Origin: Clostridiales bacterium
GTDB lineage: Bacteria > Bacillota > Clostridia > Oscillospirales > CAG-272
Direction: 5' to 3'
Assembly (NCBI GenBank): GCA_022793655.1
Contig: JAAWDG010000014.1
Location: forward strand, 160,636 to 224,635
DNA length: 64,000 bases
Under the pieces are notes generated by a model, which did not search any database, was not told the DNA's origin, and worked only from the letters and a program-made list of their open reading frames with translations. Position 1 is the first letter of the stretch, and the number at the start of each line of letters is the position of its first letter. Positions 1 to 64,000 of this stretch are shown here, piece after piece. A program made the translations under genes and the position numbers.

Positions 1-62
1 GTGCTTTCCTGCATTCTTACCCTGCATTAACGATAACAACGATTCAAAAAGGAGGTTTTGCA

Positions 63-2033
63 GTGGATCATTTTGAATTAGTGGCCCCGTATAAGCCCAT
101 GGGCGATCAGCCGCAGGCAATCGATGAGTTAGTCAAAGGACTGCATCGCGGCGATCGCGGACAAACGCTTTTGGGTGTAACCGGCTCGGGAAAAACCTTT
201 ACAATGGCCAATATTATTGCCAAGTTGAACCGGCCAACGCTGGTTTTGGCTCATAATAAGACATTGGCGGCTCAGCTTTGCAGTGAATTTCGTGAATTTT
301 TTCCGAACAATGCGGTGGAATACTTTGTCTCCTACTATGACTATTATCAGCCAGAGGCGTATATACCGGGCAAAGATATTTATATTGAAAAAGATTCCAG
401 CGTGAATGATGATATTGATAAACTTCGTCACAGTGCGACCAGCGCACTGTTTGAGCGTCGGGATGTGATTATTGTGGCGAGCGTTTCCTGCATTTATTCG
501 TTGGGTTCGCCCGAGGACTATCAGTCCATGACGGTGTCGGTGCGAAGGGGACAGCAGTTAGATCGAGAAACTTTTATGGAGCGGTTGATCAGCATTCAGT
601 ATGATCGCAACGATATTTCCTTTGAGCGCAATAAATTTAGAGTCAGGGGAGATACAGTCGAGGTATTTCCTGCCTCCAGCGACAACAAGGCAATACGCGT
701 TGAATTTTTCGGCGATGAAGTGGACCGCATTAGCGAAATCCAGGTGTTGACCGGTGAATTGTTAGGACAGCTTAATTACGCGGCTATTTTCCCGGCGACG
801 CATTATGCGGTATCACCCGAGAAAAAGGACGAGGCGCTCACTGAGATTTATGAAGAAATGGTTGAAAGAGCCGCCTTTTTTAAAAGCCAAAATAAACTCA
901 TTGAGGCGCAGCGTATTGAAGAGCGCACCAAGTATGATTTAGAGATGCTTTCAGAGGTTGGCTTCTGTTCAGGTGTCGAGAACTATTCGAGAGTGTTATC
1001 CCGCCGGCCGCCGGGTTCTACCCCATATACGCTGCTCGATTATTTTCCGGATGATTATATCATGTTTATTGACGAGAGTCATGTCACCCTGCCGCAGGTG
1101 CGGGGCATGAGCGGAGGGGACAGAGCACGTAAAACCAATTTGGTAGAATATGGCTTTCGCCTGCCTTCCGCTATGGATAACCGTCCCCTGTTTTTTGAAG
1201 AATTTGAGAAAAAAACCAATCAGGTGGTGTATGTAAGCGCAACGCCTGCCGCTTATGAAAAAGAGCATAGCACGCACATTGCAGAACAACTGATTCGTCC
1301 GACGGGCCTTCTTGATCCTGAAATTGATGTACGGCCCATCGAAGGACAGGTGGACGACGTCATGGGCGAGGTCAAAGCAAGGGCCGCAAAGGGAGAGCGG
1401 ACTCTGATTACCACCCTGACGACCAAGATGGCAGAGGATTTAACCGAATATTTTGAAACGAACGGCATTCATGTGAAATATATTCATCATAAAGTAGACA
1501 CGTTAGAGCGCATGGAAATCATCCGCGATCTGCGTCTTGGCGTTTTTGACTGTTTGGTGGGTATTAACCTGCTTCGCGAGGGGCTTGATATACCCGAGGT
1601 GTCTTTGGTGGCTATCTTAGATGCGGACAAAGAGGGCTTCTTGCGCAGCGAAACCTCTTTGATTCAAACAGTAGGGCGTGCCGCCCGTAATGCCAAGGGC
1701 AAGGTGATTATGTATGCCGATACAATCACAGCTTCAATGAATGCCGCGATTACCGAGACAAACCGCCGGCGCAAGGTGCAGATGGAATATAATGAAGCAC
1801 ATGGGATCAAACCGCAAACCATTGTCAAAGGAGTGCGTGATTTGATTGAAATCGGCGTGCCAGATCCTTCGGGCAAGGCGGAACTGAAAAAACGCAGACT
1901 TTCTAAGACCGAAAAAGAAAAGACGATTGAGCGTATGAAGCAGGAGATGAAAGAAGCCGCTCGTTTGTTAGAGTTTGAAAAAGCGGCGTTCTTGCGAGAT
2001 GAAATTAAGAGACTTGAAAAGGGGGATGGCTAA
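63..2033 (+). CDS. uvrB: UvrABC system protein B (excinuclease helicase subunit)
   Basis: UvrB is the damage-verifying helicase-like subunit of nucleotide excision repair; it is loaded by UvrA and recruits UvrC. The 656 aa length is normal for the family. Visible are Walker A GVTGSGKT (about residues 38-45), the beta-hairpin [10 protein letters not shown] that clamps DNA (about 96-105), the IDESH Walker B motif, the C-terminal helicase motifs, and a terminal UVR motif ([15 protein letters not shown]) that contacts UvrC. The GTG start is chosen because AAAGGAGG lies just upstream at about 48-55; the frame is open further upstream but has no other site. uvrA follows with no gap, so the two are translationally coupled. 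Bases 1-62 show nothing else I can call. Confidence 0.98.
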
Positions 2034-4895
2034 GTGGATAACTATTTAATTGTGAAAGGCGCAAGAGTACACAATCTTAAAAATGTTGATTTAAAAATAC
2101 CAAGGGACAAGCTGGTTGTTTTTACTGGCCTTTCGGGCAGCGGCAAATCATCGCTTGCCTTTGATACTATCTATGCAGAGGGGCACCGGCGGTTTGTGGA
2201 ATCGCTTTCCTCTTATGCCAGACAGTTTTTGGGACAGCTTGATAAGCCGGATATTGACAGCATAGACGGTCTTTCGCCCGCTATCTCCATTGACCAAAAA
2301 ACGACTTCCAAGAATCCGCGGTCAACGGTTGGCACAGTGACCGAGATTTATGATTATCTGCGGCTGCTCTTTGCCAGAGTCGGTGTGCCCCACTGCCCGG
2401 TTTGCGGAAAAGAGATCAGACAGCAGACAACCGAGCAGATTATTGAAAAAGTGCTGCTTCTTGCCGAAGGGACCAAGTTCATGGTGCTGGCTCCCGTGGT
2501 GCGGGAGAAAAAGGGCATGCATGAAAAAGTGCTGGCCGACGCGAAACGGAGCGGCTATGTCAGAGTGCGAATTGATGGCAGTCTGTATGATTTGGCAGAA
2601 GACATTGTGCTTGATAAAAACACCAAGCATACCATTGAAGTTGTGGTGGACCGATTGGTGATGAAAAAGGACATTCGGTCGAGGCTTGCCGATAGTATTG
2701 AAATGGCCCTGAAGCTTTCGGAGGGGAGCCTCTTGATTTCGGTCATTGATGGCGAGGAATTGTCTTTTTCACAGACCTACGCTTGTGAGGAGCATGATTT
2801 TTCGATTGGTGAACTTTCACCCCGTATGTTTTCGTTCAATGCGCCTTTGGGTGCCTGTGCCCATTGTGCGGGACTTGGCGAAATGAAAACGATTTCTTTT
2901 GATTTGGTTGTGCCGCATAAGGAACTTGCGTTGTCAAACGGCGCGATTCAGGTCAACGGATTTAAGACGATGGACGAACATTCGTGGAATGGACCTTTGT
3001 TTGCCGCAGTGGGCAAAAAATTTGGCTTTACTTTGAAAACGCCCATCAATAAGTTTTCAAAAAAAGCGTTAGAGGTCTTAAAATACGGCGATAAAGAAAA
3101 TCTATATGATATCGTGCGTTATTTTGACAATACCTCTCGCAGACAGCAGGTTACCTTTGACGGCATTTTGAACATGATGCAAAGCCGGTACCATCAAAAT
3201 CCCAATATGTATGAATATTATGAGCAATTTATGATCGACGAGCCTTGTCCTAAGTGCGGGGGCGGTCGGCTTAATGAAGCGGTGTTGGGCGTAACGGTGG
3301 GCGGAAAAAGTATTTTTGATGTATGTCGGCTCAGCGTGACGGACGCCCTGTCTTTTGTCGAACAACTCAATTTTACCGAGAGTGAGTGGACAATTGCGCG
3401 TGAAATTGTGAAAGAGATTAAAGCGCGTTTGGGATTTTTAGCAAGCGTGGGTCTTGAATATCTGACTCTTTCGAGAATGGCAGGCACTCTTTCGGGCGGC
3501 GAAGCACAGCGCATCAGACTGGCTACCCAGATTGGTTCGGCGCTGATGGGTGTATTGTATGTTTTGGATGAACCAAGCATCGGTTTACACCAGCGGGATA
3601 ATGACAAACTCATTGCTACTCTCAAAAAACTGCGCGATACTGGCAATTCGGTGATTGTGGTAGAGCATGATGAGCAAACCATGCTCGAGAGCGATTATAT
3701 TGTGGATATTGGGCCGGGTGCGGGCGTCCATGGGGGACAGGTGGTTGCCTGCGGCACGCCGGCCGAGGTAAAGAAAAATAAAAAATCCATTACCGGTGGC
3801 TATCTTTCAGGAAGGCTTAAAATTCCAGTGCCCGCACAAAGACGAGAGGGGAATGGAAAGTTCTTAGAGGTTATTGGCGCCAAAGAAAATAACTTAAAAA
3901 ATATAGATGTTCGCTTTCCATTGGGTCTGTTCGCCTGTGTTACAGGTGTATCGGGCAGCGGCAAGAGCAGTCTTGTTAACGGCATATTGTATAAAGCACT
4001 GGCGAAAGAGTTAAACCGAGCCAATGTATATCCAGGCCGGCATGAGACAATTTTGGGTATAGAACATTTGGATAAAGTGATTGCGATTGATCAAAGCCCG
4101 ATTGGTCGAACCCCTCGTTCCAATCCGGCCACTTATACCGGCTTGTTTGGCGATATTCGAGAGATTTTTGCACAGACCAAGGATGCCAAAATCAGGGGCT
4201 ATAAATCCAATCGTTTCTCTTTCAATGTGCGGGGCGGCCGCTGTGAACTGTGCGAAGGAGACGGAGTCAAGAAGATTGAAATGCACTTCTTGCCGGATGT
4301 TTATGTTACCTGTGACGCCTGTAAGGGTAAACGGTATAACAAGGACACGTTAGAGGTGAAATACAAAGGCAAAAATATTTTTGATGTCTTGGATATGACG
4401 GTTGACGAAGCGCTTGCGTTTTTTGACGCAGTGCCTAAAATTAAACGTCGTCTGCAAACCATACAGGATGTGGGTCTTGGTTATATTAAGGTGGGTCAAT
4501 CCTCTACCACCCTTTCGGGCGGTGAGGCCCAGCGGGTTAAGCTTGCCACCGAGCTTTCCAAAAGGAGCACCGGTAAAACGGTCTATATTTTAGACGAGCC
4601 AACCACCGGACTGCATGCAGAAGATGTGCGCAAACTGATTGAGGTACTGCAGCGCTTGGTAGACGCGGGAAATTCAGTCATTGTCATTGAACATAACTTA
4701 GATATGATTAAAACAGCCGACTACCTGATTGATTTGGGACCCGAGGGCGGCGACGGGGGCGGAACCTTGGTCGCTTGCGGTACGCCCGAACAGGTGGCCG
4801 AAAACAAAGCGTCTCATACAGGCCGTTTTTTGCAGTTCGCTTTGCATGATTATGACCATGCTTATCTGCAAATAAATGAAGCGAAAGAAGTTTAA
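2034..4895 (+). CDS. uvrA: UvrABC system protein A (excinuclease ATPase subunit)
   Basis: UvrA is the damage-recognition ATPase of nucleotide excision repair and forms the A2B2 search complex with UvrB. The 953 aa protein has two ABC ATPase modules: Walker [10 protein letters not shown] (about 32-40) and GVSGSGKSS in the second half, each with an LSGGEAQR signature. It carries zinc-binding cysteine pairs (CPVCGKE in the first half, CELCEGDG and CDACKGKR in the second). The GTG start sits directly after the uvrB stop codon, inside the UVR coding end, with GGGGATGG as ribosome binding site. The stop codon lies inside the terminator hairpin. Confidence 0.98.
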
Positions 4896-4914
4896 CGACT
4901 CTTTCGCTTTGTTT
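4881..4914 (+). terminator. Intrinsic terminator of uvrBA
   Basis: GCGAAAGA (4881-4888) pairs with TCTTTCGC (4900-4907) and is followed by a T-rich run. The left arm is the last codons of uvrA, so the stop codon sits in the loop. The remaining bases up to the next terminator (4915-5004) show nothing recognisable. Confidence 0.75.
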
Positions 4915-5004
4915 TCGATGCATAAATCGTATTGTTTTGGGGAATCATGAGGGGAAGGGCCTTTTCGCTTTGGTTTGTAAATCTATGATTTTTATGGACA
5001 TAAA

Positions 5005-5049
5005 CATATAAAACAAAGAAACAGCCCCTTGTTCAACCAAGGAGCTGTT
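5005..5049 (-). terminator. Intrinsic terminator of spoVG
   Basis: AACAGCCCCTTG (5020-5031) pairs with CAAGGAGCTGTT (5038-5049) with one mismatch and a 6-nt loop. On the minus strand it is followed by a T-rich tract (5005-5019), placing it 20 bases after the spoVG stop. The plus side also has T-rich sequence, so it may act both ways. Confidence 0.75.
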
Positions 5050-5069
5050 CTTGCTTTTATTTTGTTACA

Positions 5070-5351
5070 TTAATTTTCTGTTTGCGCAGCGCTCTCAATC
5101 GCCTTAAAGTATTCATCAATCACGCTTTTTTCGAGAATTTCACGGAATTCTGCCGTAATAGGATGCACGATGTCACGGTAAGAACCATCGGCATTTTTTC
5201 TTGAAGGCATAACAATGAAATATTTTTCTTTGGCATAAATCACTTTAATATCGTGCAGTGCGAGTGCGTCGTCAAATGTGACGGATACAACGGCTTTCAT
5301 CGGACCGTCGTCGTCAAATGTTTTTCTGATTTTGATGTCTGTAATTTGCAT
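5070..5351 (-). CDS. spoVG: Septation/sporulation regulator SpoVG
   Basis: SpoVG is a small nucleic-acid-binding regulator found across Firmicutes, including non-sporulating ones; it affects septation, capsule and stress genes. The 93 aa product has the family start MQITDIKIRK and the conserved core KYFIVMPSRKN followed by DIVHPI. The ATG is preceded by GGAGGG on the minus strand. It stands alone between uvrA and murC, divergent from murC, with its own terminator. A possible promoter on the minus strand near 5400-5435 (TATACT with a TTGAAT 19 bases upstream) is weak. Presence of spoVG alone does not prove that the host sporulates. Confidence 0.96.
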   Translation of the reverse strand: MQITDIKIRKTFDDDGPMKAVVSVTFDDALALHDIKVIYAKEKYFIVMPSRKNADGSYRDIVHPITAEFREILEKSVIDEYFKAIESAAQTEN

Positions 5352-5469
5352 TTTGGCCCTCCAAATGTAATTTGACAGGAAAAACAGTCCCTGTATCTTA
5401 CTGTAGTTAGTATAATTGAGGAATGTGGAAAATATTCAAATGACACACATCGTTTTTATAAATTATCTA

Positions 5470-5498
5470 TTTACAATCTGTGAAATAGTGAATATAAT
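5470..5498 (+). promoter_or_regulatory. Predicted sigma-A promoter of murC operon
   Basis: TTTACA (5470-5475), 17-nt spacer, TATAAT (5493-5498). It lies 33 bases before the murC start. Confidence 0.75.
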
Positions 5499-5530
5499 AA
5501 AAGATAAAGAGAATCCAAGCGAGGCAAATT

Positions 5531-6898
5531 ATGGAACGAACCGAGTTATTCAACCAATTAAAAAATGCTGAGAATTTATATTTTATCGGTATTGGCGGTG
5601 TCAGTATGTCGAGCGCGGCGATGTTTGCGAAAGAGCGCGGCTATCATGTGGCCGGATCCGACAAAGCAGCATCGTCTATAACCGAAAAATTAAAAAATGA
5701 AGGGGTTTCTGTGTTTATTCCGCATCAGGCTGATAATGTGGCCGGCGCGGATATGGTCGTTTATACAGCGGCGGTGAATATGGAAAACCCGGAAATGCGC
5801 TATGCCAGAGATCATGATATTCCGCTGGTGACCAGAGCCGAGTTTTTGGGGTTCATTATGTCGTTTTATCCCAATCGTATCGGCGTTTCAGGCACGCATG
5901 GCAAAAGCACAACGACGTCGATGATTTCACATATCTTTTTATCTGCGTCGCTCAACCCGACCATTGCGCTTGGGGCGGAACTGGCCCGCATCGGCGGCAC
6001 CTATCATATTGGCCGCGGCGATGATTTTATTTATGAATCATGTGAGTATAAAGATTCATTTTTATCCTTTGACCCGAGCATAGCCCTTATATTGAACATA
6101 GATCATGACCATGTTGATTACTTTTTTACCATGGAACAAATGGAAAGAAGTTTCAAAAAATCCATTAAAAACGCGCACACCGTGATTGCAAACGGAGCGG
6201 ATGAACGGGTAGAACGAACCGTTGCCGACTTTGGCGGAAAAGTGATTCGCTTTGGTATGGAGGCGTCTTTTGACTTTCATCCCGAAGGGCTTTCTTATCA
6301 GCATGGCTGTGCCTCTTTTATCATCACTGCGTTTGGTAAACCTCTTTGTTCTGTATCGTTAGCGGTGCCGGGCGAACATAATATTTTAAATGCGTTGGCG
6401 GCCGCTGCCGCTGCCTATGAATGCGGTGTTGACTCTGCTTTAATTGCCGCGGGGTTAGAAAGTTTTACCGGCGCGAAGAGGCGCTTTGAAAAAAAGGGGC
6501 GTATTCATGGTGTGGATGTGTATGACGATTATGCGCATCACCCAACCGAGATTAAAGCAACCCTTGCAGGCGTCACAAAATTAGGCTATCATAAAATATT
6601 CTGTATTTTTCAACCCCATACGTATACACGAACAGCCGAGTTGTTCAGTGAATTTGTACAGTCCTTTGCCGGGGCCGATCAAACTATTTTTGCCGATATT
6701 TATTCGGCCAGAGAGGTCAATACCTCAGGAATCACCAGCGCTGATTTGGCCGAGGCTGTGCCAGAGGCGGTGTATTTTGATTCTTTTGAGAAAATTGTGC
6801 ACTATTTGCGGGAAAATGCTGGTGCAGGCGATTTGGTGCTGACAATGGGCGCCGGGGATGTCTATAAAATCGGCGAAATGCTGCTCCAGGAAGAGTAA
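5531..6898 (+). CDS. murC: UDP-N-acetylmuramate--L-alanine ligase
   Basis: MurC is the cytoplasmic ATP-dependent ligase that adds L-alanine to UDP-MurNAc, the first amino-acid step of the peptidoglycan stem peptide. The 455 aa protein has the N-terminal GIGGVSMS nucleotide fold (about 20-27), the Mur ligase ATP loop GTHGKSTT (about 121-128), YDDYAHHPTEIKAT in the C-terminal half, and the usual three-domain length. ATG start follows GAGGC. It has its own promoter, and the methyltransferase and hslO genes follow in the same direction with short gaps, which suggests one transcript. Confidence 0.97.
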   Translation: MERTELFNQLKNAENLYFIGIGGVSMSSAAMFAKERGYHVAGSDKAASSITEKLKNEGVSVFIPHQADNVAGADMVVYTAAVNMENPEMRYARDHDIPLVTRAEFLGFIMSFYPNRIGVSGTHGKSTTTSMISHIFLSASLNPTIALGAELARIGGTYHIGRGDDFIYESCEYKDSFLSFDPSIALILNIDHDHVDYFFTMEQMERSFKKSIKNAHTVIANGADERVERTVADFGGKVIRFGMEASFDFHPEGLSYQHGCASFIITAFGKPLCSVSLAVPGEHNILNALAAAAAAYECGVDSALIAAGLESFTGAKRRFEKKGRIHGVDVYDDYAHHPTEIKATLAGVTKLGYHKIFCIFQPHTYTRTAELFSEFVQSFAGADQTIFADIYSAREVNTSGITSADLAEAVPEAVYFDSFEKIVHYLRENAGAGDLVLTMGAGDVYKIGEMLLQEE

Positions 6899-6933
6899 AT
6901 GATGGATAAAAGCGAAAAAAGGATGCGGAAAAC

Positions 6934-7686
6934 ATGATAGAACAGGCTTATAGCGCGATTGCAAGGGGATATGATCGATTTAACGAAGAAATTGATTATG
7001 ATGCCTGGGCCGCCTTTTGTGCGGCTTATTTTCCAAAAGAGGGACTGATTTTAGATTTAGCTTGTGGTACAGGCAGTATGAGCTTAGCTTTGGCACGTCG
7101 TGGTTATGAAGTGATCGCGGCCGATCTTTCCTGCGATATGCTGGCCATCGCGCAGGAAAAGGCGGCCGCTGCCGGCTATTCCATTCTCTTTTTGAATCAG
7201 GATATGACCAAATTGGATTTGTATGGCACCGTGGATGGCGCTGTGTGCTGTTTAGATAGCATCAACTATTTGCTTGATGAAAAAGATCTTTTGGCTTGCC
7301 TAAAAGGGGTGTCTTCCTTTTTGAATCCGGGTGGCGCGTTTGTGTTTGATGTCAATACGCCATGGAAATTTGAGCATGTTTATGGGGACAAGCACTATGT
7401 GTTAGAAGAACCGGATATGTTAATCGCTTGGCAGAATCAGTTTGATGAGAAAAGCGGCCTATGCGATTTTATGTTAGATGTGTTTTTAGAAGAAAAAAAC
7501 GGGCTCTATCGCCGTCAAAGTGAAATGCATCAAGAGAGGTGCTATCCGTCGGCTGTGTTGTGCCAAGCGGCAAAAAAGGCCGGCTTGGTTGTTGAGGGGA
7601 TTTATTCTGATTTTTCAGGCACGGCCTATACCGAGGCGGACGAGCGATGGTATTTTGTACTGCGCAAAAAAGATACAGACGCGTAA
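6934..7686 (+). CDS. Class I SAM-dependent methyltransferase, substrate unknown
   Basis: The protein (250 aa) has a Rossmann-type SAM-binding fold: motif I LDLACGTGSMS (about 45-55), the acidic end of beta-2 (AADLSCDML), and a motif IV-like CCLDSINYL stretch typical of the Methyltransf_25/UbiE-like group. Nothing in the sequence identifies the methyl acceptor. It lies 35 bases after murC and 12 bases before hslO, so co-transcription is likely. Members of this group occur beside murC/hslO in other clostridia as far as I recall, but I cannot verify this here. Function beyond methyl transfer is not assigned. Confidence 0.88.
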   Translation: MIEQAYSAIARGYDRFNEEIDYDAWAAFCAAYFPKEGLILDLACGTGSMSLALARRGYEVIAADLSCDMLAIAQEKAAAAGYSILFLNQDMTKLDLYGTVDGAVCCLDSINYLLDEKDLLACLKGVSSFLNPGGAFVFDVNTPWKFEHVYGDKHYVLEEPDMLIAWQNQFDEKSGLCDFMLDVFLEEKNGLYRRQSEMHQERCYPSAVLCQAAKKAGLVVEGIYSDFSGTAYTEADERWYFVLRKKDTDA

Positions 7687-7698
7687 AGGAAAGGAATT

Positions 7699-8610
7699 AT
7701 GATGGGAAAAGTACTAAGATGTATGTCTAAAGACGGCAGCGCAAGACTGTTAATTGCTAATACGACCGATGTCGTTAATGAGGCTTATAAACTGCACCAT
7801 ACAGCACCAACCGCGACCGCGGCGCTTGGCCGGGTGTTGACCGGCGCTTCGCTCATGGGGTGCATGTTAAAGGATAAAGGCAATACGCTGACGCTGAATT
7901 TTAAGGGAGAGGGAATTGCCGGCGGTGTGATGGCAGTTTCAGATTATATGGGCAATGTCAAAGGGTTTATTGGCAATCCCGCGGCGGATTTGCCTAATAA
8001 GCCGAATGGAAAATTAGATGTTTCCGGCATTGTGGGTTCCGGCCGTCTGTCGGTGATGAAGGATTTAGGTCTCAAAGAACCCTATGTGGGCATCACGCCG
8101 ATTGTCAGCGGCGAAATTGCAGAAGATATCACCCAATATTTTGCCGAGAGCGAGCAAGTGCCCACGGTATGCGCGTTAGGCGTGCTGGTGGATACCGATT
8201 ATAGCGTAAAAGCGGCTGGCGGCGTTATGATTCAGCTTTTGCCTTTTGCAGAAGAAACAATTATCGATCAAATTGAAAAGAATATACCCGCTTTTGCCGA
8301 GGTTTCTCGTCTTTTTGCGGCGGGTCTTAGCAATAAAGAGATCGCGAATATCGCGTTTTCTAATATTCCTTTTGACATTTTTGATCAGTATGACATATCA
8401 TATCAGTGTGATTGTTCTAAGGAGCGTATGGAAAAGAATTTGATTACGCTAGGCAAAAAGACCCTCATGGGTATCATCAGGGAACAGCATAAAATAGAGG
8501 CTTGCTGTCATTTTTGCAATCAAAAATATCGCTTTGATGTAGATGATTTGGTGCGGTGGGCGAAGGCCGGCGCGTTTGCCAAAGAAGAGGCTGCAAAAAA
8601 TGAATCATAA
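7699..8610 (+). CDS. hslO: Redox-regulated chaperone Hsp33
   Basis: Hsp33 is a cytoplasmic holdase activated by oxidation, when four cysteines release zinc and form disulfides. The 303 aa length is typical. The redox switch is present at the C-terminus: CDC (about 235-237) and CHFC (about 267-270), spaced as in active Hsp33. N-terminal HTAPTATAALGRVLTGA matches the family. AAAGGAA precedes tandem ATGs at 7699 and 7702; the first is used here. It is the last gene before the tRNA operon promoter, and no clear terminator separates them. Confidence 0.96.
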   Translation: MMGKVLRCMSKDGSARLLIANTTDVVNEAYKLHHTAPTATAALGRVLTGASLMGCMLKDKGNTLTLNFKGEGIAGGVMAVSDYMGNVKGFIGNPAADLPNKPNGKLDVSGIVGSGRLSVMKDLGLKEPYVGITPIVSGEIAEDITQYFAESEQVPTVCALGVLVDTDYSVKAAGGVMIQLLPFAEETIIDQIEKNIPAFAEVSRLFAAGLSNKEIANIAFSNIPFDIFDQYDISYQCDCSKERMEKNLITLGKKTLMGIIREQHKIEACCHFCNQKYRFDVDDLVRWAKAGAFAKEEAAKNES

Positions 8611-8628
8611 AAAATATAATAAAAAGTG

Positions 8629-8657
8629 TTGACAAATAAAAAACACTATGATATAAT
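8629..8657 (+). promoter_or_regulatory. Consensus promoter of the tRNA/5S operon
   Basis: TTGACA (8629-8634), 17-nt spacer, TATAAT (8652-8657): a perfect sigma-A promoter 33 bases before tRNA-Val. Confidence 0.9.
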
Positions 8658-8690
8658 ACAAACCGTCGTGGGCGATAGCCCATGATAAAC

Positions 8691-8766
8691 GGGAGCATAG
8701 CTCAGTTGGGAGAGCATCTGCCTTACAAGCAGAGGGTCATAGGTTCGAGCCCTATTGTTCCCACCA
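8691..8766 (+). tRNA. tRNA-Val (anticodon TAC)
   Basis: 76 nt with encoded CCA. Acceptor GGGAGCA pairs with TGTTCCC; the anticodon loop CTTACAA gives TAC. T-arm GGTTCGAGCC is intact. Confidence 0.96.
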
Positions 8767-8772
8767 ATTTTT

Positions 8773-8849
8773 GGCCCGGTAGTTCAGTTGGTTAGAACGC
8801 TAGCCTGTCACGCTAGAGGTCGTGAGTTCGAGTCTCATCCGGGTCGCCA
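8773..8849 (+). tRNA. tRNA-Asp (anticodon GTC)
   Basis: 77 nt with encoded CCA. Acceptor GGCCCGG pairs with CCGGGTC (one G-U); anticodon loop CTGTCAC gives GTC. Confidence 0.96.
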
Positions 8850-8879
8850 TTGTGGTATTCACTTGACTGCCACAACTTT

Positions 8880-8955
8880 GCCTCTGTAGCTCAGTTGGTA
8901 GAGCAGTGGACTGAAAATCCACGTGTCGTTGGTTCGATTCCGACCGGAGGCACCA
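8880..8955 (+). tRNA. tRNA-Phe (anticodon GAA)
   Basis: 76 nt with encoded CCA. Acceptor GCCTCTG pairs with CGGAGGC; anticodon loop CTGAAAA gives GAA. Confidence 0.96.
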
Positions 8956-8956
8956 T

Positions 8957-9072
8957 GTTGGTGCTAATTACGCAGAGGGTACACCTGTTCCCATTTCGAA
9001 CACAGAAGTTAAGCTCTGCAGTGGTGACAATACTTGGCTGGCGACGGCCCGGGAAGATAGCTCGGTGCCAAC
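8957..9072 (+). rRNA. rrf: 5S ribosomal RNA, isolated copy among tRNA genes
   Basis: About 116 nt. The conserved loop B/C region CCCATTTCGAACACAGAAG (near 8991-9009) and TTAAGCTCTG are diagnostic of bacterial 5S. The ends GTTGGTGCT (8957-8965) and GGTGCCAAC (9064-9072) form helix I. No 16S or 23S gene is in this window; the gene sits between tRNA-Phe and tRNA-Gly and shares their promoter. Confidence 0.93.
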
Positions 9073-9079
9073 TTAAGAT

Positions 9080-9155
9080 GCGGATTTAGCTCATTTGGTA
9101 GAGCGCGACCTTGCCAAGGTCGAGGTGGCGGGTTCGAGCCCCGTAATCCGCTCCA
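9080..9155 (+). tRNA. tRNA-Gly (anticodon GCC)
   Basis: 76 nt with encoded CCA. Acceptor GCGGATT pairs with AATCCGC; anticodon loop TTGCCAA gives GCC. Confidence 0.96.
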
Positions 9156-9159
9156 AAGG

Positions 9160-9195
9160 ATGGGCAAACTATAAGAAGTATTATAGTTTGCCCAT
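9160..9195 (+). other. Long hairpin between tRNA-Gly and tRNA-Cys
   Basis: ATGGGCAAACTATAA (9160-9174) pairs with TTATAGTTTGCCCAT (9181-9195), a perfect 15-bp stem with a 6-nt loop. The following T content is weak, so it may be a processing site or a leaky terminator rather than a full stop. Confidence 0.7.
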
Positions 9196-9206
9196 TTGTA
9201 ATAATT

Positions 9207-9280
9207 GGCGACATAGCCAAGTGGTAAGGCACGAGTCTGCAAAACTCTGATCCCCGGTTCAAATCCGGGTGTCGCCTCCA
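9207..9280 (+). tRNA. tRNA-Cys (anticodon GCA)
   Basis: 74 nt with encoded CCA. Acceptor GGCGACA pairs with TGTCGCC; loop CTGCAAA gives GCA. Confidence 0.96.
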
Positions 9281-9322
9281 AAACAAAAATCCGTTCTTGT
9301 AAAAGAACGGATTTTTGTTTTG
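9280..9322 (+). terminator. Terminator of the tRNA/5S operon
   Basis: AAAACAAAAATCCGTTCTT pairs fully with AAGAACGGATTTTTGTTTT around a 4-nt loop, ending in a T-rich run. Confidence 0.85.
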
Positions 9323-9356
9323 CATAAATAGTTGTATATGATCAGTAATAAAAATA

Positions 9357-9385
9357 TTGACATTTATCAGTTATGTAGACATAAT
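9357..9385 (+). promoter_or_regulatory. Predicted promoter of the small zinc-ribbon gene
   Basis: TTGACA (9357-9362), 17-nt spacer, CATAAT (9380-9385), 46 bases before the start codon at 9432. Confidence 0.7.
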
Positions 9386-9431
9386 ATGTTTATGTCGAGT
9401 GGGCGTACATATAGAAAAGAGAGGTAATATA

Positions 9432-9719
9432 ATGGCGTTTCATGTAAAATGTCCGAAATGTGGTGGTGTAAAAGTCCAGTTGTCAAATGAATCGAGCAAA
9501 CACGGCTGTTTGTATTTAATTCTTTTTGGTTTGTGGTACTTTTTGTGGCTGCTCTGCAAATGGATAATTGGCTTGATGCTTTTTATTTGCTATGATTGGT
9601 GGATGTGTATTGTGCATGTAGCGGTCGGAAAAGGACATGTATGGCAAGCGAAAAGATGGTTTTCAAATCGCAGAAGAATCTATTACTGCCATGATTGCGG
9701 AACTAATTTCAGGGCATAA
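9432..9719 (+). CDS. Small zinc-ribbon membrane protein, function unknown
   Basis: I do not recognise a named family. The 95 aa product starts MAFHVKCPKCGG and ends with CHDCGTNF: two CxxC pairs, one at each end, able to form a zinc ribbon. Between them, residues about 25-55 are very hydrophobic and tryptophan-rich (two likely membrane segments), and the C-terminal third is basic. The ATG at 9432 is preferred over an in-frame ATG at 9357 because that one lies in the -35 box, while GAGAGG precedes 9432. It is monocistronic, between the tRNA terminator and a convergent Cys-rich gene. A weak hairpin at about 9768-9800 may end it. Confidence 0.65.
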   Translation: MAFHVKCPKCGGVKVQLSNESSKHGCLYLILFGLWYFLWLLCKWIIGLMLFICYDWWMCIVHVAVGKGHVWQAKRWFSNRRRIYYCHDCGTNFRA

Positions 9720-9815
9720 ATACAAGGTTATGCCCTGATTGAGAAATAATATGATGAATATGTAAGACTAAAAAAGTCCCCACAAAAGCGGAGGCTTTTA
9801 AACTACCTATGTATG

Positions 9816-9842
9816 AAGAAAGCGGCCCAAGGCCGCTTTCTT
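9816..9842. terminator. GC-rich hairpin between convergent small genes
   Basis: GAAAGCGGCC (9818-9827) pairs with GGCCGCTTTC (9831-9840), with AA/TT extension and a CAA loop. The T-run is better on the plus side; it can serve both the zinc-ribbon gene and the convergent Cys-rich gene. Confidence 0.65.
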
Positions 9843-9861
9843 TGTTGCAAGCTCAGTCGAA

Positions 9862-10059
9862 TTAATTCCAACCGCATCTGCAGCGGTTCTGACTGCATCC
9901 GCAGCGATTTTGGTTGCGCTCACAGCGGCTTTGGCCGCATCCGCAGCGGCTTTGACCGCATCCGCAGCGGCTTTGACCGCATCCACAGCGGCTTTGGCTG
10001 CGACCGCAGCGGTTCTGGCTGCAACGGCAGCGGTTATGACATAAACAGTTACAAATCAT
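9862..10059 (-). CDS. Cysteine-rich heptad-repeat miniprotein, function unknown
   Basis: The product is 65 aa with 17 cysteines. After MICNCLCH it is built from eight copies of a 7-residue repeat with consensus (S/N)RCGCGQ, ending RCGWN. The minus strand is preferred over the repetitive plus-strand reading because AAGGAAGGTG lies 6 bases before the ATG and a -10/-35 pair (TATAAT, TTCACC, spacer 17) lies at 10092-10120. The spaced Cys with Arg and Gly suggest metal binding, disulfide cross-linking (for example a coat or wall protein) or a peptide precursor; the sequence does not decide. No export signal is visible. I know of no named family that fits. Confidence 0.6.
   Translation of the reverse strand: MICNCLCHNRCRCSQNRCGRSQSRCGCGQSRCGCGQSRCGCGQSRCERNQNRCGCSQNRCRCGWN
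9880..10035 (-). repeat. 21-bp in-frame tandem repeat
   Basis: About seven to eight units of 21 bp (plus-strand core GCATCCGCAGCGGCTTTGAC) encode the heptads of the Cys-rich miniprotein. The three middle units are nearly identical, the outer ones diverged, as in slippage-prone arrays. Confidence 0.85.
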
Positions 10060-10091
10060 TTTTTTTCACCTTCCTTATCGACTGTATTCTT

Positions 10092-10120
10092 ATTATATGA
10101 TGGCCTTGTGAAAAGGTGAA
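10092..10120 (-). promoter_or_regulatory. Predicted promoter of the Cys-rich miniprotein gene
   Basis: On the minus strand: TTCACC, 17-nt spacer, TATAAT, about 32 bases upstream of the ATG. Confidence 0.55.
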
Positions 10121-10159
10121 AAGGGCATACTACGATCATAAGGAAAAAGACATAGAAGT

Positions 10160-10189
10160 AAAAAAGACAGCGAAAAAGCTGTCTTTTTT
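10160..10189 (-). terminator. Terminator of the GH20 gene
   Basis: AAAAAAGACAGC (10160-10171) pairs with GCTGTCTTTTTT (10178-10189). On the minus strand it lies 10 bases after the GH20 stop and ends in six T. Confidence 0.85.
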
Positions 10190-10199
10190 ACTATGTTTT

Positions 10200-12068
10200 T
10201 TAATATAATGTGCTGCCGGTGGCGATATCTGAAAATTTGAAGACATCCAAATAAGCAGTCTCGCGCGGCTGATCATAACAATAGAAATCAAGCATTGGCT
10301 GTTCGACTTCTTCGATTTTGTCGTATTTGCCGGCGCAATAATCTTTCAGTCTCTGTGCTGCCGAGCGTAAACGTTCTTTGGCGCCGCCCATGTAAATTTC
10401 TTGCACATCAAAGCCAAAGGTTTTGTTCTCATAGTACCATTGTTCGCGGAAGGCGTCTTCATATAATTCAAACCGACGCAGAATTTCAGGAATGCGCTCA
10501 TTGGCAATGGAAAGCAGGGCTTCTTTATCGCCTGCCTTATATGCTTTGCGAATGTCGAGCGAAAGGGTCGCTTTCTTTTCTAATACTGAGCAAAGCAGTC
10601 CAAGAGAACGGAACATATAGCCTAAACGCTCATGATCGGCATGAGCCATCAGCTTTTTGGTGTACTTTTCATAATTGGCCGGATCCTGCTCGTTTACATG
10701 CAGGTCCATAATGCCCCCTAATGGATCATTAAACAGCAGGTATTTGCACTGTGCTGTGGGAGCCGGTGTTTCGGGGTTGTAGTTCACGCCGTGGTTGGGG
10801 CAATCTAAGGTTAAAAAGTCTTCTAAAGAGAGGCCGTATAACTCTTTTAAGCGCTGATCCAGCCAGTCGTTTGTTACATCGTCATGATAGCAATATTCCG
10901 CAAACTGCAAAAGCGCTGGTATAACAGAGAACTGCGAGGCCTCGCCGCCTTTATCCCCCCAACCGGTTGTAAATACGATTTTGACCTTGTGCTTTTTGCA
11001 CATTCTTAAGTGGCCGGCACCGTTTTTTAGTGAGAGCGCGTTGTTGGGTGCCTGGCCGATCCATTTCCAAGCGCCGCCGGCAAAGGCGAATTCGCCGCCA
11101 AACTGTTTGTGGCATTCCATCATATTGTCGGCCGTAGCTTCGTTGCTGTAATAGTCCCAGTAAATCGGAATCACTTCTTTTGGCTTCGCATTGACAGATT
11201 CTTCGCTTAAACGTTCGGTTGCTGTGTAGTATGGGCCGCCGAGCTGGGCACGGAAGAACATGTCGCTCCACATCATTGTCGTAAAGCCGTATCGTTTTGC
11301 AATTTCTAACACTTTATCTAAGTGCATGTGCATCAGTTTGGTAACTTCTTTTTTCTCACCGGTTTGGGTGAGGTATTGTCCTCTGCCCATGTTGTGCGCT
11401 TCGTCAAGACCTAAATTAATGCGGCGGCTGGTAAAGCATTCAGCGCATGTTTTTAACATAGCGTCAATCAGTTCATAGGTTTTAGGATCGTTAATGTTCA
11501 AAATATCGTCGATATCGCGAATTGCCTCAAACGTAAGCCATCTGAATATGGCGTTCAAATGAGCAAGAACCTGAATGCAAGGGATCAATTCCATACCGAG
11601 CGAAAGCGCATATGCGTCTAATTCTTTCAGTTCCGCTTTAGTAAAGCGGCCGCGCATATGGCCGAAATAAGGGTATTCTGTGATTTCATAAGTGTCTTCG
11701 GTATACAGCATCATGGCATTGTAGCCCATAACCGATAAATGACGCATAAGCCGTTTAGCGCCGTCAATGCTGAGCACAGCGTTTCGGGAACAGTCGGGCA
11801 TGTAGCCGAGCGTGTCGAAAGCGGCCTCTTCGGTCAGCGTTTCCTGGTCGGATTCATAAAAAGCAGACAAACGGCCAAGTGCTCTTGTGAAATCAGAGAT
11901 TTTGCCGTATTCGATTTTTACACCGTTGTTTTCTTTGACTAAGCGCAGTCCTTTGTCTGTTTTTTCAGACCATACAGGAATATCACCGCCTGTTTGCACG
12001 CCGGTTTCGACCGATAACTCATTGATAAGATAAGTAAGTTCCTTATCGCCATTCCATTGAATTTGCAT
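10200..12068 (-). CDS. GH20 family beta-N-acetylhexosaminidase (GH20C-like)
   Basis: Predicted exo-hydrolase removing terminal GlcNAc or GalNAc from glycans. The 622 aa protein has an N-terminal alpha/beta domain followed by a TIM barrel with LGYMPDCSRNAVLSIDGAKRL at the barrel entry and the GH20 catalytic Asp-Glu pair in INLGLDEAHNMG (about 218-229). Length and architecture fit the intracellular GH20C group; no signal peptide is seen, so the enzyme is probably cytoplasmic and acts on imported oligosaccharides. The ATG at 12068 is chosen over one at 12095 because AAAGGATG lies 8 bases upstream of it. It is monocistronic; a perfect 18-bp palindrome lies in its leader, suggesting a sugar-responsive repressor not encoded nearby. 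Confidence 0.88.
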   Translation of the reverse strand: MQIQWNGDKELTYLINELSVETGVQTGGDIPVWSEKTDKGLRLVKENNGVKIEYGKISDFTRALGRLSAFYESDQETLTEEAAFDTLGYMPDCSRNAVLSIDGAKRLMRHLSVMGYNAMMLYTEDTYEITEYPYFGHMRGRFTKAELKELDAYALSLGMELIPCIQVLAHLNAIFRWLTFEAIRDIDDILNINDPKTYELIDAMLKTCAECFTSRRINLGLDEAHNMGRGQYLTQTGEKKEVTKLMHMHLDKVLEIAKRYGFTTMMWSDMFFRAQLGGPYYTATERLSEESVNAKPKEVIPIYWDYYSNEATADNMMECHKQFGGEFAFAGGAWKWIGQAPNNALSLKNGAGHLRMCKKHKVKIVFTTGWGDKGGEASQFSVIPALLQFAEYCYHDDVTNDWLDQRLKELYGLSLEDFLTLDCPNHGVNYNPETPAPTAQCKYLLFNDPLGGIMDLHVNEQDPANYEKYTKKLMAHADHERLGYMFRSLGLLCSVLEKKATLSLDIRKAYKAGDKEALLSIANERIPEILRRFELYEDAFREQWYYENKTFGFDVQEIYMGGAKERLRSAAQRLKDYCAGKYDKIEEVEQPMLDFYCYDQPRETAYLDVFKFSDIATGSTLY

Positions 12069-12154
12069 GTTGTTTTCATCCTTTCGGCTCGGCAAGCTGG
12101 TATGATATCTTTTTAGATTTAAGACCAGAAAATTGGCCGTTGCAAGCTGCTGCA

Positions 12155-12172
12155 GTTTATGATATCATAAAC
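12155..12172. promoter_or_regulatory. Perfect 18-bp palindrome, candidate operator for the GH20 gene
   Basis: GTTTATGATATCATAAAC reads the same on both strands. It lies about 85 bases upstream of the GH20 start, just downstream of its likely transcription start. A partial copy, TATGATATC, sits at 12101-12109. Confidence 0.6.
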
Positions 12173-12211
12173 AAGATCTTACCGATCATATTTTCATGTT
12201 GATTTGGTGCC

Positions 12212-12240
12212 ATGTTACCATAATTTATGCCTATCGTCAA
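12212..12240 (-). promoter_or_regulatory. Predicted promoter of the GH20 gene
   Basis: Minus strand: TTGACG, 17-nt spacer, TAACAT. Transcription would start near 12205, with the palindrome at about +33 to +50. Confidence 0.5.
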
Positions 12241-12281
12241 TATAAATTTGGTAAATTGCCGAAAATAATTAAGGAGAAAAA

Positions 12282-13133
12282 ATGCAGCTTACAAATCCTT
12301 CTGAAATTAAACGAATTATGGATAAGCACGGGCTTGTATTCAAGAAAAAATTTGGGCAGAATTTTTTGATCAATGCGGCCATTCCTGAACGGATTGCTGA
12401 GGCAGGTGCAGGGGAATATACTCTGGAAATCGGGCCGGGGATTGGCACGCTGACAAAAGAACTGGCACTTCGTTCAAAGAAGGTGGTGGCTGTTGAAATT
12501 GATGCGGGGCTGATTCCCGTTCTGTCAGAAACACTGGACGCTTTTCCTCATGTCAAAGTGATTGAAGATGATATTTTAAAAGTAGATTTAAAAACGCTTG
12601 TCAAACGCGAGTTCGCCTCGGGACGTGTGAGTGTTTGTGCTAACTTGCCTTATTATATTACGACGCCTGTGCTGATGCATTTGTTAGAAAGCGGCGTTCC
12701 CTTTGCTTCGATTACCGTGTTAGTGCAAAAAGAGGTAGCTGATCGGATTTGTGCGCCGGCTGGCAGTTCAGATTATGGGGCTATTTCCGCCGTGGTTGCA
12801 TACTATGGCCGGGCCGAAAAGCTGTTTCGGGTTTCCGCCGGTTCGTTTGTGCCAGCGCCTAAGGTCGATTCTACCGTGATGAAGCTGACCCTATATGATC
12901 ATCCGCCAGTCGAGACAGTGTCGGAAGAAAGGCTGTTTCAGATCATTAAAAGTGCTTTTGGAAAACGACGCAAAACGCTGGTGAATGCGCTTAGCGGGGA
13001 TTTTTCTCATATAGGCAGAGACAGGATAGAGCAAATTATTGAGAGCAGCGGTTTTGATAGCCGGGTACGTGGAGAGAAATTAAGTATTGAAGATTTTGCC
13101 TACCTTGAGCGGGAATTTGCGAAAATAAATTGA
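12282..13133 (+). CDS. rsmA: 16S rRNA dimethyladenosine transferase
   Basis: RsmA (KsgA) dimethylates two adjacent adenines near the 3' end of 16S rRNA during 30S maturation. The 283 aa protein has KKKFGQNFLI (about 22-31), SAM motif LEIGPGIGTLT (about 49-59), and the catalytic NLPYYITTP motif (about 120-128). AAGGAG precedes the ATG by 6 bases. It is divergent from the GH20 gene and followed by the pckG promoter, so it is likely its own unit. Confidence 0.97.
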   Translation: MQLTNPSEIKRIMDKHGLVFKKKFGQNFLINAAIPERIAEAGAGEYTLEIGPGIGTLTKELALRSKKVVAVEIDAGLIPVLSETLDAFPHVKVIEDDILKVDLKTLVKREFASGRVSVCANLPYYITTPVLMHLLESGVPFASITVLVQKEVADRICAPAGSSDYGAISAVVAYYGRAEKLFRVSAGSFVPAPKVDSTVMKLTLYDHPPVETVSEERLFQIIKSAFGKRRKTLVNALSGDFSHIGRDRIEQIIESSGFDSRVRGEKLSIEDFAYLEREFAKIN

Positions 13134-13161
13134 AAAATTTGTTAAAATAATCACAGGTCTC

Positions 13162-13190
13162 TTGCAGTTTTGTGCTAATAAAGGTATAAT
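13162..13190 (+). promoter_or_regulatory. Predicted promoter of pckG
   Basis: TTGCAG (13162-13167), 17-nt spacer, TATAAT (13185-13190), 55 bases before the start. Confidence 0.7.
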
Positions 13191-13245
13191 GTATCCTGGA
13201 GCACGATGTAAATGATAATAAAAACTATATTAATGGAGGAAAAAT

Positions 13246-15030
13246 ATGACAAAGTGTGTCAACAAACATGTAAATGCATGGATTGATGAAATGGCCGCTA
13301 TGACAAAGCCAGATCAAATTGTCTGGATTGACGGCAGTGAGGAGCAGGCACAAAAGCTGCGGGATGAGGCATGTTCTACTGGTGAAATCATCAAGTTGAA
13401 TCAAGAACTTCTGCCGAATTGCTATCTGCACAGAACCGCAGTCAATGATGTAGCCCGTGTAGAAGGCAGAACCTTTATCTGTACCTCAAAGAAAGAGGAC
13501 GCCGGCAATATCAATAACTGGATGGAGCCGCAAGAGTGCTATAACAAGCTTTCTAAGCTGTTTGAAGGCTCGATGAAGGGCAGAACCATGTACGTAATTC
13601 CTTATTCCATGGGCGTTGTCGGTTCTGATTTTGCTAAAATTGGTATTGAGCTTACCGATTCGATTTACGTATGTCTGAATATGCTGATTATGACTCGCGT
13701 GGGCGATCATGTGTTAGAAGCGCTTGGCGATTCGGCTGATTTCGTTAAGGGACTTCACGCAAGAGCTGATGTAGATGAAGAAAATCGCTATATCTGCCAT
13801 TTCCCTGAGGATAATACCATTTGGAGCGTGAACTCTGGATACGGTGGAAACGTTTTGCTTGGCAAGAAGTGTTTTGCACTGCGTATTGCTTCTTATCTGG
13901 GCCGCAAAGAGGGCTGGATGGCTGAGCATATGCTGATTCTTGGCTTAGAGGATCCTACCGGCGATATTAAATATATTGCGGCTGCTTTCCCATCTGCTTG
14001 TGGTAAAACTAACTTAGCCATGCTGATTCCGCCGGAATATTACAGAAATAAAGGCTATAAGGTTTGGTGCGTAGGCGATGATATCGCTTGGCTGCGAGTT
14101 GGACCGGACGGCAGATTGTGGGCCGTTAACCCTGAGAATGGATTCTTTGGTGTTGCACCTGGAACAAATGATAAATCCAACCCCAATGCACTGGCTACCA
14201 CCAGAAGAGACACTATCTTCACCAATGTTGTGCATGATCTTGACAACAATACTGTTTGGTGGGAGGGCTTAGATGATAACCCACCGGCCAATGCGATTGA
14301 CTGGAAAGGCAATCCGTGGGATTATAAAAAATATGACAAAAAAGACAAGAGCACCTGCGGCGCGCATCCGAACTCTCGTTTTACAGCGTTGGCTAAGAAT
14401 TGCCCCTGCATTTCGAGCGAGTTTGATTCGCAAACCGGTGTGCCGATTTCGGCAATTGTCTTTGGCGGCCGCCGTGCTAAAACAGCACCGCTGGTTTACC
14501 AGTCAAGAGATTGGCAGAATGGTACCTTTGTTGGTTCTATCATGGCTTCTGAAACAACTGCAGCTGCTTCGGGTGCAGTCGGCGTAGTACGCCGCGATCC
14601 GATGGCGATGAGACCGTTTGTCGGTTATGATATGGGCGACTATTTCCAGCACTGGCTGAATATGGGTAAGAAGATTCCGAACCCGCCGAAAATTTTCCAT
14701 GTAAACTGGTTTAGAACCGATGAAGAAGGCAGATTCATTTGGCCTGGCTTCGGTGACAACATGAGAGTACTTATGTGGATTTTGGCTCGCTGTGAAAATA
14801 AAGTTGACGCTGTGGATACAGCTATTGGCTTTGTTCCGAAAGCAGAGGATATCAATATTGAGGGACTTGATATTGATTTAGATACCATGAAAGAGCTGCT
14901 GCGGGTAGATACACAAAGCTGGAAAGAGGATGTAGAGAACATCAAAGCCTTCTATAAAGAAATTGGCGATAGAGTACCGCAGGAACTGTATGGCGAATTA
15001 GCGAAATTAGAAGAAAATTTGAGTAAATAA
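13246..15030 (+). CDS. pckG: Phosphoenolpyruvate carboxykinase (GTP)
   Basis: Interconverts oxaloacetate + GTP with PEP + CO2 + GDP in the cytoplasm. In fermenting clostridia it may run toward oxaloacetate. The 594 aa protein matches the GTP-dependent class: kinase-1a P-loop FPSACGKTNLAM (about 247-258), kinase-2 VGDDIAWL, the RRDTIFTNV region, and the guanine-site region near FHVNWFRTDEEGRFIWPGFG. The length is typical. GGAGG precedes the ATG. It has its own promoter and terminator and is monocistronic. Confidence 0.97.
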   Translation: MTKCVNKHVNAWIDEMAAMTKPDQIVWIDGSEEQAQKLRDEACSTGEIIKLNQELLPNCYLHRTAVNDVARVEGRTFICTSKKEDAGNINNWMEPQECYNKLSKLFEGSMKGRTMYVIPYSMGVVGSDFAKIGIELTDSIYVCLNMLIMTRVGDHVLEALGDSADFVKGLHARADVDEENRYICHFPEDNTIWSVNSGYGGNVLLGKKCFALRIASYLGRKEGWMAEHMLILGLEDPTGDIKYIAAAFPSACGKTNLAMLIPPEYYRNKGYKVWCVGDDIAWLRVGPDGRLWAVNPENGFFGVAPGTNDKSNPNALATTRRDTIFTNVVHDLDNNTVWWEGLDDNPPANAIDWKGNPWDYKKYDKKDKSTCGAHPNSRFTALAKNCPCISSEFDSQTGVPISAIVFGGRRAKTAPLVYQSRDWQNGTFVGSIMASETTAAASGAVGVVRRDPMAMRPFVGYDMGDYFQHWLNMGKKIPNPPKIFHVNWFRTDEEGRFIWPGFGDNMRVLMWILARCENKVDAVDTAIGFVPKAEDINIEGLDIDLDTMKELLRVDTQSWKEDVENIKAFYKEIGDRVPQELYGELAKLEENLSK

Positions 15031-15039
15031 TGAATCAAA

Positions 15040-15068
15040 GAGAGGCGGCCTTAGGACGCCTCTTTTTT
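15040..15068 (+). terminator. Terminator of pckG
   Basis: AGAGGCG (15041-15047) pairs with CGCCTCT (15057-15063), followed by TTTTT. Confidence 0.8.
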
Positions 15069-15086
15069 GCAGATGGAGGTTTAATT

Positions 15087-15371
15087 ATGGTTAGACATGT
15101 GGTTATGTGGAAATTTAAAGAAGGGACCGAGAAAGAGGTCGAGCAGTTTTTGACCGGTCTTGCCGCCCTTGACGGCGTGATTGACGAGATTCGTTTTTCA
15201 CAGGTGGGCAGAAATGAGAATCCAGAGAATGACTATGACGCGGTGCTGATTGCCGATTTTGCGGATTTTGAGGCACTTGAGCGATATCAAAAAGACCCGC
15301 GGCATCAAGCTGTCGCAGCGATTTGTAAATCCATCCGACTAAGCCGAATCGCCGTTGATTTTGTTTTGTGA
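15087..15371 (+). CDS. Stress-responsive A/B barrel (Dabb) domain protein
   Basis: A 94 aa protein with the single Dabb fold, a dimeric ferredoxin-like alpha/beta barrel. Visible family features are the start VRHVVMWKFKEG and YDAVLIADFADFEALERYQKDPRH in the middle. Dabb proteins have been linked to stress or to small-molecule cyclisation in other organisms, but most bacterial copies have no assigned role. The ATG at 15087 is chosen because GGAGG lies just upstream and the pckG terminator precedes it; an in-frame ATG at 15030 overlaps the pckG stop and the terminator. Confidence 0.85.
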   Translation: MVRHVVMWKFKEGTEKEVEQFLTGLAALDGVIDEIRFSQVGRNENPENDYDAVLIADFADFEALERYQKDPRHQAVAAICKSIRLSRIAVDFVL

Positions 15372-15401
15372 AACAAATATGAAAATGTTTCGTGGGATTG
15401 G

Positions 15402-15430
15402 TTGACTTTGTATAGGAATGATGATACAAT
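15402..15430 (+). promoter_or_regulatory. Predicted promoter of the secreted-protein/DUF4091 operon
   Basis: TTGACT (15402-15407), 17-nt spacer, TACAAT (15425-15430), 30 bases before the start at 15461. Confidence 0.7.
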
Positions 15431-15460
15431 TAACCTAAATTTTTGAGGGAGGAATCGGAT

Positions 15461-16501
15461 ATGAAGAAGTGTTGGGCAATGCTTATCGCCGTCAGCCTTT
15501 GTATAAGCTGCATTTGCTGTGCAGGGATTCTTTCATCAGCTTTTGTTCGTGTAGAAGAGGGGTGGGTTACGCTGCCTCAATATGCCGAGACCGACGATAT
15601 GTTTATCGGTTGGCTGGCTATGGTGGGTATGACGCCTGTTTTGCTTCCGCCTGGTGCTGAGTATAAAGCACAGGGCGAAATGGTCTTTAAACCGATCAGT
15701 ATTTCTATGTATATGGAATCGGCTGGATCAATTCGCACAGAAAACCCAGCAGGCCTGCGTTTTACGACCAAAGTCGGCGCAAAAGGATATGGTACGCTGC
15801 AATCAGCAGGGGTAGCGTTTTCTTTTGGTACATTGATTGCCCCGACTGATTCGATTCCAGATGAATTTACGATCGCTGCCTTTGAGGCTGCCGGGAACCC
15901 TTATTTAAAGATAGAAACGAATGTTTGGCAGTCGTCAACCGAAAGCGAACGTACTTATACGGCCGTGCTTGCCGATCTATATGAATCCAATTATATGCGT
16001 TCTTTTTCGGCTGTGCCGTATCTTGAAATTGAATATTCGGATGGTTCGACCGGTGTTTTTTACGGCTCTTATGAGCCTTCTATGCATACAGCCTCTGTTT
16101 ACCCGCTGGCGGTCGATGCCCTGGCAAACGCGGCGGATTATACAGACGAGCAGCTAACTGTGTTTCAACAGTATTATGATGGTGTCGGTGTCGATATTCA
16201 ACTGCCGCCGGCGGTAGTAGGCGGAATGCCCGAAGAAGCCTTTTCGAATATAGACGGTGCAGCTTATGACGTGTCCACTGAATGGATGTGTCAGTTTGTC
16301 GACTCTATGCACGATTGGTTTCAAGACGATTGCGGTTATCAGGCAACTATTACCGTCACGCCAGCGCCAGGCGCCGTGTTTACTGAGAATACCAAATTGT
16401 TTTTTAATGGCGAACCCCTTTTAACAGGCTATACGCTCCAGGATGGAGCTTTAATAATAACACGACGATATGCCTTGGGCCATTATACCTGGGCTTATTA
16501 A
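15461..16501 (+). CDS. Predicted exported protein of unknown function
   Basis: The 346 aa protein begins MKKCWAMLIAVSLCISCICC, a signal peptide with several Cys; whether one is a lipobox is unclear. A middle segment with SAGSIRTENPAGLRFTTKV (about 82-100) resembles a domain seen, as I recall, in many uncharacterised clostridial surface proteins. The rest is rich in Tyr, Thr and acidic residues, as expected outside the cell. The ATG at 15461 is preceded by GGGAGG; a TTG at 15443 is less likely. The next gene starts 8 bases after the stop with its ribosome binding site overlapping this stop, so the two are co-transcribed. No function assigned. Confidence 0.75.
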   Translation: MKKCWAMLIAVSLCISCICCAGILSSAFVRVEEGWVTLPQYAETDDMFIGWLAMVGMTPVLLPPGAEYKAQGEMVFKPISISMYMESAGSIRTENPAGLRFTTKVGAKGYGTLQSAGVAFSFGTLIAPTDSIPDEFTIAAFEAAGNPYLKIETNVWQSSTESERTYTAVLADLYESNYMRSFSAVPYLEIEYSDGSTGVFYGSYEPSMHTASVYPLAVDALANAADYTDEQLTVFQQYYDGVGVDIQLPPAVVGGMPEEAFSNIDGAAYDVSTEWMCQFVDSMHDWFQDDCGYQATITVTPAPGAVFTENTKLFFNGEPLLTGYTLQDGALIITRRYALGHYTWAY

Positions 16502-16509
16502 GGAGGTTT

Positions 16510-18183
16510 ATGATGCGTGAGACGCTCAGTGTGAAGTTTATTTCTTCACTGGAAAAATGTTTTTTAGATGAAAAGTTTGAAGACAAACCGGCGTTAAAAT
16601 CGATTTCTATGCTCAATAATGAGCATCTTTCGGTGCAGTATTTGATGTATGAATCGGATTTGTCGGTACAGACCAAATTGGTTTGTAAAGTCAAAGTGGT
16701 TTCTGATTTAGCCGATTGCATTACTTTGCGTGGGGTAGAGCAGGTTAATGTATCCATGCCGGCTACAACAGGCTGGAATGATGATAACTATCTGCGCAAA
16801 ACACCTGGTTTGTATCCGGATCTTCTGACCCCTTTGCGGTATGATGGCTGCGCGCTGGCATCTGTGAGAGAACTGCGCTGTTTGTGGGTGGATATTCGTC
16901 CGAATGGCAAATACCCCGCCGGCAAATATCCGGTTACCATTGAACTATATGATGAACAAGGGCAGACGCTGTATGCCTCGGCTTCATTAGAGGTTGAAAT
17001 TATCGGCGCTGCTTTACCCGAGCAGAAGCTGATTTATACCCAATGGTTCTATGCAGATACCTTGGCTGTGTATTATAATGTAGAGATGTTTTCAGAGCGC
17101 CACTGGGAGATTATTGAGAATTATATTAAAGCAGCGGTAGACGGCGGTATTAATGCGATTTTGACACCGATTTTAACTCCGCCTCTTGATACAAAAGTCG
17201 GGGGTGAGCGCCCTACCAATCAGTTGGTTGATATTTATGTCAATAACGGTGTATACTCCTTTGGTTTTGATAAATTAGACCGTTGGATTGATCTTTTGCT
17301 GAAATATAATGTAAAGATCATTGAGATGAGCCACCTGTTTACCCAATGGGGGGCGAAGCATGCGCCGAAAGTAATTGCTACCGTAGACGGTGTGACTAAA
17401 AAAATATTTGGTTGGGAAACCGATGCACGCAGTGACGAATACGGCGATTTCTTAGTGACGTTTTTAAAGGCTCTTCTTGCCTACTTAAAAGAAAAAGGCG
17501 TCGACCAGATGTGCTGTTACCATATTTCAGACGAGCCGCATTTAGATCATCTTGAAAGCTATATAGCGGCTAAAAGCAAGGTGCAGGAGGTTTTAAAGGA
17601 CTATCCCATTATCGATGCATTGTCTGATATTGATTTTTATAAAACTGGTGCGGTGGAGCATCCTGTACCCGGCAACAATACCGTAGAGGCGTTTATCGAG
17701 GAAAAGGTTGAACATTTATGGACTTATTATTGCTGTTCACAGGCTGTCGATGTTTCCAATCGCTTTGTAGCAATGCCGTCGGCACGCAACCGGATTATCA
17801 GTACTCAGTTCTATAAATACGATATTGAGGGCTTTTTGCACTGGGGTTTTAATTTCTACTTTAATCGGTTCTCAGATTCGTTGGTGAATCCATATCAAGA
17901 TGCATCAGGCGACTATTTTGTGCCGGCGGGCGACGCATTCAGCGTTTATCCGAAAGCAGACGGAACCGCGCTTGATACCATTCATTTCCTTGTGTTTAAG
18001 CATGCGATTGAAGATTTGCGTGCTATGGAACTTTGCGAGTCTCTTTATGATAAGGACTATGTAATGGAGTTGATTGAAGGTGATCTGTATGAAAAAATTA
18101 CCTTTACAAAATATCCAAAGGATGCAGAGTATTTGCTAACCTTGCGCGAAAAACTCAATGCGGCTATCAAGGCGAAGTTATAA
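16510..18183 (+). CDS. DUF4091 / GH123-like glycoside hydrolase candidate
   Basis: The 557 aa protein has a beta-rich N-terminal part (about 1-165) and a TIM-barrel-like C-terminal part ending in the DUF4091 region. In GH123 a conserved Asp-Glu pair is catalytic; here HISDEPHLDH (about 343-352) supplies such a pair. GH123 enzymes are beta-N-acetylgalactosaminidases, but DUF4091 relatives are mostly untested, so the substrate is not assigned. AAGGAGG overlaps the stop of the preceding exported protein. No signal peptide is visible, so it looks cytoplasmic while its partner is exported. A terminator follows. Confidence 0.75.
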   Translation: MMRETLSVKFISSLEKCFLDEKFEDKPALKSISMLNNEHLSVQYLMYESDLSVQTKLVCKVKVVSDLADCITLRGVEQVNVSMPATTGWNDDNYLRKTPGLYPDLLTPLRYDGCALASVRELRCLWVDIRPNGKYPAGKYPVTIELYDEQGQTLYASASLEVEIIGAALPEQKLIYTQWFYADTLAVYYNVEMFSERHWEIIENYIKAAVDGGINAILTPILTPPLDTKVGGERPTNQLVDIYVNNGVYSFGFDKLDRWIDLLLKYNVKIIEMSHLFTQWGAKHAPKVIATVDGVTKKIFGWETDARSDEYGDFLVTFLKALLAYLKEKGVDQMCCYHISDEPHLDHLESYIAAKSKVQEVLKDYPIIDALSDIDFYKTGAVEHPVPGNNTVEAFIEEKVEHLWTYYCCSQAVDVSNRFVAMPSARNRIISTQFYKYDIEGFLHWGFNFYFNRFSDSLVNPYQDASGDYFVPAGDAFSVYPKADGTALDTIHFLVFKHAIEDLRAMELCESLYDKDYVMELIEGDLYEKITFTKYPKDAEYLLTLREKLNAAIKAKL

Positions 18184-18213
18184 TAGAAACATGGGTGATT
18201 TGAAAGTTTAAAA

Positions 18214-18260
18214 TAAACAAGTGATGCGGGTCGCAAATGCGGCCCGCATCGTTTGTTTGT
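18214..18260 (+). terminator. Terminator after the DUF4091 gene
   Basis: GATGCGGGTCGC (18223-18234) pairs with GCGGCCCGCATC (18239-18250) around AAAT, followed by GTTTGTTTGT. Confidence 0.8.
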
Positions 18261-18361
18261 GTCGATATTGATTAAATACGTTTTGTTATTCAGTGTTAAA
18301 TTTTTACTTTTATATGCTAAAAAATTAACATCATTACGTAAATGTGGAAGCAAGTGTTCTG

Positions 18362-18390
18362 TTGACTTTTGTCGCAAAAAATGATATGAT
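18362..18390 (+). promoter_or_regulatory. Predicted promoter of the CobW/activase operon
   Basis: TTGACT (18362-18367), 17-nt spacer, TATGAT (18385-18390), 36 bases before the first gene. Confidence 0.7.
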
Positions 18391-18426
18391 GACTTATTGA
18401 AAACAAAAGGAAAAGAGTGAGTTTAG

Positions 18427-19506
18427 ATGACTAAAATTGATATATTTTCAGGCTTTTTAGGAGCCGGCAAAACAACACTGATCAAAAAATTGATTGCAGA
18501 GGCTTATGCCGGTGAAAAAATTGTGCTGATTGAAAACGAATTTGGTGAAATTGGCATTGACGGTGGTTTTTTAAGTGAAGCCGGCATAAATATAACTGAG
18601 ATGAACTCTGGCTGTATTTGTTGTTCGCTGGTCGGTGATTTTACAAAAGCGTTAAGCCAAGTGATTGATGAGTATGCGCCCGAAAGAATTATTATTGAAC
18701 CCTCTGGCGTTGGCAAACTTTCGGATGTGATTTCGGCTGTACAGAGTGTGCCTATGAAAGATGTTGTGTTAGGCGCGCGTGTTTGTGTGGCCGATGCGAA
18801 AAAATGCGTCATGTATGCAAAAAACTTTGGTGAGTTTTTCAATAATCAGATTGAAAACGCTTTTGCGGTCATTTTAAGCCATACAGGCGGCCTTGCGCAG
18901 GACAAGCTAAAAAAAGCGGTTGCGTTGATAAAGGGACTCAATCCGAATGCGGTTTTAGTCACCACCGAGTGGGATCAAATTGAAGGTTCGCAAATTAAAG
19001 AAGCGATTGAAGAGGGCAATACATTGGCAAAAGCCATGATGGAAGAAATGGAAGCAGAGGAGGTTTGTCCAACCTGCGGCCATCATCATGGTGAACATCA
19101 TGCGCATCATGAGTGCCATCACGAGCATGGGCATCACGAGCACTGCCATGAGCACGAACACGAGCATGAGCACCATCATCATGAAGGATGCGATTGCCAT
19201 GGCGGGCACCATCACCATCATCATGCGGACGAGGTGTTTGAAAGCATAGGCGGTCAAAGTGCCAGACGGTATACCAAAGATGAAATACAAAACGCGCTTA
19301 GTGCATTAGACAACCAAGAAATCTATGGTATGGTATTGCGTGCGAAGGGCATTGTTGAAAGCGTGGACGGCAGCTGGATTCATTTTGATTATGTGCCTGG
19401 TGAGGCGGATGTGCGAACCGGCGGCGCCGATACGACCGGCAAAATTTGTGTGATTGGCTCAGGGCTTGCGAAAGAAGCGCTGAAAGAGTTGTTTTTATTT
19501 GACTGA
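18427..19506 (+). CDS. CobW-family GTP-binding metal chaperone with His-rich insert
   Basis: CobW/COG0523 proteins are GTPases that bind and transfer metals (cobalt, zinc or others). The 359 aa protein has the P-loop GFLGAGKTT (about 8-16), the family metal motif GCICC (about 64-68), an ENEFGE segment, and a CPTC pair followed by a long insert (about 213-270) with about 28 His plus Cys and Glu, typical of metal storage. The C-terminal CobW_C domain (about 275-359) is present. It is the first gene of a four-gene operon with a second CobW-like protein and an iron-sulfur activase/dehydratase pair, suggesting metal delivery or sensing for that enzyme; that link is inference. Confidence 0.88.
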   Translation: MTKIDIFSGFLGAGKTTLIKKLIAEAYAGEKIVLIENEFGEIGIDGGFLSEAGINITEMNSGCICCSLVGDFTKALSQVIDEYAPERIIIEPSGVGKLSDVISAVQSVPMKDVVLGARVCVADAKKCVMYAKNFGEFFNNQIENAFAVILSHTGGLAQDKLKKAVALIKGLNPNAVLVTTEWDQIEGSQIKEAIEEGNTLAKAMMEEMEAEEVCPTCGHHHGEHHAHHECHHEHGHHEHCHEHEHEHEHHHHEGCDCHGGHHHHHHADEVFESIGGQSARRYTKDEIQNALSALDNQEIYGMVLRAKGIVESVDGSWIHFDYVPGEADVRTGGADTTGKICVIGSGLAKEALKELFLFD

Positions 19507-19536
19507 TTAAAAGCTCGATGCGTAAGGGGGATGGAG

Positions 19537-20478
19537 ATGGAAATACCTGTTTACTTGTTTACCGGTTTTTTAGAAGCGGGCAAGACGAAGTTTATACAAG
19601 AGACGTTAGAGGATCCACGTTTTACCGATGGTACATCTACCCTTCTCCTTGTTTGTGAAGAGGGCGAGACCGAATATGATGAAAAGCGCTTTCCGGCCGA
19701 TGGCGTTCATATTGTTTATATTGAGGATGAAGAAGAGATAACCGAAGAGAAGATAAAATCTCTTTGCTGTACCTACCAGGCCGAGCGGGTGATGGTAGAG
19801 TATAACGGTATGTGGAAGAACGCTTCATTTTTCAGCGCTATGCCGAAGGATTTTGTGATTTATCAGGAAATTTGTTTTGTGGATGCCACTACGTTTCTCA
19901 TGTATAATCAAAATATGAGAGCGCAGGTGGTGGATAAATTTAGCACGGCCGAGTTAATTGTATTTAATCGTTTTATGGATAAATACGGCAAGATGGAATT
20001 TCATAAAATTGTCAGAGGGTTAAGCCGATCGGCCAATATCATCTATGAATATATGAATGGCGAGGCTGTGCAGGACGATATTGAAGACCCGCTTCCCTTT
20101 GATAAAGAGGCCGACGCGTTTGCCGTGCAGGATGCAGACTATGCGCTATGGTATCGGGACTTTGGCGAAAACATGATGGATTATCAAGGCAAGACCGTTA
20201 CCTTTAAGTGTATTTTTTTGCAGGATGATTCCATGCCAGCGGGTTATTTAGCCGCCGGTCGGCCCATTATGACCTGTTGTGTTGATGATATACAGTTTTC
20301 CGGCTTTGTGTGTCATTTCCCGGCCGGAGAAATGCCAGCTTCGCAAAGCTGGGGCGTGCTGAAAGCCAAGATCGATATCAGATTCAGCGAAGTATATGGC
20401 CGGGAAGGCCCCGTGCTTGAATGCCTTTCGCTCACGCCTTGCGATAAGGCGGAACCAGAGGTAGCAACATTTTATTGA
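19537..20478 (+). CDS. Divergent CobW-like GTPase with DUF1980-like C-terminus
   Basis: The 313 aa protein starts IPVYLFTGFLEAGKTKF, a CobW-type P-loop, but lacks the CxCC metal motif after it; only LCC occurs at about residue 75. The C-terminal third (about 215-300) contains GKTVTFKCIF, then GRPIMTCCVDDIQFSGF, which resembles the DUF1980/TIGR03943 domain at the end of Bacillus YcgQ. YcgQ-type proteins act with CobW-type GTPases in some genomes, so a single chain carrying both would be logical. The ATG at 19537 is preferred to 19531 because AAGGGGG ends one base before 19531. It lies 30 bases after cobW1 and 19 before the activase. Function unknown. Confidence 0.7.
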   Translation: MEIPVYLFTGFLEAGKTKFIQETLEDPRFTDGTSTLLLVCEEGETEYDEKRFPADGVHIVYIEDEEEITEEKIKSLCCTYQAERVMVEYNGMWKNASFFSAMPKDFVIYQEICFVDATTFLMYNQNMRAQVVDKFSTAELIVFNRFMDKYGKMEFHKIVRGLSRSANIIYEYMNGEAVQDDIEDPLPFDKEADAFAVQDADYALWYRDFGENMMDYQGKTVTFKCIFLQDDSMPAGYLAAGRPIMTCCVDDIQFSGFVCHFPAGEMPASQSWGVLKAKIDIRFSEVYGREGPVLECLSLTPCDKAEPEVATFY

Positions 20479-20497
20479 TGAGAGGAGATATGCCTAT

Positions 20498-23470
20498 ATG
20501 ACTGAACTCAACACCTGTTATTCTATGCCGTCATTGGGCATCGACATTGGATCAACCACAGCCAAGGTGGCTTTAATTGAAAACGGAAAACTAATTTACC
20601 AGCGGTATGAACGGCACTACTCGTTTGTCAGACAAAAAACCTTAGAGATGATTCGGGATATGCGCGAGCTGTTAAGGGGTAAAGATTTTACGGTTGCTAT
20701 CAGCGGCAGCGCGGGCCTTGGCGTAGCGAAAACGGCGGATATTCCTTTTGTGCAGGAAGTTTTTGCAACCGCCGAGGTTGTAAAACAATTAGAGCCAGAT
20801 ACATATGCTGTGATTGAGCTCGGCGGTGAGGACGCGAAAATTATTTTCTTTCAGGGCGGTACGGATGAGCGTATGAATGGTTCTTGCGCGGGCGGCACTG
20901 GGGCCTTTATTGATCAAATGGCTACGCTGCTCGATGTGTCGGTCGGCGAGTTAGACGAGCTCTCACTGCAGCATGAAAGGATTTATCCGATTGCTTCCCG
21001 CTGCGGTGTGTTTGCCAAAACGGATATACAGCCCCTTCTCAATCAGGGCGCCAAAAAGGAAGATATTGCCGCCAGCATTTATCAGGCAGTTGTCAACCAA
21101 ACCATTGCTGGCTTGGCACAGGGGCGCAGTTTAGACGGAAAAATTATGTTTTTGGGCGGGCCGCTTTACTTTTGCAAAGGCCTTCGCGAACGATTTGTCA
21201 AGACATTGAAATTAGCGGATGAAAATGCGGTATTTCCGGAATATGCCCGGGTATCTGTGGCGATGGGTGCCGCTATTTTCGGCGGAAAAGAGGCAAAGGT
21301 TTATACGTTTGATCGTTTGGTCGGCGCGCTTGAAAATGCAACGACGCAGCAGGCGGTGTCAGGACGCTTGTCGGCTCTTTTCCAGACAAAAGAAGAGTAT
21401 GAGGCTTTTTGCAGCCGTCATGCACAGGCGTCTGTGGATTCGGTTGACCCCTATACGTATACCGGCGATGCTTATTTGGGCATTGACTGTGGCTCTACAA
21501 CCACGAAACTTGTGTTGATGAGCGAAGAGGAGAAGCTGTTATATACTTATTATGATTCAAACAAGGGCAATCCGGTGCAGATTGTTAAAGAACAGCTTCA
21601 CTATATCAATACACTTTGTGCAGATCGCATCCGCATTCGCGGGAGCGCTGTCACCGGTTATGGAGAAGAATTAATCAAAAATGCCTTTGGCGTTGACAGC
21701 GGCCTTGTCGAAACGATGGCGCATTTTTTGGCGGCGCGGCATTTTGATCCGCAGGTTGACTTTATTTTAGATATCGGCGGGCAGGATATCAAGTGTTTCC
21801 GCATTAAAAATAATTCAGTAGACAGTATTATGCTAAATGAGGCTTGTTCTTCGGGCTGCGGTTCGTTTATTGAAACCTTTGCTAAGAGCATGGGTTATGA
21901 GATTGGCGAATTTGCCAAGATCGGCTTGCAGGGCAAAGCCCCGGTTGATTTGGGCAGCCGTTGTACAGTATTTATGAATTCGTCGGTAAAACAGGCGCAA
22001 AAAGACGGCGCGGACGTTTCAGATATTTCGGCCGGTTTGTCTATCAGTGTCGTTAAAAATGCGGTCTATAAAGTCATTCGCGCGGGCAGCGCGGATGAGC
22101 TGGGCAGCAATATTGTGGTGCAAGGTGGTACTTTTTATAATGATGCGGTTTTGCGCGCTTTTGAATTAGAATTAGGCCGTCTGGTGGTTCGACCGACGAT
22201 TGCTGGCTTGATGGGCGCTTATGGCGCGGCTTTGCATGCAAAAAATACGCGCAGGGAAACATCTTCGCTCATTACGCCCGAGGGACTGGCGCATTTTGTG
22301 CATGAGTCGAAATCCACCGTGTGCAAAGGATGTACCAATCGTTGTCATTTGACTGTAAATACATTTTCTTCTGGACAAAAATTTATATCCGGCAACCAAT
22401 GTGAACGGGGCCTTGGTATTCAAAAAGCACCCGAAGAGGAGCTGCCGAATCTGCATGAATATAAACGCGGTTTGCTGACGTCTTTACCGCTTGGCGAGGG
22501 TACAAGAGGAGTGATTGGCCTGCCGCTTGCCCTTGGCATGTATGAATTAGCGCCGCTGTGGCACGCTTTTTATACGGCGCTTGGTTTTCAGGTCAAGATA
22601 ACTGGTTTATCAAATAAAAAGCTGTATGCAAAAGGGCAGTATTCCATTCCATCCGATACGGTGTGCTATCCGGCCAAATTAATGCATGGTCATATTGTCG
22701 AATTAATCGAAAACAAGGTGGATGCTGTTTTCTATCCGCGTCTGACCTATAATGTGGACGAGGGCAGCGGCGATAACCACTATAACTGTCCAGTTGTTGC
22801 CTATTATGCCGATTTATTGGCTGGCAATATGGACGCATTAAAAGACACGACATTTTTATATCCATATTTGAATATCAATTCGCCAAAGCAGTTGGCGAAA
22901 GAGATGTATCAATGTCTGAATGGCACACTCGGCACCTTTACGGCGAGAGAAATTAAACAGGCTGTGAAGGCGGGCTTTGCTGCCTATGATGCTCATATGA
23001 AAGCAGTGCGCAGTTACGGCGAGCGTGCGATTGCGTGGGCAAGAGCCCATGGCAAACGCATGATGATTTTAGCCGGCCGGCCTTATCATATTGATGCCGA
23101 GATTGGCCACGGTATCGATAAATTAGCGACGTCTCTTGGGTTTGTTGTTCTCAGTGAGGATAGCGTCAGTCACCTTTGCGGCGGTCGGGTCAAGGTTGGT
23201 GTGTTAGACCAATGGACTTATCATACGAGATTATATAGAGCCGCGGCATTTGCTGCTGAAAACAACGATGTAGAGCTTGTGCAGCTGGTGTCGTTTGGCT
23301 GTGGCTTGGATGCTGTGACAACCGACGAGGTGCGGGCTATTTTAGAGGATAAAGGCAAACTGTATACACAAATCAAAATTGATGAAATTACAAATTTGGG
23401 CGCGGTGAAGATTAGACTGCGTTCGCTCATAGGCGCACTTGAGGAGAGGGGGAAACAATTTGCTGACTGA
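20498..23470 (+). CDS. Two-module BadF/BcrA-type activase with DUF2229
   Basis: The 990 aa protein has two ASKHA-fold ATPase modules, starting at LGIDIGSTTAK (about 8-18) and LGIDCGSTTTK (about 327-337). Each keeps both cysteines that hold the bridging [4Fe-4S] cluster in HgdC-type activases: SCAGGTG and RCGVF in module 1, ACSSGCG and RCTVF in module 2. A four-Cys segment KGCTNRCHL / NQCERG (about 610-645) and a DUF2229 domain (from about residue 668) follow. Such proteins use ATP to push electrons into a dehydratase or double-cubane partner. In many clostridia this architecture is one chain with the dehydratase part; here that part is the next gene, overlapping by 11 bases. Substrate unknown. 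Confidence 0.88.
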   Translation: MTELNTCYSMPSLGIDIGSTTAKVALIENGKLIYQRYERHYSFVRQKTLEMIRDMRELLRGKDFTVAISGSAGLGVAKTADIPFVQEVFATAEVVKQLEPDTYAVIELGGEDAKIIFFQGGTDERMNGSCAGGTGAFIDQMATLLDVSVGELDELSLQHERIYPIASRCGVFAKTDIQPLLNQGAKKEDIAASIYQAVVNQTIAGLAQGRSLDGKIMFLGGPLYFCKGLRERFVKTLKLADENAVFPEYARVSVAMGAAIFGGKEAKVYTFDRLVGALENATTQQAVSGRLSALFQTKEEYEAFCSRHAQASVDSVDPYTYTGDAYLGIDCGSTTTKLVLMSEEEKLLYTYYDSNKGNPVQIVKEQLHYINTLCADRIRIRGSAVTGYGEELIKNAFGVDSGLVETMAHFLAARHFDPQVDFILDIGGQDIKCFRIKNNSVDSIMLNEACSSGCGSFIETFAKSMGYEIGEFAKIGLQGKAPVDLGSRCTVFMNSSVKQAQKDGADVSDISAGLSISVVKNAVYKVIRAGSADELGSNIVVQGGTFYNDAVLRAFELELGRLVVRPTIAGLMGAYGAALHAKNTRRETSSLITPEGLAHFVHESKSTVCKGCTNRCHLTVNTFSSGQKFISGNQCERGLGIQKAPEEELPNLHEYKRGLLTSLPLGEGTRGVIGLPLALGMYELAPLWHAFYTALGFQVKITGLSNKKLYAKGQYSIPSDTVCYPAKLMHGHIVELIENKVDAVFYPRLTYNVDEGSGDNHYNCPVVAYYADLLAGNMDALKDTTFLYPYLNINSPKQLAKEMYQCLNGTLGTFTAREIKQAVKAGFAAYDAHMKAVRSYGERAIAWARAHGKRMMILAGRPYHIDAEIGHGIDKLATSLGFVVLSEDSVSHLCGGRVKVGVLDQWTYHTRLYRAAAFAAENNDVELVQLVSFGCGLDAVTTDEVRAILEDKGKLYTQIKIDEITNLGAVKIRLRSLIGALEERGKQFAD

Positions 23471-24695
23471 ATATCCTGTTTTCACACCTGAAATGAAAAA
23501 GACCCATACGATCCTTATGCCGAATATGCTGCCTATGCATGAAAAGCTGATGGAAAAGATTTTTGCTTCCTATGGCTACCGGGTGAAGCTGTTAAAGAAC
23601 AGCGGGCGCGGGGTGGTTGAAAAGGGGCAAAAATTTGTGCACAACGATACCTGCTATCCGGCTCTGCTCGTGATTGGACAGTTTATTGACGCAATTGAAA
23701 ATGAAGGGTATGATCCTGACAAAACCGCGGTGCTGATTACCCAAACCGGCGGCGGGTGCCGGGCTTCTAACTATATTCATTTGCTGCGCAAGGCACTGCG
23801 TAAGGCAGGTTATGGACAGGTGCCGGTGATTTCTTTCAATATGTCCGGGTTAGAGAAAGATACAGGCTTTAAGCTGACGCTGCCTTTGGTCCATCGGCTT
23901 TTGTATGCGGTGATGTATGGTGATCTTTTAATGCTGCTGCGCAATCAAACCAAGCCATATGAAGTGGTTCCCGGCACGAGTGAGACTCTGTGCGATACAT
24001 GGGTGAAACGGCTGACCGATGAGATGCAGTCGACAAGCATACACTATAGGCGCATTTTAGCGAATTATCGGGCCATTATTGATGATTTTGCCCGTATCGA
24101 ACGTCAAGGGGACCGCAGGGTTCGAGTTGGCATTGTGGGCGAGATTTTTGTCAAATATTCTCCGTTAGGCAATAACGATTTAGAAGCGTTCTTGATGCAT
24201 GAAGGGGCAGAAGTTGTGGTTCCTGGTCTTGCAGATTTTTGTTTATACTGCGTTTATAACAATATGATGGATTCGACCTTGTATGGTAAATGGAAATACA
24301 GAGGCGCTTTAGCAAGAATCGCCATGCGTTTCTTGTTAAAGAAACAAAAAGATATCATTTCGTTGATTCAAGAGGAGGGGTCGTTTGATCCGCCGACGCC
24401 GTTTGATCATACCTTAACCTTAGGCACTGCCTTTGTGGGGCATGGCACTAAAATGGGCGAGGGATGGCTTTTAACCGCTGAGATGGTAGAGCTTTATGAG
24501 CAGGGTGTGAAGAACATTGTCTGCGCGCAGCCATTTGGTTGTTTGCCCAATCATATTGTGGGCAAAGGGGTGATGAAACCCTTGAAGGAAAAGTTTCCGG
24601 ATATTAATATCGTAGCCATTGATTATGATCCGGGCGCTACGCGTATTAATCAAGAAAATCGCTTAAAACTGATGCTTTCCAATGCACAGGCATAA
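23460..24695 (+). CDS. 2-hydroxyacyl-CoA dehydratase D-component-like iron-sulfur protein
   Basis: The 411 aa protein resembles the HgdB/HgdD and double-cubane family (PF06050-like), which carry iron-sulfur clusters reduced by ATP-driven activases. Conserved Cys lie in HNDTCYPA, TQTGGGCRAS, DFCLYCVYNN and CAQPFGCLPNH. The start is taken as TTG at 23460 because GAGGAGAGGGGG lies 7 bases upstream and no ATG precedes the conserved region; an upstream TTG at 23439 lies before this site. It overlaps the activase gene by 11 bases, so stoichiometric coupling is likely. The sequence does not show whether it dehydrates an acyl-CoA or reduces another small molecule. Confidence 0.85.
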   Translation: MLTEYPVFTPEMKKTHTILMPNMLPMHEKLMEKIFASYGYRVKLLKNSGRGVVEKGQKFVHNDTCYPALLVIGQFIDAIENEGYDPDKTAVLITQTGGGCRASNYIHLLRKALRKAGYGQVPVISFNMSGLEKDTGFKLTLPLVHRLLYAVMYGDLLMLLRNQTKPYEVVPGTSETLCDTWVKRLTDEMQSTSIHYRRILANYRAIIDDFARIERQGDRRVRVGIVGEIFVKYSPLGNNDLEAFLMHEGAEVVVPGLADFCLYCVYNNMMDSTLYGKWKYRGALARIAMRFLLKKQKDIISLIQEEGSFDPPTPFDHTLTLGTAFVGHGTKMGEGWLLTAEMVELYEQGVKNIVCAQPFGCLPNHIVGKGVMKPLKEKFPDINIVAIDYDPGATRINQENRLKLMLSNAQA

Positions 24696-24724
24696 TGTGC
24701 ATTTGTGATGGTGATGTTGATTCA

Positions 24725-24752
24725 TTGACAAATTTGTATTTTATGGTATAGT
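24725..24752 (+). promoter_or_regulatory. Promoter abutting the structured tandem array
   Basis: TTGACA (24725-24730), 16-nt spacer, TATAGT (24747-24752). Transcription would start near 24759, exactly at the first hairpin of the array. Confidence 0.7.
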
Positions 24753-24756
24753 ATAA

Positions 24757-25225
24757 ATAAGAATAACTCTTACGAGTTATTCTTAGCAAGTTTACCTTTT
24801 CGCTTATCCAAGCGAAATTCCGGCAGAGCCGGAAACGCTAAACTTGCAGGTTGCTGAAAGGTTGAAGAAGTTATAAGAATAACTCTTATGAGTTATTCTT
24901 AGCAAGTGTACCTTTTCGTTTGTGCGAGCGAAATTCCGGCAGAGCCGGAAACGCTAAACTTGCAGGTTGCTGAAAGGTTGAAGAAGTTATAAGAGTAACT
25001 CTTATGAGTTATTCTTAGCAAGTTTACCTTTTCGCTTATCCAAGCGAAATTCCGGCAGAGCCGGAAACGCTAAACTTGCAGATTGCTGAAAGGTTGAAGA
25101 AGTTATAAGAATAACTCTTACGAGTATTCTTAGCAAGTTTACCTTTTCGTTTATGCAAGCGGAATTTTGTGCTTTTTTTCCGAAACGTCCGACTGACTGC
25201 TTTGCTGAAAATTTGTACTTATAGG
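24757..25225 (+). repeat. Four-unit 116-bp tandem array with hairpin plus three-way junction
   Basis: Units begin near 24761, 24877, 24993 and 25109, period exactly 116; units 1-3 are almost identical and unit 4 decays in its second half. Each unit folds the same way. H1: AAGAATAACTC / GAGTTATTCTT with a TTAC or TTAT loop. Closing stem: GCAAGTTTA / TAAACTTGC. Inside it are H2, TTTCGCTT / AAGCGAAA, and H3, TTCCGGC / GCCGGAA. Then comes a tail with GGTTGCTGAAAGG. Unit 2 keeps H2 by G-U pairs. No coding potential is evident. The region fills the gap between the dehydratase and the next gene (24696-25295). A related single copy is at 63.5 kb. Confidence 0.9.
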
Positions 25226-25295
25226 CTGAGCGAAGATGTTTTGCCTTCCGGTTTGCAAAAATATTTATGATTTGTTAAAGTAAGAGGTCGTTATT

Positions 25296-26423
25296 TTGAA
25301 AAAAATTCTCCATGTATTGAAATGGGTGTTTCTTACCTGCATGTCTTTTGGACTTGCTTGTGCTTTGGGCTTTTTTATTACCGTGGGCTGCGGGGCTTTT
25401 CCTGAAATTCAATCAATTTGGATCGGAACAGCTATGACTACCGCCAGCCATAAGTTTTATGCAGAATGGTTTATCCCTGCCAGCGTGATTGAAACGACAA
25501 TCAATACCGGCAAGGTTGATGATTCTAATGTAGAAAGCAAACCGATCGTATTGCCTAAATCAGAAGTAGATGATGAAGCAGAAAAAGATCAAAAATACGC
25601 AGCCGAAGGATATGAAAAGCTGGACACGGGTATTTATTTGAAAAAGATAACCGGCAGCACTAATTCGGGTGTTTATACAGGCTATCTAATGCTTTGTTCG
25701 GATCCCTCCAGAGTTAAGTTAGTTGATACAGACCGCCAGTTTGTCTGCGGGGCTACCGTGGCGATGATGATTGAGAAAGCAGGCGCGGTGGCAGGCATCA
25801 ATGCCGGCGGGTTTATTGACGGCGCGAATTATGATTCCAACGGCGGTCAGCCTTATGGTATCATCATTGAGGATAATGAGCTTGTGACGCCGCGTGGAGG
25901 CTATGACGGAAGCTATCGTATTATCGGGTTAAGTCCTGAGAATGTGATGACATTAAAAATGGGCAGCGCAGCCTGGGCCATGGAAAATGGTTTGCGCAGT
26001 GCAGTTTCGGCTGAGGTGTTCTTGATTGTAAATGGCGAGGGCATGTTCAAGGCCGGCGACGGTGGCTGGGGTATTGCGCCAAGAACGGCGCTTGGCCAAA
26101 GAGAGACGGGTGAAATTCTGTTTTTGGCGGTTGATGGCCGACAAGTTGGCTATAGTATCGGTTGTGATTTGATCACCTTGCAGGAAATTCTAATGGAAGA
26201 GAAGTGCGTAAATGCGGCCATGATGGATGGCGGTAGCAGCACCGTGATGGAATATGCTACGTATGATGTACGGGGCAATTGCAATGTGGAGCTGATCAAT
26301 TCACCAAATCTTGGACCCACTTTGAAAGATCAGCGGTATATTAATAATGCATGGGTGATTATGCCGGTGCAAAAAGCGGCCGTAAAAGACAGCGGTTCTC
26401 ATAAGGGGCAATATGTAAAATGA
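25296..26423 (+). CDS. Membrane-anchored phosphodiester glycosidase (NAGPA-domain) protein
   Basis: The 375 aa protein has an N-terminal membrane anchor (about 8-33) and an extracytoplasmic NAGPA/DUF2233 domain (about 125-365). Family features seen are AGINAGGFIDG (about 167-177), PRTALGQ, LFLAVDGRQ, and MMDGGSSTVM near the end. NAGPA-domain proteins cleave or modify sugar phosphodiester bonds in exopolysaccharide or wall polymers; substrate unknown. The start is TTG at 25296, with AAGAGGT 8 bases upstream. The long repeat array lies directly upstream, so the mRNA may begin at 24759 and carry it as leader. It overlaps cca by 4 bases (ATGA). Confidence 0.85.
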   Translation: MKKILHVLKWVFLTCMSFGLACALGFFITVGCGAFPEIQSIWIGTAMTTASHKFYAEWFIPASVIETTINTGKVDDSNVESKPIVLPKSEVDDEAEKDQKYAAEGYEKLDTGIYLKKITGSTNSGVYTGYLMLCSDPSRVKLVDTDRQFVCGATVAMMIEKAGAVAGINAGGFIDGANYDSNGGQPYGIIIEDNELVTPRGGYDGSYRIIGLSPENVMTLKMGSAAWAMENGLRSAVSAEVFLIVNGEGMFKAGDGGWGIAPRTALGQRETGEILFLAVDGRQVGYSIGCDLITLQEILMEEKCVNAAMMDGGSSTVMEYATYDVRGNCNVELINSPNLGPTLKDQRYINNAWVIMPVQKAAVKDSGSHKGQYVK

Positions 26424-27562
26424 CAGACAAGCTGCCTTGCGAGATACAGGAAATAATCGATGCGCTTGCAGAAAAAGGGCATGCGGCATATTTAGTGGGC
26501 GGTTGCGTACGCGACCGCCTTCTTGGTTTTGTGCCCGCTGATTATGATCTTTGTACTTCGGCTACACCGGATGAGATGAGGAAATGTTTTGCGAGCATGA
26601 AGGTGATTGAAACCGGCGTGAAACATGGTACGTTGACCGTAGTCCATCGTGGGAGGGCGTGTGAAGTCACAACCTTTCGGACCGAACAAGGTTATTCAGA
26701 CAGAAGACGGCCAGATCAAGTCTTTTTTACGTCCCGCATTGAGGATGATCTTACAAGACGGGATTTTACCATAAACGCTATGGCCTATGCGCCAAACGGC
26801 GAGAGTGGTGAGTGTATTGATTTGTTTGGCGGCAGACAAGATTTACAAAAGGGTGTGATTCGTACCGTGGGCGATCCTGCTGAACGCTTTACAGAGGATC
26901 CGCTGCGGATCTTGCGGGCTATTCGTTTTGCCGCAAGGCTTGATTTTGTTATTGAAGAAAATACATTTGCCGCTATGGAGGCGCACAAAGCGCTTCTGGC
27001 AGGCATCGCTAACGAGCGTGTAACGGCCGAACTCATTGGCTTTGTGATGGGCAGGGCGGTCAGGAGGGTAAGTGAACAGGCGGCATCTATTTTGTCGAGT
27101 ATTTTAGCAAGGCCATCGGTGGTTCACGATTCGCTTGCGAAAGATCCTTGTGTGCGGCTGGCGGCATTATATCGTCAAAGCGCAGATTCGCTTGCTCATT
27201 TGCGTTTATCCAAATCAATGGCGCATTGCGTAAAAACGCTTCTTTCTTATAAAGCACCTTTGCCCCAAAGTCAGTCAGAGGCTTTATTTTTGCTGCATGA
27301 AATAGGGGAAGAACAAGCCGTCAAGCTTTGTCAGTTTCATGAAGATACAGCGGCGCTTTCCTTGGTGATGGCAGCCAAAGAAAGCGGCATGCCTTATACC
27401 ATTCATCAATTAGCGGTCAATGGAAATGATTTGCTGCAGGCAGGGGTGCCTGGGCGAGCGATTGGCTGCCAGCTAAAGGAAGTGCTTGTATTGGTCATGG
27501 AAGGCAAATTAGTCAATCAAAAAGAGGTCTTGTTAAAACATATTTTGGAACAGCAAACATAG
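26420..27562 (+). CDS. cca: CCA tRNA nucleotidyltransferase
   Basis: Adds or repairs the 3' CCA of tRNAs with CTP and ATP. The 380 aa protein is a class II nucleotidyltransferase: LVGGCVRDRLLG (about 25-36), the metal-binding DYDLCTSA (about 40-47), RRDFTINAMAY and EDPLRILRAIRFAARL. No HD domain is visible, so it is the short form. It overlaps the preceding gene by 4 bases. All five tRNA genes in this window encode CCA themselves, so its role may be mainly repair. Confidence 0.95.
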   Translation: MTDKLPCEIQEIIDALAEKGHAAYLVGGCVRDRLLGFVPADYDLCTSATPDEMRKCFASMKVIETGVKHGTLTVVHRGRACEVTTFRTEQGYSDRRRPDQVFFTSRIEDDLTRRDFTINAMAYAPNGESGECIDLFGGRQDLQKGVIRTVGDPAERFTEDPLRILRAIRFAARLDFVIEENTFAAMEAHKALLAGIANERVTAELIGFVMGRAVRRVSEQAASILSSILARPSVVHDSLAKDPCVRLAALYRQSADSLAHLRLSKSMAHCVKTLLSYKAPLPQSQSEALFLLHEIGEEQAVKLCQFHEDTAALSLVMAAKESGMPYTIHQLAVNGNDLLQAGVPGRAIGCQLKEVLVLVMEGKLVNQKEVLLKHILEQQT

Positions 27563-27573
27563 CGTTACAATCA

Positions 27574-27600
27574 CTTGGCCAAGAGTTTGGTTATAACCAA
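27574..27600. other. Two adjacent loop-less palindromes after cca
   Basis: CTTGGCCAAG (27574-27583) and TTGGTTATAACCAA (27587-27600) are each self-complementary. They could be protein-binding sites or form one imperfect hairpin before ATTTTTT at about 27630. The 327-base gap 27563-27889 otherwise holds the gdpP promoter and leader. Confidence 0.35.
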
Positions 27601-27718
27601 TGATGCTGTGTCGTTCAGCAGGGTAAAAATTTTTTGCTATGATTTTGTGTGGGGCCAATATCTGTATTTTTCAAAAAAGTAAACATAGATCGCTCATTGT
27701 TGATTTACAGTACGCTTA

Positions 27719-27747
27719 TTTACATATGTTTCTTTTGGTGTTATAAT
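27719..27747 (+). promoter_or_regulatory. Predicted promoter of the gdpP-rplI-dnaB operon
   Basis: TTTACA (27719-27724), 17-nt spacer, TATAAT (27742-27747). The resulting leader of about 135 nt has GCCGA/TCGGC and AGTCATT/AATGACT hairpins. Confidence 0.7.
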
Positions 27748-27889
27748 AATAGTGGATTATTTTTGCTATTTCATTTTAATCGATTATGTTTTTTAAGATC
27801 CGGCCGAGGAGTTCGGCAATGAGTCATTTTAAAGAATGACTAAAACGATTGTGACTCGTCATCATATCATTTGTTCTTAAGGTAAGGAA

Positions 27890-29890
27890 ATGTTGAAAGA
27901 TAAGAATAAAAAGATTAACCATCAAACGATAAAATCAGCTTTGTGCTTTGCGGCTGCTATTATTTACATTGTTCTCTATATGATTTTATGCAATATGGGG
28001 TCAAATGTATTGTTTTGCGGCATTATGATTTTGGTTTGCTATATTTTTACAGCCGCCGTGTTAGAGATTTTGTATTATTTTATTTTGTATCGGAATCTTC
28101 AAATATCAGAAGAAGAACAAAAAGCCGTTTCAGATATTACCAGAGAGTTGTTAATCAGACTTGACATGCCGGTGGTTATCTGTGATGGACAAGGTAAAAT
28201 TATCTGGCATAACAAGCTTTTTTCAGATATTTTCGGTGATGAAAATTATTTCGGCCGTGGCATTGAAGGGTTGTGTGGTATTGACTATCGCAGGCTGACA
28301 AGCGAACAGGAGAAGAACAGCTTAGCCTGCGAAATTAGAGAGCAGTTTTTTACCCTATATAGTTACGATGTGAAGATTGAGAAAAAAGACTATAATGTCT
28401 TGATGTTTCATGATATTACGGCGCTGAAAGCAGCGTATAAGCGCATTGATGAAGAGGCAACGCAGGTGGCCTATATTGTCATTGATAATTTGTCAGAAAT
28501 TCTGCAGTATGTGCATGAAAAATATCGTACCGTTTCGGCCGAGATTGAATCGATTTTATCTGGCTGGGCGGCTTCGGTTGGCGGTATATTTAAGGAATAT
28601 GAGCGGGATAAATTTATTTTTCTCTTCCACCGCATGCATTTGCGTGAATTTGTGGATGGTAAATTCGATATTATTAATAAAATTAGGGATATTCGTATGG
28701 ATGAAGGCGGCTTGCCAGTGACAATATCCATTGGGGTGTCTGGGATAGAGGGTCCCCTTTCAGACAAAGAAAAGGCGGCTAGGGCGGCGCTTGATATGGC
28801 GCTGCAGCGTGGCGGTGACCAGGCGGTGGTCAAATATCCGGCTGAAATGCTCTTTTTCGGGGGAAAAACCAAGACAATACAAAAGAAAACAAAGGTGCGG
28901 GCGCGTGTGTTTGTAAACGAACTCACCCATGCAATTCGTATGAGCAGCCGGGTTCTTGTCATGGGTCATGCCAGAGCAGACATGGATTCGTTAGGGGCGG
29001 CGCTCGGTATTGTCAAATTGGCCAGATTTTGCGGCGTGCAAACGAACATGGTGGCGGATCAGAGTGATCCCAATACACTGCGCTTTTTCAAAAAACTGTC
29101 AACAATGGCGGGGTATGAGAATATAGTAATAGACAGAGCTGAGGCGCTGGAATTAAATAGCTCAAGTTGTCTATTAGTGGTTGTGGATGTCAATAACAGA
29201 GATAATTTTGAATCGCCTGATCTTTTTGCCAGTGTCAATAAAACGGTTGTTATCGATCATCATATTACAAATGATGAATATGAGACTACTTTCTCTTATA
29301 TTGAGCCATCGGCTTCCAGCACTTGTGAGATCGTGGCCGAGCTGTTGGAACAAGCGCTTCCAGAAGGCAATTTGACCAAAGATGAGGCGGATATAATTCT
29401 CTCGGGCATTTTGCTTGATACCAGACAATTTACCCGCAATACCGGTTCGAGAACCTTTGGCGCGGCGCAGTATTTACGTGATCAGGGGGCTGTTCCCTCT
29501 GATGCGCAAAAGCTGTATCAAAGTTCGTTTGCGGAGTTTGCGAGGGAAGCACGTTTTCAAAGCAAGCTAAAGATGTATAGAGACAATTTGCTTATCGCGG
29601 TCAATGATTGTGAGGACAATGTTATGTCGGATCGCATCATTGGCGCTAAAATGGCCGATAAATTGTTGGAACTTGAGCAGGTAAGCGCGTCCTTTACCGT
29701 ATGCCGCATTGATTCGGATGTTTATATTTCCGCACGCAGCGGTGGTAATATTAATGTGCAGATTATTATGGGTTATCTTGGCGGCGGCGGCAGCTATAAC
29801 TCATCGGCGGCCCAAATTCCGGGCGTTCGGTTAGAGGACGGCGTTATGAAATTGAAAGAAGCGATTGATAAGTATTATAGTGAAGATTAA
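27890..29890 (+). CDS. gdpP: Cyclic-di-AMP phosphodiesterase, GdpP/DHH family
   Basis: GdpP hydrolyses the wall- and potassium-linked messenger c-di-AMP. The 666 aa protein shows two N-terminal membrane helices (about 17-65), a PAS-like segment (about 85-165), a degenerate GGDEF domain (about 175-300), then DHH and DHHA1 domains (from about 340). Catalytic DHH features are present: GHARADMDSLGAA, VVVDVNN, and VIDHHI. The DHHA1 glycine loop reads GGGGSYNSSA, where related proteins usually have GGGGH. AAGGTAAGGAA precedes the ATG. gdpP-rplI-dnaB is a conserved Firmicute order, seen here with 12-base and overlapping junctions. Confidence 0.93.
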   Translation: MLKDKNKKINHQTIKSALCFAAAIIYIVLYMILCNMGSNVLFCGIMILVCYIFTAAVLEILYYFILYRNLQISEEEQKAVSDITRELLIRLDMPVVICDGQGKIIWHNKLFSDIFGDENYFGRGIEGLCGIDYRRLTSEQEKNSLACEIREQFFTLYSYDVKIEKKDYNVLMFHDITALKAAYKRIDEEATQVAYIVIDNLSEILQYVHEKYRTVSAEIESILSGWAASVGGIFKEYERDKFIFLFHRMHLREFVDGKFDIINKIRDIRMDEGGLPVTISIGVSGIEGPLSDKEKAARAALDMALQRGGDQAVVKYPAEMLFFGGKTKTIQKKTKVRARVFVNELTHAIRMSSRVLVMGHARADMDSLGAALGIVKLARFCGVQTNMVADQSDPNTLRFFKKLSTMAGYENIVIDRAEALELNSSSCLLVVVDVNNRDNFESPDLFASVNKTVVIDHHITNDEYETTFSYIEPSASSTCEIVAELLEQALPEGNLTKDEADIILSGILLDTRQFTRNTGSRTFGAAQYLRDQGAVPSDAQKLYQSSFAEFAREARFQSKLKMYRDNLLIAVNDCEDNVMSDRIIGAKMADKLLELEQVSASFTVCRIDSDVYISARSGGNINVQIIMGYLGGGGSYNSSAAQIPGVRLEDGVMKLKEAIDKYYSED

Positions 29891-29902
29891 ATCGAGGGGA
29901 GC

Positions 29903-30358
29903 GTGAATCGAATGAAGGTAGTATTTTTAAAAGACGTTAAAGGGCAAGGCAAGGCCGGCGATGTAAAAGAAGTTTCAGATGGATACGCAAGAAACTTTTT
30001 GATTCCGAAGGGCGCCGCTGTATTGGCCGATGCAAAAGCGCTGAATGAAATCGAGGGCAAAAAGGCATCTTTGGCTCATAAAAAAGAAGTGGAACGGGAA
30101 CAGGCCATAGAGACAGCGAAGAAATTGGAAGATGTCTCGGTTAAGATTCAAATGACAGGCGGTGCCGATGGGCGGTTATATGGCTCGGTTACCAGCAAAG
30201 AAATTGCAGAACAGCTTAAAGCGCAAACTGGCATCGAAGTAGACAAGCGAAAAATCACCCTTTCAGAGCCAATTAAAGCATTTGGTACATATAAGACAAC
30301 CTGCAAGCTGTATAATGATATAGGTGGCACCATTACGGTGATCGTGGAAGAAAAATGA
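29903..30358 (+). CDS. rplI: 50S ribosomal protein bL9
   Basis: bL9 binds 23S rRNA near the L1 stalk base. The 151 aa protein has the N-terminal signature MKVVFLKDVKGQGKAGDVKEV and the long charged connecting helix before the C-terminal domain. Two starts are possible: GTG at 29903, 4 bases after GAGGGG, and ATG at 29912, which gives the family-typical first residue but leaves a 13-base gap. It overlaps dnaB by 4 bases. Confidence 0.96.
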   Translation: MNRMKVVFLKDVKGQGKAGDVKEVSDGYARNFLIPKGAAVLADAKALNEIEGKKASLAHKKEVEREQAIETAKKLEDVSVKIQMTGGADGRLYGSVTSKEIAEQLKAQTGIEVDKRKITLSEPIKAFGTYKTTCKLYNDIGGTITVIVEEK

Positions 30359-31692
30359 CAACCGATGTATCCGCGCGCAAGATGCCGTTTTCTTTAGAGG
30401 CCGAGCAATCGGTGCTTGGTTCTGTTTTGGTGGATGCAGAGAAACTGACCGAGATTACCGGCTTTTTGAAGAGTGAAGACTTTTATCTTGACGAGCATAA
30501 AGAGATTTATTTGGCTATGCAGGAGCTATTTTCTGTCAGCCGCAATATTGATATCGTTACCCTTATTGAGACACTCGTGAAAGGCGGCGTTTACGACCGG
30601 GATCAGAGCATGGCTTATTTAAAGGTCATTGCAGACACGGTGCCGTCGGCTTCCAATGTGCTCGATTATGCGCAGATTGTAAAAGGGAAAAGCACCCTGC
30701 GTAAGTTGATTACCGCTTGCGACGAGACCTGTGACGAAGCATTTTTAGAGGCCGATGAAGTGAATATGATTCTTGATCGGGCTGAGCAGCGCATATTTGA
30801 TATCGCCGATCGTGAGAATGCGAAAGGTTTTTCGCATATTCGCGAGGTATTGGTTAATACCTATGACCATTTAAAACAGATACAGGCCGATCCGACAAGC
30901 GCAATGGGAACGCCCACTGGCTTTGCGATGGTTGACCAATTTTTAGTCGGCCTTGGAAAAGGGGATTTGTGCATTGTCGGCGGAAGACCGGGTATGGGTA
31001 AATCGGCTTTTGCCATCAGCGTGGCCTTGAATGTGGCTAAAGCGACGAAAAAGAAAGTTTGTATTTTCTCGCTTGAGATGTCTAATGAGCAGGTTGTGCA
31101 AAGAATGTTGTCCAGCGAAGCGCTGGTGGATAACTATAAAATGCGTTCGGGTCGTTTAGACGCGAAAGACTGGGAAAATTTAGCGCATGCATCGGCCGCA
31201 TTAGCTGAAACGGATATTTATATCGATGACAGCACAGCCATGACCTGTGCGTCGATGAAATCAAAACTGCGGCGCATGCGGGATAATTTAGGCCTTGTCA
31301 TTATCGACTATATCGGTCTTATGCATAGTGAACGAAAAATTGATAACCGGGCGGTAGAGGTTGGCGAAATTTCCAGAAACTTAAAAATCATGGCGAAGGA
31401 AATGAATGTGCCGGTCATTGTATGTGCCCAGTTAAACCGTGGGACCGAAGGACGGTCTGAAAAGCGTCCTTCAATTAGTGACCTTCGAGATTCGGGTGCA
31501 ATTGAGCAGGATGCCGATGAAGTGCTAATGATTTACCGTGGCGAATATTATGATGACGGTGGTGAGAATGATAATATGGCTGAAATCATCATCGGTAAAA
31601 ACCGGCATGGCGGCACGGGCACCGCAAAAGTAGGCTGGTATAAAGATTATGCAAAATTCACCTCGATTGATGACAAATTCAGTGAATACTAA
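30355..31692 (+). CDS. dnaB: Replicative DNA helicase DnaB
   Basis: Hexameric 5'-3' helicase of the replication fork. The 445 aa protein has an N-terminal primase-interacting domain (MPFSLEAEQSVLGSVL near the start), a linker, and the RecA-like domain with Walker A GRPGMGKS (about 205-212), LEMS, and IIDYIGLM (Walker B). DLRDSGAIEQDAD is the typical motif H3/H4 region. No intein. The ATG overlaps the rplI stop (ATGA). tilS begins inside its 3' end. Confidence 0.97.
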   Translation: MTTDVSARKMPFSLEAEQSVLGSVLVDAEKLTEITGFLKSEDFYLDEHKEIYLAMQELFSVSRNIDIVTLIETLVKGGVYDRDQSMAYLKVIADTVPSASNVLDYAQIVKGKSTLRKLITACDETCDEAFLEADEVNMILDRAEQRIFDIADRENAKGFSHIREVLVNTYDHLKQIQADPTSAMGTPTGFAMVDQFLVGLGKGDLCIVGGRPGMGKSAFAISVALNVAKATKKKVCIFSLEMSNEQVVQRMLSSEALVDNYKMRSGRLDAKDWENLAHASAALAETDIYIDDSTAMTCASMKSKLRRMRDNLGLVIIDYIGLMHSERKIDNRAVEVGEISRNLKIMAKEMNVPVIVCAQLNRGTEGRSEKRPSISDLRDSGAIEQDADEVLMIYRGEYYDDGGENDNMAEIIIGKNRHGGTGTAKVGWYKDYAKFTSIDDKFSEY

Positions 31693-33040
31693 ATCAGTAC
31701 TTGAAAAGAAAGCGCTTGCCGCGATTGAAAAATATGAGATGTTAGCAGCCGATTCGGTCGCAGTGGGGTTTTCCGGCGGAGCTGATTCGGTTGCTTTGCT
31801 TCATTTTTTGGCAGGTCAGGCCGCGTCAAAAAACTTTCGGCTTTACGCTGTGCATATTCATCATGGTATAAGAGGTGAAGAGGCAGACCGGGACGAAGCG
31901 TTTTGCGCGCGCTTCTGCCGGGAAAGGAATATCGCCTATACATGCTATCGCTATGACGTGCCCAACATGTGTTTGCAAACAAAAGAGAGTCTTGAGACTT
32001 GCGCCCGCCGCGTGCGTTACTTGGCGTTTGACAAGTTTTGTAAAGAAAATGCCGTGAATTGCATAGCAACTGCTCATCATGCACAGGATAATTTAGAAAC
32101 GGTCTTGTTCCATGCGGCCAGAGGCTGCGCACTGCGCGGCATATGCGGTATTCCACCAAAGCGCGATCACATTGTCCGGCCGCTTATTTTTTGCACGAAA
32201 GAAGAGATTATGGCCTATATAGAGGCTCATTCGCTGCCCTATATAACTGATTCCAGCAATGCGGATGATCAGTATGCACGCAATCGGATTCGCAAAGTGA
32301 TCGTGCCGGCGCTGCAATCGATCAATCAGGGCGCCGTTCAGCATGTGATGCATTTTTGTGAAGAGGCCAGGGATGATGAAGCTTTTTTAAGGGAATTTTC
32401 GGAAAAAGCAAAAACAAGCGTGATTTCGGATTTACGCGCGCTTCATCCGTCAATACTGAATAGAGTGGTTCGTATGCTTTATGAAGATGCATATGAAAAA
32501 ACGCCCGAACGAAAAGTGGTGGAAGAACTGATCTGCCTTATTCGTTCTGGCACGCATGGCAGCAGACGAGATTTTGCGGCAGGCCGATTCGCTTATATCG
32601 ATCGAAATTATATTCGATTTGGCCAGTCGGCGCGGGGGGAAAAGCCAATTTCTTCGACGTTTATGTATGAAATGCATTTAGGCGAGAATCCGATTCCGTT
32701 CATGAATACAATGGTGTTGCTAACCCCTAACAAACTTACCGAATCACAACTTGAAGATTATTTGTTTATTTACAAAAAGTCTATACACAGTGTACTGAAT
32801 TCTGCTAAAATCAATAGAGTATTTCTTCGTGAAAGAAGGGGTACAGATGGCTATAAGATTGGCGGCATGACCAAAAAAATAAGAAAAATGCTGCAGGAAG
32901 ATAAACTGACTTTGCGTGAAAAAGAGCAAAGACCAGTTTTTTGTGACGATAGGGGTGTATTCTGGCTGCCAGGCCACCCTGTGCGTGATGATCTTAAAGC
33001 CGATGATGGACTTCATATCTATTACTTCATAGGAGCATGA
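31670..33040 (+). CDS. tilS: tRNA(Ile)-lysidine synthase
   Basis: TilS converts C34 of tRNA-Ile(CAU) to lysidine so that it reads AUA. The PP-loop SGGADSVALLHF (about 35-46) and HIHHGIRGEEADRDE are diagnostic, and a TilS C-terminal substrate-binding part follows. The length of 456 aa is normal. The start is uncertain: ATG at 31670 gives an N-terminus of typical length, ATG at 31649 adds seven residues; neither has a clear ribosome binding site, so coupling to dnaB (23-base overlap) is likely. It overlaps hpt by 4 bases. Confidence 0.94.
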   Translation: MTNSVNTKSVLEKKALAAIEKYEMLAADSVAVGFSGGADSVALLHFLAGQAASKNFRLYAVHIHHGIRGEEADRDEAFCARFCRERNIAYTCYRYDVPNMCLQTKESLETCARRVRYLAFDKFCKENAVNCIATAHHAQDNLETVLFHAARGCALRGICGIPPKRDHIVRPLIFCTKEEIMAYIEAHSLPYITDSSNADDQYARNRIRKVIVPALQSINQGAVQHVMHFCEEARDDEAFLREFSEKAKTSVISDLRALHPSILNRVVRMLYEDAYEKTPERKVVEELICLIRSGTHGSRRDFAAGRFAYIDRNYIRFGQSARGEKPISSTFMYEMHLGENPIPFMNTMVLLTPNKLTESQLEDYLFIYKKSIHSVLNSAKINRVFLRERRGTDGYKIGGMTKKIRKMLQEDKLTLREKEQRPVFCDDRGVFWLPGHPVRDDLKADDGLHIYYFIGA

Positions 33041-33630
33041 GCATGTATCGAGACTTGACAGAAGATATCGCAAAGGTTTTGCTGACCGAAGAACAGATTC
33101 GGCAGCGGGTAGGAGAAATTGCAGAAGCGATTGATCGGGATTATCGGGCCATGGACGGCAAGCTGCTTCTTCTTTGTATACTGAAAGGTTCAGTTGTTTT
33201 TATGGCCGATTTAATGAAAGCAATTTCGCTGCCGGTAGACATTGATTTTATGAAGGTCAGTTCTTATGGCAGCGCAACGGTTTCCTCCGGCAATATTCAA
33301 ATTCTTTTAGATTTGCATAGAGAAGATATAGCAGGTTGCCATATCATTATTGTAGAGGATATAATTGATTCAGGCAAAACCTTATCTCACCTGACAAAAT
33401 ATTTAACATTAAAGGGCGCTAAGAGTGTGCGCACTTGTACGCTTCTTGATAAGCCTGAAAGACGAGAGGTTGATTTTACACCAGATTATTCAGGCTTTAT
33501 TATACCGGATGAATTTGTGGTCGGATATGGCCTTGATTATAATGAATCTTACAGAGAACTATCTTTTGTAGGGATACTTAAACCATCTGTATACAGCAGC
33601 ATGCACAGGGAGGAAGAAGATGAAAAGTAA
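33037..33630 (+). CDS. hpt: Hypoxanthine phosphoribosyltransferase
   Basis: Purine salvage enzyme joining PRPP with hypoxanthine or guanine. The 197 aa protein carries the PRPP-binding motif IIIVEDIIDSGKTL (about 108-121), the flexible-loop SSYG segment, and CILKGSVVFMADL. The ATG overlaps the tilS stop. tilS-hpt-ftsH is a conserved order in Bacillota. The ftsH start lies inside its 3' end. Confidence 0.96.
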   Translation: MSMYRDLTEDIAKVLLTEEQIRQRVGEIAEAIDRDYRAMDGKLLLLCILKGSVVFMADLMKAISLPVDIDFMKVSSYGSATVSSGNIQILLDLHREDIAGCHIIIVEDIIDSGKTLSHLTKYLTLKGAKSVRTCTLLDKPERREVDFTPDYSGFIIPDEFVVGYGLDYNESYRELSFVGILKPSVYSSMHREEEDEK

Positions 33631-35578
33631 CCTGAAGGTTATTGTACTATATATCGTCATTATTTTAGTTCTTTTGAGTATAGCAAGCATTCTTTTTGGC
33701 AATATGCCTGGGGACCGCAAGACATACAGCGATATTGTGACGCTCTTTAAAGAGGATCAGGTGGAGCGTTTTGAGGTTTCTACCGAAAATAGGTTGACGG
33801 TTGTTACCAGAGATAATCAAACAATTAAATACACCCTGCGGGATGTTTATTTGTTTGTGAATGATTGCCAGCCGTATTATTCAGAACATGATGTGAAATA
33901 TGACTTTGAAGAGCCGGTATCTGCATGGGTTAATTATATTCCCTATGTCATTTTGATTGTCCTTTTCATTATCATGTATGTATTCATTATTCGGCAGGCC
34001 GCCGGCAAAGGTGGCAAAATGAATTCCTTTGGAAAAGCGAGAACTAAACTTGGTTCAGAAGAAAAGAAAAAGGTATATTTTGCTGATGTGGCCGGTAATG
34101 ATGAAGAAAAAGAAGAGCTGCAAGAAGTGGTCGAGTTTTTAAAAGACCCGACTAAGTTTACTAAATTAGGCGCTCGTATTCCGCATGGTGTGCTTTTGGT
34201 GGGCCCTCCCGGAACGGGTAAGACTTTATTAGCGAAAGCGGTGGCCGGTGAGGCTGGCGTACCGTTTTATTCCATTTCAGGTTCAGACTTTGTTGAAATG
34301 TATGTCGGTGTTGGTGCTTCTCGTGTGCGTGATTTATTTGAAACGGCCAAGAAGGCACCTGCGAGTATTGTGTTCATCGATGAAATTGATGCAGTGGGTC
34401 GTCACCGCGGCGCGGGTCTTGGCGGTGGGCATGATGAAAGAGAGCAAACACTCAATCAGTTATTAGTCGAGATGGATGGTTTTGGCGCTAATGAAGGGGT
34501 TATTGTTATGGCGGCTACCAACCGTCCGGATATATTAGACCCTGCACTGCTTCGTCCAGGTCGTTTTGACCGACAGATCACCATTGGTTATCCAGATCTG
34601 AAAGGACGCGAAGATATCTTAAAAGTGCATGCAAAAGGAAAGCACTTTAGTAGTGAAGTGAATTTCAGTCAAATTGCCAAAACAACCGTCGGCTTTACAG
34701 GCGCAGACCTTGCTAATTTGTTGAATGAAGCGGCGCTCTTGGCGGCTCGCAGAAATAAAAGCCTAATTGGTATGGATGATATCGAGGCGGCCACCCTCAA
34801 AATTATTGTGGGTACGCGCAAAAAATCCATGGTTATTAAACCGGAAGAAAAGAAAAAGACCGCTTATCATGAAGCAGGACACGCGATTATGGCGTATGCG
34901 CTTCCTTCGGTTGACCCTGTTCGCATGATTTCGATTGTACCAAGTGGGCGTGCGTTAGGCTTTACTTTAAATCCGCCTGTAGAAGACAAATATAGTGAAT
35001 ATAAGAGCGGTTTAAAAGAAGAAATTGCTATGCTATTAGGCGGGCGTGTCGCCGAGAAAATTATTTACGACGATTATTCCGGCGGTGCCTCCAACGATAT
35101 CCAGCGGGCCACGCAAATTGCGAAAAAGATGGTCACCAAGCTGGGTATGAGCGATGTTTTAGGTCCGATTGTCTATGGCTCTGGCCATTCGGATGATGAA
35201 GTGTTCTTAGGGCGTGACTTTAATAATAATCGCGATTATTCAGAACAAACGGCTAAGCTTATTGACGATGAGATTCATGCAATCATTGATGAAGCCTTTA
35301 AACTTTGTGAGAAAGTTTTGCGTGAGAACATAAACAAGCTTCATTTTATTGCTGAATATTTGGTGATTCATGAGGAGATGGATGAAGATCAATTCAAGCT
35401 TGTAATGGAAAGCGATGAACCGTCAACAGAAGCATTAGAAGCGATTGCACAGCAAAAGCAGGATCAGGCACAGTTTGAAAATGCGAAACGCGCGAAAGAA
35501 GAGGCGCAAAAGGCCGCAGAGGAGGCTTCGCGTCAAGAGGAGAAGCCGCAAGCAGACCAACAACCTCCGCTAAGTTAA
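33620..35578 (+). CDS. ftsH: ATP-dependent zinc metalloprotease FtsH
   Basis: Membrane-bound AAA+ protease that removes damaged or regulatory membrane proteins. The 652 aa protein has two membrane helices (about 7-27 and 112-132) flanking a small external domain, Walker A GPPGTGKT (about 194-201), the second region of homology, and the zinc site HEAGH (about 415-419). The C-terminal tail is rich in Gln, Ala and Glu, probably coiled. It overlaps hpt by 11 bases and ends the operon with a strong terminator. Confidence 0.97.
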
Positions 35579-35595
35579 TTATTATTTTATAATGA

Positions 35596-35630
35596 AAAAG
35601 CCAAGCAAAGATATTTTGCTTGGCTTTTTA
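35596..35630. terminator. Bidirectional terminator between ftsH and the DUF4358 gene
   Basis: AAAAAGCCAAGCAAA pairs with TTTGCTTGGCTTTTT; A-run and T-run flank the stem, so it serves both convergent genes. Confidence 0.88.
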
Positions 35631-35641
35631 TATAGCGGATA

Positions 35642-36139
35642 TTAGATTAGTTTTTGGATTAATTTTTCGGCTTGTTCGTTGTCTTTTGTCACTAATAATA
35701 CAGCATATTTTTCTTTGGAAAAAACCTTTGCTGTCATAGTAACATCATAAGCGTCTGGATTATACGCAGCAGCATTTTTTGATTGCAGCAGGTCTTTTCT
35801 TGTTTGCAGAGCCGATAGAATCTCCGGCATGTTCGAAGTAGCACGCGCTTTTAAAATGTGGATCTCATAGGGTGCACCACCGCTGCCCATGAATACAGCG
35901 TACTCGGCACACAGCGCGTTGATTTCAAAATCTTGATAGTAAATTTTAGTGATATACTCTTGCGTCATAAAGTTTTCTGTGTCTGGATTCGCATCATTAT
36001 AAAAAATCATGCGGGTTTCGGGTACGTCCTGCAGTTCGGTAACTAAACGTGCCATCATGTCTGAGGGCTTTGTTGAAGCGCTGCAAGAGGCTAAAAGAAG
36101 GCTCATACAGCATCCTATACATATCATTACTTTTTTCAT
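35642..36139 (-). CDS. DUF4358-type lipoprotein
   Basis: The 165 aa product has a lipoprotein signal peptide with lipobox LLASC (Cys about 19). The mature part resembles DUF4358 proteins of clostridia: a predicted alpha/beta domain with IHILKARATSNMPEILSALQTRKD followed by KYAVLLVTKDNEQAEKLI. Their role is unknown; they are attached to the outer face of the membrane. It stands alone and converges on ftsH. No clear promoter was identified on the minus strand. Confidence 0.72.
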   Translation of the reverse strand: MKKVMICIGCCMSLLLASCSASTKPSDMMARLVTELQDVPETRMIFYNDANPDTENFMTQEYITKIYYQDFEINALCAEYAVFMGSGGAPYEIHILKARATSNMPEILSALQTRKDLLQSKNAAAYNPDAYDVTMTAKVFSKEKYAVLLVTKDNEQAEKLIQKLI

Positions 36140-36191
36140 AGTAAGAACATATGAAAGTGCCGGTTGTTTTATGACTAAGCACTTGGCGCTA

Positions 36192-36221
36192 TTGCAAAAG
36201 AAAATGATATTGGTGTATAAT
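36192..36221 (+). promoter_or_regulatory. Predicted promoter reading into a structured leader
   Basis: TTGCAA (36192-36197), 18-nt spacer, TATAAT (36216-36221). The transcript would carry the inverted-repeat region 36272-36409 before the gene at 36483. Confidence 0.6.
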
Positions 36222-36271
36222 ACAAGAAAACTTTCAGTTTGCTTGTTACTGATTAAGAGTAATATCCTGGA

Positions 36272-36430
36272 GATGCTGGATTCCAGCTATGCCGGAGTTG
36301 TACTTTACGGCAGTTAAATTTCGTAAGAATAACCCTGTAAGGGTTATTCTTAGGTATTCAATAAAATTTTAGCTATCATGAAATTTAACGATGCCGGTTT
36401 ATCCAGCAGGACGTGCGGGTATTTATGCAC
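36272..36430 (-). repeat. Decayed, mainly inverted copy of the structured repeat family
   Basis: Centred on the palindromic hairpin AAGAATAACCC / GGGTTATTCTT (36325-36351), the same H1 as in the 24.8-kb array. Reading leftward on the minus strand it continues like the array: CGAAATTTAAC, then an H3-like CCGGC-ATA-GCTGG. To the right, GAAATTTAAC (36380-36389) and GATGCCGG...ATCCAGCA complement the left side, so the region can form a large stem. The 343-base gap 36140-36482 contains this element and its promoter and no gene I can support. Confidence 0.55.
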
Positions 36431-36482
36431 GGCCAGTTAAACGTTCAATTGCATTTTTACAGTGATATGGGGAGATAAGAGC

Positions 36483-36965
36483 ATGATTTTACACTCAATT
36501 CCGCCTGTTTACGATTCATCGTCGCGGATTCTTTTGTTAGGCAGCTTTCCTTCGGTGCGATCAAGGGAAGATCAATTTTTTTACGCGCATCCCCAAAATC
36601 GATTTTGGCGGGTCTTAGCGGCAGTATTTTCGCAGCCGGTTCCGGTTTCAAAGGATGAGAAATTGGCGCTTTTATCCTATGGTCGTATTGCGTTGTGGGA
36701 TGTCGTCGCCGAGTGCGATATACAAGGCAGCCAAGATAGTTCCATCCGCGATGTAAAAGCTAATGATTTAACCGATATTTTTCGTACTTGTGCGATTGAG
36801 AAGATCTATGTGAATGGGAGGACAGCCGAGAAATTATATCAAAAACATATGCTTCCACTAACCAATCGACCGGCATATTACCTGCCTTCAACGAGTCCGG
36901 CTAACGCCTCGATTTCGTTTGAAGGATTAGTGACGGCTTGGTCTTGTTTATGTAATTATAAATAG
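36483..36965 (+). CDS. DNA-deoxyinosine glycosylase (UDG superfamily)
   Basis: The 160 aa protein belongs to the uracil-DNA glycosylase fold. LLGSFPSVRS (about 20-29), HPQNRFW (about 39-45) and LPSTSPANA near the C-terminus match the hypoxanthine-DNA glycosylase group (TIGR04274 type), which removes deaminated adenine. The ATG at 36483 is chosen because GGGGAGA lies 7 bases upstream. It follows a long structured leader and is monocistronic. Confidence 0.85.
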   Translation: MILHSIPPVYDSSSRILLLGSFPSVRSREDQFFYAHPQNRFWRVLAAVFSQPVPVSKDEKLALLSYGRIALWDVVAECDIQGSQDSSIRDVKANDLTDIFRTCAIEKIYVNGRTAEKLYQKHMLPLTNRPAYYLPSTSPANASISFEGLVTAWSCLCNYK

Positions 36966-36979
36966 TTTATATGGAGAGA

Positions 36980-37019
36980 TAAAAAAGCAGCAGTGCATTG
37001 GCACTGCTGCTTTTTTATC
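36980..37019. terminator. Bidirectional terminator
   Basis: GCAGCAGTGC and GCACTGCTGC pair around ATTG, flanked by AAAAAA and TTTTTT; it serves the glycosylase gene and the convergent LytM-like gene. Confidence 0.88.
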
Positions 37020-37037
37020 TGAATACGGATAGTTTAT

Positions 37038-38639
37038 TTATTTCAAATCTAAAAATTCTGTATTGTCGCTGGTAAAGGACCAGAACTTATAGGGAGAGAC
37101 CGGGACACCAAATACTGTAATGGAACAGTGTAAATTACCCGACAGGCAGGTGCCAATGACATCTCCTTTCGTTACGGTGCTTCCCACAGCGAGAGAAGAA
37201 TCAACCGACGCCATTTTTACATACCAAGAACGAAGACCTAAGCCATGTTCAATGACAACCACAGTATCCCCCGAAGAGAGATCACCAATATAAGCAATCG
37301 TACCGCTTGCCCCAGCATGTATATTGTCACCGGAGGTAACATTGGTAAAGTCAACACCGTTGTGTTTATAGGAATTGTCAACTATACGGCCAAATCCCTT
37401 TAGACCCGAGGTGGAAGAGACTGGATTGGCAAATCCGCCGGCGAACAAGATTGAAGAATCTGCCGGTGTGCCAATTTGCTCGGAAATTTCGGCAAAATCA
37501 TTTTGATAGTTTGCTTCAGACAAGCCTTTGAGCGTGTCAAATCGCTTTTTTTGATAAGGCAAAGTCACAACCGTAGAGGAGCCGCCTGTTTCAATCGTAA
37601 AGGTAAATTCACTTACATTGCCATAGTCTTCATAAATGCTAATAGGTACCAGCGTGTAAACAGACCCTGTTTCATCATCGGAAAACCAAGTTGGTGTGTA
37701 ACTGATTTCAGGCGAGGAACTAAAGACTATTTCATTTATGTCTTTGATGTTTTTGCCAGTGATGGCAAGTACACTGCCTTCTTCAACAAAGTCTCCATCG
37801 CTGGATACCATAGAGAAGAGCGGCGGTGGTACTAAATTGGCTTCAAATCGATAGGTGGCTTCGCCCGCATACACTTGTGAAACCGATTCATACCATTCTG
37901 CATTAATTTCAACAATGGCTGGTTTTCCAAGATCTAAGGCCGCCGGAATGGCTAAAGCGTCGTAATCTCCTTTATAGATTTCTTCATTGTTTTGCGTAAT
38001 CGTGATGTAAAAAAAGTCTGGCTGCACCGAAAATTTCATGGCAAAATTCGATGAAACATCATAGCTGTTTACCGATTTTGTTGTGGTATAAGTTGGTGCA
38101 TAGTTCACATATTGACTTTTAACGTTGCGGAAATTCCAGTTCATCGTGGCAGGGGTAACCGGATTGGTGTCCGAGAGTGTAAGCTGCGGCAGTTCGGCCC
38201 CTTCATATAACGATCTGGCATAATAGCTGCAAATAAAAGAAGTAGCATCGCTGGGTGAAATTTTATAAACGCCGCCGGTATTGTTTACATAATATGCATT
38301 TTCGGCAGAGAGCGAAAAATAATATTGATAATCGGTTTTCACGGCGTAGTTGTAATAGGTAAAAATAAATGGTTTTGTTTGTGCAATGTCAGTGGGCAGT
38401 GCATCAACGCTTTTCGCGTTTTTGTTTAAAGAAATAAAAAATTGCAGATCTTCTTTTTCCGCCGCGCTGTTTTCTTTATCGAGGTGGAATACGGTGTCGG
38501 CTAAATCGGTAATATCTAATTTGGATACATTTCGATATTCAATGGGGGTGTTTTTTAAATAGGCATAGTTTGCAACGGCAATGATACTGGGTATAAACAT
38601 GACCGCAATCAGCAAAACGGTAATTACATTTTTTTTCAT
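37038..38639 (-). CDS. Membrane-anchored LytM/M23-like protein with degenerate active site
   Basis: The 533 aa protein has an N-terminal membrane anchor (about 4-24), a long extracytoplasmic region with an IPT/Ig-like stretch (about 280-360), and a C-terminal M23 fold (about 415-520). Zinc ligands HNGVD (His426, Asp430) and the last His of the HxH site (His504) are kept. The first His of HxH is Asn (NLH, about 502) and the usual catalytic His of the xAHL motif is Lys (VKM, about 475). Such LytM factors (EnvC, SpoIIQ-like) act as scaffolds or activators rather than hydrolases. The ATG at 38639 is preferred, with AGGGGAT upstream; an ATG at 38723 lies in a terminator region. Confidence 0.82.
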   Translation of the reverse strand: MKKNVITVLLIAVMFIPSIIAVANYAYLKNTPIEYRNVSKLDITDLADTVFHLDKENSAAEKEDLQFFISLNKNAKSVDALPTDIAQTKPFIFTYYNYAVKTDYQYYFSLSAENAYYVNNTGGVYKISPSDATSFICSYYARSLYEGAELPQLTLSDTNPVTPATMNWNFRNVKSQYVNYAPTYTTTKSVNSYDVSSNFAMKFSVQPDFFYITITQNNEEIYKGDYDALAIPAALDLGKPAIVEINAEWYESVSQVYAGEATYRFEANLVPPPLFSMVSSDGDFVEEGSVLAITGKNIKDINEIVFSSSPEISYTPTWFSDDETGSVYTLVPISIYEDYGNVSEFTFTIETGGSSTVVTLPYQKKRFDTLKGLSEANYQNDFAEISEQIGTPADSSILFAGGFANPVSSTSGLKGFGRIVDNSYKHNGVDFTNVTSGDNIHAGASGTIAYIGDLSSGDTVVVIEHGLGLRSWYVKMASVDSSLAVGSTVTKGDVIGTCLSGNLHCSITVFGVPVSPYKFWSFTSDNTEFLDLK

Positions 38640-38725
38640 TTCATATCCCCTGTTATTTATAAAAACCTTCTTATCTTTATCTATTATACATGTCTTTTGA
38701 ACGACGGTCAAGTGAATTTTCAAAT

Positions 38726-38766
38726 AACAAAACAGCGCGGTTCATTTGACCGCGCTGTTTTGTTAT
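38726..38766 (-). terminator. Terminator of ldh
   Basis: AACAGCGCGGT pairs with ACCGCGCTGTT around a TCATTTG loop, with T-rich flanks. The ldh stop codon lies at its edge on the minus strand. Confidence 0.85.
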
Positions 38767-39716
38767 TGATCGGCTTGAATTTCTTGATAAGTTTTAGTTA
38801 AAAAGTCAGCGCTGGCTTGAAGATTGGCCAGTTCTGAGCGGGTTAGGGATAGGCGTATGATATTTCTAGCGCCTGTGTTTCCTACAATACAAGGCATGCC
38901 AAGATATACGCCTTGTAAATCATATTCGCCATTCATTTGACAGGAAATCGTTAAGATTGATTTTTCATTGTTGAGTATGGCTTTACAGATACGGACAATC
39001 GCCATACCAATACCGTAATAGGTGGCCTTTTTCGCTTTTATGATTTCATAGGCTGCCATGCGCACTTGGTTACCAATGCTTTCAAGGTCTGCATGCTTAT
39101 ATTGCTCATGCTCAAGACAAACGGTTTCAATGGGCTTGGTGCCAATCATAGCTTGACTCCATGGTATAAATTCGCTGTCTCCGTGTTCCCCAATGACATA
39201 AGCGTGAACACTTTTAGGATCGATATCAAAATACTCACCAAGCAGATAGCGCAGCCTGGCTGAGTCAAGGGTTGTGCCGGTGCCAATGACTCTTTCAGCG
39301 GGAAATCCGGAGAGTTCTTTCGTAATTTTTGTCATAATATCCACTGGATTCGAGGCAACTAAGAAGATGCCTTTGAATCCGCTTTCTATAATGGGATGGA
39401 TAATGGACTCAAATACAGCGGCGTTTCGCTTTAGCAGGGCGACTCTTGTTTCCCCTTCCTTTTGGGCAACGCCAGCGCAGATGACGACAATGTCGGCGTC
39501 CTTACAGTCTGTGTATTCACCCGTGGTAATTTCCATGTTGGATTGTGCAAAGGCCAAACCGTGATTTAGGTCCATTACCTCACCCTTTGCTTTTTCCTTA
39601 TCAATGTCAATAATTACAAATTCATCGCATACATTTTGATTCAGCGCGGCATAAGCGAAACTCATGCCCACAAAACCAGAGCCTACTAATACAATTTTTT
39701 TGCCGTTTATATTCAT
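38763..39716 (-). CDS. ldh: L-lactate dehydrogenase
   Basis: Reduces pyruvate to L-lactate with NADH, regenerating NAD+ in fermentation. The 317 aa protein has the Rossmann GSGFVGMSFA (about 12-21), an aspartate at the end of beta-2 (IIDIDKEKAKGE) consistent with NAD+, DSARLR, and the catalytic IGEHGDSE (His about 178). Gln/Arg-type substrate loop VAQKEGETR fits lactate rather than malate. AGGGAA precedes the ATG. It is monocistronic; I could not settle on a promoter. Confidence 0.93.
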   Translation of the reverse strand: MNINGKKIVLVGSGFVGMSFAYAALNQNVCDEFVIIDIDKEKAKGEVMDLNHGLAFAQSNMEITTGEYTDCKDADIVVICAGVAQKEGETRVALLKRNAAVFESIIHPIIESGFKGIFLVASNPVDIMTKITKELSGFPAERVIGTGTTLDSARLRYLLGEYFDIDPKSVHAYVIGEHGDSEFIPWSQAMIGTKPIETVCLEHEQYKHADLESIGNQVRMAAYEIIKAKKATYYGIGMAIVRICKAILNNEKSILTISCQMNGEYDLQGVYLGMPCIVGNTGARNIIRLSLTRSELANLQASADFLTKTYQEIQADQ

Positions 39717-39860
39717 AAAGATTCCCTATCTTTCTTTCGCGGCTTTGCCATATGCACAAATAATGGAGAAAGCAAAACCATGATTGATTTTTTCTTTTTT
39801 AGTATTAGCCATATTTTCAAAATTATCAGCATAGAAATGGAACAAAGCGAGGATATATGG

Positions 39861-39889
39861 TTGAAATGGACAAGTAAAACTGCTATAAT
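39861..39889 (+). promoter_or_regulatory. Predicted promoter of the GH10-like gene
   Basis: TTGAAA (39861-39866), 17-nt spacer, TATAAT (39884-39889), leaving a leader of about 110 nt. The rest of the gap 39717-40006 shows nothing else. Confidence 0.65.
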
Positions 39890-40006
39890 TTTACAAAAGA
39901 GAAGAAAACAGTCATTTTATTGATAAAGAATTAAAACGAATACGATGAGTTTGCATTCTCTATCCTTGAATGGTGTCGAATGCAAAGGCAGAAAGGGTTA
40001 TCATAT

Positions 40007-41797
40007 ATGGGCGAAGAAGATAAGATTGATCAAATTTTTAATGAGATACCTTCGGGTGAACCAGCGAATGAACAGGAGGCAGACAGCTCGCTTGCTAAAG
40101 CGGATAACCCGCCGCAGGGCGAAGAATTGGCTCCTGTATACCAAGAGGAAAGCGCACTTGTACCCGAAAAAACAGAAGCTGGTTCTTCGGCGCTTGATTC
40201 CCTTGTTTTAGAGGAAAACGAAGAGAAGGCGGCCTCGCCTGAAGCACAGGAATCGGTTACGGTATTACCGGGCAAAAAAACGAAAAAGAATGAACTTCAT
40301 TTTTTTGCCCTTGCTTTGGTGCCGCTTCTGCTTTTGCTGTTGCTTGGTGGTGGGTTGGTGATATTTAAATTAACATCGGGAGAGAGCGAAAGTTTGTTTT
40401 CGCTTTTCAAAGGCTCTCCTGGTGATCCTATGGAGGCGTTTATGAACAATGCGGATCGTGAGGTAAGAGGCGTATATGTCGCCACTGCGTATAATATTAA
40501 TTATCCCTCAAAGCAAAATCGAAATGAAAATCAATTAAAGAAGGAATTAGACCAGATCATTGATATTTGTCTTGCCGATCGACTCAATGCGATTTATTTT
40601 CAAGTGAGTCCTAATTCAGATGCATTATATGCGTCGGACATTTTGCCTTTTTCCTATGTGCTGACGGGTACCGAAGGTGAAGAACCGCCGGGAGGGTTTG
40701 ATTCCTTATCGTATTTGCTTGAACAGGCACACGAGAAAAATATAGAGGTGCATGCATGGGTGAATCCTGTGCGTGTAACGACTAAAAGTTTATCGTTTGA
40801 CAGCCTCAGCGCGGACAACCCTGCCCGCGTACATCCTGAGTGGACTGTTCAATATGGCGGGGAGGTTTATTATAATCTGAGCCATCCCGAGGCGCGGGCT
40901 TTGCAAGCGTCTGTGTGTGCGGAATTAGCTGAAAAATACGATATAGACGGTATTATATTTGATGATTATTTTTATCCTTATCCAAAAGAAAATGAAACTT
41001 TTGATGATGAAGAGGAATACACCGCTTATGGCAGTGCATTTGACAGCGTAGCGGATTATAGGCGTCACTGCACGACTGAATTGGTCAAAAGCTGTTATGA
41101 GGAAATAAAAAAAGCAGCGCCGGATTGTCTTTTTGGCATTGCTCCGTTTGGTATTTGGCAGAATGATGATGGGCAAAATGGCGGCAGTGCTACCAAGGGA
41201 TTTGAGAGCTATAAGTCTTTGTATTGTGATACCCTCGCTTTTATCGAACAGGGATGGGTTGATTATGTGGCGCCGCAGCTTTATTGGCAAATGGATTATG
41301 ATGCTGCTTCCTATACGGTGTTATGTCATTGGTGGAACGCAGCGGTAGAAGGAACAGACGTGAAACTGCTTATCTCTCATGCGGCTTACCAAGCGAACGA
41401 TTGGGCAAGCAAAACCGAGTTTTCGGAGCAAGTCACCTATGCCGAAAAATTAAAAAATTATCGGGGCAGCATTTTTTATGGACTTGCTGCCATTGAAGCC
41501 AACGATGCAGACATTGCTTTGCAGCTTCGTGACGTTTATCAAAGCGAACGGGTGTATATGGATTTTTATTCCACAGGCGAAGAAGTTAAACTGACCTCGG
41601 TCCGTATGGAAGGCGATACTGTTTTGATAGAAGGGACCAGCGATGTTTTCTATCCTTTATATTATGGCGCAAAACCATTGTCGTTGCAGAAGGATGGATC
41701 CTTTTCTTTCACGATGAAAAAACCTGATGATGGTCAAATTCGTTTAAAACAAAATGACCGCGAATATACCTTTTCGCTCGATGAAAGAGAAGAATGA
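40007..41797 (+). CDS. Membrane-anchored GH10-like (GHL10) protein
   Basis: The 596 aa protein has a long acidic, low-complexity cytoplasmic N-terminus (about 1-95), one membrane helix (about 100-122), and an external TIM-barrel domain of the PF02638/YngK type: REVRGVYVATAYNINYPSK, NAIYFQVSPNSDALY, VHAWVNPVRV, DGIIFDDYFYPYP and IAPFGIWQN. A small beta domain ends the chain. GHL10 proteins are thought to act on wall or surface glycans; the substrate is unproven. The ATG at 40007 is chosen for AAAGGG upstream; an upstream ATG at 39980 has no such site. Confidence 0.82.
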   Translation: MGEEDKIDQIFNEIPSGEPANEQEADSSLAKADNPPQGEELAPVYQEESALVPEKTEAGSSALDSLVLEENEEKAASPEAQESVTVLPGKKTKKNELHFFALALVPLLLLLLLGGGLVIFKLTSGESESLFSLFKGSPGDPMEAFMNNADREVRGVYVATAYNINYPSKQNRNENQLKKELDQIIDICLADRLNAIYFQVSPNSDALYASDILPFSYVLTGTEGEEPPGGFDSLSYLLEQAHEKNIEVHAWVNPVRVTTKSLSFDSLSADNPARVHPEWTVQYGGEVYYNLSHPEARALQASVCAELAEKYDIDGIIFDDYFYPYPKENETFDDEEEYTAYGSAFDSVADYRRHCTTELVKSCYEEIKKAAPDCLFGIAPFGIWQNDDGQNGGSATKGFESYKSLYCDTLAFIEQGWVDYVAPQLYWQMDYDAASYTVLCHWWNAAVEGTDVKLLISHAAYQANDWASKTEFSEQVTYAEKLKNYRGSIFYGLAAIEANDADIALQLRDVYQSERVYMDFYSTGEEVKLTSVRMEGDTVLIEGTSDVFYPLYYGAKPLSLQKDGSFSFTMKKPDDGQIRLKQNDREYTFSLDEREE

Positions 41798-41860
41798 GTT
41801 CAGTTTAATCGGTCATCATGCCATATGGTGGCAATCGCAAATAAAAAGTATATTGAAATA

Positions 41861-41889
41861 TTGACAAAATAAGGAAAATCACGTATAAT
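41861..41889 (+). promoter_or_regulatory. Consensus promoter of the perR-like/rbr operon
   Basis: TTGACA (41861-41866), 17-nt spacer, TATAAT (41884-41889). Confidence 0.88.
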
Positions 41890-41891
41890 AC

Positions 41892-41912
41892 TAATGATAT
41901 AATATATCATTA
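41892..41912. promoter_or_regulatory. PerR/Fur-type operator
   Basis: Inverted repeat with arms TAATGATAT (41892-41900) and ATATCATTA (41904-41912) around AAT. It covers the predicted transcription start, right after the -10 box, an ideal place for autorepression by the Fur-family protein encoded next. Confidence 0.8.
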
Positions 41913-41922
41913 AGTGGGTAAA

Positions 41923-42318
41923 ATGAAAAGAAATACAACACAACGGGCCATCGTCTATGAGATGGTTTGCAACATGCATTCACATCCTTCAGCCGAGACG
42001 GTTTATGAAGAGATAAAAAAGAAATACCCCGGTATCGGCAGAGCAACGGTATACAGACAGCTTCGCGATTTAGCAAGAGAGGGCAAAGTGCGCTGTGTGG
42101 CTCTTTCGGTGGGGGCTGATCGGTTTGATTTTACATTGAGGTCGCATTCGCATATTGTTTGCCGGCGCTGCGGACGAGTAGAGGACATCTCTTTTGATGA
42201 TTCTTTGCCTGTTGCCGTTCCGCCAAATGACCCTGTTTCTGGTTTTTTAGTTGAAGGCTGTGATATGATCTATCGGGGTTTGTGTCCAGTTTGTCAGGAA
42301 AAAGCAGAGCAAAGTTAA
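41923..42318 (+). CDS. Fur/PerR-family metal-dependent repressor
   Basis: The 131 aa protein has an N-terminal winged helix (TTQRAIVYEMV, RATVYRQLRDL) and a C-terminal dimerisation domain with two structural-zinc pairs, CRRC (about 83-86) and CPVC (about 122-125). It reads as PerR-like because rubrerythrin, a peroxide-scavenging protein, follows in the same operon; Fur itself cannot be excluded. The operator lies 10 bases upstream of the ATG, so self-repression is likely. The ATG at 41923 follows AAGTGGG; a GTG at 41914 is the alternative. Confidence 0.88.
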   Translation: MKRNTTQRAIVYEMVCNMHSHPSAETVYEEIKKKYPGIGRATVYRQLRDLAREGKVRCVALSVGADRFDFTLRSHSHIVCRRCGRVEDISFDDSLPVAVPPNDPVSGFLVEGCDMIYRGLCPVCQEKAEQS

Positions 42319-42391
42319 TTTTTCGTAATCTAAGCTGTTTTTGCTTAGCAAAAACGCTAATAATAAATGAAACTAATGGAGGTATTTTAAA

Positions 42392-42931
42392 ATGGCAGAA
42401 TTAAAAGGAACAAAGACAGAGCAAAATTTAATGGCGGCTTTTGCCGGTGAGAGCCAGGCAAGAAACAAGTATACATATTTTGCTTCTAAGGCAAAAAAGG
42501 ATGGTTATGTGCAGATTGCCGCTATTTTTGAGGAAACAGCCAACAACGAGAAAGAGCACGCTAAGATGTGGTTTAAGCTTTTGAACGGCGGCATTGACAG
42601 CACGCTGGATAATTTGAAAGCGGCAGCCTCGGGCGAAAATTTTGAGTGGAGCGATATGTATCCTACCTTTGCGAAAGAGGCGCGTGAAGAGGGCTTTGAT
42701 AAGATTGCTGAGTTATTTGAAGGCGTAGCAGCAATTGAAAAAGAGCATGAGGAAAGATATAAGAAGTTAGCAGCGAATGTAGAGGGCGGACTTGTGTTCT
42801 CTAAAGAGGGCGACGCTGTTTGGCAGTGCGCAAACTGCGGCCATATTGTCATTGGCAAAAAAGCGCCGGAGGTTTGCCCGGTATGTGCGCATCCGCAGGC
42901 TTATTTCCAGCAAAAAGCAGAGAATTATTAA
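42392..42931 (+). CDS. rbr: Rubrerythrin
   Basis: Non-haem iron peroxidase that reduces hydrogen peroxide in anaerobes. The 179 aa protein has the diiron four-helix bundle with repeated ExxH ligands ([35 protein letters not shown]) and a C-terminal rubredoxin-like domain with CANCG and CPVC. GGAGG precedes the ATG. It follows the Fur/PerR-type gene by 73 bases with no terminator between them, so it should be derepressed with it under peroxide. Confidence 0.96.
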
Positions 42932-42974
42932 GTAAAAAAAGAAAAAAGCATCGTAAGATGCTTTAGGGAAAAAG

Positions 42975-43016
42975 AAAACTGTGCTTGCCAAAAGCGGTGA
43001 GCACAGTTTTTTCTTT
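42975..43016. terminator. Terminator, copy 1 of a repeated pair
   Basis: AAAACTGTGCTTGCCA...AGCACAGTTTTTTCTTT forms a stem ACTGTGCT/AGCACAGT. The same sequence recurs at 44753-44794 on the other side of the MATE gene. A smaller hairpin AAAGCATC/GATGCTTT precedes it. The gap 43017-43188 shows nothing I can call. Confidence 0.8.
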
Positions 43017-43188
43017 TTAAATATTTTATTGATTTTCAAGATAGAAGAATCGCAGCCGGCCGTTCAGATACGCTGACATTTACACTGTGTGCGGTGTATG
43101 ATTTGTTTTTTACTTTTTTATCTATGTCTAACGGTGTGCCTATCGTACATTTCACGGCAGGGCAGTCAAAGCAAATCGTAATAAAAAC

Positions 43189-44586
43189 TTATGCCGGCTC
43201 GCTCTCTGTCACGATGATTCGTTTGACCCAGCTTCCCCTTTTCACAAACACATACCCGAGCACGCATTTGATTAGATTCAGAGCTTGGCTGATGGCATAC
43301 AGCGGTATGATTGGTAACGCCGTAAATTGTACAAGGCAGTATGCGACAGGTATGCTGATGAGCCAAACAAAACAAGAATCAAAGATAAAGGTAATAAAGG
43401 TTTTTCCGCCTGAACGCAGTGTAAAATACGAAGCATTTGCAAAAGCGTCGATCGGCATGATACATGCAGAAATCTGCATCAGGCTTGTTGCAAGAAAACG
43501 AATCGATTCGGTTGTATTATAGATTTTCGGAATATATAATGCGCATATGGCGTAGAGAGCGCCGACCGCGACGCTGAGCAGGACAGAAAAGGTAATCATT
43601 TTTCGCGCGCTGTCTTTCGCCCCTTCGCTATCGCCCGCGCCTAACTGCTGACCGAGCAAAATGCCGATTGCCACGCCGAATGAAAGGAATACAACTGAAA
43701 ACACATTCCAGAAAGTTGAGGAAATATTAATCGCGGCAACTATATCAAGTGAGCGTCGAGAATAACATTGATTGAGCAGGGCCATGCCCGCAGCCCACAG
43801 ACTTTCGTTAATCATCAGCGGCAGTCCTTTTGTTGCAATTTGAGCAATCAGGGCGCGCGGTACCCGCAGACTGCGGTAAGCGCCGATAATAAAGAGATTG
43901 CGTGCGCTGTGCAAATGTGTCCATAGGATAACGATAAATAGTTCTGCAAACCGCGAAATGACCGTGGCAATAGCGGCGCCCGCCACGCCAAGCGCGGGCG
44001 CGCCGAAATGCCCGAAGATGAGAATATAATTTAGGCATAGATTGATAAGTACCGCCGATACACCCGCAACCATCGGTAACATAGTTTGCCCCGTTTCGCG
44101 CAGGGTGGAGGAATAGCACTGTACAATGGTATACGGCAGCAAACCAATCATCATCCAAAATAGATAATTGAGCCCATATTCAAGGGCCGACCTCGCCGCC
44201 TCGGCACTTCCTTTTCCACGCAGATAAAGTCCGATCAGATCATCGCCGAACAGGATAAAAGCGCCTATGCTTATCAGGGTTATGGCAACACAAAAGATCA
44301 ATTTAAAGCGAAAAGTATTGCGTAATCCCTTATGATCACCGCCACCATAAAATTGTGCGCCGAAAATACCCGCGCCTGATACCGCGCCGAATACACATAA
44401 ATTGAATACAAATATGAGTTGATTGGCGACGGCTACACCGGTCATTTGCTCGGTACCGACCTGACCAATCATTACGTTGTCAAGCATACTAACAAAATTG
44501 GTGATGCCGTTCTGAATCATAATTGGTATAGTCAATACGAAGATTTTATGATAAAAGGCCTTATTGCCAAAATATTTTCTAAGCAT
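43189..44586 (-). CDS. MATE family efflux transporter
   Basis: The 465 aa protein has twelve predicted membrane helices and the MATE/MatE duplicated fold: IPIMIQNGITNFVSMLDNVMIGQVG near the N-terminus, LLPYTIVQCYSSTLRETGQT, and the second-half repeat GLPLMINESLWAAGMALLNQ. MATE proteins export drugs or metabolites against Na+ or H+. The substrate cannot be told. The ATG at 44586 is chosen because TGGAGGACAG lies just upstream; an earlier ATG at 44613 does not have one. It is monocistronic. Confidence 0.93.
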   Translation of the reverse strand: MLRKYFGNKAFYHKIFVLTIPIMIQNGITNFVSMLDNVMIGQVGTEQMTGVAVANQLIFVFNLCVFGAVSGAGIFGAQFYGGGDHKGLRNTFRFKLIFCVAITLISIGAFILFGDDLIGLYLRGKGSAEAARSALEYGLNYLFWMMIGLLPYTIVQCYSSTLRETGQTMLPMVAGVSAVLINLCLNYILIFGHFGAPALGVAGAAIATVISRFAELFIVILWTHLHSARNLFIIGAYRSLRVPRALIAQIATKGLPLMINESLWAAGMALLNQCYSRRSLDIVAAINISSTFWNVFSVVFLSFGVAIGILLGQQLGAGDSEGAKDSARKMITFSVLLSVAVGALYAICALYIPKIYNTTESIRFLATSLMQISACIMPIDAFANASYFTLRSGGKTFITFIFDSCFVWLISIPVAYCLVQFTALPIIPLYAISQALNLIKCVLGYVFVKRGSWVKRIIVTESEPA

Positions 44587-44752
44587 CTTCTGTCCTCCAT
44601 ATAAAAAATTCATGTTATTATATGGCTTTGTCAGGTGTTTGTCAAGTGATTTTCTAAAAAATGTTCCATGAAAAACCGCGCGATCAGCTTTGGGATAATA
44701 CGTTCAGATTGAGATCAAGCATGAAAAAAGAGACTGCGTGCTTTGAAAAATA

Positions 44753-44794
44753 AAAACTGTGCTTGCCATTTTGGGTAAGCACAGTTTTTTCTTT
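44753..44794. terminator. Terminator, copy 2 of a repeated pair
   Basis: AAAACTGTGCTTGCCA (44753-44768) and AGCACAGTTTTTTCTTT (44778-44794), matching copy 1 over both arms. On the minus strand it terminates the mecA-like/udg operon, with T-rich sequence on both sides. Confidence 0.8.
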
Positions 44795-44836
44795 ACGAGT
44801 ATGAAGAGCGAGTTTGTATACACTTTGCATATTTCT

Positions 44837-45403
44837 CTATGAGATTTTTTGTTTTTTTAATTCTTCATATTTTTCTTTTACGCTGATCATGTCTTGCAGC
44901 ATCTCTTCTCGCCGGCGGGGGTCGCGCAGCAATAGAGAGGGATGATACACCGCTGTCATCAAAAAGTCTCCCTTTTGCTCCCATATGCCATGATCACGGG
45001 TGATTTTAAAGTCTTCACGAATCAGCCGTTGGGCTGAAATGCGCCCTAAGCACACAATCATTTTCGGTTTGATTTGTCGGATTTGTTCACGCAGATATTC
45101 AAAACAAGCGTCTTTTTCTTCTGGCAGAGGATCACGATTCTTAGGCGGACGGCATTTCAGCATGTTTGCTATATACACATCTTCTCGTTTGATGTCGACC
45201 GCGCTAAGGTATTTATCAAATAATTTACCGGCTGCGCCAACAAAGGGAATGCCTAACTCATCCTCTTTGGCACCTGGCGCTTCGCCAATAAACATTAGCG
45301 TTGCATCGGGATTGCCTGCACCGAATACAGAATGAAGCTTAGTTGCGCCAAGCGAACACTTGTCGCAGTTGATACATTCTTTTTCTAACAAATCTAAAGT
45401 CAT
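44837..45403 (-). CDS. Family 4 uracil-DNA glycosylase (iron-sulfur)
   Basis: Removes uracil from DNA. The 188 aa protein has GEAPGAKEDELGIPFVG (about 40-56) with the family-4 catalytic region, cysteines CINCDKC near the N-terminus and KC in MLKCRPPKNRDP that hold a [4Fe-4S] cluster, and the YHPS DNA-binding motif. The ATG overlaps the MecA-like gene stop by 4 bases, so they form an operon. A second UDG-fold enzyme (at 36483) handles inosine. Confidence 0.93.
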   Translation of the reverse strand: MTLDLLEKECINCDKCSLGATKLHSVFGAGNPDATLMFIGEAPGAKEDELGIPFVGAAGKLFDKYLSAVDIKREDVYIANMLKCRPPKNRDPLPEEKDACFEYLREQIRQIKPKMIVCLGRISAQRLIREDFKITRDHGIWEQKGDFLMTAVYHPSLLLRDPRRREEMLQDMISVKEKYEELKKQKIS

Positions 45404-45987
45404 TTGAGTATAGACAACCGTTCTACCGCGTTCTCAGCGCATATGGCAACGCCATGTTCCTTAATAAAGGCTAAGCTCTGATCAGCCCGTATGCGTTTGC
45501 CGTATTCACTGAGGATGGGATAGTGAGGAACGCCTTTCCCCCTTTCGTTTACCGAGTATGTATTATTGTTTTGTTTAAAATCTTCACTAATGGCTAAATA
45601 GTATTTTTCGTTTAACGAATAAAGCGCGCTTCTGTCTTTAAAGCCGTATTGCTGAAGGAAATGGCAGGCTTGCGCAAGAAATGAAAAATCATCAAAGCAG
45701 TATACAGCACTTAGCGCGTGAAGTTCTGTATCGATTTCATCAAACCCAAGTTTTGTGACATACATTTCACAACCGCCGCAGCGGCCAGGATAGATTTGAA
45801 CAAATATTTTTTCATCCCCGGTGTCAAAGCCAGTTTCTTTTTTGGCTTCGTTTAAGATCTCTCGAAAGGCTTCTTTCGTTGCACTGCAATCATAATCTAA
45901 TTTATCGCAATCAAGGTTGTAGCATTTAAGATCGCCTTCGCTCAGCATGACCTTCAGTTTGCTTTCATTAATTTTAATCAGTTCCAC
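45400..45987 (-). CDS. MecA-like adaptor protein
   Basis: The 195 aa protein begins MELIKINESKLKVMLSEGDL and continues with ATKEAFREILNEAKKETGF, which resembles the N-terminal substrate-binding domain of MecA, the adaptor that feeds ComK and other proteins to ClpCP. The C-terminal half (about 75-195) resembles the ClpC-binding domain only loosely. Cys-rich spots (CYNLDCDKLDYDC, CGGC) are unusual for MecA. The GTG start follows AGGTGATT. It is first in an operon with a uracil-DNA glycosylase. Target and protease are not identifiable here. Confidence 0.7.
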   Translation of the reverse strand: MELIKINESKLKVMLSEGDLKCYNLDCDKLDYDCSATKEAFREILNEAKKETGFDTGDEKIFVQIYPGRCGGCEMYVTKLGFDEIDTELHALSAVYCFDDFSFLAQACHFLQQYGFKDRSALYSLNEKYYLAISEDFKQNNNTYSVNERGKGVPHYPILSEYGKRIRADQSLAFIKEHGVAICAENAVERLSILK

Positions 45988-46005
45988 ATTTAATCACCTG
46001 TTATC

Positions 46006-46034
46006 ATTATATATCGAAAAGGCGATTTGCGTAA
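46006..46034 (-). promoter_or_regulatory. Predicted promoter of the mecA-like/udg operon
   Basis: Minus strand: TTACGC, 17-nt spacer, TATAAT, about 20 bases before the GTG start. Confidence 0.6.
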
Positions 46035-46078
46035 CCCCTAAAAATCTGTCTTATTTTCATTATTTTACCACAAAACTA

Positions 46079-46107
46079 TTGAAAAGGGAACAGAAAAAAG
46101 GTATCAT
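46079..46107 (+). promoter_or_regulatory. Predicted promoter of the C39-like gene
   Basis: TTGAAA (46079-46084), 17-nt spacer, TATCAT (46102-46107), 29 bases before the ATG. Confidence 0.55.
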
Positions 46108-46136
46108 AAAGAAAAAAAGAAAAAAATAACGAAAAA

Positions 46137-47318
46137 ATGTCAAAAAACAAAAAAGCAATTTTAAAATTATCTTTGTTAGCCGCTCTTTTAGGGGGGTGTT
46201 TTTTGACGTTGTTATCAGGTTCGGCGCCCGCTCAAAGGCACAAGGTTACGGATGTCATGTCCACAAAAGGCGCGCATGATCTGTGGCAGGTTTGGCATGA
46301 AATTGAGCAAGGCCCGTCTTTTGTAGGAAAGGCAGGCAAGGATTACAACCAGGGAATCATGACCAGTGATACGGGCACATCGGTGGATTTGGTGGTGCAG
46401 TGGGAAGCCAAGCACTTAGAGGAACAAGCGGCGATTGAGTTAATGATACGCATTTATTTGGTATATGAGGATTCGATCACACTGCCCGAAAAAACAGGAA
46501 ATCGTCTTACGGTCAATGATAAAACGGTTTATTTTGCAGTAGATGAGGCGGTTGATTATCCGTCAAGTGCTTCACCTCTTTTGCTATATGTCTATCAAAC
46601 AAGAGTGGAAAGGCCTTTAGAGGGCGAATTTTTGGTGCAGGTGGCAGCCGAATATGATTTTGGCGGGCAGATTGACGGATATGATTTTGAAACGCTCAAA
46701 GCGCAGGGAACGATTTGTATTTCGGATAAATATCGTGATATGCCTGAGCAAGCCTCCCTCACGATTGACATGGTGCGGCAGTATCCCGAATTGCCGAATG
46801 GCTGTGAAACCACCTCGCTTACCATGGTGTTAAATCATTTGGGTTATTCGGTTTCAAAGATGGATTTAAAAAATCAGTATTTGCCAATTGGTTCTGCTAA
46901 TTTTTATGCATATAATATTGGCGATCCGGCCGACCGTCATAGCTATGGTTGTTATTCGCCAGTCATTGTTGAAACGGCCGACAAATTTTTGAAAGATAAT
47001 GGCGGCGTGCACCAAGTATATGATTTGACACATTATGATATAGAAGAAATTTATTATCAAGTGAGCATGGGGCATCCTGTCATTGTGTGGATTACACAGA
47101 ATTTGTTGATCCGTCCGTCAATCACAAGGGTTTGGCAGGAGGCAGACAAAGCGTATTATTGGAAGGGCCCCCTTCACTGCGTCGTTCTGATTGGTTATGA
47201 TCAGCAGGAAAACACGGTCACGTGGGCAGATCCTTTATATGGCGTGAAAACGGGAGAGATGGCTCTATTTGAGACGCGGTGGCACCAAATGGGAGAGCAA
47301 GCGGTGGTTGTTTATTAA
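46137..47318 (+). CDS. Exported C39-like cysteine peptidase
   Basis: The 393 aa protein has an N-terminal signal or anchor (about 8-30), a beta-rich region (about 60-200), and a C39-like papain-fold domain (about 215-385). The catalytic Cys is in LPNGCETTS (about 224), the His in HCVVLIGYD (about 347) and the Asp in WADP. Such domains cleave peptides or wall links outside the cell; no leader-peptide system or bacteriocin gene is nearby, so a bacteriocin role is not supported. The ATG lies in an A-rich leader with no clear ribosome binding site. Confidence 0.78.
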   Translation: MSKNKKAILKLSLLAALLGGCFLTLLSGSAPAQRHKVTDVMSTKGAHDLWQVWHEIEQGPSFVGKAGKDYNQGIMTSDTGTSVDLVVQWEAKHLEEQAAIELMIRIYLVYEDSITLPEKTGNRLTVNDKTVYFAVDEAVDYPSSASPLLLYVYQTRVERPLEGEFLVQVAAEYDFGGQIDGYDFETLKAQGTICISDKYRDMPEQASLTIDMVRQYPELPNGCETTSLTMVLNHLGYSVSKMDLKNQYLPIGSANFYAYNIGDPADRHSYGCYSPVIVETADKFLKDNGGVHQVYDLTHYDIEEIYYQVSMGHPVIVWITQNLLIRPSITRVWQEADKAYYWKGPLHCVVLIGYDQQENTVTWADPLYGVKTGEMALFETRWHQMGEQAVVVY

Positions 47319-47414
47319 ATGAGAAAATCGGGATAAATGTTGTCTTTTAGGGGGATTCTCTTGTCAGTAGAGTGCCGTGAATGCAATGATAGAATGGATT
47401 TTTAAAAGGATAGG

Positions 47415-47443
47415 TTGCAAATTAAGTATCTTTTTTCTAAAAT
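47415..47443 (+). promoter_or_regulatory. Candidate promoter of the PAP2-like gene
   Basis: TTGCAA (47415-47420), 17-nt spacer, TAAAAT (47438-47443), 27 bases before the ATG. Confidence 0.45.
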
Positions 47444-47470
47444 GGTAAAAAATGTTGACAGAGGTTTACC

Positions 47471-48058
47471 ATGAAAGAAAAATGTGCAAAAATCATACGA
47501 ATTATCAGTATACCACCTATTTTGGTGAGCGCTTTGCTTGGGTTTCTTTTTGTGCAAAGTACAGGGGTGGTTCATCATGCTGCCGAACTATGTTTGTCGA
47601 TTTTATTTTTAGCGATTATACCGGCTTTGGCTTATCCGTTACAAAAAGTTTTTCCTGCCTATCGGCATAAAGGACGTGCAGGTCAGCGGAATTTGGCTTT
47701 TTTATTTACCATTGCGGGTTATTCGGCAGGGCTTATTTATGCGGTGATTTATCAAGTAAGCCGGGGACTTTTTGAAATTTATTTAGCCTATTTTTTATCC
47801 TGTGCGGCCCTTTTGTTTGTCAATAAAGTCATGCATAAAAAGGCCAGCGGACATGCGGCGGGTATTGTAGGGCCGCTATTATTTTTAATACGGTTTATCG
47901 GCCCGTGGATGATTCCTGTCACGATGATAATTTACGTTCTTATCTTTTGGTCCTCTGTGACGCTTAAGCGTCATACGCCGGGCGAATTTGTGTTTGGTAC
48001 GCTGCTCAGCATAGCGGCTTTTGCTGTGACTTTATTGATTAGTATGTTGATATACTAA
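47471..48058 (+). CDS. PAP2-superfamily-like membrane protein
   Basis: The 195 aa protein has about six hydrophobic helices. KASGHAAGIVGP (about 124-135) and LKRHTPGEFVFGTLL (about 167-181) match the second and third phosphatase motifs of PAP2 lipid phosphatases, where His and Arg are catalytic; the first KxxxxxxRP motif is not evident. It could be a lipid-pyrophosphate phosphatase or an inactive relative. GAGG lies 7 bases before the ATG. It is followed directly by the T-box promoter. Confidence 0.68.
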   Translation: MKEKCAKIIRIISIPPILVSALLGFLFVQSTGVVHHAAELCLSILFLAIIPALAYPLQKVFPAYRHKGRAGQRNLAFLFTIAGYSAGLIYAVIYQVSRGLFEIYLAYFLSCAALLFVNKVMHKKASGHAAGIVGPLLFLIRFIGPWMIPVTMIIYVLIFWSSVTLKRHTPGEFVFGTLLSIAAFAVTLLISMLIY

Positions 48059-48072
48059 ATGTGAAAAAAGTA

Positions 48073-48101
48073 TTGACAGCAAAAAACGATTGTGCTATAC
48101 T
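48073..48101 (+). promoter_or_regulatory. Promoter of the T-box operon
   Basis: TTGACA (48073-48078), 17-nt spacer, TATACT (48096-48101); transcription would start near 48108. Confidence 0.85.
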
Positions 48102-48107
48102 AACAAA

Positions 48108-48384
48108 AAATAAGAGCAAACCGATGAGGCGAGAGTAAAGTCATAAATGACGCCTACAGAGAGCGGGGAATGGTGGAAACCCGTGGAAGGTCGTATGGCA
48201 TAATGGTTCGCCGAGGGGAAGGGGAAAGACCGTATGTGGTTTAGTATCCAGACCGTAAGCCTGCGTTAAAGGCAGAAATGTGTTAGCATTTTGGATGAGG
48301 TCATTTGTATAAATGACAAATAAAGGTGGTACCGTGGATTTATTCCGCCCTTTGAGCAGTTTCGCTCAAAGGGCGTTTTGTTTT
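48108..48384 (+). promoter_or_regulatory. T-box riboswitch leader, probable Trp (UGG) specifier
   Basis: T-box leaders bind an uncharged tRNA and allow read-through. Seen here: Stem I k-turn (GAT-GA-GGCG at 48123-48131 with CGCC-GA at 48209-48214), loop-E AGAGTA (48132-48137), the distal GGTGGAA, the T-box AAAGGTGGTACCGTGG (48322-48337), and the terminator CGCCCTTTGAGC/GCTCAAAGGGCG with GTTTTGTTTT (48346-48384). Stem GTCATA/TATGGC (48140-48145, 48194-48199) frames the specifier loop, where AA-TGG puts UGG at 48204-48206. The T-box base that meets the tRNA discriminator is U, expecting A73, while tRNA-Trp usually has G73; a G-U pair or another specifier (AUG) remains possible. Confidence 0.9.
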
Positions 48385-48433
48385 AAGCAATATAGTCACC
48401 GTGTGGCTAAAGTAAATGAAAAGAAAGAGGTGT

Positions 48434-49504
48434 ATGGATGTGGCCAAAATCGATTTTGCATTTCCTGCCTATACCATGGGTGAAAGCAGCTATGAGCGAA
48501 TATTTGAAATATGCAGACCATATGGTGAGCGGGCTGTCCTCATCGGTGGGAAAACGGCCTTGTCTAAGGCCGAAGCAAAAATCCGGCGGAGTGGCATGAA
48601 CATTACCAGTGTTCTGCATTATGGCGGCGAGGCCAGTTATGAAAATGTGCAGATGTTGCTGGAACAAAAAGCAGTTGCCGATGCGCAGATGATTTTTGCC
48701 GTGGGCGGCGGCAAAGCGCTGGATACCGCCAAATGTGTGGCGGCCAAAACCGGGTTGCCGGTTTTCACGTTTCCAACCATTGCGGCAACTTGTGCTGCTT
48801 CGACAAGTGTGTCGATTATGTATCATGCCGACGGACGTTTTTTGGCTCCTTATTTCTTTGAGCAGGGGCCTGTACATGTGTTTATTGATACAACCATGAT
48901 AGCAAAAGCACCCTCTAAATATTTTAGGGCCGGTATGGGAGACAGCTTGGCTAAGTATTTAGAGAGTGAGCTGTCAAGCCGGGATGAAGCTGTGCCGTCT
49001 TATATTGCCCAAGGGGTAAACAAAGCGAAAGAGGGTTATGACGTCATCATGCGTTATGGCAAAAAGGGTTATGAGGCCGCTTTACAGGGGCTGGCGGACG
49101 AATCGTTTGCCAAAACGATAGAGGCTGTGATTATGACGATTGGTGCTGCGTCTGTTTTATTGACAAAGGATCACATCATTGATTATAATACTGGTCTTGC
49201 ACATGCTGTGTTTTATGCGATGACCGCGTATGAGCATATCGAAAAGAACTATTTGCATGGCGAGGTGGTCGCTTTTGGCTGTTTAATTTTAATGCTGGTT
49301 GATCACGCGGCCGATTTTGAAACGCTTTATGATTTCAATCGATGGTGTCGCTTGCCGACACAGATGAAAGAATTAGCATTTACCGATGCTATGGAGGTAG
49401 AATTGCTTCCTAAAATTATAGCTATGCCTGATATCGCGCATAACGCATATCCGATTGAGCTTGCCATGCTGCAAGAGGCATTTAGCCAATTAAAAACAAA
49501 ATAA
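48434..49504 (+). CDS. Iron-containing alcohol dehydrogenase / glycerol dehydrogenase-like
   Basis: The 356 aa protein belongs to the Fe-ADH/dehydroquinate-synthase superfamily and is closest in motif to GldA: GGGKALDTAK (about 91-100) binds NAD, and metal ligands sit in GMGDSLAKY, LAHAVFYAM and LHGEVVAFG. The substrate is not evident; glycerol dehydrogenase is a family label only. It is the first gene of a T-box operon with an amino-acid ABC transporter and a shikimate-kinase-like gene, so a role with aromatic 2-oxo or hydroxy acids is possible, by inference. The ATG at 48434 follows AGAGGTGT; ATG 48416 and GTG 48440 are alternatives. Confidence 0.8.
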   Translation: MDVAKIDFAFPAYTMGESSYERIFEICRPYGERAVLIGGKTALSKAEAKIRRSGMNITSVLHYGGEASYENVQMLLEQKAVADAQMIFAVGGGKALDTAKCVAAKTGLPVFTFPTIAATCAASTSVSIMYHADGRFLAPYFFEQGPVHVFIDTTMIAKAPSKYFRAGMGDSLAKYLESELSSRDEAVPSYIAQGVNKAKEGYDVIMRYGKKGYEAALQGLADESFAKTIEAVIMTIGAASVLLTKDHIIDYNTGLAHAVFYAMTAYEHIEKNYLHGEVVAFGCLILMLVDHAADFETLYDFNRWCRLPTQMKELAFTDAMEVELLPKIIAMPDIAHNAYPIELAMLQEAFSQLKTK

Positions 49505-49537
49505 AATAGATAGTTTTGATAACGAAAGGAAAATACA

Positions 49538-50542
49538 ATGAAAAAATTATTATTGATCATGTTGGCCCTTGTAACGGCCCTTTTGGTCTTAGCCGGCTGT
49601 CAGAATAACGAAGAAAAAACAGGCGATACAAACCAAACGGCTGAAAAACCGAAATTTGGCGTTATTTCGCTGGTAGAAAACAGCGCGTTTACTGACATGA
49701 GGGACGGTATTTTTGAAGGACTTAAAAACTATGGCTATGTAAACGGCGAAACGGCTGTCATTGATTACCAATGCGCCGGCGGCGATATGGGGACGTTAGC
49801 AACGATTGCTTCCAGTATGAATGATGGCAGTTACAAAGCTATTTTCACGATTGCCACCCCGCCAACCCTTTCCTTTTTAGCAACCGAGAGTGAAACACCT
49901 TTGTTTTTCTGTGCGGTGTCGGGTCCGGTAGCAGCCGGTGTAGTGGCAGATTTAAATCAGCATGCTGAAAACGTAACAGGCACCTCAAATGCCATACCCG
50001 TGGAAGATATTTTTGCACTTGCCGATAAACTGACCCCCGGCTACAGCAAAGTGGGCCTTATTTCAAGCGGCAAAGAGTCTAATGCGACCAATACGGCGGC
50101 GTTAGCTAAAAGTTATTTAGAAAACAAAGAAATTGATTATTATGAAGTAACAGCTGAAACCTCTGCCGATGTCGAAACAGCGGCCAATGCGATTGCGGCT
50201 GAAAAATGCGATATTTTATTTATTCCGAATGATTCTGTGATTCAATCGGGCGTGGCAAAGTTGGCGGAAATTTGCAATGAAAAGGGCATTCCTACCTATG
50301 CTTCTTCGGTGGCTACCGTGGCTTCGGGCTGTTTTGCTACTGTCGCGATTAACGACTTTGATATTGGTAAGCTGACGGTTGATTTATATGCAGAATACAA
50401 AAACGGCAAAGATATTAAAGACATTCCTGTACTGGTGTGCGACGCGGAATACTGTACCGTCACAATTAACAAAGAAACGGCGCACGCATTGAATGTGGAT
50501 ATACCAGAAACATTGCATGCAGAATTGGTTGAAAACAATTAA
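49538..50542 (+). CDS. TrpX-type ABC transporter substrate-binding lipoprotein
   Basis: The 334 aa protein has a lipoprotein signal with lipobox LAGC (Cys about 21) and the ABC_sub_bind (PF04392) fold: FGVISLVENSAFTDMRDGIFEGL, then FTIATPPTLSFL and FCAVSGPVAAG. This family supplies tryptophan or tyrosine in TrpXYZ-type systems. It is followed by permease and ATPase genes in the same operon under a T-box, consistent with aromatic amino acid uptake. AAAGGAAA precedes the ATG. Confidence 0.88.
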   Translation: MKKLLLIMLALVTALLVLAGCQNNEEKTGDTNQTAEKPKFGVISLVENSAFTDMRDGIFEGLKNYGYVNGETAVIDYQCAGGDMGTLATIASSMNDGSYKAIFTIATPPTLSFLATESETPLFFCAVSGPVAAGVVADLNQHAENVTGTSNAIPVEDIFALADKLTPGYSKVGLISSGKESNATNTAALAKSYLENKEIDYYEVTAETSADVETAANAIAAEKCDILFIPNDSVIQSGVAKLAEICNEKGIPTYASSVATVASGCFATVAINDFDIGKLTVDLYAEYKNGKDIKDIPVLVCDAEYCTVTINKETAHALNVDIPETLHAELVENN

Positions 50543-50588
50543 GTGAGACAATCGGCAAGAAACATAGAGCGTAGAGAGAGTTATTGAA

Positions 50589-51542
50589 ATGAGTTATTTT
50601 ATTGGTGAAATACCGATGGGCCTTGTGTATGCGGTGTTGGCTATGGGCGTTTTTATTAGCCTGAGGGTACTGAATGTGCCTGATCTAACAACCGAAGGCT
50701 CTTTTGGCATCGGCGCTATTTTGGGCGGGGTGGTCGGTGCGTCGCTGGGGGCGTTTTGGAGCCTGCCGGCGGCGGTACTCGCCGGTGCGTTTGCCGGCCT
50801 GCTTACCGGTTTTATGCAGACAAAACTTCGTATACATCCGGTACTTTCGGGCATTATTACGCTGAATATGCTGTATAGCGTGAATTTGTATACGATTCAT
50901 GTGGCCACTGAAAAATTGTCCGGCATTAAAAATACCAATCTGAATTTTGGAAAAAACACGATTTTTCGTATGATTATGGATAAGCTGTCTATTGCCCCGA
51001 ACTCGATAACGGGCAGTGCTTTGAAAATGGCTGTTTTGTGTGCTGTGCTGGCTATTTTGCTGATTCTTTTGGTCTGGTTCTTTTCGACCAATACGGGTCT
51101 TGCCATACGCGCTACGGGCAATAATCCCGATATGGTACGTGCTTCCAGTATTAATGTAGACCGTATGAAGATCATGAGTTTATGTATCTCGAATGGATTG
51201 GTGGCGCTGTCAGGCGCGCTTTGTGCGCAGCTTGGCGGATACACTGATTTTGGGCTTGGCAGCGGTACTTTGATTCGCGGCCTTGCCGCTGTGGTGCTGG
51301 GCGGTGCCATTTTAAAAGGCAGCCGGATTTTGACAGGTCTTTTAGCCTCTGTTTTGGGGGCGCTGTTGTATCAGATTTTGGTGGCCTTTGTGGTTCGCTA
51401 CAAATTGTTCGGCGCAGATAGTTCGGATATGAAGTCGATTACCATTGCCGCTGTCATGGCGTTTGTGCTGGCCTTGCCGGCCATCCGGACGTATATAAAC
51501 AGTAAACGCAGCCATAAACAAGGGGGGCGCAAAAATGCTTGA
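50589..51542 (+). CDS. TrpY-type ABC transporter permease
   Basis: The 317 aa protein has about eight to nine membrane helices of the branched-chain amino acid permease fold (PF02653): LRVLNVPDLTTEGSFGIGAILGG near the N-terminus and ALAVVLGG-type LIRGLAAVVLGGAIL in the middle. It would form the membrane channel for the TrpX-like binding protein and the ATPase. Its 3' end overlaps the ATPase gene by 8 bases. GAGAGAG precedes the ATG. Confidence 0.9.
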   Translation: MSYFIGEIPMGLVYAVLAMGVFISLRVLNVPDLTTEGSFGIGAILGGVVGASLGAFWSLPAAVLAGAFAGLLTGFMQTKLRIHPVLSGIITLNMLYSVNLYTIHVATEKLSGIKNTNLNFGKNTIFRMIMDKLSIAPNSITGSALKMAVLCAVLAILLILLVWFFSTNTGLAIRATGNNPDMVRASSINVDRMKIMSLCISNGLVALSGALCAQLGGYTDFGLGSGTLIRGLAAVVLGGAILKGSRILTGLLASVLGALLYQILVAFVVRYKLFGADSSDMKSITIAAVMAFVLALPAIRTYINSKRSHKQGGRKNA

Positions 51543-52329
51543 AATCAAAAATGTCTCCAAGACCTTTGCGCCTGGCACAGTAAATGCCAAAAAGGCGCTG
51601 CAGCAGCTTTCTTTGACTGTCAAGGATGATGATTTTATTACGATTATTGGCTCGAACGGAGCTGGTAAAAGCACTCTGTTTAATGTGATCTGCGGCAATT
51701 TCCTGCCGGATGAGGGACAGCTTATACTGGATGGCAAAGATATTACCTATGAAAAAGAGTATAAAAGAGCAAGGCAAATCGGGCGTGTATTTCAAGATCC
51801 TATGCGGGGCACAGCGCCGGATATGACATTGGAAGAAAATTTGGCGCTTGCTTATAAAACATCTGGTGAGCACGGCTTTTGCAAAGCGTTAAGTCGTAAG
51901 AAAAAAGACTATTTTAAAGAGCAAGCGGCCCGCTTTCATATGGGGCTTGAGGACCGAATGAAAACCAAGGTGGGCCTTTTGTCAGGCGGTCAGCGTCAGG
52001 TGGTAACGCTGCTGATGAGCACCATGATCACCCCGAAACTGCTTTTGTTGGATGAACATACAGCCGCGCTTGACCCCGCAACGGCGGAAAAAATCATGGA
52101 GATTACAAAAACCGTGGTGGCCGAAAACAAAATTCCAACCCTTATGATTACCCACAATATCGAACAGGCGCTCACCACCGGAACCCAAACTGTGATGATG
52201 GACGATGGCCAGATTCTTCTTGCCATTGACAATGAAAGACGGGCTGGTATGAGCGTTGAGGGACTATTAGCCTTATATAAGGAAAAAAAGAACGAAAATT
52301 TTGCGAACGATCGGATGTTGATGTCATGA
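51535..52329 (+). CDS. TrpZ-type ABC transporter ATP-binding protein
   Basis: The 264 aa protein has Walker A GSNGAGKST (about 39-47), signature LLSGGQRQV (about 149-157), Walker B LLLDEHTAALD (about 169-179) and a switch His. It energises the preceding permease. GGGGGGCGC lies just upstream of the ATG, inside the permease gene. The stop overlaps the next gene (ATGA). Confidence 0.93.
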   Translation: MLEIKNVSKTFAPGTVNAKKALQQLSLTVKDDDFITIIGSNGAGKSTLFNVICGNFLPDEGQLILDGKDITYEKEYKRARQIGRVFQDPMRGTAPDMTLEENLALAYKTSGEHGFCKALSRKKKDYFKEQAARFHMGLEDRMKTKVGLLSGGQRQVVTLLMSTMITPKLLLLDEHTAALDPATAEKIMEITKTVVAENKIPTLMITHNIEQALTTGTQTVMMDDGQILLAIDNERRAGMSVEGLLALYKEKKNENFANDRMLMS

Positions 52330-52832
52330 GCAACGTCACTCTCATTGGTATGCCGGGCTGCGGCAAAAGTACGCTGGGCGTGCTTTTGGCCAAAATATTG
52401 CTCTATCAGTTTGTGGATACGGATCTTTTAATACAGCAAAAAGCTGGCGCACCGCTTCGGCAAATTCTTTCAGAGCAAGGGAACAGTGCTTTCAGCGTTT
52501 TGGAAAATCAGGTGATTGGTTCTTTGTGTGCTGAGAGAACAGTCATTGCCACCGGCGGCAGCGCGGTTTATTGTCAAGAGGCGATGACGCATTTAAAACA
52601 AATGAGCAAGCTTGTTTATATTAATATTTCATATGAGGAAATGGCGCGGCGGGTAGGCGACTATTCAGCCCGTGGAATTGTGCTGCGAGAGGGCATGGAC
52701 CTTCGTGCGATGTACGAGGAACGATTGCCTTTATATCGAAAAGCCGCCGATATAGAGTTTGTTTGGGAAAAACAGAGCGCGTCAGAGGCGGCCACCAAGA
52801 TCGCAGGTATGCTGCAAGTCTGTATGCAGTAA
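52326..52832 (+). CDS. Shikimate-kinase-like P-loop kinase with altered active site
   Basis: The 168 aa protein has the shikimate kinase fold: P-loop GMPGCGKST (8-16), VDTD (about 30-33), and RLPLYRKAAD, the lid/substrate Arg region. However, the shikimate-binding FRxxE is FSVLE (about 56-60, Arg lost) and the TGGG loop reads TGGSA (about 76-80). It may phosphorylate another small alcohol or be a weak shikimate kinase. It is the last gene of the T-box operon and overlaps the ATPase gene by 4 bases; a terminator follows. The gene symbol is withheld because of the changed residues. Confidence 0.75.
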   Translation: MSNVTLIGMPGCGKSTLGVLLAKILLYQFVDTDLLIQQKAGAPLRQILSEQGNSAFSVLENQVIGSLCAERTVIATGGSAVYCQEAMTHLKQMSKLVYINISYEEMARRVGDYSARGIVLREGMDLRAMYEERLPLYRKAADIEFVWEKQSASEAATKIAGMLQVCMQ

Positions 52833-52877
52833 AATCTTACTTTTTTGTTAAGAAATAATCATAAAAATTAAGCGATA

Positions 52878-52916
52878 AAAAATCTTCTTTTCTTGTCGAA
52901 AAGAAGATTTTTTGCT
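52878..52916 (+). terminator. Terminator of the T-box operon
   Basis: AAAAATCTTCTTTTC pairs with GAAAAGAAGATTTTT around TTGTC, ending in a T-run. The -35 of the next promoter lies in its loop. Confidence 0.85.
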
Positions 52917-52921
52917 ATAAT
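52893..52921 (+). promoter_or_regulatory. Terminator-embedded promoter of the polysaccharide deacetylase gene
   Basis: TTGTCG (52893-52898, terminator loop), 17-nt spacer, TATAAT (52916-52921). The ATG is at 52928, so the mRNA would start at or next to the start codon (leaderless). Confidence 0.6.
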
Positions 52922-52927
52922 AATAGT

Positions 52928-54358
52928 ATGAAAAAGAAAAGAATGATTGTGGTCGGCTGTATAGCCGGCGGTTGCATATTGCTTGCTATTTTGGGCTTTT
53001 TACTTGTAAAATACATAGCGCCTGAGTTGGTTTTGACATTAAACGGATCGGATGAGTATGTGGAGGTATTTGCCGATTATACCGACAAGGGAGCAAACGC
53101 TTATTATGGGGCGCCGATGACGCCGCATATTCCTGTAGATGTAATCAAAGAAGGGAATGTCGATACCAAACATCCCGGTGAATATGTCATTGAGTACAAA
53201 AGCCAATACAAAAAATTTACAGCGTCTGTTCGCCGCAAAGTCGTGGTTGTGGATACCATGGCGCCGGTGATCACATGCGATTTATCTGAATTAACCCTGT
53301 GTTATGGACAGCGCTACGAGGCCGCCTGTTCTGCTTATGATAATTATGATGGCGATATCAGCGGACAAATTCAACAGACCTTGACGGATGATGCATTGAT
53401 ATTGTCAGTCACTGATTCCTCTGGCAATGAAGCGAAACGGGTCATACCGGTGAAGTACAAAGAGGATGATGAACCGCCCACCATTACATTGATAGGAGAG
53501 AAGGATTTCTTTGTGGATCTGTCGGAGGGGTATATCGAGCCTGGTTTTCAGGCGAAGGATAATTGTGACGGCGACATAACCAGCAAAGTGAAGGTAACCG
53601 GCTTGCCCGTGTCTGGCAAGACAGGGGTGTATACAGTGACGTATACGGTCAGTGACGCGGCCGGCAATCAAGCCGAGGCTGTCCGTACGGTGATGGTATT
53701 TTCAAAATTGCCTGATTCCTCAAGAGAAGAGGCGCCGACGGCGCCGACTGTCTATTTAACCTTTGATGATGGTCCATGCGGCTATACGGCTGAACTGCTT
53801 GATATTTTGAAGGAATATAACGTGAAAGCGACCTTTTTTGTGACTGATCAGTTTTCTTCTTATCGGCATTTAATCGGTCGGGCGCATAACGAGGGTCATG
53901 CTATTGCCATTCATACGCTAACTCATGACTTTTCCATTTATCGGTCAACAGCCGCTTATTTTGAGGATTTATATGCTATGCAGGAGATTGTCAAAGAACA
54001 AACCGGCGGGTATACTGATCTTGTCCGTTTCCCCGGCGGCAGCTCCAATACGGTCAGCGCTCGGTATTGCGAGGGAATTATGACCACCCTCACCCGCATG
54101 GTAGAAGAGCAGGGATATCATTATTTTGATTGGAATGTAGCTTCTAATGATACAGGCACGACCGATCCTGACGTTATTTATCAGAATGTGACGTCCGGCA
54201 TAGCGGGTAAAACACATGCCGTTGTTCTTATGCATGATTTGAAACCGGCTTCGATTGCCACGATCGAACGAATCATTCAGTATGCCCGTGCGAATGGCTA
54301 TCGGTTTGATTCGTTATGCGCAACTACGCCGCCGGTTCATCATCCGGTCAATAACTGA
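52928..54358 (+). CDS. Membrane-anchored polysaccharide deacetylase with Ig-like domains
   Basis: The 476 aa protein has an N-terminal anchor (about 7-30), two DUF5011-type Ig-like domains (about 35-110 and 185-260), and a C-terminal NodB deacetylase domain (about 275-465). Catalytic motifs are TFDDGP, HTLTHDF (the HxxxH metal site), RFPGGSSN, and VLMHDL. It likely removes acetyl groups from peptidoglycan or another surface glycan. There is no ribosome binding site: the -10 box ends 6 bases before the ATG, so translation may be leaderless. An internal ATG at 52943 is the alternative start. Confidence 0.88.
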   Translation: MKKKRMIVVGCIAGGCILLAILGFLLVKYIAPELVLTLNGSDEYVEVFADYTDKGANAYYGAPMTPHIPVDVIKEGNVDTKHPGEYVIEYKSQYKKFTASVRRKVVVVDTMAPVITCDLSELTLCYGQRYEAACSAYDNYDGDISGQIQQTLTDDALILSVTDSSGNEAKRVIPVKYKEDDEPPTITLIGEKDFFVDLSEGYIEPGFQAKDNCDGDITSKVKVTGLPVSGKTGVYTVTYTVSDAAGNQAEAVRTVMVFSKLPDSSREEAPTAPTVYLTFDDGPCGYTAELLDILKEYNVKATFFVTDQFSSYRHLIGRAHNEGHAIAIHTLTHDFSIYRSTAAYFEDLYAMQEIVKEQTGGYTDLVRFPGGSSNTVSARYCEGIMTTLTRMVEEQGYHYFDWNVASNDTGTTDPDVIYQNVTSGIAGKTHAVVLMHDLKPASIATIERIIQYARANGYRFDSLCATTPPVHHPVNN

Positions 54359-54379
54359 TAGGCGTTTTCGCAAAAAGGC

Positions 54380-54483
54380 TTGACTTTATCACTGAAATTG
54401 ATTATATTTATTTGGTAATGATTGTTACGGCCAATCAAAGCGCAAGTCGGAGACTTGCGCTTTGATGATGTAAATGCTATGAT
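54380..54483 (+). promoter_or_regulatory. Two stacked promoters around a hairpin before the family-5 binding protein
   Basis: TTGACT (54380-54385), 17-nt spacer, TATATT (54403-54408). Then hairpin CAAAGCGCAAGTC/GACTTGCGCTTTG (about 54435-54463). A second promoter uses TTGCGC (54455-54460) in the right arm, 17-nt spacer, TATGAT (54478-54483). The hairpin may end the deacetylase transcript. Confidence 0.5.
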
Positions 54484-54562
54484 AAGAAGGTAAAAAATGA
54501 TAAGCATTTTTGGCTGGGTTGGCACATAGAATGCAAATAGTTATGCAAAAGGGGACGCTTAA

Positions 54563-56857
54563 ATGAAAAATCGAAAAAGATTGACGGCATTGCTTTTAGC
54601 GGTGTTTTGCTTGATGTCATTGGCTGCGTGCAGCAAAGGGCCTGAGGAGCAGGCACCGGAAACGGTAAGCGATACATTAGTGGTGGGGTATGATTCGTTA
54701 GCTGGACAACTTAATCCTTTTTATATAAAAACAGAGGCGGATACAGATGTCTGCGCGCTAACGGCTGTTCGGTTATTAACGAGCGATCGGGCCGGCAGTA
54801 TTGTGTTAAAAGGCATCGACGGGGAAACTATTTCTTATCAGGGAACTCCTTATACATACACAGGCGTGAGTGATTGCACTATTGAAAAAAATGAAGATGG
54901 AACGGTCACGTATGCCTTTACGCTCCGCGATGACATTGTTTTCAGCGATGGCGAACCATTGACGGCGGATGATGTGATTTTTACGATGTATGTGCTGGCT
55001 GACCCTGCCTATGATGGCACAATTGGTTTTGCCTCTCTTCCTATTGTAGGTCTGCAAGAATATCAAAACGGTATGCAGGTCGTTGCTGATTTAATTGCAG
55101 AAGCGGGAGAAGAGAATACTGATTTTACCTATTGGACAAAAGACCAGCAGGAGGTCTATTGGTCTTTGCTAACGGGAGAGGCTGGGACCGCTTTTGCACA
55201 GGAAATTGTGGATTATTGTATAGCGAATGGCCATGCTTCAAACGTGGCCGAGGCGATGGAAGCATGGGGACATAGTGATGGCGTGGACCCAGATAAAGAA
55301 ATGACCGCCGCTGATTTCTTTGCGTATCTTTGTGAAGCCTATGATTATGCATATGCCGATTTTGCAGAAAAAGAGGCGGCTGGCACCAGCTTGTTTGCTA
55401 TCGCAAAAGAACTTGCCAGTAAGAAAGATCCAATATATGCCACCGCGGTGCAAACAGGCGATACAGCTGATTCGATTATGGGTATAAACCGCACGGGGGA
55501 TTATTCATTTACAATTACAACCGAAGGCTTTGATGCAGCGGCTATTTACAAACTGGCTATTCATATTGCGCCATTACACTATTATGGCGATAAAGCAAAT
55601 TTTGATTATGATGCAGGTCGCTTTGGTTTTGAAAAAGGAAATTTGACGCCCATATTATCGAAAAATGGTGCGCCGCTGGGCGCAGGGCCGTATCGATTTT
55701 TAAATACAGAATCTGGCGTTGTTTCTTTTGAAGCGAATGAGAAATATTACAAGGGACAACCGAAAATCCAGACAATCAAGTTCCGCGAAATGGTCGGTGA
55801 TTCGGCTAAAGTCGATGGCATCACGTCGGGCAGTTTGGATATCGCAAAACCTTCTCTTAATGCAGAGATCGTTCAGGCAATCAAGAACGCAAACGAAGAG
55901 GGAGAACTGACCGGTTCTGCTCTGACTTGTGAATTGGTGGACTTTAATGGCTATGGGTATATTGGTATAAGCGCCAATCAAGTGTTAGTTGGCCATGATG
56001 CGGGCAGTGATGAATCAAAGAATCTGCGTAAAGCATTGGCTACGCTGATTGCCGTATATCGTGAAGAGGCCATTCAAGCCTATTATGGTGAAATGGCGGA
56101 GGTCATAGAGTATCCCATTTCAAATACTTCTTGGGCGGCGCCGCGTGTGGGCGATGCAGGGTATGAAACCGCTTTTGCCAAAGACGTTGATGGTGAACCG
56201 CTTTACGACTCGGCTATGACTAACGAAGAAAAACAGCAAGCGGCTTTAGAGGCGGCCATTGCTTATTTGATTGCGGCGGGCTATTCGTTTGATGAAGCGG
56301 CTCACACTTTTACCGATGCACCGCAAGGGGCGAAAATGACCTATACAATCATCGTGCCAGGCGGCGGACAAGGGGATCATCCTGCGTATGGTATAGCGCT
56401 TAAAGTAAAAGAGGCGTTAGCGTCAATCGGCCTTACGCTGAATATCAGCGATCCTGCTGACGCAAAGGAATTGTGGACGGCGCTTGACACAGGCAAGGCG
56501 GAACTTTGGGCAGCCGCCTTTGGCGAGACCTTGGATCCAGACATGTATCCTACTTATTATTCTGAAAACGTACCTACCAATGATTCGGGAACCGGCCGGA
56601 ATAATTATTATGTTGCGGACGATGTGTTGGATCAATATATTTTAGATGCGCGCAACAGCGATGATACCGCCTATCGGAAGGATGTTTATAAGGATTGTTT
56701 AGCCATTTTGATGGATTGGGCTATTGAGGTGCCAACCTATCAGCGCTTAGAGGGGATTCTTTTTAGCACGCAGCGCATTCAAATTGATACGCTCACGCCC
56801 GATATGACTCCTTATTGGACATGGCTTTCAGGAATTGAGAGTATGACACTTCGTTAA
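54563..56857 (+). CDS. Large family-5 extracellular solute-binding lipoprotein
   Basis: The 764 aa protein has a lipoprotein signal with lipobox LAAC (Cys about 20) and the SBP_bac_5 fold used by peptide and nickel importers: LVVGYDSLAGQLNPF, YAFTLRDDIVFSDGEPLTADDVIFTM, and GAGPYRF. It is longer than the usual 520-600 aa because of an insertion (about 160-285) and a long C-terminal part. No permease or ATPase gene is adjacent, so it either serves a transporter elsewhere or acts as a sensor or peptide scavenger. GGGGAC lies upstream of the ATG. Confidence 0.88.
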   Translation: MKNRKRLTALLLAVFCLMSLAACSKGPEEQAPETVSDTLVVGYDSLAGQLNPFYIKTEADTDVCALTAVRLLTSDRAGSIVLKGIDGETISYQGTPYTYTGVSDCTIEKNEDGTVTYAFTLRDDIVFSDGEPLTADDVIFTMYVLADPAYDGTIGFASLPIVGLQEYQNGMQVVADLIAEAGEENTDFTYWTKDQQEVYWSLLTGEAGTAFAQEIVDYCIANGHASNVAEAMEAWGHSDGVDPDKEMTAADFFAYLCEAYDYAYADFAEKEAAGTSLFAIAKELASKKDPIYATAVQTGDTADSIMGINRTGDYSFTITTEGFDAAAIYKLAIHIAPLHYYGDKANFDYDAGRFGFEKGNLTPILSKNGAPLGAGPYRFLNTESGVVSFEANEKYYKGQPKIQTIKFREMVGDSAKVDGITSGSLDIAKPSLNAEIVQAIKNANEEGELTGSALTCELVDFNGYGYIGISANQVLVGHDAGSDESKNLRKALATLIAVYREEAIQAYYGEMAEVIEYPISNTSWAAPRVGDAGYETAFAKDVDGEPLYDSAMTNEEKQQAALEAAIAYLIAAGYSFDEAAHTFTDAPQGAKMTYTIIVPGGGQGDHPAYGIALKVKEALASIGLTLNISDPADAKELWTALDTGKAELWAAAFGETLDPDMYPTYYSENVPTNDSGTGRNNYYVADDVLDQYILDARNSDDTAYRKDVYKDCLAILMDWAIEVPTYQRLEGILFSTQRIQIDTLTPDMTPYWTWLSGIESMTLR

Positions 56858-56875
56858 TCATAGCATGATAGAAAA

Positions 56876-56908
56876 AGAAAAACGGTTCAGGTGCCTGAAC
56901 CGTTTTTT
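56876..56908. terminator. Bidirectional terminator overlapping the end of the dtxR-like gene
   Basis: AACGGTTCAG pairs with CTGAACCGTT around GTGC, with A-run and T-run flanks. The last codons of the convergent DtxR-family gene lie in the stem. Confidence 0.85.
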
Positions 56909-57273
56909 GCATGATATTCTACAAATTTTTTGATGGCGGCGAAGCTTTCTTGACTGACTACGTGTTCCATGCGGCAGGCGTCTGTCGCGGCTATGGCAGG
57001 GTCAACACCCATAAAAATAAGCCAATCAGTTAAGAAAAGGTGCCTTTCATACATTTTTTCTGCGATGGCAAGTCCCTGTGATGTTAGTGTAATTAAACCG
57101 TTTTTGTCAACGGTTATATAGCCGTTTTCCCGCAGATTTTTCATAGCGACACTAATGCTTGGCTTTGAAAAACCAAGCTCTGTGGCAATATCGATGGATC
57201 GCACGGTGCCGCTCCGCTTTTGAAGCATTAAAATGGTTTCTAAATAATTTTCAGCAGATTCTTGTATTTTCAT
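56887..57273 (-). CDS. DtxR/MntR-family metalloregulator
   Basis: The 128 aa protein starts MKIQESAENYLETILML, a winged-helix typical of DtxR/MntR, with RSIDIATELGFSKPSISVAMKNLRENGY as recognition part, and the metal-binding helix region AATDACRMEHVVS (His and Cys/Glu ligands). No SH3-like domain is present, as in MntR-type short members. It is divergent from feoA-feoA-feoB, whose two DtxR-like boxes suggest it is an iron-sensing repressor of the feo genes; manganese sensing is possible. An upstream ATG at 57381 is rejected because the extension is not family-like; no good ribosome binding site precedes either. Confidence 0.85.
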   Translation of the reverse strand: MKIQESAENYLETILMLQKRSGTVRSIDIATELGFSKPSISVAMKNLRENGYITVDKNGLITLTSQGLAIAEKMYERHLFLTDWLIFMGVDPAIAATDACRMEHVVSQESFAAIKKFVEYHAKNGSGT

Positions 57274-57452
57274 ATTACTATACCAATTTTTGCAGATTAA
57301 TTTTTTGATATGTGCGTAAATATTGATAATGATTGTTTTTGTTATAAATAAGTTGAGGCAGACCGCAAGGTTTATTAACAATAATCTTACAGTTTACCGC
57401 AGGATTACAAAAAACTCATAAAAGGTTCTTGTATGATAGCATGAATATTTCC

Positions 57453-57548
57453 GCTAATCTCTGAAAGCCAGAATGTCACCCTAATGGGTGACAAGACAAA
57501 CTTAAGGAACAAATCTTTGATTTGATTCCGATAAACAACGGCGTTAGC
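57453..57548 (+). other. Cluster of hairpins in the dtxR-feoA gap
   Basis: GCTAA (57453-57457) and TTAGC (57544-57548) could close a domain with hairpins TGTCACCC/GGGTGACA (57474-57493), CAAATC/GATTTG (57510-57524) and a weak CCG/CGG. The gap 57274-57712 contains this, the feo promoter/operator, and a Fur-box-like TTGATAATGATTG near 57328; no gene is visible. Confidence 0.35.
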
Positions 57549-57622
57549 CTGTGTTTATTATAGCATAGGCTGTACATGATTTGCAAGCGACAAAAATATT
57601 GGGAAAAAATCCAAAATAACTC

Positions 57623-57676
57623 TTGACAATTTTTACTGAAAGTGGTATAACTATCAATGGTTAGTTAAGACTAACC
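57623..57676 (+). promoter_or_regulatory. feo promoter with DtxR-type operator
   Basis: TTGACA (57623-57628), 17-nt spacer, TATAAC (57646-57651), then GGTTAGTTAAGACTAACC (57659-57676): inverted arms GGTTAGT/ACTAACC around TAAG, close to the DtxR/IdeR box TTAGGTTAG-CTAACC. It covers the transcription start. Confidence 0.8.
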
Positions 57677-57712
57677 CAATGTACGTTTTTTGATAACAGA
57701 AAGGAAAAAGGT

Positions 57713-57922
57713 ATGCCGCTTACTTTTGCACAAATCGGAGAAGAAAATGTGATTCGAAAAATTGGGGGCAATACGCAAGTGCGTTCGCATTTGGAGCATT
57801 TGGGTTTTGTGCCCGGCGGCTTAGTTGAGGTTGTTTCCTCAATGGGCGGTAATTTAATTGTCAATATCAAGGGGTCGCGCGTGGCTATTAGTCAAGAGAT
57901 GGCCAATAAAATTTTAATATAG
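57713..57922 (+). CDS. feoA: FeoA domain protein, first copy
   Basis: The 69 aa protein is a FeoA SH3-like domain (MPLTFAQIGEENVIRKI, HLGFVPGGLVEVVS, KGSRVAISQEMANKI). FeoA supports the FeoB Fe(II) transporter. AGAAAGGAAAA precedes the ATG. It lies under the DtxR-type operator and 28 bases before a second FeoA gene. Confidence 0.92.
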   Translation: MPLTFAQIGEENVIRKIGGNTQVRSHLEHLGFVPGGLVEVVSSMGGNLIVNIKGSRVAISQEMANKILI

Positions 57923-57950
57923 AAATTATCATAGAGCGGAGGAGACAACG

Positions 57951-58172
57951 ATGAAAACACTAAGGCAGATAAAAATTGGTGATACCGTTACTGTTGTGAA
58001 GATTCACGGCGAAGGGGCAGTGAAACGGAGGATTATGGATATGGGTATTACACGCGGCACAGAAGTGTATGTACGAAAAGTGGCGCCACTCGGGGACCCT
58101 ATGGAACTTAGCGTTAGAGGGTATGAATTAACCTTACGTAAGGCGGATGCTGAGATGATCGAAGTGGAGTGA
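57951..58172 (+). CDS. feoA: FeoA domain protein, second copy
   Basis: The 73 aa protein is another FeoA domain (IKIGDTVTVVKIHGEGAVKRRIMDMGITRGTEVYVRKVAPLGDPM). It is closer to the classic FeoA than the first copy. GGAGG precedes the ATG. Two feoA genes before feoB are common in clostridia; the division of labour is unknown. Confidence 0.93.
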   Translation: MKTLRQIKIGDTVTVVKIHGEGAVKRRIMDMGITRGTEVYVRKVAPLGDPMELSVRGYELTLRKADAEMIEVE

Positions 58173-58174
58173 AC

Positions 58175-58224
58175 AAGGGCTTTGCAGCCCTATTTTAAAG
58201 AAATATAGTTAGTTAAGACTAATT
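58175..58224 (+). promoter_or_regulatory. Second feo promoter with DtxR-type operator
   Basis: A small hairpin GGGCT/AGCCC (58177-58190) precedes or overlaps TTGCAG (58182-58187), 16-nt spacer, TATAGT (58204-58209). AGTTAGTTAAGACTAATT (58207-58224) is a slightly imperfect copy of the first operator and overlaps the -10 box. Confidence 0.65.
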
Positions 58225-58250
58225 GATGATACGAAAGGAATTTGGTAGAG

Positions 58251-60662
58251 ATGAGTATTCGAATTGCTTTGGCGGGCAATCCAAACTGTGGCAAAACAAC
58301 TTTGTTCAATGCGTTGACGGGATCCAATCAATTTGTAGGAAACTGGCCGGGTGTAACGGTAGAGAAAAAAGAAGGAAAGCTGAAAAAGCGGAGTGATGTA
58401 ACGGTTATTGACCTGCCTGGAATTTATTCGCTATCTCCTTATACACTGGAAGAAGTGGTAGCGAGAAATTATTTGATCGGCGAGAGGCCGGATGTCATTC
58501 TCAATATTGTAGATGGCACAAACTTAGAGCGTAATTTATATTTAACAACCCAGCTTGTTGAACTGGGCATCCCTGTTGTGGTAGCTGTGAATATGATGGA
58601 TACGGTGCGCAAGAACGGCGATCAAATCAATATTAAAAATCTGTCTGAACAGTTATGTTGTGCGGTTTTAGAAATTTCGGCATTAAAAGGAATGGGTGTG
58701 AGCGAAGCCGCTGCGGCCGCTATCGAGGCGGCGAAGCGTGGGCAAATGATTCCGCGGCATACCTTTTCAGGCGTGGTGGAACATGCGTTGGCGCATATTG
58801 AAGAAGCGGCTGTACATGACCTGCCGGAAGAGCAGCAGCGCTGGTATGCCATTAAAATTTTTGAGGGCGATGAAAAGGTTTTAGCGCAATTGAATATTGA
58901 CAAAACCGTGATGAGCCATGTGCAAAAGGATATTGATAAAGTGGAAGCGGAACTTGATGATGATGCAGAAAGCATTATTACCAACGAAAGATACATATAT
59001 ATAGGTAATCTCGTCAAAACTTGCTATAAGAAAAAGAATAAACAAAAGCTGTCTGTTTCGGATAAAATCGACCGGGTAGTCACGAATCGATTTGCGGCTT
59101 TGCCTATTTTTGCGGCCGTGATGTTTATTGTTTATTTTGTCTCGGTTACCACGGTAGGTACTTATTTTACCGATTGGGCGAACGACGGTTTGTTTGGCGA
59201 CGGATTCCATTTGTTCAAGATAGGTACAGCAGATTATGAAGAAGCGGCCGAAGCGTATGCTGAACCCGCGGCCATGATCGAAGCTTTTGAGGGTGCGGCG
59301 GAAGAAGCCCAGCTTGATCCATCACAGGCGTATGATTTGAAAACCACTGCTTATCTATATGATGACGATGGAAATATGGAGCAAGAAATTCCGGTTAATT
59401 TTGCTTCTTATGAGGAGGCCGCCGCGATAGAGGAGCCAGACCCGGCTGCCTATGGCATCTGGGTGCCAGGCATTCCCGTGCTTGTTGAGAACGGATTGAC
59501 GGCTATACACTGCGCCGATTGGCTGCAAGGGCTGATTTTAGACGGTATTATCGGCGGGGTAGGCGCGGTACTTGGCTTTGTGCCGCAAATGTTGGTTCTG
59601 TTTATTTTTCTTGCCTTTTTAGAGGCATGTGGTTATATGGCGCGTATTGCATTTGTGATGGACCGCATTTTCCGCAAATTCGGCCTTTCGGGTAAGAGTT
59701 TTATTCCCATGTTGATTGGCACGGGCTGCGGCATCCCCGGTATAATGGCCTCGCGGACGATTGAAAATGAGCGGGACCGTCGCATGACCATTATGACCAC
59801 TACCTTTATTCCCTGCGGTGCGAAACTGCCGATTATCGCACTCGTTGCGGGCGCTTTGTTCGGCGGTGCATGGTGGGTAGCGCCAAGTGCTTATTTTGTG
59901 GGCATTGCGGCGATTATTTGTTCTGGTGTCATGCTGAAAAAAACGAAGATGTTTGCTGGTGATCCCGCCCCGTTTGTGATGGAACTGCCGGCTTATCATC
60001 TGCCGACGGTGGGCAATGTGCTGCGTTCGATGTGGGAGCGCGCTTGGTCATTTATCAAAAAAGCAGGCACGGTTATTTTGCTCTCGGCTATTGTTATTTG
60101 GTTTTTACAGGGCTTTGGTATTGAAAATGGAACATTTGGCATGGTGGAAGAGTTAGATCATTCTATCTTAGCGGTAATCGGTAATGCTATTGCGTGGCTG
60201 TTTGTTCCGCTTGGCTGGGGCAACTGGCAAAGCGCGGTCGCTACGATTACCGGTTTGATTGCGAAAGAAAACGTGGTCGGTACCTTTGGCGTGTTGTTTG
60301 GCGGTATAGAAGAGGTGGCAGAGAACGGCTGGCAGATTTGGACGAATATGCAAGAAGCGTTTACCCCCTTGGCAGCCTACTCTTTCTTAATTTTCAATTT
60401 GTTGTGCGCTCCTTGTTTTGCCGCCATTGGCGCGATCAAACGGGAAATGAATTCACCCAAATGGACCTTGTTTGCCATCGCTTATCAATGCGGCTTTGCC
60501 TATGCGGTTTCGCTGGTTGTCTATCAGCTTGGCCTGCTCTTTACAGGCAGTGGGAATATTATTGGTTCGGTGGCGGCTTTCCTGCTGCTCGCAGTGTTTG
60601 CTTACTTGCTTTTCAGCCCGTATAAAGAGAGCACTACACTTGATAAAAAGGTGAGAGTGTGA
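58251..60662 (+). CDS. feoB: Ferrous iron transporter FeoB with acidic insertion
   Basis: FeoB imports Fe(II) across the membrane using an N-terminal GTPase. The 803 aa protein has G1 GNPNCGKTT (about 8-16), DLPG (about 54-57), NMMD (about 114-117), then the membrane domain with two gate motifs and conserved Cys (FIPMLIGTGCGIPG, FIPCGAKLP, NLLCAPC). Between the first two membrane segments there is an unusual insertion of about 85 residues (about 322-407), acidic and Ala-rich, probably outside the membrane. The ATG at 58251 is chosen for AAAGGAA upstream. A small FeoB-associated gene follows. Confidence 0.96.
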   Translation: MSIRIALAGNPNCGKTTLFNALTGSNQFVGNWPGVTVEKKEGKLKKRSDVTVIDLPGIYSLSPYTLEEVVARNYLIGERPDVILNIVDGTNLERNLYLTTQLVELGIPVVVAVNMMDTVRKNGDQINIKNLSEQLCCAVLEISALKGMGVSEAAAAAIEAAKRGQMIPRHTFSGVVEHALAHIEEAAVHDLPEEQQRWYAIKIFEGDEKVLAQLNIDKTVMSHVQKDIDKVEAELDDDAESIITNERYIYIGNLVKTCYKKKNKQKLSVSDKIDRVVTNRFAALPIFAAVMFIVYFVSVTTVGTYFTDWANDGLFGDGFHLFKIGTADYEEAAEAYAEPAAMIEAFEGAAEEAQLDPSQAYDLKTTAYLYDDDGNMEQEIPVNFASYEEAAAIEEPDPAAYGIWVPGIPVLVENGLTAIHCADWLQGLILDGIIGGVGAVLGFVPQMLVLFIFLAFLEACGYMARIAFVMDRIFRKFGLSGKSFIPMLIGTGCGIPGIMASRTIENERDRRMTIMTTTFIPCGAKLPIIALVAGALFGGAWWVAPSAYFVGIAAIICSGVMLKKTKMFAGDPAPFVMELPAYHLPTVGNVLRSMWERAWSFIKKAGTVILLSAIVIWFLQGFGIENGTFGMVEELDHSILAVIGNAIAWLFVPLGWGNWQSAVATITGLIAKENVVGTFGVLFGGIEEVAENGWQIWTNMQEAFTPLAAYSFLIFNLLCAPCFAAIGAIKREMNSPKWTLFAIAYQCGFAYAVSLVVYQLGLLFTGSGNIIGSVAAFLLLAVFAYLLFSPYKESTTLDKKVRV

Positions 60663-60699
60663 TATAAAAGAATAAATCTCTTGTAGAGAAAGGAATAAA

Positions 60700-60870
60700 A
60701 TGCTGGATTTTTTGCTTGATAATGGAGGTACGATAGCGGTTGGCTTTTTGCTTGCGGCTGCTGTTTGCCTAATTGTTCTTAAAATGAGACGGGACCGTAA
60801 AAAAGGGCGCACCGCTTGCGGCTGCGGCTGTCAGGATTGTCCGTCGAATCATATGTGTCACAAAAAGTAA
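60700..60870 (+). CDS. FeoB-associated Cys-rich small membrane protein
   Basis: The 56 aa product MLDFLLDNGG... has one membrane helix (about 12-28), a basic stretch, then CGCGCQDC and MCHKK: the FeoB_associated (PF12669) pattern of a short helix followed by clustered Cys. AGAAAGGAA precedes the ATG. It lies 37 bases after feoB and before a strong terminator, so it is part of the feo operon. Its role in iron uptake is not known. Confidence 0.88.
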   Translation: MLDFLLDNGGTIAVGFLLAAAVCLIVLKMRRDRKKGRTACGCGCQDCPSNHMCHKK

Positions 60871-60879
60871 AAAGAGAAG

Positions 60880-60922
60880 AAACACCCAATACACACAGGT
60901 GTGTATTGGGTGTTTTGTTTGT
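60880..60922 (+). terminator. Terminator of the feo operon
   Basis: ACACCCAATACACAC pairs with GTGTATTGGGTGT around AGGT, followed by TTTTGTTTGTT. Confidence 0.88.
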
Positions 60923-60995
60923 TAAATGAGAAAATAAATAAGCGGTATTTGTGCACAATCCATAATATTTATTTAATAATTTGTCAAAAATTATA

Positions 60996-61024
60996 TTGAC
61001 ATTGTAAATATAATATCATATAAT
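60996..61024 (+). promoter_or_regulatory. Consensus promoter of the ricin/M23 gene
   Basis: TTGACA (60996-61001), 17-nt spacer, TATAAT (61019-61024). The leader of about 127 nt shows no riboswitch I recognise; the rest of the gap 60871-61157 is otherwise empty. Confidence 0.85.
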
Positions 61025-61157
61025 GAAAATGCATAGGAAATAAATGGTAAAAAGAAAGATTGGGTGATTCCAATGAACAGGTAAAGGGCGCGTCAAATAC
61101 CGGTAAGTCAAAGTAAATCATGATAAAAACGTTAGCAAAACAGTAGGAGCAATCAAA

Positions 61158-62684
61158 ATGAAGACAAAAACCGAGGCGAAGCGTTTTCCTGCATTGCTTG
61201 TTAGCTTGCTGTTGCTTTTGGCTCTTTTTTCCTACTGTCCGCAAGGACAGGCGGTGGAACGGCCTATAAACAGCGGGCACAGCTATTATCTGCGTAACAA
61301 GAACAGCGGCATGTGTATGGATCTTGTCAAAAGCGGCACGACGAATAAAACTGAACTACAGCAATATCCCTTTGGCTACCCGTCCGAGCTTTTTAAATTT
61401 ACCTGCAATTCGGAGGGTTACTATATAATTGAAACCACCTTAGTGGGTGCTGCCCAGCGCATGGTGTTAGACGGACGTTCCAACTGTGTAGAAGGAGCGC
61501 AGGTGATTCTCTATGAATATGATGCCAGCTGTACTGAGCAGCAGTGGCAGGTTAAGACAAATAGCAATGGAACTTTTTGCTTGTCACCCCGACGGAATCC
61601 ATCGCTCAATTTAGCCGTTGAGAGCGGTTCCGCCGCCAGCAATGCCAGACTGAAGTTGGCTAAGGCAAATGCAGGGGCGGCCAGTCAACAATGGTATATC
61701 GATCGGCCGTCTGATGCAGCGAGTATACGGATTCCTAGTCTCTACAATATCCGCAATAAGAAAAGCGGCAAGTATTTAGACCTCCAGGGCAACGGACAGG
61801 AAAACGGCACGCATTTTCAGCAGTACACGTATGGGGCGGCTTATTCATCCGAGCGGTTCAGGCTGAATGAAGGGGATGATGGCTATTTTACCGTGTGGTC
61901 GGCGGTTTATCCGGATAAAATGCCCTTTATGGCCATGGACGGCCGCTCTGATTGTGTGGCGGGCGCCCAGGTGGTTCTTTATCAGTATGGATACCAGTAT
62001 CCCGAACAGCGATGGCACATTCGGCGCAATGCAGACGGCAGCGTGTTTATCTCGCCTAAGAAGAATGTGTATTTGAATTTGGCGGTTGAGGGCGGCTCGA
62101 CGGCGAACAATGCCAAGGTGAAGTTAGCCGCTCGCAATGAGAATGATGATGCACAGAAATGGATCATCGAGCCGGTAGATGCCAGTGTATCTGGCTACGG
62201 ATTCCGGTATATGATTCAGACCAAGCCGAATTTTAATAATATTTATTCGGGCTACAAGTTGCCGGATCGCTTAGATCATTATGCGCTGGATATTACCGGA
62301 AATGGTGTTTCTATCTATGGTCAGCCCGTCTGTGCTCCTGTGAATGGAAAAGTGTTTTATACAGAAACAAATGAGGGTGCGTCAGGCAATTATCTGGTAT
62401 TGGAGACCGATTGTTTCTGGACGGGCAGCGGCCAGCGTATTCGACTGGCATTTGCGCATATGCAGTCGGCCCCTCTTTTCGAAGAAGGCGATTTAGTGCG
62501 AAAAGGAGATGTTCTCGGCTACGTGGGCAGTACCGGCGATTCGAGTGGTCCGCATCTGCATTTTGCGGCTTATCGGGTGATCAATGGAAATGAGGAAAGA
62601 GAAACCGCGAGCACCAGTTTAAACCCGGAATATTTTTATCCACCCTACTCGTTTGTGGGTAAATCTTCTGCGGTGAGGCCGTAA
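61158..62684 (+). CDS. Secreted ricin-type lectin / M23 endopeptidase
   Basis: The 508 aa protein has a signal peptide (about 9-34), two ricin B-like lectin repeats (about 38-175 and 193-335, each with YYLRNKNSG or YNIRNKKSG openings and ALDGRS / MDGRSDC-type QxW cores), and a C-terminal M23 peptidase (about 360-490). The active site is intact: HYALD (zinc His and Asp), FAHM, and HLHF. It probably cleaves peptidoglycan cross-bridges, with the lectin part holding glycans. AGTAGGAGC precedes the ATG. The lipoprotein gene follows by 24 bases and may be co-transcribed. Confidence 0.92.
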   Translation: MKTKTEAKRFPALLVSLLLLLALFSYCPQGQAVERPINSGHSYYLRNKNSGMCMDLVKSGTTNKTELQQYPFGYPSELFKFTCNSEGYYIIETTLVGAAQRMVLDGRSNCVEGAQVILYEYDASCTEQQWQVKTNSNGTFCLSPRRNPSLNLAVESGSAASNARLKLAKANAGAASQQWYIDRPSDAASIRIPSLYNIRNKKSGKYLDLQGNGQENGTHFQQYTYGAAYSSERFRLNEGDDGYFTVWSAVYPDKMPFMAMDGRSDCVAGAQVVLYQYGYQYPEQRWHIRRNADGSVFISPKKNVYLNLAVEGGSTANNAKVKLAARNENDDAQKWIIEPVDASVSGYGFRYMIQTKPNFNNIYSGYKLPDRLDHYALDITGNGVSIYGQPVCAPVNGKVFYTETNEGASGNYLVLETDCFWTGSGQRIRLAFAHMQSAPLFEEGDLVRKGDVLGYVGSTGDSSGPHLHFAAYRVINGNEERETASTSLNPEYFYPPYSFVGKSSAVRP

Positions 62685-62708
62685 TACTTTATGGAAGGAG
62701 AGACATAA

Positions 62709-63398
62709 ATGATGAAAAAATATATGTTAATATGCTTGCTGCTCATACTCAGTATGGTATGGATAGGGTGCAGCCAGGCCAACCCAACACCGGGCGAACC
62801 GAGCGAGACAGAACCACCGGTCACCGAACCGGCGGTTACGCAGCCAATAGATCCAAATGAACCAGAACAAGGTATGGGGGGAACAGGGCGTGCGTCTTTA
62901 GAGTATAAATATGATATTTATAAACATTTTTATAGCTTATCAACAAGTTTTGTTAAGTTGGCGGATGAAGAGGACTTTCGCCAATGGCGAGCGACCTTTG
63001 ATAACGAGGATGGTACAACGAATTATGATGGCATAAATCTTCTTTCATTCATTGAAGAATTTGATATCCCTAAAGAAGCATTTGTTGAAGTAAACAACAG
63101 TTACTCATATCCTCTTCTTACCGACGAGCAGATCGAAGCGCTGTATTCGAAGGACAAAAAGCAATTGGCGGATTGCTTTATAAATCCAAATGCTATACGC
63201 GTAGGCGACGAAATCTACCCGCCGAAATGGGTGGCTACCCATACGGCAGAGGAGATTGCCGAGGCCGGCATCACGTTGGAGGTGTTAACCGAGAAATGCG
63301 CCGAATGGACAAAAACATTTGGCGAACTCTCTGAAATACACGCCCAAACACAAGCAAAGCTTGCAGAATATAAAGAATACGTTGAAAACAAGCAATAA
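62709..63398 (+). CDS. Lipoprotein of unknown function
   Basis: The 229 aa protein has a lipoprotein signal (lipobox WIGC, Cys about 21) followed by a Pro/Thr/Glu-rich linker with TEPPVTEPAVTQP-like repeats and a helical, acidic domain (about 60-229) that I do not recognise. GGAAGGAGAG precedes tandem ATGs at 62709 and 62712. It lies 24 bases after the ricin/M23 enzyme and may act with it at the cell surface. A terminator follows. Confidence 0.75.
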   Translation: MMKKYMLICLLLILSMVWIGCSQANPTPGEPSETEPPVTEPAVTQPIDPNEPEQGMGGTGRASLEYKYDIYKHFYSLSTSFVKLADEEDFRQWRATFDNEDGTTNYDGINLLSFIEEFDIPKEAFVEVNNSYSYPLLTDEQIEALYSKDKKQLADCFINPNAIRVGDEIYPPKWVATHTAEEIAEAGITLEVLTEKCAEWTKTFGELSEIHAQTQAKLAEYKEYVENKQ

Positions 63399-63426
63399 TG
63401 CAGCAAGTATTGTGCTTGTACCCCAT

Positions 63427-63462
63427 GCCCAGAGAGTGCCAGCTCTCTGGGCAAAATTTTTG
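63427..63462 (+). terminator. Terminator of the ricin/M23-lipoprotein unit
   Basis: GCCCAGAGAG (63427-63436) pairs with CTCTCTGGGC (63443-63452), followed by AAAATTTTTG. Confidence 0.8.
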
Positions 63463-63470
63463 TTATTTAC

Positions 63471-63594
63471 GATGCAATAAGAATAAGCCTGCGGTTTATT
63501 CTGAAAAAGTTTTACTTTACGCTTTTCCCAGCGTAATTCCAGCAAAGCTGGAACCGTTAAACTTTTCGGTTGCTGAAACTTTGTGATGCAATAA
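63471..63594 (+). repeat. Single copy of the structured repeat with 10-bp direct flanks
   Basis: Same fold and order as the 24.8-kb array. H1: AGAATAAGCC / CGGTTTATTCT. Closing stem: AAAAGTTT / AAACTTTT. H2: TTACGCT / AGCGTAA. H3: TTCCAGC / GCTGGAA. Then a GGTTGCTGAAA tail. Several pairs differ from the array but stay paired (G-C to A-T in H3, G-C and C-G to A-T in the closing stem, T-A to A-T in H2). GATGCAATAA occurs at 63471-63480 and again at 63585-63594, either a target duplication or a remnant of tandem copies (spacing 114). Confidence 0.85.
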
Positions 63595-63615
63595 TATTTT
63601 TTATGACATTTTGTC

Positions 63616-63644
63616 TTGACAATCGATGATTTATTGATTATGAT
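63616..63644 (+). promoter_or_regulatory. Predicted promoter of trmO
   Basis: TTGACA (63616-63621), 17-nt spacer, TATGAT (63639-63644), 33 bases before the GTG start. Confidence 0.8.
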
Positions 63645-63676
63645 AGAATGGACTCTTTAGAAAAGAGAAAGATAAC

Positions 63677-64000
63677 GTGAAAGAAATTGCCACCATTCAT
63701 ACTGCCTTTCCTGAAAAATTTGGAATTCCGCGTCAAAGCGGGTTGGTCGAAACGCAAGGATATATCATTTTTGCACCCGCTTACCGAAACGAAGAGTGTG
63801 TACGCGGGTTAGCTGATTATTCACATATTTGGCTTTTGTGGTCTTTTTCGCAGAATCGAAAAAACAGCTGGGCTGCTACGGTTCGGCCGCCGCGATTAGG
63901 CGGCAATCGGCGGGTGGGGGTCTTTGCCAGCCGTTCTCCCTTTCGGCCGAATCCAATTGGCTTGTCTTGTGTTCGTTTAGATAGAATTGAGTTCTGCGCC
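63677..64000 (+). CDS. trmO: tRNA (N6-threonylcarbamoyladenosine37-N6)-methyltransferase TrmO, 5' part
   Basis: Only 108 codons are in the window; the gene runs off the right edge. TrmO (TsaA/YaeB family) methylates t6A37 of tRNA. The fragment has FPEKFGIPRQSGLV, the TrmO core YSHIWLLWSF, and the signature FASRSPFRPNPIGLS. The GTG start is 33 bases after the promoter; the ribosome binding site AAGAGAAAG is weak. Confidence 0.9.
   Translation, partial: MKEIATIHTAFPEKFGIPRQSGLVETQGYIIFAPAYRNEECVRGLADYSHIWLLWSFSQNRKNSWAATVRPPRLGGNRRVGVFASRSPFRPNPIGLSCVRLDRIEFCA

What the first reader, a model, noticed from the sequence alone, without database searches (positions are those of the whole stretch)
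24757..25225. Undescribed structured repeat family: hairpin plus three-way junction, in a 116-bp tandem array
Four tandem units fold identically into one 11-bp hairpin and a junction closed by a 9-bp stem holding an 8-bp and a 7-bp hairpin. A distant copy (63.5 kb) keeps every helix through compensatory base changes in four different stems, which argues for selection on structure rather than on sequence. I recognise no known riboswitch, REP or CRISPR element in it. It could be a new small-RNA class, a mobile intergenic element acting as RNA, or a protein-binding repeat.
Basis: partly seen in the sequence, partly recalled or inferred. Interest (0 to 1): 0.78.

Follow-up and report, generated by a model that had tools for sequence, protein, structure and literature searches.

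The report
Promoter-hugging hairpin-and-junction repeat family
An uncultured clostridial bacterium carries over 100 copies of a small folded DNA repeat that sits almost exactly where genes start being transcribed; its folds are preserved by evolution, but in a way that points to folded DNA, probably a tiny mobile element, rather than to a working RNA.

Summary
The repeat is real and unmatched in Rfam. The fourth of the four array units is degenerate. It belongs to a dispersed family: 124 covariance-model hits in this 1.84-Mb genome, at least 64 in a sister species, and a sequence-unrelated family of the same design (42 BLAST hits) in another family of the order. All four helices covary strongly (score 0.32-0.56 versus 0.14-0.19 shuffled).

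Three results change the interpretation. (1) Copies sit on sigma70 promoters, starting at the -10 box: a -35 TTG lies at the exact spacing in 39/106 first units (14/29 in the other family), and copies point with the downstream gene. (2) Copies are present or absent between sister species, and single copies carry copy-matched -10-like direct repeats. (3) One-sided departures give G·U and A·C about equally (124:101; tRNA control 32:0), so pairing is not conserved as RNA pairing. Compensation looks stepwise, so template switching alone does not explain it.

Best reading: a non-autonomous mobile DNA element inserting at promoter -10 boxes, whose DNA fold matters for mobility; it becomes a 5' leader passively. 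The mobiliser is unknown. New variant of the small structured repeat/MITE kind.

The parts
24725..24752 (+). sigma70-type promoter: TTGACA (24725-24730), 16-bp spacer, extended -10 TATAGT (24747-24752); predicted start of transcription at about the foot of the first hairpin
   Evidence: 11 of 12 matches with TG before the -10; 42 of 43 bases from the -35 into the hairpin identical in sister species G001
24757..24872 (+). unit 1 of the array (complete)
   Evidence: CM 120 bits
24758..24785 (+). unit 1 hp1: 12-bp palindromic hairpin, loop TTAC
   Evidence: fold; covaries in 29 copies
24786..24847 (+). unit 1 three-way junction: P1 24786-24794/24839-24847, P2 24798-24805/24810-24817, P3 24818-24824/24828-24834
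   Evidence: fold (RNA), (DNA, both strands); covariation
24848..24872 (+). unit 1 tail, AGGTTGCTGAAAGGTTGAAGAAGTT; family consensus GGTNGCTGAAACTTTATG
   Evidence: alignment A1
24873..24988 (+). unit 2; hp1 intact, T>G in the closing stem, RNA MFE differs from unit 1
   Evidence: CM 106 bits
24989..25104 (+). unit 3 (complete)
   Evidence: CM 117 bits
25105..25210 (+). unit 4, degenerate: hp1 kept (one base short), junction lost
   Evidence: z -0.9; CM 43 bits
25296..26423 (+). downstream co-directional gene, phosphodiester glycosidase family (NAGPA, PF09992)
63471..63480 (+). 5' copy of direct repeat GATGCAATAA flanking the single copy (its last bases overlap hp1)
63478..63580 (+). single copy: hp1 63480-63502; P1 63505-63512/63559-63566; P2 63517-63523/63530-63536; P3 63537-63543/63547-63553
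   Evidence: absent at the syntenic site in G001
63585..63594 (+). 3' copy of direct repeat GATGCAATAA

Best explanation
A lineage-specific family of small (about 105-116 bp), non-autonomous mobile DNA elements. Each unit is a palindromic hairpin (hp1), a three-way junction (P1 closing, P2 and P3 inside) and a short conserved tail. Units insert in fixed orientation at the -10 box of sigma70 promoters (extended form TGNTATAAT), often leaving a -10-like direct repeat on each side so that a promoter remains. Arrays grow by tandem duplication or repeated insertion at the same place. The folds are kept because folded DNA (a hairpin in single-stranded DNA, or a cruciform) is needed for mobility, not because the RNA works; being transcribed as a 5' leader follows from the position. 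Shown: dispersal, compensatory change that accumulates with divergence, promoter placement and orientation, presence/absence between sister species, strand-symmetric departures. Inferred: the mobility mechanism, the role of folded DNA, that the direct repeats are target duplications. Unknown: the enzyme.
For: 124 model hits in this genome, many in sister G001, an independent family of the same plan in G044. Covariation in each set. TTG at exactly -28 from hp1 in 39/106 first units and TATAAT at -5 in 35, 14/29 in G044 with unrelated spacers; TGnTAnnAT sites at elements have a 17-bp-spaced TTG in 24/39 against 34/329 elsewhere. Orientation 30:7 with tandem genes; divergent 28 against convergent 8. 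Presence/absence at syntenic sites in G000 and G001. Copy-matched -10-like direct repeats around single copies, 8.51 against 7.80 of 12, 0/2000 shuffles. G·U:A·C 124:101, 40:26, 26:24 against tRNA 32:0. Two-sided changes rare between close copies and rising with divergence. Downstream genes functionally diverse.
Against: No mobiliser found: Y1 and IS110 transposases absent from the carriers, integrases not distinctive. No terminal inverted repeats seen by eye. The direct-repeat test fails in G001 (n=9) and G044. Some copies are not on a promoter. A single-stranded DNA fold might also be expected to tolerate G·T on one strand more than A·C, so symmetry fits a cruciform better than one fixed strand.
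Confidence: 0.5

Rival explanations
1. A functional RNA leader: the 5' hairpin and three-way junction in the mRNA control stability, termination or translation of the downstream gene, and selection acts on the RNA.
For: Placement at transcription starts and co-orientation; strong covariation; paired sites change less than unpaired ones between close copies; kept at orthologous promoters in two species with stems changed but paired.
Against: G·U and A·C about equal against 32:0 in tRNA; lower half of hp1 is upstream of the predicted start in most first units yet covaries; downstream genes share no pathway; present or absent at orthologous genes.
Confidence: 0.2
2. A cassette system: different folded modules are exchanged by site-specific recombination at -10-like cores, in the manner of an integron but with the promoter -10 as the core site.
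For: In G044 a second, cloverleaf-type module is bounded by the same GGTATAATA cores and mixed with the hairpin/junction units; several junction sequence types share the same flanks; hp1 also occurs doubled or alone.
Against: Integrases are not distinctive of carriers; G000 and G044 have only two hits each. No gene cassettes seen. Cores could equally be insertion targets.
Confidence: 0.14
3. Palindromes kept by mutation, not selection: template switching during replication copies one arm onto the other, producing paired changes in one step in otherwise idle relics.
For: Strand-symmetric departures are what such a process predicts; the mechanism is documented (PMC8794818, abstract seen).
Against: It predicts two-sided changes already between the closest copies; observed 0 against 2 one-sided at 95% identity or more and 3 against 30 at 90-95%, rising only with divergence. 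It does not explain the promoter placement.
Confidence: 0.13

Closest known systems
Pneumococcal BOX and RUP repeats
   Same: Small dispersed intergenic repeats, AT-rich, foldable, BOX with modular tandem parts (PMC3049150).
   Different: BOX, RUP and SPRITE are over-represented between convergent genes (PMC3049150); here copies are enriched upstream of genes, co-oriented and at the -10. BOX and RUP have terminal inverted repeats; none seen here.
Correia elements of Neisseria
   Same: Small mobile repeats close upstream of genes that affect promoters (PMC10969869).
   Different: Correia elements carry promoters; here the -35 and spacer belong to the host promoter (spacers unrelated between copies) and the fold is a hairpin plus three-way junction.
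REP/BIME palindromes mobilised by RAYT (Y1) transposases
   Same: Dispersed DNA hairpins moved in trans (general knowledge; REP families in PMC3733652, listed).
   Different: No Y1 transposase in the carriers; much larger unit with a three-way junction; fixed place on promoters.
Integron attC sites
   Same: Structure kept while sequence drifts; arrays below a promoter (general knowledge).
   Different: No cassette genes in the units; no dedicated integrase found; different fold; attC motifs not searched.
bcr1 repeats of the Bacillus cereus group
   Same: About 100-150-bp dispersed structured repeats with features of mobile elements (general knowledge; papers listed, not read).
   Different: Sequence and fold not compared here; no reported tie to the -10 box known to me.

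Membership tests
MITE (miniature inverted-repeat transposable element) | Short, dispersed, non-coding, AT-rich with paired secondary structure | tested here: met
MITE (miniature inverted-repeat transposable element) | Terminal inverted repeats | tested here: inconclusive
   None seen by eye between the hp1 start and the tail end; no systematic search; P1 is an internal inverted repeat
MITE (miniature inverted-repeat transposable element) | Target-site duplication | tested here: inconclusive
   Copy-matched direct repeats in G000, not significant in G001 (n=9) or G044
MITE (miniature inverted-repeat transposable element) | Parent transposase present in the host | tested here: inconclusive
   Three families searched; no candidate; other families not searched
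REP/RAYT element | Y1 (HUH) transposase PF01797 in the genome | tested here: not met
   Absent from G000, G001, G044, G328; control genomes ring
IS110-type element with bridge RNA | IS110 transposase PF01548 in the genome | tested here: not met
   No match in G000, G001, G044; one sub-threshold match in G328
Known structured RNA (Rfam) | Match at the family's gathering score | tested here: not met
Functional RNA (any class) | G·U tolerated in helices far more than A·C on the transcribed strand | tested here: not met
   124:101, 40:26, 26:24 against tRNA 32:0
Functional RNA (any class) | Transcribed and processed as a defined RNA | not testable with these tools
   No expression data
Riboswitch | Downstream genes of a common pathway | tested here: not met
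   Diverse housekeeping and other families downstream
Integron attC | Dedicated integron integrase | tested here: inconclusive
   Two phage-integrase-family hits in G000, not classified further; attC core motif not searched

The most novel reading that the evidence does not exclude
A class of promoter-seeking mobile DNA elements, shared across families of one order with unrelated sequences: folded modules (hairpin plus three-way junction, also a cloverleaf) that insert as single-stranded or extruded DNA at the -10 region, where RNA polymerase opens the duplex, and swap at -10 cores, so that each insertion keeps a live promoter and becomes an mRNA leader.
Probability: 0.17. Interest if true: 0.85.

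Novelty: new variant of a known kind. Interest (0 to 1): 0.57.

Why it matters
If right, insertion can be aimed at the promoter -10 box itself, placing structured sequence at transcription starts across a genome without destroying promoters. The G·U against A·C count with a tRNA control is also a cheap general check: strong covariation alone does not prove a functional RNA, because hairpins kept at the DNA level covary too.

Tried and rejected
Rfam at both thresholds: nothing. Viral contigs: no match to two exact patterns. Mobilisers: Y1 and IS110 absent; phage integrases present in every genome, so uninformative. Empty site for the 63.5-kb copy: found, but too diverged to read the duplication exactly. 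G003 as outgroup for the array promoter: there the gene follows closely behind another gene, so no comparison. Weak hits in G034, G033 and G012 share a three-way-junction look but were not shown to be the same family. The order-wide survey found only G000, G044, G328 and G119 among 394 genomes, but only 9 candidates per genome were scored, so it is a lower bound. Operator-site reading of hp1 rejected: its two arms change together between copies instead of holding to one consensus. Literature searches found no described family with this placement; most subscription journals are not covered.

Full report
WHAT IS THERE. The window holds a 116-bp tandem array at 24757-25166. Units 1-3 each consist of a 12-bp hairpin (hp1), a three-way junction (closing stem P1; P2 and P3 inside) and a 25-nt tail. 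Units 1 and 3 fold so by minimum energy; unit 2 carries a P1 mismatch and its RNA MFE differs; unit 4 keeps hp1 but not the junction. A single copy lies at 63478-63580. Rfam has no match.

A DISPERSED FAMILY. BLAST with unit 1 gave 51 matches in the 1.84-Mb genome, a few of them reverse-strand self-matches of the palindromic hp1. I aligned 29 copies with MAFFT (A1) without any structural model, so the covariation count on A1 was not fitted to one: 91.5% of cells paired (shuffled 81.2), 22 of 35 pairs with two-sided changes (13.7), covariation score 0.321 (0.141), and at most 0.09 when the partner is slid by 1-3 columns. The structure itself was drawn from these sequences, so the slide control favours it somewhat. 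Covariance model R1 then gave 124 hits at E<=0.001 at home, the weakest of which may be fragments or opposite-strand matches. Sister species G001 gave 64 hits, the number of candidates scored, and G002 and G003 of the same genus none. G001's contigs correspond by length to the MAG 'Clostridiales bacterium isolate ABMPRH_136_2'. In G001, 51 units gave score 0.508 against 0.185, with two-sided changes in all 35 pairs (alignment fitted to the model). A genome of another family of the order (G044) holds its own family of 42 BLAST hits with unrelated primary sequence and the same plan. Over the three genomes the score is 0.561 against 0.182 (also fitted).

POSITION. Of 78 arrays in G000, those between tandem genes point with the genes 30:7, and 28 lie between divergent against 8 between convergent genes. 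Genes were taken from a simple ORF caller. Aligned on hp1, the first units of 106 arrays in G000 and G001 have TTG at exactly -28 in 39, TATAAT at -5 in 35 and TG at -8 in 65; units inside arrays lack the -35. This is a sigma70 promoter, TTGAAA-N17-TATAAT, whose last T is the first base of hp1. In G044, TTG lies at -28 in 14 of 29 first units, with unrelated spacers, so promoter and element are separate things. The -10 motif alone does not explain it: TGnTAnnAT sites at elements have TTG at 17-bp spacing in 24/39, other such sites in the held sequence in 34/329. In the array of this window the -10 (TATAGT) lies six bases further upstream, so there transcription should start at about the foot of hp1. 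From the -35 into hp1, 42 of 43 bases are identical in G001, where the locus keeps hp1 (with a two-sided change), a second hp1 and a degenerate junction. Placement is opposite to BOX, RUP and SPRITE, which are over-represented between convergent genes (PMC3049150).

MOBILITY. In syntenic DNA of about 76-84% identity: the 63.5-kb copy is absent from G001; an element at the end of a gene in G001 is absent at G000 C7:80988-81039; one promoter carries hp1 only in G000 but hp1 and two junction units in G001; another carries one unit against two, with the stems changed but paired. Single copies in G000 have -10-like direct repeats matched within the copy: 8.51 of 12 against 7.80 +- 0.13 when shuffled, 0 of 2000, for example GATGCAATAA at 63471 and 63585. 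The same test fails in G001 (n=9) and in G044, where the motif is nearly invariant; so target duplication is suggested, not proven.

RNA OR DNA? If the transcribed strand were selected as RNA, G·U should far outnumber A·C. Dropping badly paired columns, G000 has 124 G·U and 101 A·C, G001 40:26, and the model-free alignment 26:24. The G000 and G001 counts come from model-fitted alignments, which lean towards G·U if anything. The 23 distinct tRNAs in the held loci (mostly this genus, some from other genomes) give 32:0; ARAGORN itself requires good stems, so that control is biased in favour of the contrast. Among changes relative to the nearest copy the count is 77:60. In G044 it is 41:22, but 23 of the 41 come from two columns at a helix foot or the junction. 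Before columns were dropped, a few helix subsets deviated (hp1 upper part 10:1 in A5; P1 26:51 in A3); with this many subsets I do not read them. An alternative for the symmetry is neutral decay of idle copies, which dilutes any strand signal; against it, non-standard types shared by four or more copies are also even (13 G·U types, 10 A·C types). In most first units the lower half of hp1 precedes the predicted start of transcription, yet it covaries. Both DNA strands of unit 1 fold into the same shape (z -7.8 and -8.0).

SELECTION OR TEMPLATE SWITCHING? Template switching can create paired changes in one step (PMC8794818, abstract). Here two-sided changes are 0 against 2 one-sided between copies at least 95% identical, 3 against 30 at 90-95%, and outnumber one-sided only below 70% identity; paired sites differ about 3-4 times less than unpaired ones between close copies. 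That fits stepwise selection on pairing. Copy pairs are not independent and rows were fitted to R1, so this is a trend, not a formal test. Together with strand symmetry it points to folded DNA.

MECHANISM. The best reading is a non-autonomous mobile DNA element that recognises promoter -10 regions and needs its DNA fold to move. Carriers lack Y1 and IS110 transposases; G000 and G044 have two phage-integrase-family hits each. MAG binning can lose mobile genes, so absence is weak evidence. G044 also has a cloverleaf-type module bounded by the same GGTATAATA cores, which keeps a cassette-exchange reading open. Promoter placement could also reflect survival of insertions there rather than targeting; the exact register with the -10 favours targeting, but was not tested separately.

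LIMITS. Draft genomes only, no expression data, a capped and shallow taxonomic survey, no fresh insertion read to the base, and choices (filters, column drops, offsets examined) made while looking at the data.

Noticed in passing
L102:1602-1770; also L104, L116, L123 (G044): A second folded module, apparently a four-way (cloverleaf) stem plus two hairpins, bounded by the same GGTATAATA boxes; the L104 version has the stems changed but paired.
   Followed up: partly
L107, L109, L112, L128 (G044); L052:9140-9200 (G001); G000 C7 about 75.77 kb (L018, L173): hp1 occurs doubled in front of the junction, or alone behind a promoter without the junction, as if it were a module of its own.
   Followed up: no
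L133, L136, L139 (G328, a third family of the order): Hairpin plus three-way junction units with a similar junction core but no clear -10 box in front.
   Followed up: no
L044, L050 (G034): GC-rich dispersed repeats next to tRNA genes with a three-way-junction look; relation to this family not established.
   Followed up: no
G000 contig ends: C11:1, C24:1, C23:50, C10:65609, C21:67703: Several copies lie at contig ends, so the family probably breaks the assembly and the true copy number may be higher.
   Followed up: no
window 9872-10040: A 21/63-bp tandem repeat inside a small ORF (9813-10100), unrelated to the array.
   Followed up: no
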